From the NCBI GenBank assembly GCA_030142905.1, contig JASJOG010000017.1:1860001-1924000 (forward strand): a DNA stretch of 64,000 nt, given 5' to 3'. Within the stretch, counting starts at the first letter, position 1; each line of letters opens with the position of its first letter. Position numbers and translations under genes: made by a program. Positions 1-64,000 of this stretch are shown here, in pieces. Under the pieces are notes generated by a model. It ran no database searches. It worked only from the letters and a program-made list of their open reading frames with translations, and was not told the DNA's origin. The stretch is from Heliopora coerulea (taxonomy: Eukaryota > Cnidaria > Anthozoa > Scleralcyonacea > Helioporidae).

Positions 1-1250
1 GATTGGTAACTACGAGTGACAGAATCACATACGGATGCAGAAAACTTTCGTTCTGCAAAAATCGACTTAAAGATTGTTGGGTGTAAAAGTGTAAGAGCAC
101 TAAAGATCATATGTATTTAAAATTGATTTTGCGAATCACTGTCAACGATTGACTTGCAAACTGTTGACTCAAATATACTGTGGGATCAATTTGAAGATAT
201 CTTCAGGCTTTGAAGATTAAGAAGCAATTATGCACCCTGGTTAACTGAAAAGGTAAAAAATGTTACCAGGCGTCGTGATTACTAACAACACAATTCTTGA
301 CAAAACTCGTTCAACTGTTTTCATTCCTCTTCTTAATATTTTTACCCCAAAAACTCAGACATTCAGTTAACTTTTTACAACATTATGATCAGGGGGGTAT
401 TTAGAGGGATACTGAAGGGGTGGTGATCCCCGTTTTCCCTGGGTTCGGAACTAATTTGTTAAACAAACCTTCAACTCGATTCTTGAAAAAACCCTCCAAC
501 TATTTTTGCCGTCCAAAATATTACCATAGCTTAAATAGTGAAGTTCATAACCTACAGTGAGGTATACCTTCGTCATGGAACAACACTTCATCAAATGCGC
601 GATAAATGATAAAATAACTTGCATGACCGTGCTTTAGGGTCGCAATCCCATAACTGTAAATTTACACGAAACAGAGTGCTTGATACCTATCTGGTAGATT
701 GAAGTTGTAATTTAAGTACAACGTATAGGTGAAGAACTGAAGAATGATGAAAGATTACAGTGCTGCGTCGGCGGTGGTAAACGACGTCGAAGTGTTTCAA
801 AAGTCAAAAGCACAAAGGACTGCCGAAATTTAAGAAAGGAATATACTGGCGCTATGAGCGAAGGCCTTTAGGAGTGAAACTTGAATAATATAAAATGGAT
901 GATATTTTAATTGGTAACAAAGTCATGTGACGAAAAAATAATAAATATAAAATTAAATAATAAAATTATAAATTTAATTTAGATTAATAATATATATAAA
1001 TCTAATTTAGATCAATAAGAATAAAAGTTTAATAAGTTAATAAGCTAATAAGTTAACCCTAACCCTAATTTTAAAAAAATGCGTCGTTGCTCATTTAAGG
1101 CTCACGTTGTTACCCGATTATCACATTAACTACCACTCTTCTCTCCAAGTTCTCATACTTCCAACATATAAACCTCATCTATATCATTATTAATATATAG
1201 CGGCTTCCGCTTAGGTCGCATATGTATGTCGAACTTGTAAGTTGACTCTC
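1..1250. other. Gene-free AT-rich sequence
   Basis: No coding sequence of convincing length or family resemblance is visible on either strand. Around 950-1050 the sequence becomes nearly pure A/T. Near 1051-1068 two telomere-like TAACCC units occur, too few to call telomeric. Nothing else is recognised. Confidence 0.6.
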
Positions 1251-1255
1251 TGTCT

Positions 1256-1400
1256 GAGTCTTGGTAGCTCAATGGTTAGAGCGTCTCACCGGTCATCAGA
1301 AGGTTGCGGGTTTGATCCCCGTCTGGGGCTCAGAAATCGTTTCTCTGAGGATAGAGCTTGACGATCGTTCATCTATCATCTTATTGTTCTCTTCACTAAC
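1256..1400 (+). repeat. tRNA-derived SINE (family A), full head
   Basis: The segment begins with a tRNA-like head: a 7 bp acceptor stem (GAGTCTT with GGGGCTC, using G-T pairs), a D-arm GCTC/GAGC around an A-box (TAGCTCAATGGTTAGAGC) and a T-arm with a B-box (GGTTTGATCCC). The predicted anticodon stem has a mismatch and position 33 is C instead of T, so it is unlikely to be a working tRNA. The body after the head (cagaaatcgtttctctgagg, then a short unique tail) recurs beside the other heads at 12.4 kb and 51 kb, which marks it as a SINE family rather than a lone tRNA pseudogene. Confidence 0.7.
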
Positions 1401-2232
1401 CATTTTCAGCAAACAATTTCAAGAAACAATCTCAGAAAAAATATTCCAGCAGATAAATTGTGTGATCTCAAGAAAACAAGACGAAAACAAAAAGGTAATT
1501 TTGCCGGCTGTTTTTCAAAGTAAATTGGTTTATTCGCTCTCGAAGTTTTTTAGGCCTGCACGCTGTGCATGTCAAATGTCACGAACAACATTCAATTAGT
1601 AAGCTTGAAAATGCTCTCAAGCGCATCCAGATCAACGAACAAATGACTAGTTGTTATAAAGCAGAATATTTGATTAGTGATTCCTGGTTGACCTTTGTCT
1701 TGTTTCGGCTATTCAGTGTTGTTTGGTTGTTTAAGGTAACCGTTACCATAGCTTATTAAACCTGGTGACCCAGGTGATGAAGTGATACACATATGACGTG
1801 CGTTCAAGCGATATCCTCTAAAGTAGGAAGGAAAGATTTAGACGTGGGAAGAATATCACCTGCTACATCATGTGCCATAAAAAATCTCCAAAAGACGTGC
1901 TAGGAAGGTAGTGAAGGCATTAAGGATATGTTTAACGATATAAATAATAAAATATACCATCTTGTCAACAATAGCCACTGGCGTAGGTAGATTTAATTAA
2001 ATTTAATTTGATTTGAGCTGTCAGTATTTTACGGAAAAGTAGAACTAAAAAAGAACCAAAAAATAAATAAAAAAAAATAAATAAATGCATTTTACAACCA
2101 GGGTGCCAGGTCCTGGTTTTCCTAACTAAATGACCATTTTACCGTAAAATTTACCAATACGATTTGACACCGGCTTTCACGGTGTTAAAAGTGCAAATAA
2201 ATGATAATTAAGTTTATTTATTAAAAAGAACT
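1401..2232. other. No recognisable gene
   Basis: Short open frames only, with no family resemblance. AT-rich with A-runs near 2050-2090. Nothing supportable is seen. Confidence 0.5.
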
Positions 2233-2262
2233 TTTGAAATAATAATGAATGGTACTTACAAT

Positions 2263-2263
<1 letters not shown>

Positions 2264-2303
<40 letters not shown>

Positions 2304-2716
2304 TCAGAGAGAGTCAGAGAGAGTCAGAGAGAGTCAGAGAGAGTCAGAGAGAGTCAGAGAGAGTCAGAGAGAGTCAGAGAGAGTCAGAGAGAGTCAGAGA
2401 GAGTCAGAGAGAGTCAGAGAGAGTCAGAGAGAGTCAGAGAGAGTCAGAGAGAGTCAGAGAGAGTCAGAGAGAGTCAGAGAGAGTCAGAGAGAGTCAGAGA
2501 GAGTCAGAGAGAGTCAGAGAGAGTCAGAGAGAGTCAGAGAGAGTCAGAGAGAGTCAGAGAGAGTCAGAGAGAGTCAGAGAGAGTCAGAGAGAGTCAGAGA
2601 GAGTCAGAGAGAGTCAGAGAGAGTCAGAGAGAGTCAGAGAGAGTCAGAGAGAGTCAGAGAGAGTCAGAGAGAGTCAGAGAGAGTCAGAGAGAGTCAGAGA
2701 GTCAGAGAGAGAGAAA
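2264..2716 (+). repeat. (TA)n-(GA)n-(AGAGAGAGTC)n microsatellite
   Basis: A run of TA dinucleotides gives way to GA dinucleotides and then to about 40 almost perfect copies of a 10 bp unit, agagagagtc, up to about 2710. The near absence of variants between units points to recent expansion or strong homogenisation. A 158-codon open frame across it (VRESQRESE repeats) is a by-product of the repeat. Confidence 0.95.
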
Positions 2717-2815
2717 AGGTTTTGATTGTCTAACACAAGTAGAATTATAGAAAAAAGTGTATGTTGTGGTAACGACGGAGACTATAAATAAGTTAACCAC
2801 TCATTTCGCACAAAC

Positions 2816-2841
2816 GTTTCGCTTTTATTGAAGCCCTTCAG
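2816..2841 (-). ncRNA. Hammerhead-ribozyme-like remnant (degenerate)
   Basis: On the minus strand the order is CTGAAGG, a short stem (GCTT...AAGC) and GAAACG, the layout of a hammerhead core. The last position of the CTGANGA box is G instead of A, so activity is doubtful. The next bases (2846-2870) repeat the stem sequence in the opposite orientation, as in other Penelope terminal repeats in this window. Confidence 0.35.
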
Positions 2842-2899
2842 GGGCTAACTGAAGAGCTTCAATAAAGTTGCCACAATTCGTTGCCACGATATACACTTT

Positions 2900-2938
<39 letters not shown>

Positions 2939-2967
2939 GCAAGTACCATTCATTATTACTTCAAAAT

Positions 2968-5248
2968 GACAAAGGCTGGTAGAGGGGTTTAACTACAGAC
3001 TCTTGCATATCTGTAATAAATCCACAAAATGACTTGAAAATCTACATATTGCTAGGGTTCTTGAAATTGAATAGCATTACATAAAATTGATGTAATTGAA
3101 AATCTTGAAACAATGAAGGAAAACCTTCTGCAGCTTTTCCGTTTCTCACCTCGTTCTAGAGATATTTCAAATTCTTTGATACGTAATGAGACGACCTGTG
3201 ACGTCATTTTGGTGATACGTCATTTTGACAGATTAGAAAATATGTCATATCTCCGATGTTATCAAAGGAAATCACTTGAAACTTCATGGTAGCTTAATGA
3301 TGAAACTGAAGTGCCTACATTTAAAACATTGTTGTTGTCATTAATGAATTAGTTTCCAGACATTTTTCTCATTAAAAAGAGTAATTTACAAAACCCTAGT
3401 GGCAACATGTCTGGCTACTTGCAAATAAAAACCAAGCCAATGAAATGGCTATAAACATAGATATATATCTTATGGACTTGAGAGGTTTGTGATGATAATA
3501 TTTTGATGTAGAGATGTTCAGTTTTACCATTAAATCTCAAAATTAAGTTGCACGCAATGTTGTTGAATAACAAAGTGCTGTGTCACCAAAATGATCTCAC
3601 ATTTCGTCTCATTTACATAGCGAACAAACTGAAATATCTGGAGATGGAGATGAAAAATAGAAACAACTGTACGACGAGTTTCTTCATCATTCTAAGTTTT
3701 TTTTCAAATAATGCATGCTTAGTTTTTATTTCTTTAGCGCTTTAAGTGAACTCGTTGAATAATCTCAAATTGCTGTTCAATATTTTATTGGAGGTCAAAG
3801 TGCTCTGTCAGCCTGAAAACGTCATAGATACAGATCAAAGAAATCTTGTTATCTCAAGAACAAAGAGGGCGATGCTGGAGAGCTGTAAACGCCATTTATT
3901 ATCACTACTACGGTTTTATCAAATAAAATAAACTTAATTCTTAGTTTGAATGCTCTTCAAGCAGTACCACTCGTACTTTAAAACTTTATTTTCAAAGTAG
4001 ACAATGTTTAGTTCATGGTAAACGGATCAATAAAGAACTAGTTCTTAGCCGAAGTTCCGATTGACGTAGACAAACTGGTTTTTAGTTCCAGTTCCATTTC
4101 GATGGAACTTGAACTTCATCTTGATCTTCTCACGGTCTAGGAGGCATAAATTCTTGATGTTATTTCATGTTTGAGTCGCCACCTTTTTCAAATGAATTCT
4201 ATCATGATGAGAATAATATGAACATTGAATAAAATATTCCTGAATGAAATAGTCGAATACAAGTTTAAGTCTGGTTCACTCGAGCGAAGCAAACGCAAAC
4301 ACAAGAACGAAACAAAAGGCGAGACAAAGAAAGTATTCCTAAAGGGCAACGCAAGCATACGCACACCACTCGTGTGAACTTGGCTTTCGTAAACACCGCT
4401 GCAAACGTTGTAACGAATCCGTTGACTCCAGCTTGAAACATATAAAGGGGAGGGAACTCTAGTGTGTTCTGTAATGAACTTATAGCTTTAGAAAATCACT
4501 GAAAAGATAAAGTCGGTACAATCCGTATGCGACTTTGTTGACAGCATTCTCCAATACATTGAATTTACCCATCCATGAAAAATAGTGTGAAATATGGTGA
4601 CAATTAACCTTTCATGTCTTTAAGTTTATTTACCCATCCAGAGCAGATGATCTTATTCTGGAGAATTTTGTCTTGTAATGTAATGATATCACTCTGTATG
4701 ACTGAATTGCGTTGGCTTATTACGTACTAATTTCGAGAAGTGTCCCCGAAAGAGTAGCGTTAGTAAACATTGAAATTTGTGTCCTTCTGCTAATTACAGC
4801 GATCGTTGACCTGTGTTTTCAACGCAATTCTGGGCAATTTATAAGTCGTTTTGGTAAATATTTTTTTCAGCATCGATACACATACATACAGAATGATTTT
4901 TTTTCTTTATACTCGTAGGTATTGTTAATAATTATGGAACCTGGCGTTTGAGAAGTATTTGCTCAAAAAGGTCAATAGAAATTAAACTACCTTTTAAGTT
5001 ATTGTCTTGGCCAAATATTCGGTAAAATGATAAGCTCTTGCTTGGTTTCAAATTGTCAACGAATTGTTCTAGAATCATACGGCATTACAATTATAATAAT
5101 ACACATCAAAATATCTCTCGATTCTGATTAGCTGATAGCAGTTCAATTTCAAGGTAACAAAATACAGAAAAAAAGTAACAGTAATTTGCGTTAAATTAGT
5201 TTTTGGAACTGTGTTACTTTTTTCATGTTTATTACTAATTGATAATAC
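2968..5248. other. No recognisable gene
   Basis: Only short open frames without family resemblance occur. No start-splice-stop architecture or known repeat was recognised in this 2.3 kb. Confidence 0.5.
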
Positions 5249-5460
5249 AGGGGCGTAACCAAGCATTTCGAAGGGCAGGGGTCAGAGGAAAGTATCAAGG
5301 CACGGTGGGGGTGATTTTGATAATTTCGAGCGCAGTAGATCTACAAAGTATTGGAGAGTGAGGAGGGGAAAGTGTCGCTAACTGGGCACACCTAAGACAT
5401 CTAACAAAAAGGGTAGGGGTGCGATTTCCCCATCGCCAACTTCCCTCTAGTTACGCTCCT
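5249..5460 (+). mobile_element. MITE family X, copy 1
   Basis: A ~210 bp unit begins AGGGGCGTAAC and ends GTTACGCTCCT, an 11 bp inverted repeat with one mismatch. The interior (cgaagggcaggggtcaga, then agtatcaaggcac) recurs at 8949-9155 and, inverted, at 22424-22622. Too short to code. A target duplication was not resolved, so the superfamily stays open. Confidence 0.75.
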
Positions 5461-5689
5461 ATAGTAGTTTGGTTTCTCAGCAGGAACGAGACGTACTAGT
5501 GTCTTTTTCAAAGGCCTCCAAAAGCACTTGTCCCTGTTTTTAAAGTCTTTCAAAGGCTCACTCTAGCGTGCTTTTTTGCAAATGGTAAGAATCGTTTTCG
5601 TAACATAGTCTTAAATGTGTTATTTTAATGCGTCACGCTAAATGTCAGCAGATAAAAGCAAACGAAAATTTCAGAAACATAAGCATGGG

Positions 5690-6077
5690 CAGTGGAGAAG
5701 TTAAGCATAACAACTGGTCATGCTATGCAAATTTCAGAGTTTCAACCCGTAGCAATGGGATCATGTAGTGCAAATATAAAATTACGTGCGATATTTAGAT
5801 ATCAACCAAAACATATCTATTAAAGCTATTTCACTGCAATTTCCAGTCATACTTAGCATAACCACCGCTTTGACCACTAATTTTTGCTTTTTTATCTAGT
5901 AAGATTTTTTACATCCACCAGCACTGTAGTTACTAACTATTGTGCTGGTGGATTTATATACCTTGGTATCTGATTATCGTAGATCATTTTAAACTTACAT
6001 AACATAACCTGTTGCTATGCATGAATAATGTTAAATTTGCATAGCATGACCAGTTGCTATGCTAAGCTTCGCCACTG
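5690..6077. mobile_element. hAT-type MITE with 8 bp target duplication
   Basis: The element begins CAGTGGAGAAG and ends CTTCGCCACTG. The inverted similarity continues about 45 bp inward (aactggtcatgctatgcaaa on both arms). It is flanked on both sides by the identical octamer AGCATGGG (5682-5689 and 6078-6085). A CAGTG-type terminus with an 8 bp duplication is the hAT superfamily signature. The 388 bp interior has no transposase, so it depends on a partner in trans. The undamaged duplication suggests a fairly young insertion. Confidence 0.9.
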
Positions 6078-6085
6078 AGCATGGG

Positions 6086-7914
6086 TATGACGTTTGGCAG
6101 TGGTTTAACACAAATTACTCGATACAAATGTTTTTAGAGTTTCTCAGTGAGATCGAGTGAAAAATTGAAGGAGATACACTTGCAGAAAGTTCTAGCGGGA
6201 ATTCTTCCTCTAATTTCTCAGGAAATCAGCCTAATTCCCAGTCGTGCTTTTCCTGGAAAAGGGATGTTTGAGTTCCTTTTTCCACTTTTTGGAATGCGGG
6301 AACAGTTGTAGGAACGTTGTACTTTCTTGCTGGTTTATTTGCATCAGTGCTTCTCGTTATTCTGTTCATTCTTGCTCTGTAAATAGTCACCTTCGTGACT
6401 TGGCAATAACTCAGCACCACATCCCACGCTGATGTAAAACACTTATTACTCTCTGGCCTTAAGGTTAGAAGGGGTTAACACAAACCCTCCTCAGCACTTT
6501 AACAAGGTTGAAACATGAAAGACTTATTGTGTTGGACCATTCATTCATTAGCTTTTCTAGAAACATCTTGATTCACCCAGTTAACAAGCTATCTTTCCTC
6601 CATAGTAGCCAGGTCGTCCAAAAAGACAGACATCACCTCGTCCGCCAGGGTGATTCTTGCTTCGCCTGTTTCAAAAGTCAATCTGGAAAGTAATCTAACC
6701 ATCTAAATCTGAGTCCTTAGAAATTTTGCCTCCTAAAAGTTAAAGAGGCTCAACGGTATATACCTCATCAAAAGTAAAAGAACGGTCAGAAAATTTTCAC
6801 GATCAAACGTTCTGAAAGAGCACTTTTCTGAAGAAGTACTTATCGAAATATTTGTGAAAAGCTTTAAAATTTGAAAAGTGTAGCAATACCAAGCGGAAAA
6901 TGACCGGTCTGTATGTTAATTCAGGTTGTGTTTTGAATAATTGAGTTTTTTCCAAGTTTATAAACCAGTTTGACGTTGGTGGCTTGACGTATCGGAAGTT
7001 AGTTTCGATCCTCAGGTGAAGAGTAAGTAGCAACTTCCGAAATGTCGAGTCATCAAAATCAACCTGGTTCAAGAACAGGGAAACTTTAAAGAGTCATAAT
7101 GTGCTTCTACCATTATGGTAACAACAAACAAAGAACAACATGACAAAGAACCTGGAGTGTCAGTATTGGAGGGGATGCGGAGTATATTATATATATCCTT
7201 CGTTTTGGCCTGGTAATGATGTATCATTTTTCTCAAGCTCATCAATAATTCATAGCATTTTTATTCAACCAGCGCCATATTTTGCATCTTGTGCTCAAGG
7301 ACGAGACACAATAGATCAAATACGACTGTTCAAGAAGTGTTCAAATCCTACAGTTGAACGCTTTGTCAAGCAATAGTGAATAATTTATCTTAATCTAAAA
7401 TTCTTATCAGGCACCAAAGAACAAAAGAATAAAAGAGAGAACGAAGTAAAAAGAAAGGAAAAAAACAGTGAACATTAGAAAAAAAATTTCAGATGTGCAA
7501 GGGTCCATAGACTTGATACAAAGGACGTTCATTTATCTCAGAAGCCATTTCGGCAACTTGTTGTGAGTATTTGACCCCGACCACAAAATACTAGAAAGCA
7601 ATAAATCTCCCTCCCTGCACTCCATGAGATTCATTTGTATTCTTGTGTTTTGATACCAAGGTCAAGCACTTGAACTTGCTGTTGATATGGTACATCAAAA
7701 CCCGACATTTATGGACACAAACATCTCGCGTGGCGTGAAGACTTTGATATGACGCACATGTAATGTACGGCAACGTTCAATGGTGATACCAGTTTACCAT
7801 CGTCCGATCTAATGGGGACTAAGTAGCATAAAAAGAAATTTTCACAATTAACTTTAACTGCTTAAAAGTGAACTCAAAAAATTAAAATGAGTAAAATTCG
7901 AAATCGCATTTTCA
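6086..7914. other. No recognisable gene
   Basis: Scattered open frames below 90 codons on both strands. None resembles a known domain and none shows a credible splice context. Confidence 0.5.
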
Positions 7915-7975
7915 GGTTCCGAACTGCTGTTCTACCAGTTGAGCTATCGAGTAAACTGGGAACAGAAGCAGTATG
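7915..7975 (-). repeat. tRNA-derived SINE (family B) head fragment
   Basis: Read on the minus strand, the segment carries an A-box-like tRNA segment (tcgatagctcaactggtaga) matching the heads at 23.3 kb and 29.4 kb. The B-box half is diverged. It is a short relic. Confidence 0.5.
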
Positions 7976-8948
7976 CTCGTTTTATCCACTTTATCTGCAA
8001 TAGAGATTCTCGTGATAACTTTACCCCTAATGCACGAGTCCAAGGACACCCTCACACCCCCTTGGACTGTGCGAGGATTACGGAGGATGTGACAGGGAAT
8101 AGAGACAAAAATCATTCCCGAAGGAGTAGGGGATCGGAACTTTGAGTATTTATCACTCCCGAGAGTAGGAGGAATGTGTGGGGATTTTTAATGGGCTTGT
8201 TGTTATGAAACCAGCGGTCTTTTATCTGAAGCAACAGTGGCAGTTGTTCTTAGAAGAGATGATAAAGAGATGAGTAATTTTGTTAGTTAAATTTATTTGC
8301 CATGTAAATCCAGACCTCAGCTCTCTAAAAATTGTGCTCCAGTAACAAAATCTAATGAACACAGGTAAGGAAATCAAAGTAGCATCAAGTAAATGAATAT
8401 AACTCAGGAGGTCCGCAGCCTGCCTGCCATGCTGGGAGGAGGAATAAGAATAAAATATCTAAATGGGGCTCATAAATATTGACACAACTGAAGTTTACTG
8501 GCAGCAAACTACTATTTTTTGCAATGAAAGTGTGAAAGAAGAAAAATTTATTTTATTCATATTTTTGTCGTTTTCGTAAGTGTAACCAGAAACAGGTGTA
8601 CGTATTTCACAATTCATTTTGACAAAATCACATTTATTTCAAAATGGTTTGAGATTTGAAAAACGTGACTGTCTACAATTGAAATTGGTAATTTATTGTG
8701 TGTACAATTGGGATCGGTTATGAGTCTAATCCTGGCACATATTAGTCGTCTCAGCACTTTTGTTTTTTTTCCCTCCTAGGCATAATTTTAACGAATCTTA
8801 TAAGTACCGGGACTGCAATGAGATTCCCCATAGTTTCGGGCACACAAAAAAGGATATGGGATTTAACACATTTAATATATGTCAAGTATGCCACATAAAT
8901 TCTACCCCAGAATGTTCGTAGGCCATAAAAGTTGGTCTCGAAATGCAT
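7976..8948. other. No recognisable gene
   Basis: Contains a small hairpin near 8040-8070 (tccaagg...ccttgga) and otherwise unremarkable AT-rich sequence. Confidence 0.5.
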
Positions 8949-9155
8949 GGGTGCAACTAAAAATTTCGAAGAGCAGGGGTCAGATGCTAGTATCAAGGCA
9001 CCGTCGGGACAATTTTGATAATTTTGAGCCAAGTAGATCTGCGTGGCTTTGGGAAATGACGGCAAAAAGCACTCCCTATAAAGGGCAAATATAAGTTTTA
9101 CCACAAAAAGTTAGAGGTTGCAACCCCCCATCCCACCCCTCTAGTTACTCCGCTG
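8949..9155 (+). mobile_element. MITE family X, copy 2
   Basis: Collinear with the unit at 5249-5460: shared interior tokens include aatttcgaagagcaggggtc, agtatcaaggcaccg and gataatttt, ending in ccctctagttac. Its terminal bases are more diverged than in copy 1. Confidence 0.7.
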
Positions 9156-10209
9156 AAATGTTCATCGTCTTACTGCTGAGAGCAAATGCAAATATTAAAT
9201 ATATTGAACACTTTTGGAACATTTTTGTGACGTCTAGGACAGAAAATGTAATGAACAGTACTGACGTCTTAAGCGTCAAAGGTTTGAGTAGACGCCATTT
9301 ATTTCAAGTCATTGTCAAACCCAGTTTTGTTTCATCCTTTACTTTCTGAAATTGTCCACTGGTAATGGATTTTGCCATGTCTAATATACAAGTATCCACT
9401 TAAGTCATATTAATAAGAAGTAAAAGTGATTTGATTGTAAGGTACGAGACTTGGAAAACTAGTTTCAGAAAAGTTGGACATGTTACAATGGTGATGAAAT
9501 GAAATCAAGATGACAAATATTTCGATACTGACTTTTTGAGCCTCGAATAGACAAATGTTGGAATCGATATATAATTTTTTGGGTCATAAGTTCAACACCT
9601 TAAAAGCAATACTCTGCAATAGCGAAAATTATAAAATAATAGTGCTTACACAGCAGCTTTCAAGTTCTTCTAACATTCTCCTCGTGTTTGCATTAGGCTG
9701 TAGAAACACATCAAAACAGTTTCTATTTCTTAATAAATTGACATTATAAATACAGTTAAAATACAACATTTATTAAGGGACAGGGCGTAGAACATGCATG
9801 GCTATGTGGTTAGTCCAACTACCTTGTTCGACCTGTACGAATGCACATAGAGGGAGATAGCTACGTGAGATACAAAGAGAGAGATTCATTTTGTTATGGT
9901 TTTATTCGTTTGTATCGCTCACGTCACACCTAACCTTAATTAACGTACCAACGTAAATCGAAAAATAAGCCCATTAGGGGACGCTTCGCATGTTCAAATA
10001 TTGTCGTTTCCAGGACGCTTGATCTTCCACGAGTGTTCCAGAAGTTGTTTGGCAACTTTTTGGCAACTTTTCTGATTTCGAGCAACGGTTTTCCTGTCGA
10101 ACAACTTTTTGCAATCTGTGCAAATTATACCTATTTTGAGAAATATGAGCAACTTTTAGTTTTTAAAAATAATCTTAGAGTCTTATTGACGTGTTTCAAA
10201 AGGCTTACA
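9156..10209. other. No recognisable gene
   Basis: Small open frames only. No domain, repeat or splice pattern recognised. Confidence 0.5.
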
Positions 10210-10560
10210 TGTTAAGCTATCGAGTCCACAGGGATTGGAGGCAAGTTTGAACTAATTTAAGTGCACGAGATATTCCTTCGCAACAACTTAACGCTATCCA
10301 TGAGAGGATGTGCAGTGTTTCAATTCTATTTCAGAATCATCCTCAGAGATACACATGGAGAGAAACTTTTCATGAGAATCTGACACTGCTGAAGTCAACT
10401 GAAAAATGTTGACTCGAGCGAGATTTCAACTTGCACATTCTCTCACGGATAGCGTTAAGTTGTCGCGAGAATATCTCGTGCACTTAAACTGGATAAAACT
10501 CGCCTCAAATCCTGCGGACTCGATTGCTCAACAAGTAGAACGGCGGGGACCGGTATCCCA
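10210..10560. repeat. SINE family B foldback
   Basis: Two inverted arms (about 10210-10310 and 10437-10540) share atcgagtccacaggg-type, gtgcacgagatattc and aacttaacgctatcc segments in opposite orientation. The centre carries the family B body (gtgtttcaattctatttcag, tctgacactgctgaagtcaa, aaaaatgttgactcgag). The right arm ends in a degenerate tRNA head on the plus strand. This looks like two SINE copies inserted head to head, or a SINE that has become a foldback unit. Confidence 0.65.
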
Positions 10561-11446
10561 AAATACTCACAGCTATTAGATTAATTGCCAATTTCCTACG
10601 TGAAAAGGTAGTCTGGCACAGAGCTTGCTGGTTAAGTTTTTGTGCATTTTGGTCTGCTTGTGGTTAGTTGCCATAGTAACCTACGCGGGTCTGAGTATCT
10701 TAAAGAAAATTCAAAATGGCGGACGAGGACAATGATTCATGCCACTGACCTATACATGGAGATCATAAGTCAACTAGTAGGTATGACAAAAGGTGGCATT
10801 GGCCCTAAATTTCAGTGAAATACTGCTACCCGATTGAATGCTGCCATGTCGTCGGGAGGAAAATTTGTTTCCTGAATCGAGGCCTAAAGGTGTTTTATGG
10901 TTTTTAGTAAAGAGCTGAAAACGTAACTTTGCAAAACGTCTATCCTCAAGTTAGAGTACGGTTTTCATTGGACATTTTTCATTTGCACAGTTTGTCTGGT
11001 TAGTATAGCCGGTTTGACAAGGAGCTTGCTAATTTTCAGTACTGAGACTGGTCAGTCAAAAGTAAAGGTTCGTTCTTGTGATGTATTTTCCACTGGCCTA
11101 CCTAATCTCCCAAATTCATATTAATATTTTCGTTCTCAAAATTTTTCAATGCTTTCTATGCCGATTGTTGAACGCCTAGGTAAGGAATTTCTACGAGTAT
11201 AACTTGGGGTTTTTAACATTATTTGCGATTTTCGAGTGTGGTTAAGTTCTACTCGTCTCCTTTGCTATGGATTGTTGGTCGATAAAATGTGCCTTTTTGA
11301 AGTTTCATTTCTAAATTTACAGCCTTATGCCATTATACACGGTTCAAAAAAGTCCAGTTTAGAATGTATTTAGGTCCTCTTTTTCGAATCATACAGGTCT
11401 GAGTAAATGAATAGGTAAAAAAGTGGCAGTAGGAAAATACTTTTAG
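10561..11446. other. No recognisable gene; possible promoter-proximal sequence
   Basis: Contains aaaatggcggacgaggac at about 10709-10726, a motif often seen at metazoan translation starts, but the frame stops after ten codons. No exon could be chained from it. Confidence 0.35.
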
Positions 11447-11595
11447 TCGAGTTGTTAATCACCATTCACCACGGACAGAAAGATGTTTCCAATGATGAGC
11501 AACTTGAGTGGACGTGGAATGAAATCCTCAAACAACTGAAAAACAAAGAAGATTTCCTTTCTAAAGTTAAAACATCAGCTAACATCTGGAAGTAA
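11447..11595 (+). CDS. Exon-like coding fragment, unidentified
   Basis: A pyrimidine/AG acceptor-like site (acttttag) is followed by an open frame reading ELLITIHHGQKDVSNDEQ and continuing through WTWNEILKQLKNKEDFL to a TAA at 11593. The composition (balanced, charged, amphipathic) looks like real protein, unlike neighbouring chance frames. No family is recognised. It could be the last exon of a gene whose earlier exons were not found, or a fragment of a mobile-element protein. Confidence 0.3.
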
Positions 11596-12394
11596 TATCA
11601 TGTGACAGCAGGTGTTGGGATGCGAGGTACATTACATGTAAGTCTACCTTCAGGAACAAAAACAGAAACGCTTCCATTAATCTGTCTGGAAATTTATGAA
11701 ATCACTTACAATAAAATAGATTGTTCCAATAAATAGCATATCTACATAATGGATCTACACCTTGAAAATTGAATTTAAAGAGCCTTAACCCTTACCCAAC
11801 CAAAACCCTTAAGGTGCCTCTAATTCTAATCCTAAAAGGCCAGCGGTTTGTAGCCGTCCTCTAACTACACTTTAGCCAAATAAAATAACGCTTACTAAAC
11901 TTTTAACATAAGACGATGTTTGACATTTTAAGAGAGGTTGCCAAACAAACTAAAATATTTTTCATTAAAAACGTGTGATGACGAGACCAAAAGATAAGTT
12001 GGCCTAAGGTTGATGAAATGTTCGACATCAGTCAAACTTCCTCCATCATCATCCAACATAGCTGTGCATCGGAGTTCCAATGACCGGAGTTTTAAACGTT
12101 TCAGTGAAAGCTGCCGGAAACCTGATTTGATGCAATGAACTGTTTCTAACCGTAGTCATCTCGAGATGACGTTCTGTGATGTAACAACAAGTGGGTGAGT
12201 GCGGACTAAGGACGCTGGATAGGAAGTTGTAACTTCACGACGAGCATCGTGTCCCAGGAAGTCGTCTGTTGCTGCCGTTTTTATTCAAATTTTGTGCGTG
12301 GTTAAGGGAGATTGTATCAATATAAAGAGGGAAGAGGTTAGAATATGCATCATAGAGGTAGATAAACGATCTTCAAGCTCGATACTCAGAAAAT
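11596..12394. other. No recognisable gene
   Basis: AT-rich. Nothing supportable apart from the SINE A body fragment (gaggtagataaacgatcttc) just before the SINE head that follows. Confidence 0.5.
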
Positions 12395-12437
12395 GATATC
12401 TGAGCCCCAGACGGGGATCGAACCCGCAACCTTCTGA
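12395..12437 (-). repeat. tRNA-derived SINE (family A) truncated head
   Basis: On the minus strand the T-arm and acceptor part (gaaggttgcgggttcgatcc, then ccgtctggggctcag) match the full copy at 1.26 kb; the D-arm and anticodon half are missing. The break falls where the inverted repeat flanking the LINE begins, so the insertion cut or replaced the head. Confidence 0.7.
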
Positions 12438-12831
12438 GTCAAAAATAAGAGAGTCAAAAAATGAGTCAAAAAATAAGAGAGAATATTGAAACGGTAATAC
12501 TTCGAATTTATTACAAATTCATCATCAGACCAAGTGACTTGAATTAAATATATATAATTAAATAATAATTAAATATAAAAGACCGCTGTTATTTAATTCA
12601 AGTCACTTGGTCGATGATGATAACTTTATTTATTCACGCTAGCCTCGACAGCGTAAGCTGGTTTTCACGAAGGGCGTGGGAAAAATTAAAAAAAAAAAAA
12701 AAGTGTGTACAAATTACAAGAGATTCGTTAGTTAAGGTCTACGCTAATAGCTAAGGTATTTACAATGGAAGCTAGGACTTGGTAATGAAAAGATAGATTC
12801 AGAATTAAAAATATATTTACAGTGTTAAATG

Positions 12832-13907
12832 TTAAGTGCTGTAGGCCATACTGTGAGCAGCGATTTTAGTTTCAAACCTCGTGAAAGAAGTGCACCTTCT
12901 TATTTGCTCAGGTAAACTATTCCATAGTTTAGCTCCGTCAAACAAAAAGCTTTTTTTCATGCTGTTTGTACGCGGTTTTGGTAAAGAAAGTTTAAGCGAC
13001 ATATCACGTAGGTCATAATCTGAAACATCGCTTCTAAAGGTAAAGAGGTTTGAGAGGCATTTCGGACCCATGTTGTTCAATATTTTAAACATCATTTTTG
13101 ACTTTGCCCTTTTCCTTTGAACTTTCAAAGGTTCCCAATTTAATGCGTGCAGAGCAATCGAGTGATCTACATCATTACTCATATTTGTAATTATTCGGGC
13201 AGATCTGTTTTGCAATTTTTGAAGCCTCTTTGATTGGGTTTCACCAAAATCATCCCATACTTCACAACAGTAGTCAAAGTATGGACGAACAGTCGAATTG
13301 TACACGGATAATAGTGAATCTTTGTCAACGAAATCTTTTAAGCATCTAAGGGCTGATATTCCTGAAGTTATTTTTTTACAAATATAGTTAGTGTTGTTTT
13401 TCCAAGACAAGTGCTGATCAATCATTACCCCAAGAGTTTTACATTCATTAACTTGACTGATTGATTTGTCATCGATTTTAATATTGGGTAGTGAATTTGA
13501 TATACTCTTCATCATTGGCTTAGATCCAATGATCATAAATTCAGTCTTTGCCACATTCAGGCTACGTTTGTTGACGACTAACCATTTTTTGAGGGTGTCT
13601 AAGTCAGAGTTCATTGCGATATCTACATCTGCAATTGTTTCCCCGCTTGTCGTCAAATTAGTGTCATCCGCAAACAAGCAGGGTTTTAAATTTTTAAGAC
13701 AATATATATCAAAAAGAGTAAAGGTCCCAGAATAGAGCCTTGAGAATAGAATAGAGCTAGAGCACTTCCTTTTATTCCATATGCCTCCATTTTACTAAGT
13801 AAAATTTGATGGTCTACAGTATCGAATGCTTTTTTTAAACCGATAAAGACCACCAGGTTAAAGAGCCTTTTATCAATATTCATATACCAGTTGTTCGTAC
13901 AATCCAA
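12832..13907 (-). pseudogene. LINE reverse transcriptase, C-terminal half (broken)
   Basis: Two adjacent minus-strand frames make up the palm, thumb and tail of a non-LTR reverse transcriptase. The upstream piece reads [16 protein letters not shown] (here [15 protein letters not shown]) and [14 protein letters not shown]; the downstream piece opens with the catalytic FADDTN and continues with the LKKWLVVNKRSLNVAKTE and FDYCCEVWDDFG blocks typical of these elements. About 40 codons between the AFDTVDHQ and GSILGP blocks are missing (ALALFY joins directly to SQGSILG), and a frame change separates the two pieces. The product cannot be functional. It shares its C-terminal blocks with the fragment at 35.3 kb. 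Confidence 0.85.
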
Positions 13908-13945
13908 TAGAGCCGAAGCCGTTGAGTGGAATTTTCGAAAGCCAA

Positions 13946-13996
13946 ATCTATACCAGTGGCTTATCTATACCAGTGGCTTATCTATACCAGTGGCTT
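13946..13996 (-). repeat. Triplicated 17 bp unit at an internal LINE deletion
   Basis: Three perfect tandem copies of atctataccagtggctt occur exactly where the reverse transcriptase reading breaks. The unit encodes the conserved KATGID block on the minus strand. Sequence expected between that block and the [16 protein letters not shown] block is absent. Repair slippage during a deletion, or template switching, would give such a junction. Confidence 0.85.
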
Positions 13997-15320
13997 TATT
14001 GGCAGGGAGGTCAAGGAGATGATAGAGCTGACTGGTTGCAATTTCTTTGAATCCAACAAACTCTGATTTAGCTTTGGGAATGTATTCATGAAAGCTATTT
14101 GGATAAGAGTCATTGATTTTACTAGCCAAATTGGGGCCTATTGTGGAGAAGTAGTCATTGAAACTCTCTGGAATATCAGCAGGATTAGTAATGGACACCC
14201 CATCTACTTTAAGCTCACTCACTTTGGTTGGTTTATTTACACGGCCCAGTAAATGGTTAATAGTTTTCCAAACTTCCCTTGGGTTATTTTTTTGAGCAGC
14301 AATTTTATTGGAAAAGTAATCTTTTTTTGCATTTCTCAGCCTAATGTTTACTTTATTTCTAAATACTTTGTAGCTTGACCAATCTGAATCAAGGTTAGTA
14401 ATAATGGCCTTCCTCTTAAGCCTATCTCTTGAATTTATGAGATTTTTTATCTCACCAGTAAGCCAGGGGACACTATTTACCCTCAATTTTTTGTGGCAAA
14501 ATGGTGCATGCTTGTTAAGTACCTCAAGAAATAAATCTTTCCAGACAATCCACATATCATTGGCATTATCAGGGTAAAAGTAAACATATTCCCATTGTTG
14601 TTTGAGCAAATCATTGATAAAATGTTCTTCATTAAAGTTTTTCATGTTTCTGATTTCAACAACATTTTCTTCTTTCTTTCGAGTGATGGATATTTTCTGA
14701 ATTGCATATACTAAACTATGATCACTTAAGCCTGTATGAATCACACCAGAGTGAGAAATCTTTTCTGGCTTGTTTGTGGAAATATGATCAATTAAGGTGG
14801 CACTTGTCATTGTGATACGAGTAGCTCTGTCAATTAATTCTGTCAATTGATACAACTCATAGTAAGCTTTTAAAATTTATGTTGGTGTGTCTGGAGTTTT
14901 TTTAAGTAAATCACAATTCAGATCTCCAAGAATATACACTTCTTTGTTTTCATCATCAATTGCTTTAATTAGCTTTTCAAAACAATCAAAGAAATCTTCA
15001 GTTGGTACACTTTGGGCTCTATAAACTGTAGTCACAAGAAGTGGTCGACTATGTGATTTGTTGATTTCTAAGCAAACAGCCCCCAATTTTGAGGGAACAA
15101 GATCATTTCTTATCTTGTAATTGACAGAGCTACGTAGATAGACACAAACTCCACCTCCATTTCTTGTTCTGTCTTTTCGAACAATATCATAGCCATCTAT
15201 ATTGACAATGCCATCAGATATACTTGGATCAAGCCTAGTTTTATTAAAAGCTATCAGGTCAATCTCTTTTCCTGACATACTAATTCTCAATTCATTAATT
15301 TTTTTTTGATAGACTAACAA
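13965..15320 (-). pseudogene. LINE endonuclease plus start of reverse transcriptase (broken)
   Basis: The distal frame (14877-15320) is the first part of an apurinic-type endonuclease: NKTRLDPSISDG (normally N-E-T-R-L), GGGVCVYLRSS and the metal-site block GDLNCDLL. The next frame (13965-14855) continues with LIDHISTN, the GLSDHSLVYA catalytic histidine block, then the linker with VPWLTGEIKNLINSRDRLK and NKATGIDK. A stop or frame change near 14860-14877 separates them. The N-terminal methionine is ill-defined and no ORF1 is seen, so the copy is probably 5' truncated near 15.33 kb. Confidence 0.85.
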
Positions 15321-15410
15321 TATTGAGGAAGGCCATTTTAAGGTCTGATGACGACTTTCTCATAAATTTAAAATATTACCGTTTCAACATTCTTTCTTGT
15401 TTTTTTGACT

Positions 15411-15834
15411 AATATCTTGAGTTTTACAAGACGATTTTCTTCGGTGTATGTTTTGTTTTGTACTTTTTCAAACTATCGGGTGGCCATGGTTTCTGGCAGT
15501 TTGAATAGTTTGCCAAAAAACGCAAATATATGACTGCTTTGCCTCGGCATATGAGAGCGGTGTCGCATTTCGCTGTTGATGAACGGAAAGCTATAAGTCT
15601 GTCCTGTACGAGTTAAATTGTTAGGCCATGAAATTTAACACCTAACCTTTGTCAGAAACTCTTTGCACTGAAATTTTAAATTCGCACGAAGGATCTCCCG
15701 AAAAACAGCGTCAATTTCAAAATTGTGAATTTAATAACATTTCCACTAACACATTTGAGATAGAACTGAACTCAAAATGTCGCGGTGCACAATTTGTCGT
15801 ACGAAGTGTCAAAACAACCGTCGAAAGAGGAGTC
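15411..15834. other. No recognisable gene
   Basis: An 81-codon open frame (15649-15894) runs into the tandem repeat that follows and has no family resemblance. Confidence 0.5.
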
Positions 15835-15985
15835 TGGGTAATTGTTGAGGGTCGAGGGACGAGTGTAAAATGTCGAGAGTCGAGGGTAATTTGATGTTCG
15901 AGGTAGATGAAGATCGTTCATCTACCTCAGTCGAGGGTAAACATGTCGAGGGTCGAGAGTAAAATGTCGAGGGTCGAGGGTAAAT
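15835..15985 (+). repeat. Imperfect tandem repeat (gtcgagggtcgagggtaaa)
   Basis: About six variants of a gtcgagggtcgag/gtaaaatgtcgag unit occur in tandem, interrupted at 15898-15927 by a perfect hairpin (gaggtagatgaa...cctac type) related to the SINE A body sequence. The CpG-rich unit stands out from its AT-rich surroundings. Confidence 0.75.
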
Positions 15986-16430
15986 TTTTATTAAACCTAG
16001 TTAAATTGCGCCCAAGCTGGTAAACAGTCAAAGTTCGAAAGGGACATTGTAGCGCTCTGTTGAATTTGTAAAACCTTGCGGGCAATATGGTAAATATCAC
16101 ATTCAAGTCTATCAAACTATTTCCTGCGCAAAAGGATTTCCGCGTCACCTATCGGGTGCGAAAATTAATCGGCAAAATTATTGTTTTTTGATGGAATTGT
16201 ATTTTTTGGTTTTGGAGTAGGTAATTGGAACCACATTGGTATTACAGTCGTGCAATTGGGGTTATTTGTCTAACGATTGGGAGCGAAATTGTCTATTGGA
16301 ACGCGCTTTTAGCCGTGGGCTATAGCACGCGTGACATGGCTACGCTAACGGTATGCTAAGCAATAGTTGAGTGTATGAGTATGAGTTTTTAGTTTCAGAG
16401 ACTTCAAGTAAACGAGAAATTTCTTTATTG
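15986..16430. other. No recognisable gene
   Basis: A short open frame on the minus strand overlaps the tandem repeat. Nothing else seen. Confidence 0.5.
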
Positions 16431-16437
16431 CATACAT

Positions 16438-16465
16438 GTTTCGGCAAAACTCATGCCATCTTCAG
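16438..16465 (-). ncRNA. Hammerhead-ribozyme-like motif, Penelope terminal repeat
   Basis: Read on the minus strand: CTGAAGA, then a stem (tGGCATGAGTTTTGCC), then GAAACATG. This fits the conserved hammerhead core CUGANGA-stem-GAAA. The closely similar motifs at 16751 and 16950 differ mainly in loop and stem bases, with compensating changes, suggesting one family of terminal repeats. Stems I and III were not verified by folding. Confidence 0.55.
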
Positions 16466-16750
16466 TGCAAATGATAATAGGTTATTTACAAGCGATATTT
16501 ATATGTGACCTGATAAACATTACAAGTGTATGACTCATCTAATATAAATTCTCACACGTGTGTCAGAATGATTAATTACAAGGGTGCGACTAGTTAATGG
16601 AGGTGGTGGGCGTTGAAAGCAAGTGTGGTAGACAAGAACAGTTAAGAAGAAGAAAAAAAAATATGATATATATATATATCCGTAGTTTCGTAACAGCACG
16701 ATAGTAGTCAGACATTTCAAATAAGCGACAAATTTTTTAATTGTGAACAT

Positions 16751-16777
16751 GTTTCGGCATACTTATGCCATCCTCAG
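16751..16777 (-). ncRNA. Hammerhead-ribozyme-like motif (left palindrome arm)
   Basis: On the minus strand: CTGAGGA, stem GGCATA-agt-TATGCC, GAAAC. The stem is a clean six-pair helix. The motif lies on the same strand as, and about 270 bp downstream of, the GIY-YIG reading frame at 17048-17800. Confidence 0.6.
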
Positions 16778-16949
16778 TACAGTGGAAGAGATCTAGTTCT
16801 AATTTACATAAGGTTATATATTCATGTCATGTCAAGTGATGTGGATATTAAATTACAATTGATGTGGATATTAATTTAATATCCACATCACTTGACATGA
16901 CATGAATATATAACCTTATGTAAATTAGAACTAGATCTCTTCCACTGTA

Positions 16950-16976
16950 CTGAGGATGGCATAAGTATGCCGAAAC
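16950..16976 (+). ncRNA. Hammerhead-ribozyme-like motif (right palindrome arm)
   Basis: Mirror copy of the motif at 16751-16777, on the plus strand: CTGAGGA, GGCATA-agt-TATGCC, GAAAC. Core and stem are identical to the left arm. Confidence 0.6.
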
Positions 16977-17047
16977 ATGTTTACAATTAAAAAATTTGTC
17001 GCTTATTTGAAATGTCTGACATATATATATATATATGTATATTGGAA

Positions 17048-17800
17048 TTATAAGCTAAACATGGTGTTAAGATGATGGACTTGAACATTAAGTTCGGGTT
17101 TGAGTTTCTTACTATGTAGCGCTTCTTTGAGTTTAAGAGAGAGGACAGATTTATCGGAGTCAATGATTTTAAAACATGAGGAGTTATACTGACGTTTGCA
17201 AGCAGAGGATTTTTGAAGGTATTTGAATATGTAGGAATGTTTGTCAGTTTGTGTGTGCTCATTAATCCGAGTGGTGAGGTGACGAGTGGTTTCGCCAATG
17301 TAACGGGAATTACATCCCGCACAAGTAAACTGATATACCACATAAGATTTAAGCTCTCCAGGAATCGGGTCTTTAAAACTAAAAAGATTCTTAGTTTTGT
17401 ATGGTGAAAAAACAAGTGTGATCTCTAGGTCGGTGCATAACCGTTGTATAAGTGACTTGAGTTTGCGTTGTGTTATTTTTGAGTAAAAGCCGGTGTATGG
17501 TAGTTTGAAGTAGCGTGTATTTCGTTTTTCATCTTCTGTGTGTTTTGTTTGGTCAGAATGGTTTGGTTCTTCATTGTATTTACTGATGACTTTGTGTATT
17601 ATGTGGAAAGGAAATGAGTTACGTTTAAGAGTAAAAACAAGTTTGTTGAGATCTTCTTTGAAGCCGGTTTCCGTGTTATTTATTTTACGGGTCCTATCAA
17701 TTAGCGTTTCTATCAGTCCTATCTTATAATTCATGGGTGAGAAACTCAAAAAATTCATGAGCAGACCGGTGTACGTTTTTTTGTGAAAAGTAGAGTAAGT
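17048..17800 (-). pseudogene. Penelope-like element: thumb plus GIY-YIG domain, 5' truncated
   Basis: The minus-strand frame begins in the YTGLLMNFLSFSP.NYK block found after the palm in Penelope reverse transcriptases (the first residues need a frame change near 17750). It continues through a C-rich hinge (YQFTCAGCNSRYIGETTRH) that is the GIY-YIG nuclease start, then RINEH with the catalytic arginine and histidine, and ends LKLKEALHSKKLKPELN. The palm with the YxDD motif is absent, so this is a 5' truncated copy. A terminal-repeat palindrome lies directly downstream. Confidence 0.85.
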
Positions 17801-18429
17801 TGTGTAGTTGTGTAAGTAGAGTCAGAGTAAGTTGTGGAGTACACATTTGTGTTGTGTAGGTGTATTGGTAATTACCACGATTAGGATAAGGGAATTCAAA
17901 ACCGACCACTTGGCCTTGGGGTTTTACCGACAGTTAGACGGCTACGCAGTTGGCCATGCAGTGTAGAGTTAAATAGAGAAGTATGTATAAATACAGAGCA
18001 AAAGAATAAAGATGCGTAGAATTATTTCGTGCATAAGTATCTTGGGACCCAACCCTGGACGTACGTTTCAGCTTTTTATGGCGGCCTCTTCAGCAGGGAT
18101 TTGGGGTTGGCAGTCGATGTTATACAGTCGGAAAGGAAGCGATAATCAGTATAAAATAAGAGTAGATAAAATGTGTGCTTACCAGACTTATTGTGTCTCG
18201 GAAAGACCAATTCTGCGTGCCATAGTAATCTTAAGGGAAGCTTGCCGCATGTTGAGAGAAGGTGGGCACCCGTGTTAGCGTTGGACAGCTAATGGGAAGG
18301 TAAACGGGTTGTGATGCGAAGTTTAATCGAGTAGCGTTATTCGTTCTCAGTAAATAAAGGGTGCGTGGATTAAATGTGTGCTTTGAGGGTAGCTGTGAAG
18401 TGTTGGATCATAAGAGGGTAGTATAGCGA
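17801..18429. other. Unassigned sequence between two Penelope pieces
   Basis: An 88-codon plus-strand frame (18012-18278) has no recognised domain. The stretch separates the C-terminal Penelope part from the palm-domain pieces upstream on the same strand, so it may be an insertion into one element or sequence between two insertions. Confidence 0.4.
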
Positions 18430-18900
18430 GCTGGGTTCACGTGTTAATTGACACCATGTTGAACATCAAAAAGTTTTTCGCCGTTACAAGTAAAAATGTT
18501 TTAGTTATAATCTCTTCTGTGTTATTGTCGGGTTCAGCGTCTTCTTTTAACATACCTATACAGGCGTCGATGCCTTTGTCATTTGGTATGTTGGTATATT
18601 GACTCCTGACGTCTATAGTGACGGGTAATGCATTATGTTAATGGTTGGATTGTTGTTAAGTGAAAGTAAGCGGAAGATTCTGTTTAGTTTTTGTGTGTCA
18701 TTTCTAATGTGTTATTGTCGTAATCAGCGTCTTTTTCTGACATGCCTATCGACGCCTTGATGCCTTCGTTATTTGGTATGTTGGTATATAGACTCTTATC
18801 ATGATAGAGACGACTATTATGTTACTGGATGGATTGTTGTTACGTGAAAATATCTGTTTAATGAAGCTATTCGTTGAGTTGTCTGGTAGTGTTCGTTGAA
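18430..18900 (-). pseudogene. Penelope-like reverse transcriptase palm fragments, tandem partial duplication
   Basis: On the minus strand the first piece reads DVRSQYTNIPNDKGIDAC, matching the DVxSLYTNIP block of Penelope reverse transcriptases, then a charged helix and FLLVTAKNFLMFN. Upstream on the minus strand (about 18700-18820) a diverged second copy of the same block occurs (taccaacataccaaat, ggcatcaaggcgtcgatagg, aaaagacgctgattacgaca). The two copies lie in the same orientation about 185 bp apart. Both are too decayed to be functional. Confidence 0.65.
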
Positions 18901-19230
18901 GTTCCTTCGTCATTGTCAGCGTTGTTTGCTTCTGTTTCGTTTGTATGGTCCCATAATGTGTTGTTAATTTCTTGTGAAGTTGTGTTTTGTTTGTGTATGC
19001 GACTGTGAACGAAATGTTATTGAGCTCCCTTTTGTCGAAAAGTCCGCGTGTGTTATGTGAAATTTTGGTTAGTTGTGATTAAATATATTATCCTTTGGGT
19101 TTTCTATGTCAGGGGTGATGTTATCTGATGTGGCTAGCGTGAGATTGCTTAAAATCCATCGGCAAAGCATTTGCTCTTTTGGACCTAGCTACTAGGCCTC
19201 GTTTCAAGGTTTACCTTCTTTCAACAAAAA
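18901..19230. other. No recognisable gene
   Basis: GT-rich on the plus strand. Possibly more decayed Penelope sequence, but no motif supports it. Confidence 0.4.
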
Positions 19231-19869
19231 TACAGTCGAACCTCTATTTAGTGGCCACCCTCGGGGATCGGCTTTGTGGCCTCTTAATAGAGGTGGCCGC
19301 TAAATAGAGGTACGCAAAAAGTAGACCTTGGGCGTGGTCTAATGTCTATTTATTCAATCATAAATCACGGTGAATTTCATTTCACAAGAGATGCCTTTTC
19401 AATCAGTTGGCTTAAGGCAAAGCTAAAAAAGGAGGGATTTGACGGGAAGTAATAGAGCGTTTCTATGCAACGCAAACACTGACACTTTTGTTGCTAACAA
19501 TGCTTTGAATTTAATGACCTTTAAAGTTGAGTGAGGTGTCAAATGACATGTGTTGAACATTATTTTTAAGTGTTATTAAGTAAAGAAAGCAAATTATTAA
19601 GCCTTATCAGCTCAACTTTTAGTGCGGTTCTCTTGAAAGAGTTGCACCAAGTAAATCATGCAAGCTGGCCGTTTAATAGAGGTAATAATTTATATAAAAC
19701 ATCATTTGGGACCGCTCATAAGTGGCCGCGGCCGCTTAATGGAGGTGGCCGTTTAATAGAGGAATATTTTATAGTAATTGTATTACAAATATTTTGGGAC
19801 TTTGATATGGGGCCGTTTAATAGAGGGTGGCCACTTAATGGAGGGGCGCTTAATAGAGGTTCGACTGTA
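19231..19869. mobile_element. MITE with TA-flanked CAGTCGAACC termini (pogo/mariner-like)
   Basis: Begins TACAGTCGAACCTCTATTTA and ends with the complement (taatagaggttcgactgta). TA flanks on both sides fit a Tc1/mariner-pogo target duplication. The terminal motif tttaatagaggt/ggccgcttaatgg recurs at least six times inside, mostly in the right half (19667-19860), so the end sequences were multiplied internally. There is no transposase. Confidence 0.85.
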
Positions 19870-20810
19870 TGAAAATAACGATTTCCGAACTGTTTTGGGA
19901 TTTAAAAATACCAGGCCAATGAAACATCTACGACTTAGTGGCATAAGCTCTGATTTTCCTGGCTGAAATGTAAGACGATTTTTACAGCACCAATGCCAAG
20001 GACTGGTAATTTTTTCATCGATACTTGATGCGATACTTGATCGAGCCCAATTCAAAAATCCACGGAAATTCTATCCCAATTCAGAAATCAAAAATCCACG
20101 GAATCCTCTTTTACTACTAGGTTATTATCCAAGGCACGCCTCCAGTACTCTGTCTTTTTCACTATTTCGGTTGAGTTACCTTGTTTATAAGCCCACTGAT
20201 TTTCGTGAGCAAGTTCATGATCAAACCATATGGCGGCCAGTTAGGCGCCCTCCTTGCACAGCGGAACGCATCCTCACAACAGCAGACGCATGTACGGACA
20301 CGTACCTATTTTTTTTTATATCAACTCCATTTCATGTGATCGAGTTTAAATGCTAGAAATTGGAGGAAGTTAGATATAATTAGAAATAATGAAACAGAAA
20401 TCAGAAAATTCGCAGTGTGAAAGCCGTCGAAAAATCACAGATTTTTCTGAAAATGTGGTTCGTTGATCAGAGTGCTATTTTTAAGGAAATGCAAAATAAA
20501 GCTGTCATTTATAATAACATTATCGAAGTCATGTAAATTATAATCATGTTATTTAAGTAATATTATTTTGGTCTGATAATGACCCTGAAGAAAGAATCGG
20601 AATTTTACGGCATTTCTTTTTTGTCCATTCTTTTTCTTTTATTACTTGAATTACAAGTTAAGAATGTCATTTCATTTCCTATTTTATCTTATGATTTCCA
20701 CATGACTTATCAGGTGATACTGCAAGGACGCACCTTGTGGTTGCGTTTTTAGTCAAATTCACATACAGTCTGAAGGTAAGCGTTGAACGTAGAACTATTT
20801 TCAAGACAAG
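19870..20810. other. Upstream region of the gamma-glutamyl hydrolase gene
   Basis: Contains a short direct repeat near 20050-20100 (aaaatccacggaa twice) and AT-rich sequence. No clear TATA box or upstream coding exon is seen before the start codon at 20811. Confidence 0.5.
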
Positions 20811-21779
20811 ATGACTTGGAAAGTCTTACTTGTTGGTCTAGTCATTACGTTGGTAAGAATAACACCCTACAATTGTGTTCCATCAACAAGATTCAACAAA
20901 GGTGAAGTACAAACAGATCGTCCAATAATCGGTGTACTGGCGCAGTCTGGCGAAGCTTTTAAGACGTTTGGCCCATCCTACATCGCCGCATCTTATGTGA
21001 AGTATTTGGAATCTTCTGGAGCAAGAGTTGTGCCGATAATGAACAATCTTACTGAAAAACAAATTGAGAAGTTATTTTATTCCATCAATGGCGTTCTATT
21101 TCCTGGAGGAAATGTTAATCTGGTGTCGTCGGGATATGCTAGAACAGCTCGCATCATTTACGAATTAGCAGTCAAATCTTTTAATCAAGGTGACTATTTT
21201 CCATTGTGGGGAACATGTCTTGGCTTTGAATATTTACTTGTCCTAGTGAGCAGTTCCCGCGACATTCTCTCCCACACAGATTCTTATAATTTAGTTTTAC
21301 CGCTAAATTTCTCGCAAGATTATCATAACAGCAGAATGTTTCGCGACATTCCGAATGGACTGGCAAAGTTTCTCAGTAGTGCTCCCACAACTGCGAATTT
21401 TCACCACTGGTCGGCTACCGTCAAGGCATTCAAAGAAGACAAGATAATAAATGAGTTTTTCACCATTTTATCAACAAACAGCGATAGAAATGGAATCGAG
21501 TTCGTGTCTACTATCGAAGCCAAAAAGTATCCCTTTTATGGCACCCAGTGGCATCCTGAGAAGAATTCTTTCGAGTGGACGTTACGAAGGAATATTCCTC
21601 ACCAGGCAATGTCCGTCAAGGTTACTCAGTATTTGTCCAACTTCTTTGTGAACGAAGCTAGATACAGTAAGCATAAATTCGAGACACTGGAAGAAGAAGA
21701 ATCCGCGTTGATTTATAATTATTGCCCGGTCTATACTGGGAAGATAGCAAATTTTGAACAGTGCTATATGTTCAACTAG
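20811..21779 (+). CDS. GGH: Gamma-glutamyl hydrolase, single exon
   Basis: Encodes a complete 322-residue class I glutamine-amidotransferase-like peptidase that removes gamma-linked glutamates from folate polyglutamates, normally in lysosomes or secreted. Residues 1-22 form a hydrophobic signal peptide (KVLLVGLVITLV). The family landmarks are in order: RPIIGVLAQ, the GVLFPGG block at 94-100, the nucleophile elbow WGTCLGFE with Cys136, and GTQWHPEKNSFEW with His248 and Glu250 completing the active site. Length and order match animal family members. The striking feature is the absence of introns: vertebrate homologues are split into many exons, so this copy may be a retrogene or a lineage-specific intronless paralogue. 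No poly(A) tract or AATAAA was seen close downstream. No stop or frameshift is present, so it is probably functional. Confidence 0.93.
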   Translation: MTWKVLLVGLVITLVRITPYNCVPSTRFNKGEVQTDRPIIGVLAQSGEAFKTFGPSYIAASYVKYLESSGARVVPIMNNLTEKQIEKLFYSINGVLFPGGNVNLVSSGYARTARIIYELAVKSFNQGDYFPLWGTCLGFEYLLVLVSSSRDILSHTDSYNLVLPLNFSQDYHNSRMFRDIPNGLAKFLSSAPTTANFHHWSATVKAFKEDKIINEFFTILSTNSDRNGIEFVSTIEAKKYPFYGTQWHPEKNSFEWTLRRNIPHQAMSVKVTQYLSNFFVNEARYSKHKFETLEEEESALIYNYCPVYTGKIANFEQCYMFN

Positions 21780-22423
21780 AATTTCCTAACTAACAAATGA
21801 TTTACATCTGCATACTTTAAACTGATCAACGGTTAAATCCTTCAACCTAATCTAAACCTAAAAATTAAACCCTTTAAATTAATCAACGGTTAAACCTTTA
21901 GAGTGCACGGTTGCAATAACGGCTCTTGACGTGCCAAGTCTGGCAAATGTGGTCTTTCAGCCATTGTAATGTTATGGCTACTTTTGATTTGGCTGTCCAA
22001 TTTTGGATGATTAATCGTAAATACGCTGAGGATATGAAGGAATCATATATTCGTGAGTTCTTGTTCAACGTAAATAGCTTTGATATAAGGGAGTTAATTA
22101 CAGATAGAAGTCGTGCTAGTTCCGTGACTTCCATGAAGGGAGACCGTTGCTATGATAAATTCTTGTTGAATGTTCCAAACTTTGTATCCATGGATAGAGA
22201 TTCAGATATGTTGAAAACAATGTAGATATCGTGATATCATGAAACTTGTAGAGAAATCGGAGATGATTTTGAGATATTGTGATCAAAGTTAACCCAGTAT
22301 GTTGTGTTATTAATCTGGTAGAAGCCACTTGGAATGGAAATTTTCAAGCAACAAGCTAAGGCGATTAATTCGTTTAAATAAAAAGTACTAAACAAACGGA
22401 GGTACCAACAAGAGAACGTAAAT
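21780..22423. other. Downstream of gamma-glutamyl hydrolase; no gene
   Basis: A short direct repeat (atcaacggttaaa, at about 21826 and 21882) lies in the presumed 3' untranslated region. The small open frames here have no family resemblance. Confidence 0.5.
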
Positions 22424-22622
22424 CAGTGGCGTAAGTAGACGGGGGTTGGGAGGATCGCGACCCCTGCCCTTTTCGTGGGATATCTTATATGTCCTCTTTT
22501 AGTGATAGCTTTTTGGCCTCACTCTCCAAAACCACCTAGACCTTCACTGGAAATGATGAAAATCGTCCCGACGGTGCCTTGATATTGCCGTCTGACATTT
22601 GCCCTTCGAAATTTCCAGTTGA
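22424..22622 (-). mobile_element. MITE family X, copy 3 (inverted)
   Basis: Opposite orientation to the copies at 5.2 and 8.9 kb. Shared tokens on the minus strand include aatttcgaagggcaa, tatcaaggcaccgtcggga and cgacccctgcc-type ends. The 22425 edge retains gtggcgtaag. Confidence 0.7.
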
Positions 22623-23239
22623 GGCCCCATATGTGAACTACAGACTGAAGCAAAAATTTTTTTGCGGCAACATGTAGGGTACAGTAAAAAATCGTCCTCA
22701 GTAAAAATAATCTTTGGCTATTGAACAAAGAGAGAACAGGGGAAAAAAAGCATAAAAAAGCTGCCCACAAATCACTGAGTCCGAGGGAGAAACAATCATC
22801 TAGCCAGATGCACATGATACTCTCAACCGTTGCATCTTATCGATTTGGGTCTCACGTCATTAAACAGGTTGAGGACTGCAAATCAGCAACACTTCGACCG
22901 GCGGCAATTCAGGACTTTGTCAGCTCCGTTTGGAGAAGAAAATCCAAGTCAATCAACACTATCAGTACTGTTACTTAAGGACCAGTTCTTCACTACAAAT
23001 TTTGGACATCTTGAAGTTCATCGGCGGCATCTATAGTGCAGCTACGCAACTCTCTACGGCTGTTTCGCGATGGCACCATCCAAAATATTAGTCTCTTCAA
23101 TTTGAAACTCCCTATTTGGAATTCTTTTAGAGGTCAAGTCACCCAAATCTTGAGCCTTAAAAAGCATCTTACCACTTTTTGATTTTCAGGATACATGGCT
23201 TCCAAAGGGACGTCTGTAATGTCAAGTAAACCGTTTGTA
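22623..23239. other. No recognisable gene
   Basis: Overlapping short frames on both strands without domain resemblance. Confidence 0.5.
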
Positions 23240-23425
23240 TGTATTTTAGAATCACCTTCGGAGATAAATGAACAGAAAGTTTTTCTTGATAATCTGACAC
23301 TACCAAAGTCAACTGAAAAATGTTGACTCGACCGATGTTTGAACTCGCACCTTCGGGATACCGGTTCGCCGCTCTATCTGTTGAGCTGTCGAATCCACAG
23401 GGATTGGTAGCGAGTTTTTATCCAA
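23240..23425 (-). repeat. tRNA-derived SINE (family B), best-preserved copy
   Basis: On the minus strand: tRNA-like head with A-box (cagctcaacagatagagcgg) and B-box (gtgcgagttcaaac), then the family body (gtcaacatttttcagttgac, agtgtcagattatcaagaaa). It lies just left of the Kolobok-like transposon, whose TTAA duplication falls in the SINE's upstream flank (gtcgcgacaactTAA). Confidence 0.75.
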
Positions 23426-23459
23426 CCTAAGCGCACGATATATTGTCGCGACAACTTAA

Positions 23460-23476
23460 AGTGTTTATGAAACCAA
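23460..23476 (+). repeat. Left terminal inverted repeat of the Kolobok-like element
   Basis: AGTGTTTATGAAACCAA directly follows TTAA at 23456-23459 and matches the complement of 28727-28743 at all 17 positions. Similarity falls off beyond that. Confidence 0.9.
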
Positions 23477-23712
23477 CTTTTATGTTTTCATTTTTTGTTT
23501 TAAATACGCAGTATAAACCTTAAAGAGCCTACAGTAAAAATTTTTTGGTCAATAAACCATTCTTTGTAGCGGAAAATTGCATCCTAAGAAGGCATTGTCC
23601 TCGTACGATCGTCAGCCATTTTGTGCGCGGCCAAATGGGCATGTGACGTCACTGGTTGTGTACTTGTTTAGTTCTGTGTTCACTTACGTATTTATTTCTA
23701 TATGCGTGAGCA

Positions 23713-26700
23713 ATGGAGCGCAAAGGTGTCACGCAAATGCAAATGAAAAAAAAGAGAGTCTCAGGTAAATATTGTGTAGGTGGAGGCCCTCAAAATGTCA
23801 GCTGTAACAACAGTTCGAAAACTCAGGGAATATCGATGCATAAATTTCCTCAGAACAAGAGTTCTCGAGAGCAATGGACGCGCTTTGTCCAACGACATCG
23901 AGCTAATTGGAAACCATCTGCGACATCTGTGCTTTGTTCGGCTCATTTCGAACCGTCCTGTTTCGAGCAGCGACTTGACTTGAATTTAGGGCAAACAGAA
24001 AATGCTTCCCAATTTAAGTCAAGAAGATGGTTGAAAAAAGACGCGGTACCGACGATCGATTGTGCGGGTGTTTCGACACAGAACGTTGGTTTGTCATCGC
24101 GTGAGCGCCGTGTGGTGAGTAAAATGCTTATGAATATGTATGAATTGACAATAATGTGAATGATAAAAAAAGCATATAGATATTAAGCCCTGACACGCCA
24201 AATAGACTAGGAAGTTTGCGTTTTAATTTCACGGCTTGCTCTCGAATTCATTTGAAATAATATTATTTTGGGTTTGTACACTGTCACGCAATTCTGGGTT
24301 AGAATTCTGTGAATTTATTTACATTTCGTCGTAGATAATGCGGGATTCAAATAAGGCAATACCCTACCCAACAGCAGCACAGGAATCTACGGAAAATTTG
24401 GAAGAGTTTGGAGAAGCTAACGTTTCTGTGATGGTATGTAGTGACGAAAACAACGACACCATTGAAGACGTTATATCACCATTGTCACGCACGCCGGTCG
24501 AAGCTCCTGTCGAGCCATGTGAGAAATGCGACGAGTATTCAGACAGACTGGAAAAGCTGCAAGACTCGCACCGCAAAATAAAACAAAGACGGGCTATTTT
24601 GGAAACAGAAGTTCGTCATTTGAGAAAACTAAATAAACAGTTACAGCGGGTATGCGTGCTTAGACTGTATAATTGTACAATGTTAATTTTAAAAGATCTG
24701 AAACATATTTGTGTCACTACTGTTTTACAGCAATTGACAGAGCTCAATAATGCGTGCACAGCAGAAGACAGTTTGTCCTCTGATAGTGACAGAAATGATT
24801 TTGATAGTGAGCACAGTGGTGAAGAAAAAGATGAGCCTAACTTGGAATTTGCTGATGATGAATGTGAGGAGGGTGAGGAAAAGAGGGAAGAAAAGGATTA
24901 GAGGAAGTTGAGAAGTTGAGAGAGCTGTTATTCAGACAGAACTGCTGTTATTTTACATTTTTGTGGTTAGAAACTAATCTGCCTCCCTATATTTTAGAAT
25001 GACCTTTATTACAAATTGGCCTTTTAGACCTTTGCATAGTAATGCTTACATTTTTTTTTTCATTTTCAGTGTGGAATCTGATGCCCTGCCTCAAGATGAG
25101 CCAACATTTGTTTTTTATAGTTGCCTGATAATGCTCTTCTCCCTCTTCTGTTATAATTGTAAAGCTGAGAAGCCAGGAGTAACTATGCAAAAAAATGGCA
25201 CCATGGTTACTGTAAACCAGCATTGCTCATCTTGTAAATCTGGTTTTACTTGGAAAAGTCAGCCATATCTATTTGGAAGGTACCCTGCTGGAAACATTCT
25301 CCTCAGCTTTTCAACTCTCATGGCCGGTGCTTCCATTAGTAAGGTTCTTCTGCTTTTCAGGCACATGAACTTGTGTGCATACAATATAAGGACATACTTT
25401 TACCACCAAAGCAGGTTCCTTTTCCCAGCTATTTTAGAACATTGGGAATGATACCAGTCATCACTACTGAGCAAAATTAAAAATATGGATGAAATAGCTT
25501 TTGCTGGAGATGGGCGGTTTGACTCAATGGGACATTCTGCAAAGTATGGAGCATATACAATGTTTACTTTTCCAGGAATGAAAATTGTACACTTCGAACT
25601 GTTACAGGTATGTTTGATCATAAAAACTTTTACAGGTGAATATTTTTCTTGCTGGCTTTTAGGGATGTTTTTTGTTAAACCCTGAATGTTAAAATTAGAA
25701 TCAAATATATAAAGTTTTAAGCTTGATTTATAATTTACATTGCTTCAAAATAATAAACAGTTCAGATTCAAATGTTAAACCGAGTTCTTATTTGATTAAA
25801 TTATGTCAAAAAATAAAAAATAAATTTGTTAAAAAAACCAAATATAAGTTATATGTTTACTTTTGCAAGCTATATTCAGTGTGCTGATGTTGTTATAGCA
25901 CAAGTGCATTGAAACCAGTGTTTAGCCTGTTTACTTTTCCAGGTTAAACTATATCTGTTCAAAAGTATAAAAATGAAAATTTATTGTTATTTCACACTAA
26001 TTTAAATATTTTTAGGCTAATCAAACCGGAAATAGCAATGCTATGGAGTTGAAAGGGGCTCAGTTGTGTTTTTCTCACGTGAAGGAGAGACAGATCATGA
26101 TAAAGGTGTTTGTGTCTGATCAGCATAAGGGGATTGCCAAATGGATAAGAGAATGGAACCTCTCTACAATTCATTATTTTGACCAATGGCACATAGCAAA
26201 AAATATTTCAAAGAAAATGTTTGCTGCCAGTAGACAAAAGGGATGTGAATTGATTGCAGACTGGATTCAGGCAGTTAAGAACCATGTATACTGGTGTTCC
26301 ACCTCCACTAAAGAAGGGTTCCAGTCAATGATACTGACAAAATGGAAATCTTTGATCCGCCACATCTCTGATTGCCACAGTGATCATCCTGATGGTTTGT
26401 TTACTGAGTGTGCACATGGTGATATAGAGCCACGGGAGTGGATAAAAAAAGGTGAACCAGCAACAGTTATTGACAACAGGCACTTTCAATATCATATCTC
26501 AGTTTATTATAGCTCATATTTAGCTTACATAATTACATTTGGTATTGCTTTCTAGGTACAATAGCATATGAGAAGATGCATGACATTTTGATGAAGAAGA
26601 CCCTGCTAAATGCCATCAAACACCTCTCACCAAATGCAGATACCAGCTGCTTGGAGGGTTTCACTCCACATTAAACCAGTGGCACCCCAAAATGTTATGC

Positions 26701-27544
26701 TTCTCATGGCTTGGAACATACTGCAGGTTTAGCAGGCCATAATATTTCAAGATTTCTCTTAATGTCATTATCAAGTTTTTATGATTTATCAAACAACCAT
26801 TGTTACAGCCAATCCAGTATTTTATTTGCACATCATTGATCAATTATGATAATACAGGCACATATTGGCTAGCCTTCACTTCAATGAAAACCTGTGAAGA
26901 AAAATCAGGAAAAGCAGAGATGGCACCAATTATGTGAATGTAGTGTATCCTAAATTCAAATTGGGAGATGAAGTTGTGAGAGAGGTTGCTGAGCCACCAA
27001 TGTATGGTAATTATTGATTACTGTTCATTTTGATGGTCCTGATTACAGTTGGAAAGGCCTTAAACTTGTTGTTGAAAGGCAAAACAATACCTCTGCTAAA
27101 AGTCTTTAAATTTTCTTTTAAGGTTATGTTTCAGATATCAAAATGGTAATGTTCAGCACTTCAAAAGCACAGAGAGAAGCAGTGAGAGAGCAATACAGCG
27201 CCAAGGTCCCTGAACCTCTGACTCACCAATTTCCTCAAAGGCACTCCAAAGATGAAGCCATTAAACGCCATTATGAGAGAAAGCAAACAAGAACAGAACT
27301 TTTTCCACCAGGTAATGCTAACAAAGTACACTCATAAATAATAAAGATAATAATAATAATGAATTTTTCAGTAAAAGGATCACTGATTTATTTTTTTTTA
27401 TATATAGCTGCTGAACAAATGCATTTGGAGGAAATTCAGCAAGAAGCTTCCACCAGCAGTGAGCCAAGCCAAAAGAAAAAAGCAAGGCAATGCAGAAAAT
27501 GTTTTAAAACAATGCGAGGCCATCCAAAAACCCATTGCCCTTGA
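23713..27544 (+). pseudogene. THAP-domain DDE transposase, nine exons, inactivated
   Basis: Inferred exons: 23713-24114, 24335-24649, 24731-~24890, 25071-25607, 26016-26451, 26556-26726, 26858-27006, 27123-27311 and 27408-27544, all near GT-AG sites except a GTTTAG donor after exon 6. Exon 1 holds a THAP zinc finger (Cys in KYC and VSC, Trp in EQWTRF, Cys and His in LCSAHF, closing AVPTI). Exons 2-3 encode a coiled coil and an acidic tail. Exon 4 carries AGDGRFDSMGHSAKYG with the likely first catalytic Asp; exon 5 has VFVSDQHKG with the second and HYFDQWHIAKN; exon 6 has SCLEGFHS-type sequence with a candidate Glu. The tail ends CRKCFKTMRGHPKTHC, a zinc knuckle. Damage: in-frame TGA at about 25448 and 26916, and a one-base loss near 26661. 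The phase at the exon 3/4 junction could not be fitted. No longer able to make its enzyme. Confidence 0.85.
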
Positions 27545-27626
27545 TAAAATTTGTATATATTTATAAAATATTTCCCTCTATTTACAATTTAAAAATGTGT
27601 GATAAAAAATTTCTACCCTTAGCATT

Positions 27627-28480
27627 TCAGTCGTCTGCTTCGGCACGTTCTTTTCCAGACTCATAGCCTTTTGATTCTGAAGTCGTGAATGTTTTTCTTA
27701 TGTGACCATACACGCAAGCTGGCAGAGGTCGTGTATTCTCCCATCCCATTCGACCGAATAACCAACGTGCCAACCAACGATATGAAACTGCCCTCAGGAA
27801 TCTAGATATTTTGGGTACATAGTAAGTTATATACTCGCCTGATTTGAACGGTAATAAAGAAAGCAAAACGTTCGAGTTGATAAAGAAAGTCTTTGATTTT
27901 CAAGCACACTCACTTGTTTTCGGCATTATCCGATCTTTCCCTCTGCTTGTAATACCTGCCATTTTTGTCTCGTAACAATGGCCCAGCCTGCAGAAGTACT
28001 GTACGATGTGTTAAAGGACCGAAATCATCATGGTTTAAAATACAGTCTCGATCTTTGCCGATGAATGTAAACTTTCCTGTCGCTTCTAACACCTCAAAGC
28101 AACACCGAAATTCACGAACGTTTATCAAATGTTCCACCTGGCAATTCCCACAAGAGCACCTGCATTCGCAATAAAAATACAAGATCAAATACATAAAATT
28201 AAAAAAATGTAGATGTCGATGTAAATTCTTACCAGCTTTCCACAGATAACTTCCCGCTAAATCGTTGCTCTAAGTCATATGGCAACAAGCCATCTTCGTC
28301 CTTTTCTTCCTCGTCGCCATGGCCATCGTCTCTTCTTTGGCGCTTAGCTAATGGCTCACCAGTATAAGGTGTGTACATTCCTCCGGCGACAAAATAACTC
28401 AGATTTTCATCAGAATCACTTCCCCAGCTAAAATTACTTTTTTCAAAGGAATCACTCGACGAATTCTCGCTATCAGACAT
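27627..28480 (-). CDS. P2X7-ballast-like zinc-binding domain protein, three exons
   Basis: Exons on the minus strand: 28480-28233, 28159-27914 and 27801-27627. All junctions are GT-AG with phases that agree (2, 2), giving 222 residues without a stop. Exon 1 encodes a Ser/Asp-rich acidic leader (MSDSENSSSDSFEKSN), a YTPYTGEPLAKRQRR segment and an acidic run. The exon 1/2 junction creates W-C-S-C-G-N-C, followed by FRCC and DCILNH; exon 3 gives RAVSYRWLARWLFG and LPACVYGHIRKTF. This order of Cys clusters, YRW..RW.FG and LPxCV...IRK.F is that of the cytosolic ballast domain of vertebrate P2X7 receptors, which binds zinc. There are no membrane segments, so it is not a channel. It lies inside the transposon, convergent with the transposase, and is better preserved than the transposase. 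Its role is unknown: an accessory transposition factor or a passenger. Confidence 0.8.
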
Positions 28481-28726
28481 GTTTTGATTTGTACAATTTG
28501 TACTACGTGTTCACGAACGACCTATGCGCTACACAACCACCGACGTCATCATCTTCTGCAACTTGGTTCAGGCCCCGGACGTGTTTGGAGGAATTCTTTC
28601 GCAGTAAAACGAACTTTAGAGGAAGATATTTTCTAATTTACAGCATTTACGAAAAAAACTAAAATAACCATCGGACTCAGCTCATTTTAAATTTTTAAAT
28701 GATACCAAAATGTCATATGCAAAAGA

Positions 28727-28743
28727 TTGGTTTCATAAACACT
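28727..28743 (-). repeat. Right terminal inverted repeat of the Kolobok-like element
   Basis: TTGGTTTCATAAACACT is the exact complement of the left end and is followed by TTAA at 28744-28747. Confidence 0.9.
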
Positions 28744-28752
28744 TTAAAAGTT

Positions 28753-29177
28753 GGAACACACGAGGTGTGAAGTCGCCGAGACGTGTCGCCGGGACGTGTC
28801 CCTTTTGTCAGGCACACAAGGAGACATGTCGCGGGGACTTGTTTTACTTGATTGACTGTTTTGATCGGTGATTACCCATAGGAGGAAGAAGAAGTAAGTC
28901 GAGGTATTGTTAGGAATTAAATAACGCTCAGTGATTGGCTGTCGTAGGACTTTACCAATAAAACTTGTCGCATGAACTGTTCACACGAAGGAATATGTCT
29001 CCTTGACACACTTCTGTCCCTGCGACTTGTTGCAGGAATTTAAATCAATTTGAATTCATGCAACAAGTCTCGAGGACAAAGTTCCCACTACAAAGTTACT
29101 TTTCGGTGCACACGGTAGGGGTTGTCCTGGGGCATATTACTGCGACATGTCTCCGCGACTTCACGCCTCGTGTGTCC
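28753..29177. mobile_element. MITE with ~22 bp inverted ends (GGAACACACGAGG)
   Basis: The left end ggaacacacgaggtgtgaag-tcgc pairs with the right end gcgacttcacgcctcgtgtgtcc with two or three mismatches. GC-rich gacgtgtc/gacatgtc words are repeated near both ends. There is no coding capacity and no clear target duplication, so the superfamily is open. Confidence 0.7.
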
Positions 29178-29194
29178 TATCTTTGGCGCTTATC

Positions 29195-29560
29195 CTTGAG
29201 AGGATGTGCAGTGTTTCAATTGTATTTCAGAATCATCCTCAGAGATACATGAACAGAAAATTTTTCATGAAAAGATTAAAATGAAAAACTTTCCGTTCAT
29301 GTATCTCTGAAGATGATTCTGAAATAGAATTGAAACATTACACCTCCTCTCATGGATAATTCTTAAGTTGTCGCGAAAATATCTCGTGCGCTAAAGTTGC
29401 ATAAAAAATCTCTCGCCCAATCCCTGTTGCCTCGATAGCTCAACAGGTAGGTCGTCTGACCGGTATCCCGAACGTGGCAAGTGCGAGTTCAAATCCGGCA
29501 TGAGTCAACATTTTTCAGTTGACTTCGGCAGTGTCAGATTATCATGTTAAGCCACATTGG
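29195..29560 (+). repeat. SINE family B foldback with intact tRNA-like head
   Basis: An inverted pair (gtgcagtgtttcaattgtat...tgaaatagaattgaaaca) occupies 29205-29350. After it, 29413-29560 holds a plus-strand tRNA-like head (A-box cgatagctcaacaggtaggt, B-box gtgcgagttcaaatcc) followed by the body gtcaacatttttcagttgac and tgtcagattatcatg. The composition matches the 10.2 kb foldback. Confidence 0.7.
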
Positions 29561-29882
29561 AATGCGTCCGCAGGATTCTTTCTAGGAGAGGGGGGAGGGG
29601 GGAGCAAATAGGATTGCCAAGGTATGCAGTGAGCTTATGACCGTGTGACGTAATGCTGGAATAAATATAACTTAATTTCAGAGGCAAATTTTCTTGAGGT
29701 TCCTCAATCTATTATCCCGATCTATTTCTTGTTTTAAGATCGCAATTACAAGTATCTTAAAGGAGGGTATGGCAGATCCGCTTCTGACAGGATCTGCCAC
29801 TGGGTGTCGGAGCCCGAAACTTTGCTTAAGCCATTTGACTGATCGCCACTATTTTATACTGATCTGTCAATTCCTCAATGGC
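29561..29882. other. No recognisable gene
   Basis: A G-rich run (gaggggggaggggggagc, about 29588) and short frames. Left flank of the Penelope dimer. Confidence 0.5.
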
Positions 29883-29944
29883 TCAATACCATTATCAAAT
29901 ACACATGTCAGGATACTTTGAAAGAAATTTAATGAGGAACTAAC

Positions 29945-29974
29945 GTTTCGTCACTTTACAAGTAACATCATCAG
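29945..29974 (-). ncRNA. Hammerhead-ribozyme-like motif, left Penelope copy
   Basis: Minus strand: CTGATGA, stem gttactt/aagtgac (7 pairs, one G-T, loop of three), GAAACG. It is located about 140 bp 3' of the reading frame, identical to the motif in the right copy. Confidence 0.65.
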
Positions 29975-30113
29975 AGTGTCTATTTACATGAAAATTTTCG
30001 GCTTAAATAACCTACACGATTACAAAAATAGGGGTGAGAGAAGGAGAGAATGATGAATGAGGTGTCATGACAGGGATTAAGGTGGAGGAGAAAAGAAAAG
30101 AAAAGAAAAGCAA

Positions 30114-31516
30114 TTAGAATAACAAGAGAGGAAATGACCTTATATTTACGTTGAGAGAGGGATTTATTTTAGCAATCAGCAAACTTTCTCGAGTGAGAGT
30201 GTCTAATTCCGAACGGCCACTAGCTAAAACTGAGAAATCATCAAAAGAAATTGGGTGTCCAGTTTCTCTTTTATGTGTTAAAATGCTAGACAAAGAAAAT
30301 GGGTGAGAGATCTCATTTCCTGTGTGTGCCGAAATGCCCATGTGTTCACAGATCCTAGTGTGTAAGTTTCGGGTTGTTTCACCCACATACAACGCGGAGC
30401 AGCGTTGGCACGTAAATTTATAAATAACATTAGATCTTAAACGCATAGGAATACGGTCTTTAAAACGAAAAAAGTGTGAAAAACGGCAAACTGGTCGAAA
30501 TATTACTCGGAGGTCAATGTGTGGGTGGGCCGAAGATATTAACCTTAAAAGCTGTTGGCGAATTTTGAGGCCGTGAATACCAGTAAAAGGCAGTGCAATG
30601 GATAACTGCAATTTGGGTGCTGTGAGAGGTTTAATAGGTGTGTCGGAAACTTTATGTAAAAAAGAGCAAATACAATAGTCTATAAACCGTTGCGGATAAC
30701 CATTTTGAAGTAACAGGCTCTTAAATTTTGCAAGTTCTTCTTGAAAAATCGAATACGACGAACATATATTCAAATATCGAAATAAAATAGTATAAATTAG
30801 ACCTTTCTTGTAATTAACAGGCAAAAAACTCTCGAAATTTGTGAAAAGGCCGGTAAATGTTGGTTTTCGATAAACAGAGGTGATAAATGAGTCATTAGAT
30901 CGAGAAATAGTGATGTCAAGAAAGGGTAGCGTTTTGTTTGACTCCACCTCCCAGGTGAAGTTAATGTTGGGATGCTGTGAGTTTAAATAATTTAGAAAAG
31001 GTTCGATTTGCTCATGAGATTTGAATAAAATAAAAGAATCATCAACATAACGTCTATAAAAAAGCGGTTTGAAATCAGTGGGACAGTTTTTTAGCCAAAT
31101 TTTCTCATGGTGTGATAAAAATATGTTGGCAAGAAGTGGGCCGAGCGGTGACCCCATGGCGACGCCATCGATTTGGTCGTAAAGTTTACCATTGAAAACG
31201 AAATGACAATCCTTAACTGTTAAATTTAAGAGGTCTTTTAACTCTTTCCGAGAGAAGCCATGGAAAAGACGGTTGGTAGAAAATAGCTGGTCAAGAATAA
31301 TCTGTATGGTTTCATCAAGAGGAATATTAGTAAATAAAGACGTAACATCAAAACTGGCCATAATTAAGTCGTCGGTATTAAGGTCTAAGGAGAATAGTTC
31401 TTGAATAAAGGAAAACGAATTAATAATTACGTAAGAACTTAAAGAAATGGGATGAAGAAGCGGAACTAGAAACTTAGCTAGGTTAAATGAATGAGTTCCT
31501 ATTGCTGAGAGAATAG
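30114..31516 (-). CDS. Penelope-like reverse transcriptase with GIY-YIG endonuclease (left copy)
   Basis: Open from about 31516 (no start methionine; the frame is entered by truncation) to the stop at 30114; counted from the internal Met at 31361 it is 415 residues. Counted that way: SFDVTSLFTNIP at 3-14 and GVAMGSPLGPLLANIF at 66-81 are palm blocks, YVDD at 105-108 is the catalytic box, NYKKGLIYTILFRY is a thumb block, and VIYKFTCQRCSALYVGETTR at 312-331 with R336 and H340 is the GIY-YIG nuclease. The first residues of the finger domain (LYGLPKIHK) are missing, unlike in the right copy. Differs from the right copy at residue 284 (Leu versus Phe). No internal stop. Mobilises by target-primed reverse transcription, as known for the family. 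Confidence 0.85.
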
Positions 31517-33004
31517 GTCAAGAAAATAGCCCCCACAGGATCTCAACCAGGTATATTATATGGACTACCAAAGATTCATAAAGTTAACGTTCCACTTCGA
31601 CCTATTCTCTCAGCAATAGGAACTCATTCATTTAACCTAGCTAAGTTTCTAGTTCCGCTTCTTCATCCCATTTCTTTAAGTTCTTACGTAATTATTAATT
31701 CGTTTTCCTTTATTCAAGAACTATTCTCCTTAGACCTTAATACCGACGACTTAATTATGGCCAGTTTTGATGTTACGTCTTTATTTACTAATATTCCTCT
31801 TGATGAAACCATACAGATTATTCTTGACCAGCTATTTTCTACCAACCGTCTTTTCCATGGCTTCTCTCGGAAAGAGTTAAAAGACCTCTTAAATTTAACA
31901 GTTAAGGATTGTCATTTCGTTTTCAATGGTAAACTTTACGACCAAATCGATGGCGTCGCCATGGGGTCACCGCTCGGCCCACTTCTTGCCAACATATTTT
32001 TATCACACCATGAGAAAATTTGGCTAAAAAACTGTCCCACTGATTTCAAACCGCTTTTTTATAGACGTTATGTTGATGATTCTTTTATTTTATTCAAATC
32101 TCATGAGCAAATCGAACCTTTTCTAAATTATTTAAACTCACAGCATCCCAACATTAACTTCACCTGGGAGGTGGAGTCAAACAAAACGCTACCCTTTCTT
32201 GACATCACTATTTCTCGATCTAATGACTCATTTATCACCTCTGTTTATCGAAAACCAACATTTACCGGCCTTTTCACAAATTTCGAGAGTTTTTTGCCTG
32301 TTAATTACAAGAAAGGTCTAATTTATACTATTTTATTTCGATATTTGAATATATGTTCGTCGTATTCGATTTTTCAAGAAGAACTTGCAAAATTTAAGAG
32401 CCTGTTACTTCAAAATGGTTATCCGCAACGGTTTATAGACTATTGTATTTGCTCTTTTTTACATAAAGTTTCCGACACACCTATTAAACCTCTCACAGCA
32501 CCCAAATTGCAGTTATCCATTGCACTGCCTTTTACTGGTATTCACGGCCTCAAAATTCGCCAACAGCTTTTAAGGTTAATATCTTCGGCCCACCCACACA
32601 TTGACTTCCGAGTAATATTTCGACCAGTTTGCCGTTTTTCACACTTTTTTCGTTTTAAAGACCGTATTCCTATGCGTTTAAGATCTAATGTTATTTATAA
32701 ATTTACGTGCCAACGCTGCTCCGCGTTGTATGTGGGTGAAACAACCCGAAACTTACACACTAGGATCTGTGAACACATGGGCATTTCGGCACACACAGGA
32801 AATGAGATCTCTCACCCATTTTCTTTGTCTAGCATTTTAACACATAAAAGAGAAACTGGACACCCAATTTCTTTTGATGATTTCTCAGTTTTAGCTAGTG
32901 GCCGTTCGGAATTAGACACTCTCACTCGAGAAAGTTTGCTGATTGCTAAAATAAATCCCTCTCTCAACGTAAATATAAGGTCATTTCCTCTCTTGTTATT
33001 CTAA
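31517..33004 (+). CDS. Penelope-like reverse transcriptase with GIY-YIG endonuclease (right copy, longer)
   Basis: The frame is open from 31517, with TAG just upstream at 31514, to TAA at 33002. It therefore includes the finger block LYGLPKIHKVNVPLRPI, encoded in the spacer, ahead of the internal Met at 31757. From there it matches the left copy over 415 residues except Phe at 284. The palm YVDD, thumb and GIY-YIG modules are intact. The true N-terminus of the family is upstream of what survives, so both copies are 5' truncated, the left by about 26 more residues. Near-identity means very recent origin or ongoing gene conversion between the arms. Confidence 0.85.
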   Translation, partial: VKKIAPTGSQPGILYGLPKIHKVNVPLRPILSAIGTHSFNLAKFLVPLLHPISLSSYVIINSFSFIQELFSLDLNTDDLIMASFDVTSLFTNIPLDETIQIILDQLFSTNRLFHGFSRKELKDLLNLTVKDCHFVFNGKLYDQIDGVAMGSPLGPLLANIFLSHHEKIWLKNCPTDFKPLFYRRYVDDSFILFKSHEQIEPFLNYLNSQHPNINFTWEVESNKTLPFLDITISRSNDSFITSVYRKPTFTGLFTNFESFLPVNYKKGLIYTILFRYLNICSSYSIFQEELAKFKSLLLQNGYPQRFIDYCICSFLHKVSDTPIKPLTAPKLQLSIALPFTGIHGLKIRQQLLRLISSAHPHIDFRVIFRPVCRFSHFFRFKDRIPMRLRSNVIYKFTCQRCSALYVGETTRNLHTRICEHMGISAHTGNEISHPFSLSSILTHKRETGHPISFDDFSVLASGRSELDTLTRESLLIAKINPSLNVNIRSFPLLLF

Positions 33005-33143
33005 TTGCTTTTCTTTTCTTTTCTTTTCTCCTCCACCTTAATCCCTGTCATGACACCTCATTCATCATTCTCTCCTTCTCTCACCCCTATTTTTGTAATC
33101 GTGTAGGTTATTTAAGCCGAAAATTTTCATGTAAATAGACACT

Positions 33144-33173
33144 CTGATGATGTTACTTGTAAAGTGACGAAAC
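33144..33173 (+). ncRNA. Hammerhead-ribozyme-like motif, right Penelope copy
   Basis: CTGATGA at 33144-33150, stem gttactt-gta-aagtgac, GAAAC at 33169-33173, followed by gttagttcc. This fits the conserved hammerhead core. Penelope-like elements are known to carry such ribozymes in their terminal repeats, and the position 140 bp after the stop codon is consistent. Confidence 0.65.
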
Positions 33174-33319
33174 GTTAGTTCCTCATTAAATTTCTTTCAA
33201 AGTATCCTGACATGTGTATTTGATTATGGGCTTCTCCAAAATTATTTGCTGGGCAATAATCTTTATCACTAGACTTCGTTTTCCGCCTGGTATCTCGATT
33301 GCCGAAATCAATACCATTA

Positions 33320-35299
33320 GTTACATATTTCATTTATTCAAAACAGGTACACGCATATTTTGATAAAATTTACTTGTACTGTCTGAACAGAAATTGCAAG
33401 TGGCGCTTTTCAGAACCAAAGCGGTCGAATAACTGGAGAAATTTTTCCAACGAGTTTTTGCACAAATAATGCATGGGGTAAGTTATGACATTCTGCGAAT
33501 AAACCTATTTCGGCAATTAAAATGGCTAGTAATTTATAACATATTCAAGATGAAAAATTGGCGTAATTAGTATTTCAACAAGATCTTCACAAACTGATGT
33601 TAAAGTAGAGAAAGTACAAACTGAAAAATCAAAATCTAAAATAACCTATAGTGGAGCTGCTCTCTTCAATTCCCTACTGAATTACCTAAAAGAAATTGAA
33701 AATTATTCTTATGCTATATTCAATTTCAAACTGAAAGAATTTTTTATTAAAATAAGTAAGGAGGTTGATCATCGAAAGGATCTTTCCTGCCGATATGGAA
33801 TCGCCACACAATAATACTTTTTCCCATCGTTAAGAGTTTTCTTCACCTAGTGATATGAATTGTTAACTTCTTCAAGATTAGTTTTACCTATTTTACTGTA
33901 CTTGGACTTGTTTGTATCGCTAACTAACCATCTGGGCTTTGAATATTGTCGTTTGTTGGCCTTGGACATTATTTTCGTGAATCTTCCTCTATTGATGATT
34001 GACCATAGCAGACTTCTACTTCTAAAGTTTCGCAGAGATTCCAATACGTTGGTATTTCATAATTTTTGGGTTGGTTAGACAGGGAAATATCAGAGAAACA
34101 ACTTCGCTTTGGTGTTTACCAGAATATTTGTTCAGCTATGTTCCAGTCAACCTCTTCGGCCTTTCTAGGATTCACTCAATTGAATTTCGAAGGCCAACGG
34201 TTTTGATTTGAAATTAATTTTTTTTTCTTTAAGCTTGTTACTTGCTTCATGGCGATCTTTAATTACAATTTCCATCTCTCTTTGCCTTTTTCGAAGGGTT
34301 TTAATTAATAACACGAATCTTGTCTGAGTTGTTTCAACAATCCTGTCCAATAATGTAACTGGGAAAGCGTTGCAAATGACTCCCAACTAACCGTACCAAA
34401 GACGAAAGATGGAAAATCGATCGCTTCTCCTGCCCTCCCCTCTCCATCAATGTTGCTTCACTCCACCGTGTAAGATGATGTTGGCTGTGATATACACAAA
34501 GCTTGAAATTAACAAAAACTCGCAACATTGAAAGTGGGAAGTGGGGGGGGGGGGGGGGATAGGCTGTCAAATATGTATTCGTTTTAAAGTGTTGTCCCAG
34601 TATCTTTGGCCGGGATTGTAGGTCCTTACAGGTGACCATAAGGAACTGTAAAATTTGTGTTATCAAGTTAAATGCCTTCTATATCTACAACGATTTCACT
34701 TTGAACAGGTTAGTAGCAACTATTCAAATGCATGCTTGTTGGTCTATCAACAATTTTGTTTATATTGGCTGCTAACGCAACAAATTTGTCATTCATTTCA
34801 AGTATAGCAGCTTCAATCGATTTGTCATTAGGATTGATATGGCGGACCTCCTTCTTTTCTACGTTAATTTTGTCGTTGAAATCCATTTCAACTTCAAAGT
34901 TCTCACAATCCTCTTCGAAACCCCTTGCCATTAACCTCAGTTTCGATCTAATTTGATACGCGCTATGACCACCCACGGTGAGAGAGTGGGTATTTTCGAA
35001 CCATAAGTGGCGTCGAAGATGCTAATTAAGAACGGATTTGAAAGAAATTTAAAAGAATGTGTGTAACGTCAGGCGGAATAATTATGCTAATTCTTGTGGT
35101 TTATTAAACTGGCTGGAATTCTGTGGACTTCAACCTCGAATTTAAAATCAACACACGCCAACTCGTTCTGAGGCATAGTTATAAGACTTTTTCCAAATCC
35201 AGGTATGTTTCATACACTAGCATCATGTCAATTGTCAGCAGTAATTGTTGTATGAAAATGGTGGCACTGGGTTTAACAAAGCTGTCCAGTCAAGAACTT
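33320..35299. other. No confirmed gene; weak coding-like patches on the minus strand
   Basis: Minus-strand frames at 34710-34976 (charged, helical, SIEAAILEMNDKFVALAANI) and 34165-34386 (RKRQREMEIVIKDRHEAS) look coiled-coil-like but share no recognised family or splice pattern. A G12+ homopolymer lies at about 34543-34558. These may be remnants of an element's ORF1-type protein. Confidence 0.35.
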
Positions 35300-35935
35300 T
35301 TTTGTCATTAACCAACTTCAGTTCCTTTGCCCTCAAAAGCTTTGGGCATTTTGATTGATCAACCTCTATTATGGGAGGACCACATCGAGAAATTGTCTAA
35401 GACAATATCCATGGGTATTGAGGCAATTAGACGACTAAAATCGTACGTCGATAGTACCAATTTATTGTCAGCTTATAATGCGTTTGTGCACTCACACTTC
35501 GATTACTGTTGTGAAATGTGGGATTCTATTGGTGTTACGTTATCAAGTCGTTTAGAAAAATTACACTATGGAGCTGCGAGGGTCATCACTGGCTGTCCAA
35601 ATGTACCTGGTCAGTCGGAGATAGCTCGAAATAAGCTTAGATGAAGGACATTGAGGGAACGTTGTGCCTCTTTTAAAGCAAGATTAATGTTTAGAATTGT
35701 AAATGATGTAGTTCCAAGAGTGCTTACTGAGATATTTCGGGCGACTGACGCTTCTCAGCATTACAATCTCAACGGATCATCCACTGCTCTATATACACCT
35801 ATGCCTAAAACGGAATTCTTACAAAAATCTTAGATATTGTAGATCTAGATTATGGGATAACCTAACCAATGAAACAAAAAGTATTGAATTCTTAAGCTCT
35901 TTTATGGAAGGCATTTCCTTTATCAGTCTGGGATA
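35300..35935 (+). pseudogene. CR1/L2-like LINE fragment, reverse transcriptase C-terminus
   Basis: The plus-strand frame begins KALGILIDQPLLWEDHIEKL, continues with LLSAYNAFVHSHFDYCCEMWDS and LEKLHYGAARVITG, has an in-frame TGA at 35642, then RCASFKARLMFRIVNDVVP, and after another stop LWDNLTNETKSIEFLSSF. These blocks are homologous to the tail of the LINE at 12.8-13.1 kb but are clearly a different subfamily. The copy is 5' truncated. Confidence 0.8.
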
Positions 35936-36856
35936 ACATATTTACTGAAGTGAATCTTCAAATTTAGCTAAACATCGTATGTGTAATTTATTATTTGTCT
36001 TTGGTTATTTAATGTAATTATTCGTATATATTGCACACCACTCTCAGAAACCAATTTAATCTGAATGGGGCTAGCGTGCTTAAATAGAGTTTTACGTAAA
36101 GTTTAAAAAACGAGCAGGAGCGCTTTATCGGATATAAAACACGAGGCAGAAGCCGAGTGTTTTGGGTCCGATAAAGCACATACTGCGAGTGTTTTGAACG
36201 GCTTAAAAAACGAAACGTTTTATACGCTAATTCCTTATGTATGTTTGGCAATTTCTGTTTTCTAAGGCGAAAAATATTGAGGAAAATTTGAAGAGAAATT
36301 CAAGATAAAGTCATACGTGTCTTTATCACATATAAAGACACGACACGGTTATGATGTTCTTTTGCATTTTCCTCATGAATTCTTAATGAGTTTTTAATTA
36401 CTAGCTAAACATAGTACCAGGAGGCCGACCTTAGTATGAGCACTGAGCCCCAGGCTGTTGTACAGAACGTTTCGGGGTAGGGGTGATGTGACAACTAATA
36501 TCTGTTGAAATAGCATACTGGATCGTATGAAATCAAACTTAACTAAGATTTATTAACGGTAGTAGCTGAGAAAGAAATATTCCACATGACATCGCAAACA
36601 CAATCAGGTTTTTGTTAAGGTTTCACCATTGATCTAATTCTGTTTATTGTCTTCGTTTCGCTTTGAATCTGTAGAGATCACTCTAAAATAGTAGGTAAAA
36701 TGAAGAGATCTTGGACGCTGATCGTACTGTAATAGCTAAAGTGGGGTCACTTCCTATGAAGGATCACGACTTTCCCTCAGTTCATCTTTGTAATCAGTCT
36801 TTAAAATTGTCTGTAGGTCATATGCAAACTTTCTTTGTCCAACTTTAGCTCCAAAT
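35936..36856. other. Upstream region of the DRE-TIM/EF-hand gene, with an imperfect hairpin repeat
   Basis: Around 36121-36178 an imperfect inverted repeat (ctttatcgg...ccgataaag with aaaacac...gtgtttt) recurs in pieces to 36240. Just before the start codon, tttgtccaactttag at 36834-36848 resembles a splice acceptor, so a 5' untranslated exon may lie upstream. Confidence 0.45.
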
Positions 36857-37027
36857 ATGTTTCAAGAAAAAATCGGAAACATGAAGAGTGAGCTCGTTGA
36901 GCAACTTGAAAAACGGAAGGCACTTCGAGACATCGAGTTATTCGTTCTGGATAATTCACTTCGTGAGAGTACCGTTGGACAGCTTAGGGGACACACGATA
37001 GAGAACAAATGGAAAATTTATGAGGAG
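36857..37027 (+). CDS. DRE-TIM metallolyase-like/EF-hand protein, exon 1 (57 residues)
   Basis: ATG at 36857 opens a frame ending at a canonical donor (GAGGAG|gtaagt, phase 0). It encodes a helix and then LFVLDNSLRESTVGQ (residues 28-42), the hallmark of the isopropylmalate synthase / HMG-CoA lyase superfamily, whose signature is D-x-x-L-R-[DE]. Here Asp32 would bind the metal and Arg36 would serve catalysis. Joined to the second exon it continues KWKIYEE|VQKVGFQHIIVASFSHM, with the spacing between the DRE strand and the next beta strand expected for the TIM barrel. That continuity is the main evidence that the two exons belong together. It is too short to be noticed by length alone. Confidence 0.8.
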
Positions 37028-37040
37028 GTAAGTTAATTTT

Positions 37041-37335
37041 GGTAAAGGTAAAGGTAAAGGTAAAGTACCTTTATTTAAACTGGATTACTCTATCAGCTGC
37101 CTAAGCTGTTCTCCCCAGAGGTCCAGTGAGGGCTGCCCCTTATGGGTCCAGTGTTAGTGCAGGAGGAAACCGAAGTACCCGGAGAAAATCTGTGATGCTC
37201 GGTAGAGTCAAATAGAACGACACTCTTCTCACATGTGACCAAGGTAATTTTGATCAGACAACTGCACGGAGTCGGAATCGAGCTCTAGTCACAGTGGTGA
37301 GAGACACGTGCACTACCACTGTGCCACTAGTAGTA
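37041..37335 (-). repeat. tRNA-derived SINE (family C) with (TTTACC)n tail
   Basis: On the minus strand it starts with a tRNA-like head: A-box tggcacagtggtagtgcacg, B-box gctcgattccg. It runs through a body with ctccggg and ggacctctggggag-type sequence and ends in a (tttacc)n tail (37041-37065 on the plus strand). It lies 14 bp inside the intron, next to the splice donor of exon 1. Confidence 0.7.
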
Positions 37336-40058
37336 GTGCACGTGGTCTCTTCGGTTACAATATATTATCTCGCTAAGTGGAACGTAAGATCACCAGCTGA
37401 TCCACATAAGTCATTTAAATAACTAATATGTATGTTATGACATGCAACTGTACTAAAAAGCAATAGGTCGACCAGAGAATCCTTCAAGGTGTGATCAGGT
37501 TTTGCTGGTACAGGAAATAAATCTAACATCTGGAGTTGGCGAATATTATAATCAGCCGATCTTTCAGGCAATCATTGTAAGCTTGAAAATTTGTAGTTGT
37601 CCATTTGGATAAACAAATCTAACCTACTGCTCTTTCAATAGCTTGACGCTCAGTGTCCGTTGATGCTAAAAAGCGTTTACATCGCCAGAGCTTTTCACTT
37701 CAAGTTAAAAGTGTAATTATTGAACCATTTTATTAAGTTTGATCTTTGACAATTTCAGATGTCGTGGAATTAATATGCCTATTTTTAAAGTGTCTCCATA
37801 TAAACGACTTCTCAGGATAACTAGAAAAGAAAAGAAATAACACTCAAGATAATGATCACGTGACGTGAAAAGGTTAAACATTCATATATCCTGATCAAAC
37901 ATCTTCCTCGATCAGGTAAAATTGTCTGGTTTTAGGGAGAGAAATATGAAAAAACTAAAAAAAAAATGTCCTTTGACTGATGAAGGCATGACATGATCGA
38001 GCCACAGACAAACGAGCTGCACACGGTAAAGTTCGCGTTCGAATTAAATTCAACGGTTGTTAATATGGAAAATAGGAATTTTTAAACTTTTTTTTTGCTG
38101 GGGCAAGACGCTGTGCTTTAAATGCTATCGTTGATAAAGAGATTAAAAAGAGTCTGAAAAACATACAAATATTCTTTCTTTCCCAAACTATTTATTTTTC
38201 AGAGATTCTTATTGAGTCTTCTGGCACGGTTGACTCATTGTTATGTTGATGGATATTAGCTGCCACATATATCGCTCAAATAACTGAATTATTGAACAAC
38301 ATTTAGCAGCAACACTGGTTGCAGTCAAGACATGAATTAGACTTAGTATATTTAGAGAACTATAACGTGTTTGAATAAAATTATATCCTTATAGTCATTA
38401 CGTTTGATCAAATGACGATGATACAGTCTGCTATACATTGTGTATCAAAATCACCGCAATCCTGCCAATAGTATATTAGGAACCCAAAAATGAGATAATT
38501 TGGAAACTTTTGAAAAACGTTTTGTCCCATCTTCCTTTTGTGCACAAACAATCAAGACATTCAGCGGCTTTCAGTTTACTACAGCACGGGATTTGTAAAG
38601 AATGTAAATAACTTTTATATGGTAGGGCTGAATTGTTTTTGAAATACATAGTAGCAGTCATGCTCCATAAAAATTTAAAAATGTGCCACCCAAATAAGAT
38701 GAAACTTTACGCAAAATTTATCGTCAAAAACCCATTGATAAAAATCCAGTGGGATTTAAGCCTGGTTTTTAAATGAGATATAAACATATACAGCGACATT
38801 ATTAATGTAAGTGCAGTTACCATGTCATGGTCAACTGAACTCTTGTACTTCCAAGTACAAAGAGATTATCTACAATGAAGTGCCCAACATGCCTGCATAT
38901 GTAATCGAAACTATTAAGGTCTTGTTTATGAGTTGTGTCGTCCCACGATGTGTTAGCACTGGTGAGGCCTTTCACAGCAAATGAACTGCATAACTCAGTT
39001 CTGCTGCGTTAAAGTTCTCCTAGTATTTATCCCCCACCATTGGCCATATCAATTCGGTGCCACACGGATTGATATGCCTCAAGCCAAGTCAATCCGTGCC
39101 GCACAGTCTTAGAGGTAAGGTTCAACTGCTCAGCACGACCGAAGTTGGGCTTAAAAATCAAGTTGAGGCGAGCATTGTAATGCCGACACATACACTATCA
39201 TACTTTAAGAGAAGTCCAGGTTTTACGTCCTTTCTTCTACGTTTGGGAGATCACAGGCGAATAGCAGCACGGCACGGAATATCTTTATAAGTTCAAGCTG
39301 TACCGAGCCAAGCTGAAGTCTAGGGGGAGAGTAAATACTTGGAGAATTTTAACGCAGCGCTAGCGTCAGCTGAAGTTGAAATCTCAACCCAACCTAAAGA
39401 ATTCCCGAGGAAATTATTTTGTGATTTAGACAAGACACAAATTTCAACCCAGGATGAAATTCTTCCGTTTATTCAGCGCCATGTCACAATTGAAAACCAG
39501 GCTTGAACGAGTAAGCATAGCTGTTCGTTTATCTGTCTTCGTCCTTGCAAGCACTTCTATAATTTTTCCTCATGTTGGCTATCAACAATCGCTACATCTC
39601 ACCACTCGGTTGCCTTAGTTTTCGTAAATTTGCTCTTAGGCAAAACTCGGCCTATAATAATTACTGCCATACTGGGCCAACACAATTTGAGAGCAATGTT
39701 AAAGTTTCCAAGAGACGTAGTCGCTACTTTTACCACAGGAAATGGGGATATATGTTTACATCTATTAATAGCCAGAGCCAGTGACACCAGTAAAGCCTGA
39801 TTTTCATACCGAGTTAGCAAGTATACATAAGCCTAAGATCGAGATAAAGACAAGGCATAATTTTACCCATGCTACTTGAACATGTCTATGGTGGCCTATC
39901 GTTGCCATTCAAAAATTCACGATAAATTAGATAAAAAATAAACGAAAGGAAGAACAAAAACTATTATTTAAAAATAAAAATAAAAAGGAAAAAAGAAAAA
40001 TTACAACAACAAAATAATGTAAAACAAAGCAAAATTTTATAGCACTTATCGTTGCCAC

Positions 40059-40456
40059 CAGGGCCGCCTAGAGAATTAGCTGGGCCCGGGGCAAAACTTT
40101 TTCTGGGGCCCTGTTTATGTCATCATAGCCTATGACATGATAAATAGGGCCCCAGCTTACATGAAGTTGACAGCAGGTGTACACGTTACCCCGTCGTGTA
40201 AGATGCACTTTATTAAAGCTGTAATTTAAATTGTTACCGGAAAATGCAAAAACCCAAAAACCTTTCTGCCTCTGTAAGCGGTTCTGTATAAATTTTAATT
40301 TGTTAACACCGTAAAGGTTAATCGTTTTATGTCTGGTAGATTATCACTGATTAGTCAAAACCAACCCATGCTAAATCCTTCCAATTTTGGGGGTCCCTTT
40401 GAGTTGGGGGACCGGGGCAATTTGTCCCCCCCCCTGCCCCCCTCTCGGCGGCCCTG
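40059..40456. mobile_element. hAT-type MITE with 8 bp target duplication (7/8 match)
   Basis: Begins CAGGGCCGCCTAGAGA and ends TCTCGGCGGCCCTG. The flanks are gttgccac (40051-40058) and gctgccac (40457-40464), an 8 bp duplication with one change. The GC-rich ends stand out from the AT-rich intron. No coding capacity. Confidence 0.85.
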
Positions 40457-40914
40457 GCTGCCACAGTGTACCATAGGCCTTTGCGCAAAATGAATCAGCA
40501 ATATTTTATGTTTGTGGCTGCGTTACAAGTGCTTTCCATTCGCGTGTATATTTCGTGTGGTACTTTTTTGTTATAATGATCGACGAAAGGTGGAAAAGAT
40601 TCAAATACGAAATTAAGCGAAAGAGAGGGACAAAAGGTAAGGTCTCGTGCAATCTCCATCTGGTGAATCGTTGAACGTCTAAGTTGTACTGGGTCAGAGA
40701 AAGCTCAGAAGAATTCTGGGGTCGACCCAAGAGATTTCGTTCCATTCGAGTACGATGAATAATCCATCAAAAGTGTAAATCGTAAACATGACGAAAAGGT
40801 GTTTAAATATAATTTGGGTTGTTGTCAGTTTGTGGCCAAACTATGTGTAGGTAAATTTTTTGTGTAGGTTTTTTTCATTCACTCTTCTAGTTAAAGTAAG
40901 GACAATTTGTTGTT

Positions 40915-41013
40915 TTGATTTTTTTGAAAAGTTATCCATCTTACTCGAATTTTCGAGAAATATATTGGAATGGTGGGCGAGGGTTGTTGCGTACACGTAT
41001 TTCTAGGAATAAC
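40915..41013 (+). repeat. Short copy of the 53/62 kb inverted-repeat family
   Basis: Shares tttgaaaagttatc, cgagaaatatattggaa and gggttgttgcgtacacgtat with 55050-55154 and, inverted, 62611-62700, which makes it a third, truncated member of that family. Confidence 0.7.
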
Positions 41014-42146
41014 ATGCAGGTGTTTTAAGGTCTTTATTGAAATACCTATGACAGTACGGTATCATACCAAAAAACCTCTGATTTTTCTCGTTAATGACAA
41101 TGTTAAAGATAGAAAACAGGAAACTATTTTATGGAAACTCGAGAGTCTTGGTCTTCCCTTCTTTCACTTCATTCAGTAAGTTTGCAAAGTAGTCAATCAG
41201 TGTTGCTTGAAGCTTTGATTCCCTTGCAAAGTTCGTAACAGTTTTTTGAGGAAACTTGCAATTTTCATGTTGAATTTCCTTAAGCTGCTTTTTTGTAATC
41301 CGAAACTTATGCCTTATCCAAAGCTAAATACAAACAACAGCTGGGGAACATTGTTGACATTTTTGTTTGCGCTTTGTCCAAAACCTAACATCAAATACTG
41401 AAATGGCAATCAAAAACTGTCTTAATCATTAAAATTAAGCTACAATTGCAAATTTTTAAATTCAAAACCTCTAGAAGTGAAACTGCTGTGTAAATTGAAG
41501 TATTCGAGATGTGTTTCCCCAAAATATATTACTAAAGTAAGACCCTGAAAGCTGCGAAGGCCCTATCGAGGACCCCTTGCCAGAATTATCCGCTGCTGTA
41601 CAGGTTCTTCATTTGTACTTATAATTGCATTAGAATTATGTGTATGAGAAAGTCTTACTGGATTTTACATTTTTAAAAATAATTCTTGACCTTCAATACA
41701 CTGTATTTGCACGACTAGCTGCACAGGATTGCGAAGTTCATGAAATAAAAATCTAAGTATTTAAACGGTTGTTTCTCAAACTCAACTCATCATGAACCTC
41801 AAACATCAAAAGAAATGAGCGTGATGGAGAAATTGAAATTAGATTTAAATAAATTTGAGCGAATTTGGCCAACTTTTATCCTGATACTCGCCAAATACAT
41901 GGATTGCTTTGAGAAGCTCGGTCAAATACTTGAGAAGGGGATTTTCACCGACTTCAAAATACCACAAAGTTTGTAAAAAAAAGAAAGACTTCGTCTGATT
42001 TTTCATCTGCTTTTATGAATTTTGAAATTGGTGAAACAACTCTAACCCTTGTCGGAACTATCGTCCAACTCAAAGTTGTTGCTCGAGATCAGTACTTCAC
42101 AATTCATTTCTTCCATTAGACCTACTCGACTATCGTGATCCAGCAA

Positions 42147-42247
42147 TCATAGAACCTTCTCAGGCTCTTTCACTAAACTAGCAGCTGCCTTGTAAATATC
42201 AATCTTCGCAAGTGGCAGTGACAGGATTTCGTCTGGGTCTGTCTCAC
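42147..42247 (-). CDS. Exon-like segment, unidentified terminal exon
   Basis: On the minus strand an acceptor-like site (attttcaaaccag) precedes an open stretch reading ETDPDEILSLPLAKIDIYKA, then AASLVKEPEKVL and a TGA. The composition is protein-like, but no family is recognised and no upstream exon was found. It lies antisense in the intron of the DRE-TIM gene. It could be the end of a nested gene, a retrocopy remnant, or chance. Confidence 0.25.
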
Positions 42248-44403
42248 CTGGTTTGAAAATTGTTTTTAAAATTTTAAATTTTTTACTTACAATTTTGCCT
42301 TTCTCAACATTTTTAGCTTGCCCATATATTTGAAGGTGTCTATTTGTCAGTGGCGCTGAAATCAGTTTGGTTGACTAGGCTAGTTTCTAATTAAGAGGAG
42401 GACTGCTGTTCGGTTAGGGCAAATTGTAGGCAAAATGGTCACACAGAGGCCAGACCAATATGGCCGCCGCATATTAAATTAGGCTCAATTTTGGACCCCG
42501 CGAAACACTAGGTTGCTCGATCCAGTCTTATTTTGAGGTCAGTGTGTCGCAGTTGCTAAAAGATTTGCGCCATATCCTTGTGCAACAGTGAGGAAAGCTC
42601 AACCATTGGCTGCAACCGTCGGTTCACACTGATCTTGACTGCACTTATTGGGAACACGCAGTGTAGTTTAGAAAACGAGAGTTGTATGATGCGAATAAAA
42701 AATTAACTAATTCAGTATCAACGAAACAGCACTGTTCGGACAATAAATTCCTATTTGACATATGCATTCGTGATAGTGTGTTAGTAAATGGCAAACGGAC
42801 TCCACTTTCAAATCCAGGGTATTGTAGTATTTGATTGTTCTTATCTTTTCACAAATCAGTGATGATTCTCGCACTTTTAAGTCGTACTCAAGCTTAGAAC
42901 ACAATTATGTTTAGAATAACAACAAGAAATTCCTATTGGATGCTTATTGAATATTCCCAGTCGTGATGCTAATTCTTCAGTCATTTTTAATGCTGTTGTT
43001 TAATGTATTTTGTTTTCATGACAAAGGTTGACCTCAATCTCGAATTCTTTGAAATATGTCCTCCAAGGCAAAGCGGTTTCCTCCTTTCGATCGATAATTC
43101 AAGCATTTTCCTTTTTCCAGAGTTTGGCGGTGCGGTGAGATTTTAGCTGAAATTCTTAAATGAAATTTTAATTCAGGTTTTTATTAAGTACTTTTTTCTC
43201 AGACTTACCCTTGTGAGACGTTGAGTGAGTTTAGCTTTGTGATTTGTTCTTGACCGATATTATCATTGTGTCGTATAACCGAAATGAACGACAAGTTCAT
43301 CGTCTGGAGGATTATAACGTAACGGCTTCAACCTTTGGTTTTTATACTATTTATCAATTATCAGGCCGACTTTTATTTTTTCTTTGTATAGAGGCTGAAA
43401 CATCTGAGGCCTCACAATGAATTTTACTGTGTAGTGATGGAATAAGTCGTTGAATTTTGATGGATTGCACGTCAAGATTCAGTAATAGAAGCACGGTTCA
43501 GGTTTTGCATGCAAACTTTCTGCTGTTTTCTTTCCAAATCTCACTTCTTTTGCTGTGTTATCCATTCACTAAATTTCGTGGATTTTTGCTTTATACAACA
43601 CCTTGTATCGCGTTAAGTTGACATGATAACACTCAAATTCAACTAGTGCCTAGTGATATTTAATGCTCCATTAAAGACAAGGGTTTAATGAATGCGGTAG
43701 ATTTGTTGAACTGAACAGGTAAATATCAAAATATGTCATGTAATAGAAATACCGGTTTAGAAGACCGCAGAAAATCACACCACCATAAGATGAAAATACG
43801 TTTGCGGTGTTCGTTTATTGAATAAAAAAAGTCAGTAAATCAAGAATAGTTCATTATATCGTTTTAAAATGTCTCAGCCAGTAGAGTTTTATCGCCTCAG
43901 CTTTTCCTATAAGCCTTCGATTACGATGGTTAGAGGTGCTTGTCAACAGACTATCTTCATTAGTTCATCATTCAAGGAGATGGAAATGAGAACTGGTTGA
44001 AAGCTCTCGGTAGTTGATTGCTCCGATCTTCCGACTCGATTCTGAAGACGACCACGGCTGAGACCCTCCAGATGCCAGACACCAATATTTACAACCACCT
44101 GAATTAGCAACTTCCAACTGATACTAGTTTTTCTAGGTCCAAATCATTCACATTAACATGTAAACTTCCATGGTTGTGCTCTTTTCCTCAATTCAAAACC
44201 AAACGATACTGACCAGGTCTATTTCTGTAGAAGACTATTTTAGTTACAATTGAAGGGTTAAAGCAAAGTGCATTTTCTCACTCTGTCTTCCGTTCACGTG
44301 TACTTCACCAAACCACTTCGGTAGGAACTAAACCCTTAGTACAGTTTTTCACTTTAATATTGAGGAACATGCTTAAACCTGTTCTTAATGGACCTCTTTC
44401 TAG

Positions 44404-45918
44404 GTTCAGAAGGTTGGCTTCCAACACATCATTGTGGCTTCATTTTCGCATATGACCCGTTTGGGTGACACGTTTTGTCGTCAATTGGCCGAAAGAGGTG
44501 AAGACTTCAGTAAACTTTACGCCTTCAGCGAATTCATCGAATCCATCGACAAGAATAGAGTGCCAGATACCAAAACGATTCCAATTGGCTTGCGAAAGAT
44601 GAAAGAATTGGGCTTGAGAAACGTCATTATCGAGGCAGATCTTGTCTACAGGGGTATCGATTACAAGAAGTTCAAAGTCAAAAATATTTGTGATCTGTTT
44701 TCACAGCGGATGAAATGGGTCCGTGAGAACCTCTCCAAAGATGCTCGCATATTCTTCAATCTACGTGATCTCCCAGATGCCATGAGTACAAAACCAAAAC
44801 GCATCTTCGAAGTCGTTCGGTACCTTTCCTCGTTGCCACCGGATGAGCGTCCCTTTGGGATAGTGTACGAGGAGTCTGGGAAGTACCTGCCAGAAGAGTT
44901 GGGTGTCTGGACGGCAGCCGTTCGTAAAGAGATGGACGATTGCGGTTTCAATAATGGTCATTTGTTGGTCCACGTGCATGAACAGTGGGGCCTGGCAACC
45001 ACGACTCAATTGGAATGCATCATAAACGGAGCCAATGGCATCTGGGCCAGCCTGTGCGAGGAAGGAGCGGCCATGGGTCATGCCTGTTCAAGCGTTGCCT
45101 TGATGAATCTGATCCGGCTTGGAAACAAGCACGTTCTGAAACAGTACAACTGTACTGAGCTCCGCAAGGCAGCCCAGAACGTTACCAGGATCACAACTGG
45201 ACTCGAGCCTCATCCCAAGCAGCCTGTGTATGGCGAAAGAGCTCTGGACATGGTCTTTGGCATGCCAAACTTTACCCCAAGCAAAAAAGAATTCAATATG
45301 GCTGAGTTCTTCGGCGAGAAGCCAGTTATGAGAATGACCACTCTAGCGTCGCCCCAAATGGTTGTTGACCGGCTCAAGTATCTCTTTGGAGAAGATCCAG
45401 GGTTCACCAAAGAGAGAGCACAAAGAATGCTCGAGGTTATGTTAGAAGATCTCCACCAGAACAGAAAGGAGGAGTACATGAGCAAAGTAGGTCTAGCAGT
45501 CCTATTTGATCGTTCTGGTGGTCAACTGACTCCGCAAATGGCCGAAGCGATTGCTGAGGATGAGCCGAAGACTGTCCACGCCAAACTTCTAATCGCTGAA
45601 ATAAGGAAGATGTGGGACGAGTGGGATTTGCGCGAGGAAGAAACGAGAGATGAATGTCTTGATTTTGATTCCTTCTACAATGGCTTTATGGCACCATACT
45701 TCGGGTGTTACAGGTGTGACACAACAAAACGCGCCCTGAAAGCCATTGACATGGATGAAGATGGCAAAGTCGATTGGAATGAGTTTGCGTTGTACCTGAA
45801 GTGGGCGGCACGCCAATATCCTGAGACAAAGGATGCTGAAGCACTGCTGTCGATTGCCTTCCGTAAAGGCCTCATCCCAGCAATGCAGGACATCGTGTTA
45901 CAACAGACCCATGAGTAA
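44404..45918 (+). CDS. DRE-TIM metallolyase-like/EF-hand protein, exon 2 (504 residues)
   Basis: The exon starts after ttctag at 44403 and reads VQKVGFQHIIVASFSHMTRL. The GTG at 44434, a possible start in the long frame, is simply Val68. Numbering the 561-residue product from exon 1, residues 58 to about 300 complete a TIM barrel: VASFSHM, RIFFNLRDLPD, and LLVHVHEQWGLATT with His247 and His249 as the HxH metal ligands. At the usual third-ligand Asn the sequence reads EEGAAMGHAC, so His283 replaces it. PVYGERALDMVFG resembles the post-barrel region of isopropylmalate/homocitrate synthases. The C-terminus holds a canonical EF-hand loop, DMDEDGKVDWNE (506-517), preceded by a helical, EF-like partner. 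No signal peptide is seen. Substrate unknown; calcium control of a lyase or synthase is inference. AATAAA lies at 46071. Confidence 0.85.
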   Translation, partial: VQKVGFQHIIVASFSHMTRLGDTFCRQLAERGEDFSKLYAFSEFIESIDKNRVPDTKTIPIGLRKMKELGLRNVIIEADLVYRGIDYKKFKVKNICDLFSQRMKWVRENLSKDARIFFNLRDLPDAMSTKPKRIFEVVRYLSSLPPDERPFGIVYEESGKYLPEELGVWTAAVRKEMDDCGFNNGHLLVHVHEQWGLATTTQLECIINGANGIWASLCEEGAAMGHACSSVALMNLIRLGNKHVLKQYNCTELRKAAQNVTRITTGLEPHPKQPVYGERALDMVFGMPNFTPSKKEFNMAEFFGEKPVMRMTTLASPQMVVDRLKYLFGEDPGFTKERAQRMLEVMLEDLHQNRKEEYMSKVGLAVLFDRSGGQLTPQMAEAIAEDEPKTVHAKLLIAEIRKMWDEWDLREEETRDECLDFDSFYNGFMAPYFGCYRCDTTKRALKAIDMDEDGKVDWNEFALYLKWAARQYPETKDAEALLSIAFRKGLIPAMQDIVLQQTHE

Positions 45919-46070
45919 ACTAAAGACTGTGAGGATTTGTGAATTCTACGCGTTCGATTTTAAGTATTCACTTTGAGTTAATTTTAACGTGTTTTGAGAC
46001 AGTATATGTTGCTTTGTTGCATGCAACGGTTTTGTAACTTCAATTCTTAATGTCTAGCTTTTCCAATAGA

Positions 46071-46076
46071 AATAAA
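46071..46076 (+). promoter_or_regulatory. Polyadenylation signal of the DRE-TIM/EF-hand gene
   Basis: AATAAA sits 153 bp after the stop codon, in AT-rich sequence with no competing signal nearer. Confidence 0.6.
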
Positions 46077-46099
46077 CTTAATCGTTCAAAATAACGGGT

Positions 46100-48102
46100 T
46101 GACTTTTGAGAAATTTATTAAAACTTGTAAGATGAAGCAACGCCGAATTTTTTTTTGACCTGTTAAAAATGTTTGGGATGAGGTAAAACAAACAAACAAA
46201 AAAACCAACTCCGTTTGATTATATGATTTGCTACAACAAATGAATCCGTATTTAACGAGAAAATCAGGTTAAAAAGTTGTCAAAATTTTTTTGCCAAGTA
46301 TAAAATACCATCCGAAATCATGGTCTTGACACCAATTTGGACGTTTTGTTTGTCACATGAATTAGTGACGAGTTTGAAATAAAATTATTTAGTCCCATGT
46401 TTCTTGTTTTAATCAGCTTGATTGGAAGTAATGTTTCAAACACAAGTTGGTGTTCTTCCTCCGATTTCTAGATACCGAGTTTAACGAGTTTCGAGGTATC
46501 TAGAAATCGGAGGAAGAACACTAAACGAGTATTTGAAATTACTTCTCAAACGAACCAGTATTTTAGGCAAAAATCCAACCGAAAGTTGGAAAAATTCAGC
46601 TGTAATTTTCCTCCGATTTCTAAATACTGATTAATTATGTATTTCTTTTGTTTTTGCTTTATGAATTATTAATGAGTTTAGGAATGCCAAGTAATATACC
46701 GTAGGCCCAGGGAGAAGGCTGATATAATTGTAACTGCTTTTCAATTTTATTAGTGTTGCTATTCTGAGAGACAGTTCTTACTGTCCGCATTTAATGATTG
46801 TGCATGTTGATATCATTTGTTTTCAACCATTTACTTGTTATTGTTAAGGGCCCGAACCGAAGGTGAGCGGCTTTGAACGGTGTTGAAGAGTGGTATAGAG
46901 AGTTGGGGGCAGAAGGGAGTGATTGCTAAGCGAAGCCAAAATAAGAGCGCGCCAACTTGTGGTGGCGAGAAAAAAGTATTGCATAGTTAAATAAAAAGAA
47001 CATGCCAAAACATTGCTCAGACCATTAAAATTTTATCCTGAATATTGTCATGTCATCTTTGGCATCATTTTTGTTATTTGTTAGTTTGGCAATGAGGTAG
47101 AGGGTGGAAATATGTTAAGTTTACCTGTCAGATCCGATAGTGCTCACTTTGTCCTCGATTCGAAAGTAGGAATGAGGAGGTTTTTAAATGACATGGGAGA
47201 TTTTATGAAGAAGCTATCCTCTGCAGCACACTTATAAATAAGAGCTATTATTTGGTTAATTTTAGGGCAGGAAAAGCCCTCTGATGTTCTGATTCAAGCT
47301 AAGTAATTCTCAGTTGCAGTAGATCCCGCAGGGAAGATTCCTAAAATAAGGTAAATCAACTGTTTCAAGGCGGGAGTTCTCCTCTTAACAAAATCGTCTG
47401 GCGTTAGCCAGAGTAAAATAATAGAAGTCTTATGCCACCGGGAAAGAGTTAAACTGAAGCAAGCTAAGTGGTATTTACTGTTGATTACGTGAAGAGTAAT
47501 TGTGAAATGTTTCGAGGGCGTATAATGTTGTAAGAATTCAACGAATATCAAAATCATAACTATAATTTCAGAATAAAATACAAATCACGTCAAAATATTA
47601 GAATATTATTTCGGTCTTAGGAAGTATATAATTAACAATTATTTACCGAAGTGTAGTCTTATAGTCTTTTAATCTTTAAAATTATTTTCCCATTATTTTA
47701 AACAGTTGATTTACATAGAAGGGAAAAAAGAAAGGAATAACTAAATACAAAAAACAAGTGTAAAAGATTATGTATACAAGAAAAACATAGATTAGATGTG
47801 TAACTGAGTACTCAAAGTCCAAAGAATCAATTAAGGAGAGTGGTGGTCTTTAGTATGTTTTGCAAGAAGACAAAGATTTAGTACGTTGCAATTCACTAGG
47901 TAACTCGGTCCCATAGTTTAGCGTCATCATATTTAACATTGCTTTTTAGGAATTCTTTTTCTTCCGATAAAGAATATGAAATTTGTGAGCGGAGCTTCTC
48001 AGATCGTAAGAGGTGGTTTCATACAACGGATTAAACTTTGCAGAAAATCATAGAAAGTTGATCCTGCCAAGAAAGAGTTAATACTGGCAATAAACTCATA
48101 TA
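46100..48102. other. No gene; contains a perfect 27 bp hairpin at 46450-46521
   Basis: 46450-46476 (gtgttcttcctccgatttct...) is exactly complementary to 46495-46521 with an 18 bp loop. A shorter relative (tttcctccgatttctaaata) follows at about 46608. The rest is AT-rich without gene-like frames. Confidence 0.6.
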
Positions 48103-48873
48103 TACAGTCAACCCTCTCAATGGGAACACCTCTCTAAGGCGGACGCAACTTGCTGGTTCTGGCCGTACATAACATATTCCCCTGTACGTTAACTCTATAA
48201 GGCGGACAACTCTCTAAAGCAGACTGCGGACACTTTTGGGAAGAATTTTGGTTAAAAAATATCTATCAAGCCGGATATTTGAAATGAAAATTTGCGTGCA
48301 CCGAAAACGTTTTAAGCCGGATATTATCATATATTGGCCTACAGTGAACGAAGCCAACTTAATATCAAGATCTAATTACAACTAAAACATTTTTTATCCG
48401 GTTATAATTCGCCTGAAGGTAGCCTGCGGTGCAGCTCTACTGTCATGTGAACCCATTTATCACGTAAGACATGTTTGAGAAAATTTTTTAATCTTTTATT
48501 GAATTATTATTTAAAATTAATACAGCGGTTTATTTGCGCGACCGTTTAGACGTTTTATGACATTCACTCGTCTTCCTTTTCCCCCGTTCTCGTTTCTGGT
48601 TTTGCAGATCTGCAATTGTTTCTTTATCTTGTTCTTTTGGAATTTATTTCTCTACTCAATTTATAACCGAATTCATGCCTTAGAAGTGTGATCAATATTA
48701 TGTAAGGGGACTGTGAACGTTTAATTTTGCTTTAAATACAGATCGTGTTCCAGCTATGACGTCACAAATGTCGAGTCTCACGTCACAGAAACTCTGTGCA
48801 AGACGGACAGCCCTTTAAAGCGGACAGTTACAGCTTGTCCCGAGGATGTCCGCTTTGGAGAGAGTTGACTGTA
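48103..48873. mobile_element. MITE with TA-flanked CAGTCAACCCTCTC termini (pogo/mariner-like)
   Basis: Begins TACAGTCAACCCTCTCAATG and ends gtccgctttggagagagttgactgTA. The ends are inverted with about 16 of 18 matches and lie between TA dinucleotides. Internal copies of the ctctaaggcgga/ctctaaagcagac motif resemble the end-multiplication seen in the 19.2 kb element. Non-coding. Confidence 0.8.
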
Positions 48874-48888
48874 GCTCAATAGTGCACT

Positions 48889-49262
48889 CAGGGGTGAGGC
48901 CTGGAAATCCCCTGGAGAGGCTAATGTCCCGGACAGTGGGGATAAACAAGATGGGACAAGACAACACCTGCTTCATAATTTTGTTATTTGAAGGACAAAA
49001 AGATTACGTTTTTTTACGCCAAAATTAAATAATAGCGATAATGGACTAGAAGCATTTCACTTTTATATTTGGTATGAAGAGTAGTGTCTATTATCTTTCT
49101 TGGTTGGACGAATAACTTCATACACATAGTTTGTGCAGTAGAATATATAAAAGAGTAATAATCAGTTAAAACTCCCCGACAGATTGTTAATTTTGCCCCG
49201 ACAGGAGGGTTACCCAACGGGGCGTCTGGAGCCCTTTCTGTCCCCCTGTTAAGCCACCCCTG
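48889..49262. mobile_element. hAT-type MITE with 8 bp target duplication (7/8 match)
   Basis: Begins CAGGGGTGAGGCC and ends GCCACCCCTG. The flanks are agtgcact (48881-48888) and agtgcgct (49263-49270). It sits 15 bp after the preceding MITE. No transposase. Confidence 0.8.
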
Positions 49263-49654
49263 AGTGCGCTAGCAGCAATATATAATCGATTCCCTATATG
49301 TGTGCTCTTGTTGGAAAAAAATAAAGGAAAGTTATTTAAAAAATAAAGTTATTTGAAAAAGAATTGTGAAAGGATTGCAGAATATTCTTAAAATTATGCC
49401 AAATTACTCGCGACGAAAAATGCTTACCAATATATAATTTTCTTTATTTCTTGTATTATTGAAGTAGCATTACAAATGATTAAATGGCATTATTCAAACG
49501 AATCCAAACTTCGTATTGAGCTAAATACACGAAAAAAGCTCCATATTTTCTTCCTAATTCACAAGCCAAGCCATTGTATTTCAACCAGTTTGGGGTTAGT
49601 GGTAAAAAAGAGGACAAAACGGAGACGCACCTGTAAATTTTCCAACTTTGAGTC
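49263..49654. other. No recognisable gene
   Basis: AT-rich spacer between a MITE and the retrotransposon fragments. Confidence 0.5.
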
Positions 49655-49790
49655 CAAAATATTGCCAAGCCAGACCAGTACATTATGCAATCAACGACAA
49701 GCTTGAAAAGCAATTGAATAGCAGACATTAGAGGAAGAGGGAACGATTCAAGTCATGTTTTCAGAATGGGCAGCACCTATTGTATCAACA
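49655..49790 (+). pseudogene. Ty3/gypsy reverse transcriptase scrap
   Basis: A plus-strand frame reads KYCQARPVHYAINDKLEKQL. After a frame change at about 49727 it reads LEEEGTIQVMFSEWAAPIV. Together these match the start of the gypsy reverse transcriptase domain (F/YCxARPVPYA, LEEEGI.., WAAPIV). Only ~130 bp survive, cut off abruptly where copia sequence begins. Confidence 0.7.
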
Positions 49791-50875
49791 GTAAACGATT
49801 AGGATATCTAAATAAAGACGATGTAAAACGTACCGTAGTTTGCCAAGAAGACCTGATGAATAACTGTGAAGTCTGCGCTCTTGGAAAACAAACTAGTCCC
49901 GATGGAAGTAGAAGTCAAATCCCAAAATCCACTTGAACGTGTCTATACAGACATACTCGGACCGATTGAAGTTCCAAGCCTCGACGGATTCAGATATGTT
50001 TTAACCTTTATAGATGAATATAGCAAGCACGCAGTCATAAAGTTTATGAAGCAGAAGTCAGAAACCCTCTAGAGGTTCAAAGAGTATATAGCCGAAACAG
50101 GGACTCCTAGAAAGTTACGGACAGACAATTGAACGGAGTTCACGTCGAAACAATTCAGAGATTACTGCCGAGAGTCGAAAGAGAAACAAGAATTCACAGT
50201 TCCAGAGACCCCGCAGCAGAATAGAGTCGCAGAACATTTCAACAGGACTTTATTGGAGATGGGCCGACGTTTACTCATCCAAACAAAGCTATCAAGAAAC
50301 TATTGGGTGAGAACCTTAGCAACTGCAGTACATATCAGCAATCTATGTGTCAGTTCAAACAACAAAAACAGGAAAAGCCCTTTTGAACTATTCACAAAGA
50401 GAAACCCAAAAACGAAGCATCTTAAAGTATTTGGCTGAACAGCATACACCATGCGAAGAAAAGCTAATTTGAAGAAACTTGACCCGAGAGCCGTCAAGAC
50501 AAAATTTCTTAGATATGATGACAAAAGCACCGCGTGTATTTACAAGAGTTCCAATCTAAGAAAGTCGTTAAAGCACGCAACGTAATATTCGACGAAAGAG
50601 AAATTGAACCCTTGGATATCAAGCATGTACCAAATGAAGAAAACGCCGATTTCAAGAGTCCAAATTTGGATTTAGAAAATTTCCTACTCCAAAGGGACAA
50701 CATACATAAACCAACCAAAGATCAAGTGGGGGAAGATAAAGAAAACCAAACGACTGCAGACGAAGAAGCTCAAGAAGAGGAAGTCGTGGACAACGAGGCA
50801 GAAAACCCACTACCGAGCAGTGCAAGAGGTCGACACCCACCCGAGAGATATGGTCATTCCTACAATTTTAACGCA
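49791..50875 (+). pseudogene. copia pre-integrase and integrase remnant
   Basis: Reads RLGYLNKDDVKR and CEVCALGKQ (zinc knuckle end). The integrase core follows: VYTDILGPIEVPSLDGFRYVLTFIDEYS with the first Asp, KLRTDN with the second followed by a stop where a Gly is expected, and PQQNRVAEHFNRTLLE with the Glu. Then come the KHLKVFG block, a stop, and a hydrophilic linker with LPSSARGRHPPERYG. Stops lie at about 50070, 50129 and 50438, and there is a frame change near 50530. Confidence 0.85.
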
Positions 50876-51129
50876 ATGATGTGTTTGCGGTAGCTTGGTA
50901 ATTATGTTCTTGATACGCACGCTATCAAGCTGTTCTCTCAGAAAAACTTTCTGAGTCCCTGACGGGAATCGAACCTGTAACCTGGTCGCCGGTGAGACGT
51001 TTTGTAGATCTGAGTCTTTGTAGATCAATGGTTAGAACGTCTCACCGGCGATCACTAGGTTACGGGTTCGATTCCTGTCAGGGACCCAGAAAGTTTTTCT
51101 GAGAGAACAGCTTGATCGCGTGCGTATCA
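50876..51129. repeat. SINE family A palindrome inserted in copia, 14 bp target duplication
   Basis: The insert is bounded by identical ACAATTTTAACGCA (50862-50875 and 51130-51143). Inside, two SINE A copies face each other: a minus-strand copy (50917-50995) and a plus-strand copy (51011-51120). Each has a B-box (gggttcgattcctgtc or its complement), the head tgagacgt/cgtctca and the body cagaaagtttttctgagag. Arms match at roughly nine of ten positions. Copia coding resumes after the right duplicate, showing the insert came later. Confidence 0.85.
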
Positions 51130-51143
51130 ACAATTTTAACGCA

Positions 51144-52644
51144 GTCCAAGAAGATGTATGCGAGCCCAAGACATATCAAGAAGCCATCAACTCAGTAGAG
51201 GCCGAAAGTTGGGATCAAGCGATGCAAACAGAGTATGATTCACTTGTCGAAAACAATACTTGAACGCTTGTGGATAAACCAAAGCATAAAAAGGTCTTAC
51301 CTGGCAAGTGGGTGTACAAAGTTAAGTACGGACCAAATGGTCAAGTTGATAAATTCAAAGCCAGGTACGTAGCGAAGGGATTTGCACAAGTCGAAGGCCT
51401 ACATTTCTTCGAGACCTACGCCCCAACGTACAAACCAGAGACCTTTAGAATTTTATTGGGAATCGCAGCACAGAAGGATCTACACCTCGGCCCACTGGAC
51501 GTCAAGTCAGCCTACCTCCATTCACCAATTGAAGAAGAAATTTTGGTTGAGCAGCCCGAAGGTTGTACCAAAGAAGGAGAAAGCGGAAAAACACTAGTTT
51601 GTCCACTGAATAAGTCAATATATGGTCTCAAACAAGCAGCAATAAACTGGTACCAAGCCTTAACAAGTTTTCTTCTAAGTAAAGGTTTTCAACGCAGTCG
51701 CAACGACTATTGTCTGTTTGTCAGAAAAGAACCAGAAGACAAGTTCACGTATATACTGGTGTAGGTCGATGACGTTATAGTCGCTGGAGAGAACAGTGAA
51801 GCTGTTGATGCACTGAAGTCAGTATTCAAGGAAAGATTCAAGATGGATGATCGAGGCGAATTGTATTGGTTCTTAGGAATGCTAGTCAATAGATCGCAAG
51901 ACAAGATCACAATCGATCAAGAGAAATACATCCAAAGTGTACTGAACAAGTTCAAGATGAGTGACTGCAAACCTTTAGCCACACCTGCAGAAGTTAACCT
52001 GAAACTTGTAAAGAGTTTGCAGAAGTTTGGTTGGATCCCTACTTTTCATAAGTAAACAGACACGCCCAGATATTCTCAACACCGTCAATCAACTATAGCG
52101 GTTCCTCGAGAACCCCGATATTTCTCACTGGAAGCCAGGAAAACACCTACTGAGGTACCTGAAAGGAACGAGTCATTTGCAACTAACTTACTCAAAGAAC
52201 TCCACAACAGAATTATTGGGAGCTTCTAATGCAGATTGGAGTGGAGACATCAACGACAGAAAATCAACCACAGGCTACTATTTCAAGTTCCAAGACAATG
52301 GGGGAGAGATTAGTTGGAAAGTTAAAAAGCAACCAACAGTTGCACTCTCATCTACAGAAGTAGAATATCAAAGTATGGCAGAAGCATTGCAAGAAGCGAT
52401 ATACCTCAGAGCACTCATGCAAGATTTTGCCTGTCCGACCAAATTACCAACCGAAATTGGAGAAGATAACCAGTCATGTATAAAGATGTGTCACAACCCA
52501 GTAATGCACAAACGTTCCAAACACATTGATACGAAGTTACATTTCATCCGAGAAAGGGTAGAGAACGGAGAAGTGAGAATTCATTATGTTCTTATAGAAG
52601 AGATGACAGCGGACATCCTTACAGAGTTCCTACCTCAACCCTAG
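51144..52644 (+). pseudogene. copia reverse transcriptase and RNase H remnant
   Basis: Begins EAINSVEAESWDQAMQTEYD, has a stop at 51261 where Trp is expected (NNTxTLV), then KKVLPGKWVYKVKYG, FKARYVAKGFAQ and LGPLDVKSAYLHS, and the catalytic box where the Tyr before VDDVIVAG is a TAG at 51763. It continues with YWFLGMLV, a frame change near 52055, then RNase H blocks NADWSGDINDRKSTTGYYF, SSTEVEYQSMAEA and KHIDTKLHFIRE, ending in TAG at 52642. Non-functional. Confidence 0.88.
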
Positions 52645-52723
52645 GTGGAGAAACACCGACTTGCTCTACTAGGAACTGATTCAGACTCAACTTAATAGTC
52701 ACATAGTAGAGTCTGAGTGGGGG

Positions 52724-53215
52724 TGTTGGGAAATCACTATAAAAAAGATAATTTACAACTAACTTATTGATGTAAAGACTTATCGTTTAGACACATCCCG
52801 GAAACACGGTGGTGTCAATTTGATTGACATTTTATTACGAACAGGAACCTCTTGATGTTTTGTTTGTTCTCGAGAAAGGAGTGAATCTCGCGAAATGAAA
52901 GGTTGATATTTATGTATATATTTGTATACATTATGTATTTATGTATATATTTATTTATGTATATAATAAAATAGACAAACAAAACGTATGATAGTTAACA
53001 GTTTATATATACCTATATATTCATATATACCTATGGATATATACCTATATATATAGGTATATATCCATGGATTCCGGTCACTCAAAAATGCCGTGTGCAA
53101 GATCGGGCACTGGTATGTTGTTGAAAAAACCATTCTTAGGTACCCTGTTGAAGCAAATCGATTTGGTCTCGTTCTTTTTTCCTTTGTATGGATCTCTCGC
53201 AAGTTGTTTACACTA
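52724..53215 (+). repeat. Probable copia 3' LTR (start clear, end unresolved)
   Basis: Starts TGTTGGGAAATC right after the polypurine tract. No 5' LTR survives for comparison, so the end is a guess; a CA-ending candidate lies at about 53212. An AT-rich palindrome (ggatatatacctatatatat and its mirror, about 53034-53070) lies inside. Confidence 0.5.
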
Positions 53216-53769
53216 TTTGAACACTGAAGTCAGTAAATGATTTAAGACCGGCAAAGGAAATGGCTTTCTTGGTGCCTGCGGCTGGTTTCGCCACCTCAGT
53301 AACTGGACAATTTATGACTTGACAGAGCAGTTCTCAAAGTTAGCTCCTTGGAATATGCATTTGCCAACTGTTCACTTTTTGTAGCAACGCTTTGTCTTGG
53401 TTCTTTCTGATTTATATGAACAAAAGACGTAAGGGAACTCGCTTGCTGTCAGTACATTTGCTCAGCGACTAACTGTATTAAAACGACATTCTTCGCTGAA
53501 GTTGAATAGATGTCGATTAGTATAAATCTTGGGAGTTTTCACGTTCTGGTAACCACTTACCTGACCTACACAATCACAGGTACGTCGGAATCGAGTAGCT
53601 TTGAAGTACAAGTTCTGCGAACGGAATTGTTTTGAGCAGCTTTCAAATGTAGCTTCCCGACTTCATTCTTCCCTAAGGGAGACTTCTTGTATGAAATATT
53701 ACCGCCTGGATTTTGCTGGTGTTTATTGGTAAAGTAGAATGAAGATTCTGGTTCATTCATCTCTGTACG
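53216..53769. other. No recognisable gene
   Basis: A minus-strand frame (53566-53847) crosses into the inverted-duplication arm, is not recognised, and has no clear start. Confidence 0.4.
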
Positions 53770-55154
53770 ACGATTATTTTTGAACATTTTCCAGTATTTA
53801 ACAGGAAAGTGTTCATGCTCAATTATTTGAGAAGTGGGATAGCACACTCGTCGTCCAGAAGAGTTGTCCAGGCCATGACAGTCTTTAGATGCTTTCTCCG
53901 CTGTCCAGACAAAGATTTCATCGCCTCAATCAGGATTTTTTCCCTATGAAGTGTCGTCCCATTGAAGACGTTAGGATGTATTTTTGGCTCGAAACAAAAA
54001 TGCAAGGTAAACAGCCATCATGTAACTCGCTGCAAAGCTACTTGATTTTGGTCACCAAATTATCCTTCGGCAAAACAGTTGTTCGCTTCAGTCTTTCTTA
54101 CTTCGAGAGTGATTTGTGCATGATGGCCTTTACCGTATTCGACCAGTAATGTTTTTATCAGGATTTTAAAACCTCTCAAGAAAGTTTAAAGTCATCTTTG
54201 TGTAAATTTACCGTTGAACCCTTTGTATTGAGGTGCCACTGAATGCTTATTTAAAAATGCGCAAGAGTTGCAGGTTTGTACGCCATTTTTCTTTTTTATT
54301 GATGTTTTACCGTGGAAAAAGTACGCCTTTTACTTCCCTCTTCTCGTTCTTCTTTCGACAAAACTTGCACGAGGTTTGCTTGTCGTATTTTGTTTTATGT
54401 TTTGTATTTTCCGATTTTTGGTCCGCGATAAAAATGCAGAACTAATGCATTCATGTTTTCTTTATTTCGTCCGTTTCGTAATTCGTTTCATCTTCGTCAA
54501 CAAAGTGTTGTACCTCCAGATGAATACTTAGCATAAATCTTCTTCATAGCACTTCTAATAGACATTTTTAACCAGCTTTGAGATAATATAGAATTTATTA
54601 GTTTTTTATAACAAAAAATATCAAAAAAAATTTTCACTCATGAGCTGTCTGTGATGCTGATATCCTACCAGTAACCTTTGAGAATGGTCCAATTTTAAGA
54701 CGGAAAGCCTAGCTATCTAATAAAAAATCTTTCTTTAAAGCAAAATGAGTGAAAAGTTTGATTGGAAAACGACTTGAAATATCTCAAGATCGCAACTAAT
54801 ACAGGGTCTTGCTATGAACATCCATTGATAAGCAGGGGAATTGTCAGAATGGATCGCTCATCATTTATTAAACGGTTAAAGGTTATTCTCACCAAACGTT
54901 TTGTTTTAATAAAACAGAATAGAAATTTTAAACGTAAATATGAAGACAGGCAGTTTAAATGTAAAATAATTTCCAGTTTGGGATGTTAATATTTGTGGCC
55001 AAATATCGCGTTTTCTTTATTGCATTACCTCTTCCAGTTATAGTCAGGAGGATTTGTCTTTTTGACAACTTTGAAAAATTATCAATGTTAATTGGATTCT
55101 CGAGAGATGTATTGGAAGGGTGGGCGAGGGTTTGTTGCGTACACGTATTTCTAG
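53770..55154 (+). repeat. Left arm of a ~1.4 kb inverted duplication
   Basis: Runs in the opposite sense to 62611-64000. Shared tokens include tgcgcaagagttgcaggttt, ttttaccgtggaaaaagtac, tcgacaaaacttgcacgagg and gtttgcttgtcgtattttgt. Arms differ by scattered substitutions and small indels. A minus-strand frame (53823-54005) with PNVFNGTTLHREKILIEAMK is conserved in sense with the other arm's frame (HPNVFNGVTFHSEKNPD), hinting at a former coding function that I cannot identify. The other arm runs off the window. Confidence 0.85.
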
Positions 55155-56800
55155 TTATTGCAGACCCACAGCAGTCTCACCTTACTAAGAACCTCAACAC
55201 CATAATTTATTATATGCTTCTTACCAAAGTAATATTGTTCCAAATGTTTTTTTTGAGTTTTTTCCCCAAATTAACTTTAATTTTCTGAGAAAGTCGCCTT
55301 ACACAGAAGCCATTAGCAATTTATTGAACCTATTTGAGGAATAACAGTTACAGTACTTTGGTGCATAATGATTGAACCATATATCAAAATTTAGATTAAT
55401 TTTTGTGGTATGGTTTAGTTTTTCTTTAATTCAAAGCACCTCTTACTCAGAGTCGCATGCATGTTCAGTTACCTTTGCAGCTGACGAAGTTTTGTCAAAC
55501 ATGACAATTTGGTAAGATAACTTCGATGGTAACTGAGCATGTTATTCCTGTTAACTGTTATTCATATAGGCTTAATAAATTGCTAATGGCTACTGTGTAA
55601 GGCAACGTCCTCAGGAAATTAAAGTTATTTTGGGGATAAAAGCCATTCAGTAGTTGTCATGAGAAAACTTAAAAACTATAAAAACATTTGGAACAACATT
55701 ACTCTTGTAAAGTGGTTGAATTTATCTTTTCATTATTTCCACACCTCCTTTATTTATTCGTTGTTGTTTTTTTCGATAAAACACCCTTGTCTGTTGCCCC
55801 TAAACTGTGTTTTACCAGTTAATAAAACTGCTATTCCCATATATTCTTTACTTTGGGTAAGAAGCATATAATAAATTATGGTGTCGAGGTTCTTAGTATG
55901 GTGAAACTGCTGTGGGTCTGCAATAACTAGGTGACATACTGTCTGTGTAGGAAGGATAGATTTTTAGGCTTGGGTTGATTACAGTAAGTAGCAATTATGT
56001 ACAGTAAGGCTCAAACAGAACTGCAACAAGTGGGTGATTGCATGAAACTTTTGGGACAAAGCAGCTACATGCACTGGTAAAGTACAGTTGTTCCATCATA
56101 AACAGTAGCTAAATATGAATTATGTAACGATCAATAGCATGGAAATAGAATTAAGATATTTTCCTTAAAGGATCTTTTACTTTAATTATTTTTTGATAAA
56201 GATTTTAGGTGTCAGTTCACTGTTTTGTATGTAGTTAGCAAATTCATAACAACGAATAAAGAAAGTAACGTTCCTCATGCTTTTGGTTACTCTGTCGGTG
56301 AAACGTAAGACAGTTTACTAATTAAAGGGCAAGCAAATTGTCGTCAAGTAGGTCCGTGCGAAGAAATGGGCGCGCATGAGTCATAAAGGAATTCATTCAT
56401 ACTCTCAGTCGAATATACAAGTTGGCCGAGCAAAGTCACACACCACAGACACAGTGCAAGGTCAGTGAAACGACCGAATACATAATTGAAAAGCTAAGGT
56501 CTTCAATAACAACGTCCAGAAGCCATAATCCGTCGGATGGCCAATTTCGTCCAAATTTTTTAACAAACGCGTCGTCTTTCGGAATCGGTATTTCCACTTA
56601 GCTCGTCCGCGTTGTTGAAAACAATCCTGTACCACAGTATCTCGTGAAAAATAATGAAATAATTGCCAATTACGAGCTGATCACGTATGTATTTGGTTTT
56701 GTTTATTGCACCAAAATTTCTTCCGATTCAATCGGTCAAATAAGGCCCAATTTCTGGAGTGGATTTTGACAGCCAGGTTTGACCTCTGCTATCTTCATGA
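55155..56800. other. No recognisable gene; diffuse inverted repeat
   Basis: Sequences near 55155-55350 (tattgcagacccacagcag, accttactaagaacctc) reappear inverted near 55560-55930, forming a ~770 bp foldback with no coding content. Beyond it, AT-rich sequence without genes. Confidence 0.55.
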
Positions 56801-56829
56801 CAATCACGCTTTATTCAATGCTTGGTTCA

Positions 56830-57570
56830 CATACCAAGAAGTACTAAATAAGAGCGGATACCGCTACAACCTTTCCTATAGTGAAACTCCACACATACGA
56901 AAAAACCGGCCAAAGAACATCACGTGGTTCAACCCCCTTGTACAGTAAGAACGTAGCAACCAACGTAGCAAAATGTTTCCTCACCCTCATGGACCAACAT
57001 TGTCCCAAATCTAACCGACTCCATAAAATTTTCAATCGAAACACGCTTAAATTGAGCTACGGCTGCATGAGCAACTGCCGCAAAACGGTCACGTGCCCTA
57101 TGGATGGAAATTGCAACAATGAAAGCATCATATACCAAGCAGAAGTCACCACACCTAACACAAGAGAAACTTATATAGGACTTTGCGACACCACATTCAA
57201 ATTAAGATACCGAAATCACATATGCTCATTCAAGAACGAACAATATAGACATGCAACCGAGCTTAGTAAATATATATATGGAACTTGAAAGACCAGAATA
57301 TTAGGTACAATATCAAATGGAAAAAAGTCAAGCAAGCTAGATCATATTCTAATGTCAACAAGAAATGCAATCTATGTCTATGGGAAAAGTACTTCATCAT
57401 ATGCCATCCAATTATGGCCACACTCAACATGAGGAGCGAACTGATGTCATGCTGCAGACACTCATAGAAATTCTTACGAAATACCGCAATCACATAAATG
57501 CAGGCAACACGCTTTCTAGACAAACGAAAACATTGCGAACACACCATGAATTCTATTTTAATTGTAATTG
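56830..57570 (+). pseudogene. Penelope-like element, second family: thumb and GIY-YIG remnant
   Basis: Reads [16 protein letters not shown] and [10 protein letters not shown], then after a frame change at about 56937 [38 protein letters not shown], the cysteine-bearing hinge and [20 protein letters not shown] (GIY-YIG start), RYRNH, and after a second frame change near 57285 [32 protein letters not shown] and NMRSEL. This block order belongs to Penelope-like elements but is clearly distinct from the 30-33 kb family. 5' truncated, with at least two frameshifts. Confidence 0.8.
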
Positions 57571-57702
57571 AACACATTGTCGTAAGCTAAGCGAACGCAT
57601 CACGAACAGATCGTTTCACCAACTTTATGCTAATTTTACGGTAATTTTATCGTCTCATATTCCCAATGAATTTCATTGTAATTAGTTATTCTTGGCAGTC
57701 GC

Positions 57703-57732
57703 CTGATGATTGCTTCGCCAGAAGCATAAAAC
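57703..57732 (+). ncRNA. Hammerhead-ribozyme-like remnant after the second Penelope family
   Basis: CTGATGA, stem TGCTTC-gcca-GAAGCA, then TAAAAC where GAAAC is required, then tctgagtagcg. The stem is intact but the GAAA box is mutated, so it is probably inactive. Position about 130 bp after the reading frame fits. Confidence 0.5.
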
Positions 57733-57840
57733 TCTGAGTAGCGATTAAATGTTTTAAACAAGTTGTCGAGCTTTGTGATCCGATTTGTATATAGCTCTGG
57801 TATATCCATTGAGAACTCTTGCTGTTTGATGAGGTTCCCA

Positions 57841-57922
57841 ACCTATCTATCTACCTATCTACCTACCTACCTACCTACCTACCTACCTACCTACCTACCT
57901 ACCTACCTACCTACCTACCTAC

Positions 57923-57982
<60 letters not shown>

Positions 57983-58000
57983 ATATATATATATATATAT
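57841..58000 (+). repeat. (CTAC/CTAT)n and (TA)n microsatellite
   Basis: About 35 tetranucleotide units pass from ctat/ctac mixtures to pure ctac, then pure ctat, then (at)n. Open frames across it (YLPTYLPT, YLSIYLSI) are artefacts of the repeat. Confidence 0.95.
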
Positions 58001-58019
58001 ACATACAGACATAAATTAT

Positions 58020-58277
58020 TCAAAAACTACGAAAGTTTTTCTCCCTAGTCACCACGCGTGTAAAAAGACTCCACGCACGTCGAGATTAGTACCCACTCGG
58101 ACCTTCGACCCTCGTACCGCGCTTCGCGTGGTGGGCGAGGAGATCAACAAACAAAAACTGCTAAAATTTTTCTCCCAAATCACCACGTGTAAAAGGACTT
58201 CACGCACGTCAAGATTAGTATTCTCGCCCGCTGGGGCCTTCGGCCCTCTCACCGCACTTCGCGCGGTGGGCGAGGGG
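58020..58277 (+). repeat. Tandem duplication of a ~125 bp unit
   Basis: 58020-58142 and 58150-58277 share caccacg.gtgtaaaa.gact, acgcacgtc.agattagta, cttcg.ccctc and cgcggtgggcgagg at roughly 80 percent or better. The second copy has a ctggggccttcggccc insertion. Confidence 0.75.
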
Positions 58278-58660
58278 ATTATATTGACAAGAGTTGAGTG
58301 GTTGGTGAAATATTTTCAAGGTTTGTTGACGAGTAAAGTCATCAGGATTAAGATTTCTTTAAGGAGTTTGATTAGAGATACGGGGCAAAGAAGGGTGACG
58401 ATAATCTTTTTTCAAAGTAATCAGGTAAGAGTGATTGATACATCCATCCAGAACTGCTTGGTCCATGAGATTATATAATCCGTACGAAAGTAAACTAGAA
58501 GTGGCCGTTTGAAGAAATAACCTAAGCTTATATTATGGGGGTTGAGGATTTGAATGAAATATGCGATAAATAACTCGGCTTTTTATTATTTTGTTTTGAA
58601 AGATCTATTTAGACAAAGTTCTGTTTGCCTTTCTATCTACAAGTTGACTTCGAGTAAGGA
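58278..58660. other. No recognisable gene
   Basis: AT-rich sequence with no domain or repeat recognised. Confidence 0.5.
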
Positions 58661-58778
58661 AGAGCCCAGCAAATAGCTTTAAACATCATCACGGAAACAT
58701 ATTATTTTAGAAATATTTAATAACTAGCGTTTCGTTACATGTTTCGTGATGTTGTTTAAAGCTATTTGCTGGGCTCTT
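58661..58778. repeat. Penelope terminal-repeat palindrome (40 bp arms)
   Basis: 58661-58700 (agagcccagcaaatagcttt...) pairs with 58739-58778 (atgtttcgtgatgttg...gggctctt) with three mismatches. The sequence caaatagc/tgctgggc is shared with the 3' tail of the Penelope dimer at 33.24 kb, so these are ends of the same family. Confidence 0.65.
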
Positions 58779-59494
58779 AAATTCCTTACTCAGATTCGAT
58801 TTCCGCCTAGTGTTTCATTAGCAACAAGTTGACTTCTATGTTCTTTTCGTACTTTTCGATAAGTGTCTCAGGCATGGCCCAAAGTTAATAATATGTCCTT
58901 TGTCTCTTAATTTGTTTCTTTGCTGTAGCGTTTCCCTGATATTGTTGGATTTCAACCTTGAGGCTGTTAGACGTAAGATTTTGGTTTATTTTCTTGAAAC
59001 ATAACATTCAAAATATTCAATAAAGAGACAATTAAAAGCACCTAACGTTTTTGATACTAAAATTAGCAATATCAAAAATGTGCTAGTTTCACGACATTTC
59101 AGTATTATCACGATATAATTTCCAAGCTCGAATGACTCAATTCACTCTAAGGTGTTTTAAACCATTTACGCATAACTGTACGATTTAATGTATACAAACC
59201 AGATTTATAAACATACTTCAGTAGGTTTTCAACAGGATTTTGAATTGGTTGATTCATTAAAATTTGTTCAGAAGGGTTAATCTTAATCCAAAGGGTTAAT
59301 CTTACCGTCATAACCACGGTCATCATAATTTATTACCGTTTCTTACACATACCAGTCGTATTGTATTATCATACGTCTTAACAAGATTTTTGTAAGGGAG
59401 GAACTAGGCGGAACCACATTCAAAGTATAAATATTGAAGCCCAGCAAAGTGCGCGAAGTAAAGCCATAAACAAAGAACAGTTTCAAAACATTTA
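58779..59494. other. No gene; Penelope-end-like words at both edges
   Basis: ttccgcctagtgtttc at 58800 and actaggcggaacc at 59405 are inverted with respect to each other and resemble the tail of the 33 kb copy. Between them the sequence is AT-rich and unassigned. Confidence 0.45.
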
Positions 59495-59859
59495 ATGGAT
59501 CCAACGTTTCGTTGCTTAAATTTCTTGTGTTTTACAGATTTATGTGCCTATGCCGTAGCGCGTCGAATGTCGGTCAAACAAGCCGGCTTTTACACACGCG
59601 AGTTTCAGATCATCTCGGTATCTCTGCCCCTACTGGTAAAAAGTGTGCTGGTTCCTCTCTCTCAAGTATTCTTTCACACCACCTCGAAACCGGACATTCC
59701 GTTACACTTGAGGATTTTCAAATACTAACCTCGGGTTCTTCACCACTAGATCTTCTTACTAGGGAAAGTCTACTTATTAAGAAACTCAATCCGTTGCTTA
59801 ACGCAAACCTAGGCTCTATTTCTCTTTCTTACTCTAATTCTTATCATCACTTTTCTTAA
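59495..59859 (+). pseudogene. Penelope-like GIY-YIG C-terminus, same family as the 30-33 kb dimer
   Basis: Reads NVGQTSRLLHTRVSDHLGIS, LSSILSHHLETGHSVTLEDF and LLTRESLLIKKLNPLLNANL, collinear with the C-terminal ~90 residues of the dimer's protein (RNLHTRICEH..GIS, RETGHPISFDDF, TLTRESLLIAKINPSLN). Everything upstream of the nuclease hinge is missing. Confidence 0.85.
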
Positions 59860-59970
59860 TCGTTTTCCACTCTTTGTCTTTTCTTGCCACAACCTATCCA
59901 CGTCATTGCCATTTATGAAAATAGCAACACTAGCCTATTTTTATCTGTTACTCTGTAATTTATTCATTCC

Positions 59971-59998
59971 CTGATGATGTTGCGCTAAGCAATGAAAC
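59971..59998 (+). ncRNA. Hammerhead-ribozyme-like motif after the 59.5 kb Penelope fragment
   Basis: CTGATGA at 59971-59977, stem gTTGCgctaaGCAAt, GAAAC at 59994-59998, about 110 bp after the stop codon. Core boxes are intact. The same strand and same relative position occur in the 33 kb copy. Confidence 0.65.
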
Positions 59999-60049
59999 TT
60001 AGGATCCATTAAATCTGTACAACGTAAAAAATCATTATTTAGGGCCCAA

Positions 60050-61109
60050 GTCGCTACTGCTAATCCTTGAACATCTAGCATAGTTAAAATAAGACATAGT
60101 CCTATTTTATCAGTTCTTCCAGAGTCTTGAATGATAATAAGATTTTTAGACTGTAAACTCAAACTTGCGTTTACAATTATATGGTCATACGAAAGGTAAA
60201 CAATAGGCAAATACTGCTGGACAAAAGCACCTACGATGTAATCATTTATTGTAAGTCTGTTTCGAAAAAAACGTGAATATTCAGCGATGTTAACTCTATC
60301 ATACATGTTTGTTTATTTCGTTATGTGATCTCTGTTGGTTTTTGATTTGTTCTTCTATTAGTTTTTTTGTTGTAATTCGTTGTTATGCGACAATGGTATG
60401 GATATAAGGGTTAAAATATTGTACATCTGGGACGAAAGTTGATAGTTGTGTATAAATGGGAGGAACTTGGGGCTCAAGTTCTTTCATTAAATCCAGGAAG
60501 TTGGTGTGCTGCACATTAGCAAAATTACATTTTATATCAAAACAACACAATTTGAAGAGAAACCATATGATGAACAAATTGTTTTCCTGTCAAAATAAAT
60601 AAATAAAAAAAGTTATTCATAATATTGGTTTTAACAAATTTTTTCACTATCGGTTTATTGAATCCATTATGCAAAAGCAATATGACCATACCTTATGTTG
60701 TCTATTACATATACTTGAGGACGCCAAAATGATCTAATATACTTTGTGTGACAGAGTTTTCTTTTTCCTGTATTTCTAGCTTAAATTTGCTGTAATTTTG
60801 AATCTCCAGAACGTGACCTAGAAATATCTTCTCATGATGCATGCTCTTAGACCCTCTGTGAGGACCACTTGAACAGCTCATCCACTCACTCTCTTGAAAA
60901 TTATTGGGGTACCAATACAATAATCAAGGAAAAATGTTGATGACCGCCTCCACACAATTTTCTATTTCTGGTATTGTAACACAAAATTTTACAAAACTAA
61001 GATTAAAAAGGTTAAGTACAGGTTTCTTGATCAACTTGACGATCAAAAGTTTGACATTCAAATTTTTCACTTGCTTGAATTCATGAATATCTTTCGCCCC
61101 CTTTGTCAT
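60050..61109 (-). other. Coding-like minus-strand tract, unidentified
   Basis: Successive minus-strand frames (60924-61109, 60705-60920, 60383-60577, 60050-60306) have protein-like composition, for example KLLIVKLIKKPVLNLFNLSF, GPHRGSKSMHHEKIFLGHVL and LIIIQDSGRTDKIGLCLILT. Stops and frame changes separate them and no family is recognised. It may be a decayed element or gene. The last frame runs into the hammerhead region, so its end is accidental. Confidence 0.3.
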
Positions 61110-61159
61110 GTCAATAACAAGAAGTTGTTCTTTAAGAAGTTCCTCTTAAAGTAGCAAAT

Positions 61160-61215
61160 CCCCCTCGAGCCAACATTTTTCAGTTGACTTGTGCAGTGTC
61201 AGATTATCATGAAAA
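61160..61215 (+). repeat. SINE family B body fragment
   Basis: Contains gccaacatttttcagttgac and gcagtgtcagattatcatga, the conserved body of the family. The tRNA-like head is missing. Confidence 0.75.
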
Positions 61216-61700
61216 AAAATTTCGTAGCAACATAAAAAGGGTTACTTTTATAACATTCGTTGAAATTCATTGAAGTTTGATTATTTTTATTCATTTCCCG
61301 AGGTTGTTTTTTCCCTAAGATTCTATAAGGTATTCATGCGGTTATCCAATGCAAAATAGTAATCGGACACATCGTTACGACTGGTTTAAACATAACCAGG
61401 CAGTGTCCAATAGTATACGCTCTAGGAAAGATAATTCTTTAAAGATGACAGAGGGATGAAATTCATGTTTTAACTTCTTTTTCCGGCAGATCTCCCTAAG
61501 ACGGCGAAAAATTGTGTGGCTGAAATTTCCCTTTCCGATGTATTACTAAAGTAGTACTGTAAGAAAATTGCTTTCCTTTGAAAGGAAAGAAGTTCAAAAA
61601 TTCTCAAAACTATCTCTTGCTACAAACCACCTTCAATGCGTTCATTATATTTCCCTGAAGATTGGCATTGACGAATAATTGTACAGCAGTTGCAAGCGTT
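61216..61700. other. Upstream region of the membrane-protein exon
   Basis: No coding frame or clear core promoter motif. Presumed promoter and 5' untranslated sequence. Confidence 0.4.
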
Positions 61701-61947
61701 ATGACTGAATCAAAAGTAGAGACTCCTTATGTTGTCGTAATTGACAGTCAGCCACCTCCTTTATCAACTCCTCCACCGCTTCCTCCAGCAAGAAAAGAAC
61801 CAAAGAATAAAGAAAAACGTAGTCCTACACAGATTATTGTGCTATCTTCAATAATCGGAATCTTAGTTGTATCTCTTTGTGTATTCGTGGCATTGTACAC
61901 CAGTGAAAATGAAAAATGCAACGACGAGAGTCAACGTCAAACTTCAG
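61701..61947 (+). CDS. First exon of a proline-rich single-pass (probably type II) membrane protein
   Basis: ATG at 61701 opens 82 codons plus one base, ending at a good donor (CAG|gtaagc, phase 1). The TTG at 61662 upstream is not a plausible start. The product has a short N-terminus (MTESKVETPYVVVIDSQ), a proline run PPPLSTPPPLPPA (18-30) that could bind SH3 or WW domains, a basic stretch RKEPKNKEKR (31-40), and one hydrophobic helix at about 45-66 (IIVLSSIIGILVVSLCVFVALY). Basic residues before the helix and no signal peptide imply a cytoplasmic N-terminus and extracellular C-terminus. This layout is common in TNF-ligand-like and other type II proteins, but the ectodomain lies in exons not seen here, so the family is open. 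Confidence 0.55.
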
Positions 61948-62610
61948 GTAAGCAACACAATCATTTCTTGAGGTTAGACTATTACTCCTGCCTGTCTATG
62001 GCAAATGTAAGCTTTACAATTCCGCCCCGTTATGGGTCAAATTTGAGTTCTTGAGGAGGACGGATCAGGGATACTGAAACGCCGTAATGTTTTTCCATAC
62101 AAAGTCCGTTTTTTGGAGCTTTCCAGAAATATACGGTATTCGAATGATTTCGTTAAGTTTCCATAGGTTGATAGATTGACAGACAAATGCATTAGAGATA
62201 AATTTATGATAGATATACTCCTTTGAGAACTATGACCAAAATAAACAACAAACTCATTGCATGGAAGACTAACTTATCGTCAAACAGCTTTCAAATTTGA
62301 ATATCTCTTTATCCCCTTTCGATCGCTGCAAAGCTGCGTGTGACAGTACAGGGTGAAGCGGCCTTAAAACACAAGGGAAATAAATATTATTTATTAAAGA
62401 GCAGGAAGGTATCTGGCTGGGAAATATAACAATATATACTCGCCATTTTTTCAGGAGTTCTTATAAGTTTATCTACATAAATGTAAATATGGTTCTGTAC
62501 ATGGATTTCAATAGGTCGTTATTAATGAAAGACAGATGCACATAAGGGGTTACTATAACAGTAAACAAATCACAGCTCTCTGAGTCGTAAAATAAAGATG
62601 GTCAATGGTA
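61948..62610 (+). other. Start of the intron of the membrane-protein gene
   Basis: No second exon with matching phase was recognised before the inverted-duplication arm begins at 62611. AT-rich without other features. Confidence 0.45.
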
Positions 62611-64000
62611 CTAGAAATACGTGCACGCAACAACCCCTCACCCACCCTTCCAACATATCTCTCGAGAATCCAAGTAAGAATGATAATTTTTCAAAATTCT
62701 CAAAAAGACAAATCCTCCTGACTATAACTGGAAGAGGACATACAATAAAAAAAATCCACACAGAATTTGGCCGCAAATAAACAACAATCCAAACTGAAAA
62801 TTATTTTATATTTAAACTGCTTATAGTCATATTTACGTCTAAAATTTCAATTCTGCTTTATTAAAACAAAAAGTTCGGTGAGAATAACGTTCAACGGCTT
62901 AACAAATGGTAAGATGTCCATCCTTACAATTAAATTACTAAACAACGAATGATAGGATCAATAACCTGAATTATTTGCGGGTTTATGGTAATTCGTGTCA
63001 TTTTCAAATTTGACTTCTCACTCATTTTGCCTTAAAGAAAGATTGTTTTATTAAATGACCAGACTTTCCGTCTTAAAAGTTGAGCATTCTCATAGGTTAT
63101 CAAAGGGATACCAGCATTACGGACAGCTCATGATTGAATATTTTTCTGACATTTTTTGACTTAAAAAATTGATAAATTATACGTTACCTCAAAGTTGGTT
63201 ACAAATGTCTTTAAGATCTGCTATGATGAAGGTTTATGCTAAGTATTCACCCAGACGTACAAGACTTTGGTGTCGAACATGAAACCAATTACGAAATCGA
63301 CGAAGTAAAAAAGAAAATATGAATGAATTCTGCAGTTTTATCGCTGACCAAAAATCGGAAAATACAAAACATAAAACAAAATACGACAAGCAAACCTCGT
63401 GCAAGTTTTGTCGAAAGAAGAACGAGAAGAGGGAAGTAAAAGGCGTACTTTTTCCACGGTAAAACATCAATAAAAAAGAAAAATGGCGTATAAACCTGCA
63501 ACTCTTGCGTATTTTCAACTAAGCATTCAGTGGCACCTCAACACAAAGGGTTCAACTGTAAATTTACACACAGACGACTTTAAACTTTCTTGAGAGGTTT
63601 TAAAATCCTGATAAAGACATTATCGATCGAATACGGTAAAGGTCATCATGCACAAATCACTCTTGAAGTGAGAAAGACTGAAGCGGACAACTGTTTTGCC
63701 GAAGGATAATTTGGTGACTAAAATCAAGTAGCTTTGCAGCGAGTTAATTGGTGGCTGTTTACTTTGCACTTTTGTTTCGAGCCAAAAATACATCCTAACG
63801 TCTTCAATGGGGTGACATTTCATAGCGAAAAAAATCCTGATTGAGGCAACGAAATCTTTGTGTGGAAAGCGGAGAAAGCATCCAAAGACTGTCATGGCCT
63901 GGACAACTTTTCTGGACCACGAGTGTTCTATCCTATTTTTCAAACAATTGACCATGAACACTGTCCGGTTAAATACTGGAAAATGTTCAAAAATAATCGT
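62611..64000 (-). repeat. Right arm of a ~1.4 kb inverted duplication (cut by window end)
   Basis: Inverted relative to 53770-55154. Opens ctagaaatacgtgcacgcaa and still matches the other arm at the last base of the window, so the duplication extends beyond it. A minus-strand frame at 63620-63961 aligns with the plus-strand frame at 53889-54149 (DCMxxFTVFD ends). Confidence 0.85.

What the first reader, a model, noticed from the sequence alone, without database searches (positions are those of the whole stretch)
23456..28747. Complete Kolobok-like transposon carrying an intact P2X7-ballast-like gene
TTAA on both sides and 17 bp perfect terminal repeats enclose a THAP transposase and a convergent three-exon gene whose product has the WCxCGNC...CC...YRW..RW.FG...LPxCV..IRK.F layout of the P2X7 cytosolic ballast domain. 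The transposase has at least two stops and a frameshift, but the ballast-like gene is open across all exons with matched phases. A mobile element bearing this domain would give a direct route for its spread across animal genomes and, possibly, its capture by a P2X receptor in vertebrate ancestors.
Basis: partly seen in the sequence, partly recalled or inferred. Interest (0 to 1): 0.8.

Follow-up and report, generated by a model that had tools for sequence, protein, structure and literature searches.

The report
Coral Kolobok transposon with P2X7-ballast gene
This stretch is a decayed copy of a jumping gene (Kolobok) in what is probably a coral or its kin; it carries a second gene related to the inner tail of the P2X7 receptor, and that link between transposon and receptor was already published in 2022.

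Summary
23456-28747 is a Kolobok DNA transposon: TTAA on both sides, 17-bp perfect terminal inverted repeats starting AG, a broken THAP/DDE transposase, and a convergent three-exon gene for 222 residues (KolX) that passes the Pfam P2RX7_C cut-off. A model of a coral relative (P0002) matches P2X7 and nothing else with weight in fold searches. The host genome (430 Mb, unnamed) holds 31 exact ends, in 12 facing pairs and 7 single ends. Leaving out one palindrome, all 9 pairs above 4 kb carry both genes. In a coral, a lancelet and an anchovy both proteins come from contigs of the same length, twice with consecutive locus tags. So the gene belongs to the element.

The reading is right but not new: Kojima and Bao (2022) reported that KolX of Kol0 Kolobok elements has the ballast fold and gave rise to the P2X7 tail.

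The open gene beside a broken transposase means little: KolX is open in 6 of 13 copies, and pN/pS is similar for both genes (0.60, 0.71). Verdict: a new copy of a known kind.

The parts
23456..23459 (.). left TTAA target-site duplication
23460..23476 (+). left 17-bp terminal inverted repeat (AGTGTTTATGAAACCAA)
   Evidence: with TTAA, exact in 31 places of the host genome, 0 for the reversed control
23713..24114 (+). transposase exon 1, THAP domain
   Evidence: PF05485 63.5 bits; donor site
24335..24649 (+). transposase exon 2
24731..24898 (+). transposase exon 3, truncated: its 3' end and donor (roughly 125 bp) are missing here, present in the 11 other copies aligned
25070..25607 (+). transposase exon 4 with the residue read as first catalytic D (GDGRFDS); in-frame stop at 25449-25451
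26016..26451 (+). transposase exon 5 with the residue read as second catalytic D (SDQH) and DxxH (DQWH)
   Evidence: PF20700 23.8 bits, E 2.5e-5, under the curated cut-off of 26.5; alignment; splice sites
26556..26726 (+). transposase exon 6 with the residue read as catalytic E (CLEGF); frameshift near 26660
26858..27006 (+). transposase exon 7; in-frame stop at 26895-26897
27123..27311 (+). transposase exon 8
27408..27544 (+). transposase exon 9, ends in TGA
27627..27801 (-). KolX exon 3 (FLRAVSYRW..LPACV..IRKTF), convergent with the transposase
27914..28159 (-). KolX exon 2 (cysteine-rich core)
28233..28480 (-). KolX exon 1 (acidic N-terminal part, start codon)
28727..28743 (-). right 17-bp terminal inverted repeat
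28744..28747 (.). right TTAA target-site duplication

Best explanation
A non-autonomous (decayed) copy of a two-gene Kolobok transposon of the Kol0 type, in a genome that is probably anthozoan (the nearest named proteins are from stony corals). Shown: TTAA + TIR ends, THAP/DDE transposase, convergent KolX gene with the P2X7 ballast domain, many copies with the same two-gene plan. Inferred: the intact family moved by cut-and-paste; the THAP domain binds the element's ends and the DDE core cuts and joins at TTAA; KolX is a zinc-binding, helical accessory protein made by the element that helps or regulates transposition (no result here tests its job; I put about 0.6 on an accessory role of this kind). 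This copy can no longer make its own transposase and could move only if another copy supplied it. The P2X7 tail is a captured KolX, as published.
Confidence: 0.95

Rival explanations
1. The ballast-like gene is a host gene that was captured once by this copy (one-off passenger).
For: It is open while the transposase is broken.
Against: 11 of 12 facing pairs hold it in whole or in part, at the same place in the element; in other species it is encoded near the transposase (locus tags and contig lengths).
Confidence: 0.01
2. KolX in this copy has been domesticated and is kept by host selection, while the transposase decays.
For: KolX has no stop, no frameshift and GT-AG introns here; pN/pS among 13 copies 0.60 (bootstrap 0.41-0.92).
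Against: With 3 or 4 lesions in about 2.5 kb of transposase, no lesion in KolX is expected by chance in 45% or 34% of cases; transposase pN/pS is similar, 0.71 (0.54-0.96); KolX is also open in 5 other copies and damaged in 7.
Confidence: 0.04
3. The element is a piggyBac transposon (also TTAA) with a KolX-like gene; Kojima and Bao mention a few such families.
For: TTAA target; the cited paper reports proteins like the KolX C-terminus in a few piggyBac families.
Against: Ends are AG...CT, as stated for Kolobok and unlike piggyBac; the transposase has THAP and no piggyBac model was hit in the Pfam scan of its pieces; all seven cysteines are present, most of which the paper says those piggyBac versions lack.
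Confidence: 0.01

Closest known systems
Kolobok superfamily, Kol0 lineage (two proteins: DDE transposase and KolX); Kojima and Bao 2022, PMC9587614 (abstract, sections 3 and 10, and passages seen)
   Same: TTAA target, 5'-AG / CT-3' ends, DDE transposase with DxxH, second gene with the P2X7 ballast domain and seven cysteines; the lineage is reported from cnidarians
   Different: This copy has a broken transposase. The passages seen do not state the gene orientation for Kol0, so the convergent layout could not be compared
P2X7 receptor C-terminal ballast domain (Pfam PF20478; PDB 6U9V, 8TRJ, 9E3M and others)
   Same: Sequence profile, cysteines, predicted fold of a relative over 126-132 residues; arginines aligned with R546 and R578
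   Different: No channel part found in the 222-aa product; H547, R574 and K583 of the GDP site are not kept (counted by eye); own acidic N-terminal part
Zinc-coordinating domain (ZCD) and nanor-like proteins, Rump et al. 2020, PMC7016195 (passages seen)
   Same: Short proteins with the conserved Zn-coordinating cysteines across Metazoa, corals included
   Different: That main text has 0 occurrences of 'transpos' and of 'Kolobok'
KolobokP (same superfamily)
   Same: Accessory gene on the complementary strand downstream of the transposase
   Different: [quoted passage not shown] a search of the window for direct repeats of 60 nt or more found none at this element's ends

Membership tests
Kolobok superfamily | 4-bp TTAA target-site duplication | tested here: met
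   in the genome-wide search TTAA was part of the pattern, so those copies are not independent evidence on this point
Kolobok superfamily | termini 5'-RR and YY-3' | tested here: met
   AG...CT; definition
Kolobok superfamily | DDE transposase with C/DxxH between second D and E | tested here: met
   alignment with 11 relatives, positions assigned by eye; definition; the frame is broken in this copy
Kolobok superfamily | THAP domain | tested here: met
   PF05485 63.5 bits; given as usual for the superfamily in PMC6004289 (passages)
Kol0 lineage | encodes KolX with ballast domain | tested here: met
Kol0 lineage | transposase falls in the Kol0 clade of a tree | not tested
   no Kol0 reference transposase was at hand; two Xenopus tropicalis THAP proteins are among the hits at 29% and 31% identity
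P2X7 ballast domain (PF20478) | profile score above the curated cut-off | tested here: met
   31.8 against 23.5 bits
P2X7 ballast domain (PF20478) | seven cysteines of the two-zinc site | tested here: met
   seven cysteines in the window product at the positions conserved in A2. Against P2X7 five line up; the CC pair lines up only in the profile alignment.
P2X7 ballast domain (PF20478) | GDP-contacting residues R546 H547 R574 R578 K583 | tested here: not met
   only R546 and R578 are matched by arginine in the alignment (counted by eye), as Rump et al. state for ballast-like domains beyond deuterostomes
P2X receptor | channel domain | tested here: not met
   only PF20478 found in the 222-aa product at E up to 1

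The most novel reading that the evidence does not exclude
KolX-bearing Kolobok elements have crossed between distant animals (lancelet and anchovy copies are 74% and 73% identical in the two proteins, against 48-53% and 44-45% to the linked Oculina pair), so the ballast domain of P2X7 could have come from an element that reached an early vertebrate by horizontal transfer.
Probability: 0.12. Interest if true: 0.55.

Novelty: new member of a known kind. Interest (0 to 1): 0.25.

Why it matters
It gives a multi-copy example of the transposon gene from which the cytoplasmic tail of P2X7 (an inflammation receptor) is thought to come, and shows with numbers that the gene travels with the transposase within one genome and, by locus tags, in a coral, a lancelet and probably a fish. 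It confirms, and does not change, the published account.

Tried and rejected
First splice choice for KolX intron 2 gave an internal stop; replaced. A search of IMG/VR for KolX found no relative. PDB profile search with the first alignment found nothing at E 0.01. The first structure model was weak (pLDDT 56.2), though its first 14 fold matches were P2X7 (E 5.5e-3 to 7.7e-2). Correlated divergence of the two proteins across 7 pairs was not significant; three of those pairs share only a contig length. The idea that KolX is specially preserved was dropped.

Locus L034 (C135) was dropped from the KolX and pN/pS counts. It is a palindrome that includes its 200-bp flank (identical to its reverse complement for 855 nt) and showed no KolX match. 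still contains it, wrongly aligned; with it the pooled pN/pS were 0.78 (KolX, 14 copies) and 0.70 (transposase, 12 copies). I tested only L034 for palindromy. A host-wide count of all KolX copies was never obtained.

Full-text searches made: P2X7 + ballast domain, Kolobok + THAP + transposon + TTAA, KolX, Kolobok + coral + transposon, P2X7 + Kolobok, Kolobok + horizontal transfer (listing only). Recalled, from no call: which aspartates and glutamate are the catalytic ones (placed by eye), and the name Penelope-like under Noticed in passing.

Full report
WHAT IS THERE. The interval 23456-28747 is bounded by TTAA and by perfect 17-bp inverted repeats. Inside, on the plus strand, lies a transposase gene that I read as nine exons; every donor and acceptor except the lost end of exon 3 is GT or AG. 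On the minus strand, 82 bases beyond the transposase stop, ends a three-exon gene for 222 residues with GT-AG introns and phases 2 and 2.

TRANSPOSASE. The THAP exon scores 63.5 bits against PF05485; the exon with the second aspartate scores 23.8 bits against PF20700, under its cut-off of 26.5. In an alignment with 11 of the 45, the residues that I read as catalytic D, D and E and the DxxH motif are kept in the window (what defines the superfamily is taken). Damage in this copy: stops at 25449-25451 and 26895-26897, a frameshift near 26660, and loss of the 3' end of exon 3 with its donor. A stop at the first place is also seen in L032 and L033, and at the second in L047. The TAG at 24899 lies at the deletion.

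COPIES IN THE HOST. The host genome has 429.8 Mb in 769 contigs. The exact TTAA+17-mer occurs 31 times, 16 forward and 15 reverse, against 0 for the reversed pattern. These form 12 facing pairs (window included) and 7 single ends. TTAA was part of the pattern. I fetched the 11 other pairs and the 7 single ends. Ten pairs are longer than 4 kb. L034 (8111 bp) is a palindrome that showed no KolX. The other nine (window, L032, L033, L035, L037, L038, L039, L040, L041) carry transposase and at least 87% of the KolX codons. Two short pairs (L031, 2667 bp; L036, 1355 bp) are internal-deletion forms that keep parts of both genes (KolX 45% and 33%). Of the 7 single-end loci, 5 hold KolX in whole or part (L042, L043, L045, L047, L048) and 2 (L044, L046) are short end fragments. 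BLAST identities to the window's element are 93.7-96.8% for L032, L033, L039 and L042 and 96.8% or more for the others apart from the fragments L044 and L046, which suggests two subfamilies.

SELECTION. KolX is open (start, stop, both introns GT-AG, no stop, no frameshift) in 6 of 13 copies with over 80% of its codons: window, L039, L040, L041, L047, L048 (L034 left out). At least one in-frame stop is seen in the transposase of 9 of 11 copies with over 80% of its mapped codons; L037 and L048 show none (L034 left out). Frameshift counts for the transposase there are unreliable because of the exon 3 deletion in the window. Pooled pN/pS is 0.60 for KolX (13 copies, bootstrap 0.41-0.92) and 0.71 for the transposase (11 copies, 0.54-0.96); the bootstrap ignores relatedness of copies. 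Both genes look alike: mild constraint, as expected for recent copies of a formerly functional element that then decay. An undamaged KolX next to 3 or 4 transposase lesions is expected by chance in 45% or 34% of cases.

OTHER ANIMALS. Reading the tables by eye (45 transposase rows; 23 and 120 KolX rows, partly the same), six longest-contig lengths are shared between a transposase row and a KolX row. In two cases the locus tags are consecutive (Oculina ACROYT_G023277/ACROYT_G023278; lancelet Hypp6572/Hypp6571) and in one the numbers are 7 apart (anchovy LOC134437278/LOC134437285); the other three (Oculina, Montipora foliosa, Porites lobata) share only the length. The lancelet and anchovy proteins are 74% (501 residues) and 73% (205 residues) identical, which seems high for animals this far apart; horizontal transfer is one explanation, not tested.

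WHAT IS KNOWN. Kojima and Bao (Mob DNA 2022, PMC9587614; abstract, sections 3 and 10 and passages seen) state that Kol0 Kolobok elements encode KolX, that KolX resembles the P2X7 ballast with seven conserved cysteines, that the lineage occurs in cnidarians, and that P2X7 arose by fusion of a P2X4-like gene with KolX. The finding repeats, from raw sequence, a published link. Added here: one more family in one genome, its copy census, and the fold comparison.

MECHANISM. Inferred: cut-and-paste movement by the THAP/DDE transposase at TTAA, with KolX as an accessory factor. No result here tests what KolX does. This copy cannot make an intact transposase.

Noticed in passing
29889-31519 and 31599-33229: A 1631-nt inverted repeat (2 mismatches, 79-nt spacer) holding two head-to-head copies of a reverse transcriptase ORF (PF00078, 40.1 bits for the minus copy, the only one scanned; Penelope-like by eye). 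Either very recent or an assembly palindrome.
   Followed up: partly
L034 (host contig C135:88747-97257): A Kolobok copy that is a palindrome at its ends, including its 200-bp flanks (855 nt identical to the reverse complement): a second sign of palindromic assembly joins or inverted duplication in this genome.
   Followed up: partly
P0036/P0093 (Engraulis) and P0040/P0087 (Branchiostoma): Kolobok transposase 74% and KolX 73% identical between an anchovy and a lancelet, a possible horizontal transfer.
   Followed up: partly
20811-21776: Open reading frame of 322 aa matching Peptidase_C26 (61.7 bits), about 1.7 kb left of the element.
   Followed up: no
51264-51761: Reverse transcriptase piece (PF07727 RVT_2, 150.4 bits), Copia-type by recall.
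   Followed up: no
2286-2711: Satellite of about 43 copies of a 10-bp unit, 98% matches.
   Followed up: no
10367-10440 and 23281-23354: A 74-nt dispersed repeat, 85% identical; one copy lies about 100 bases left of the element.
   Followed up: no
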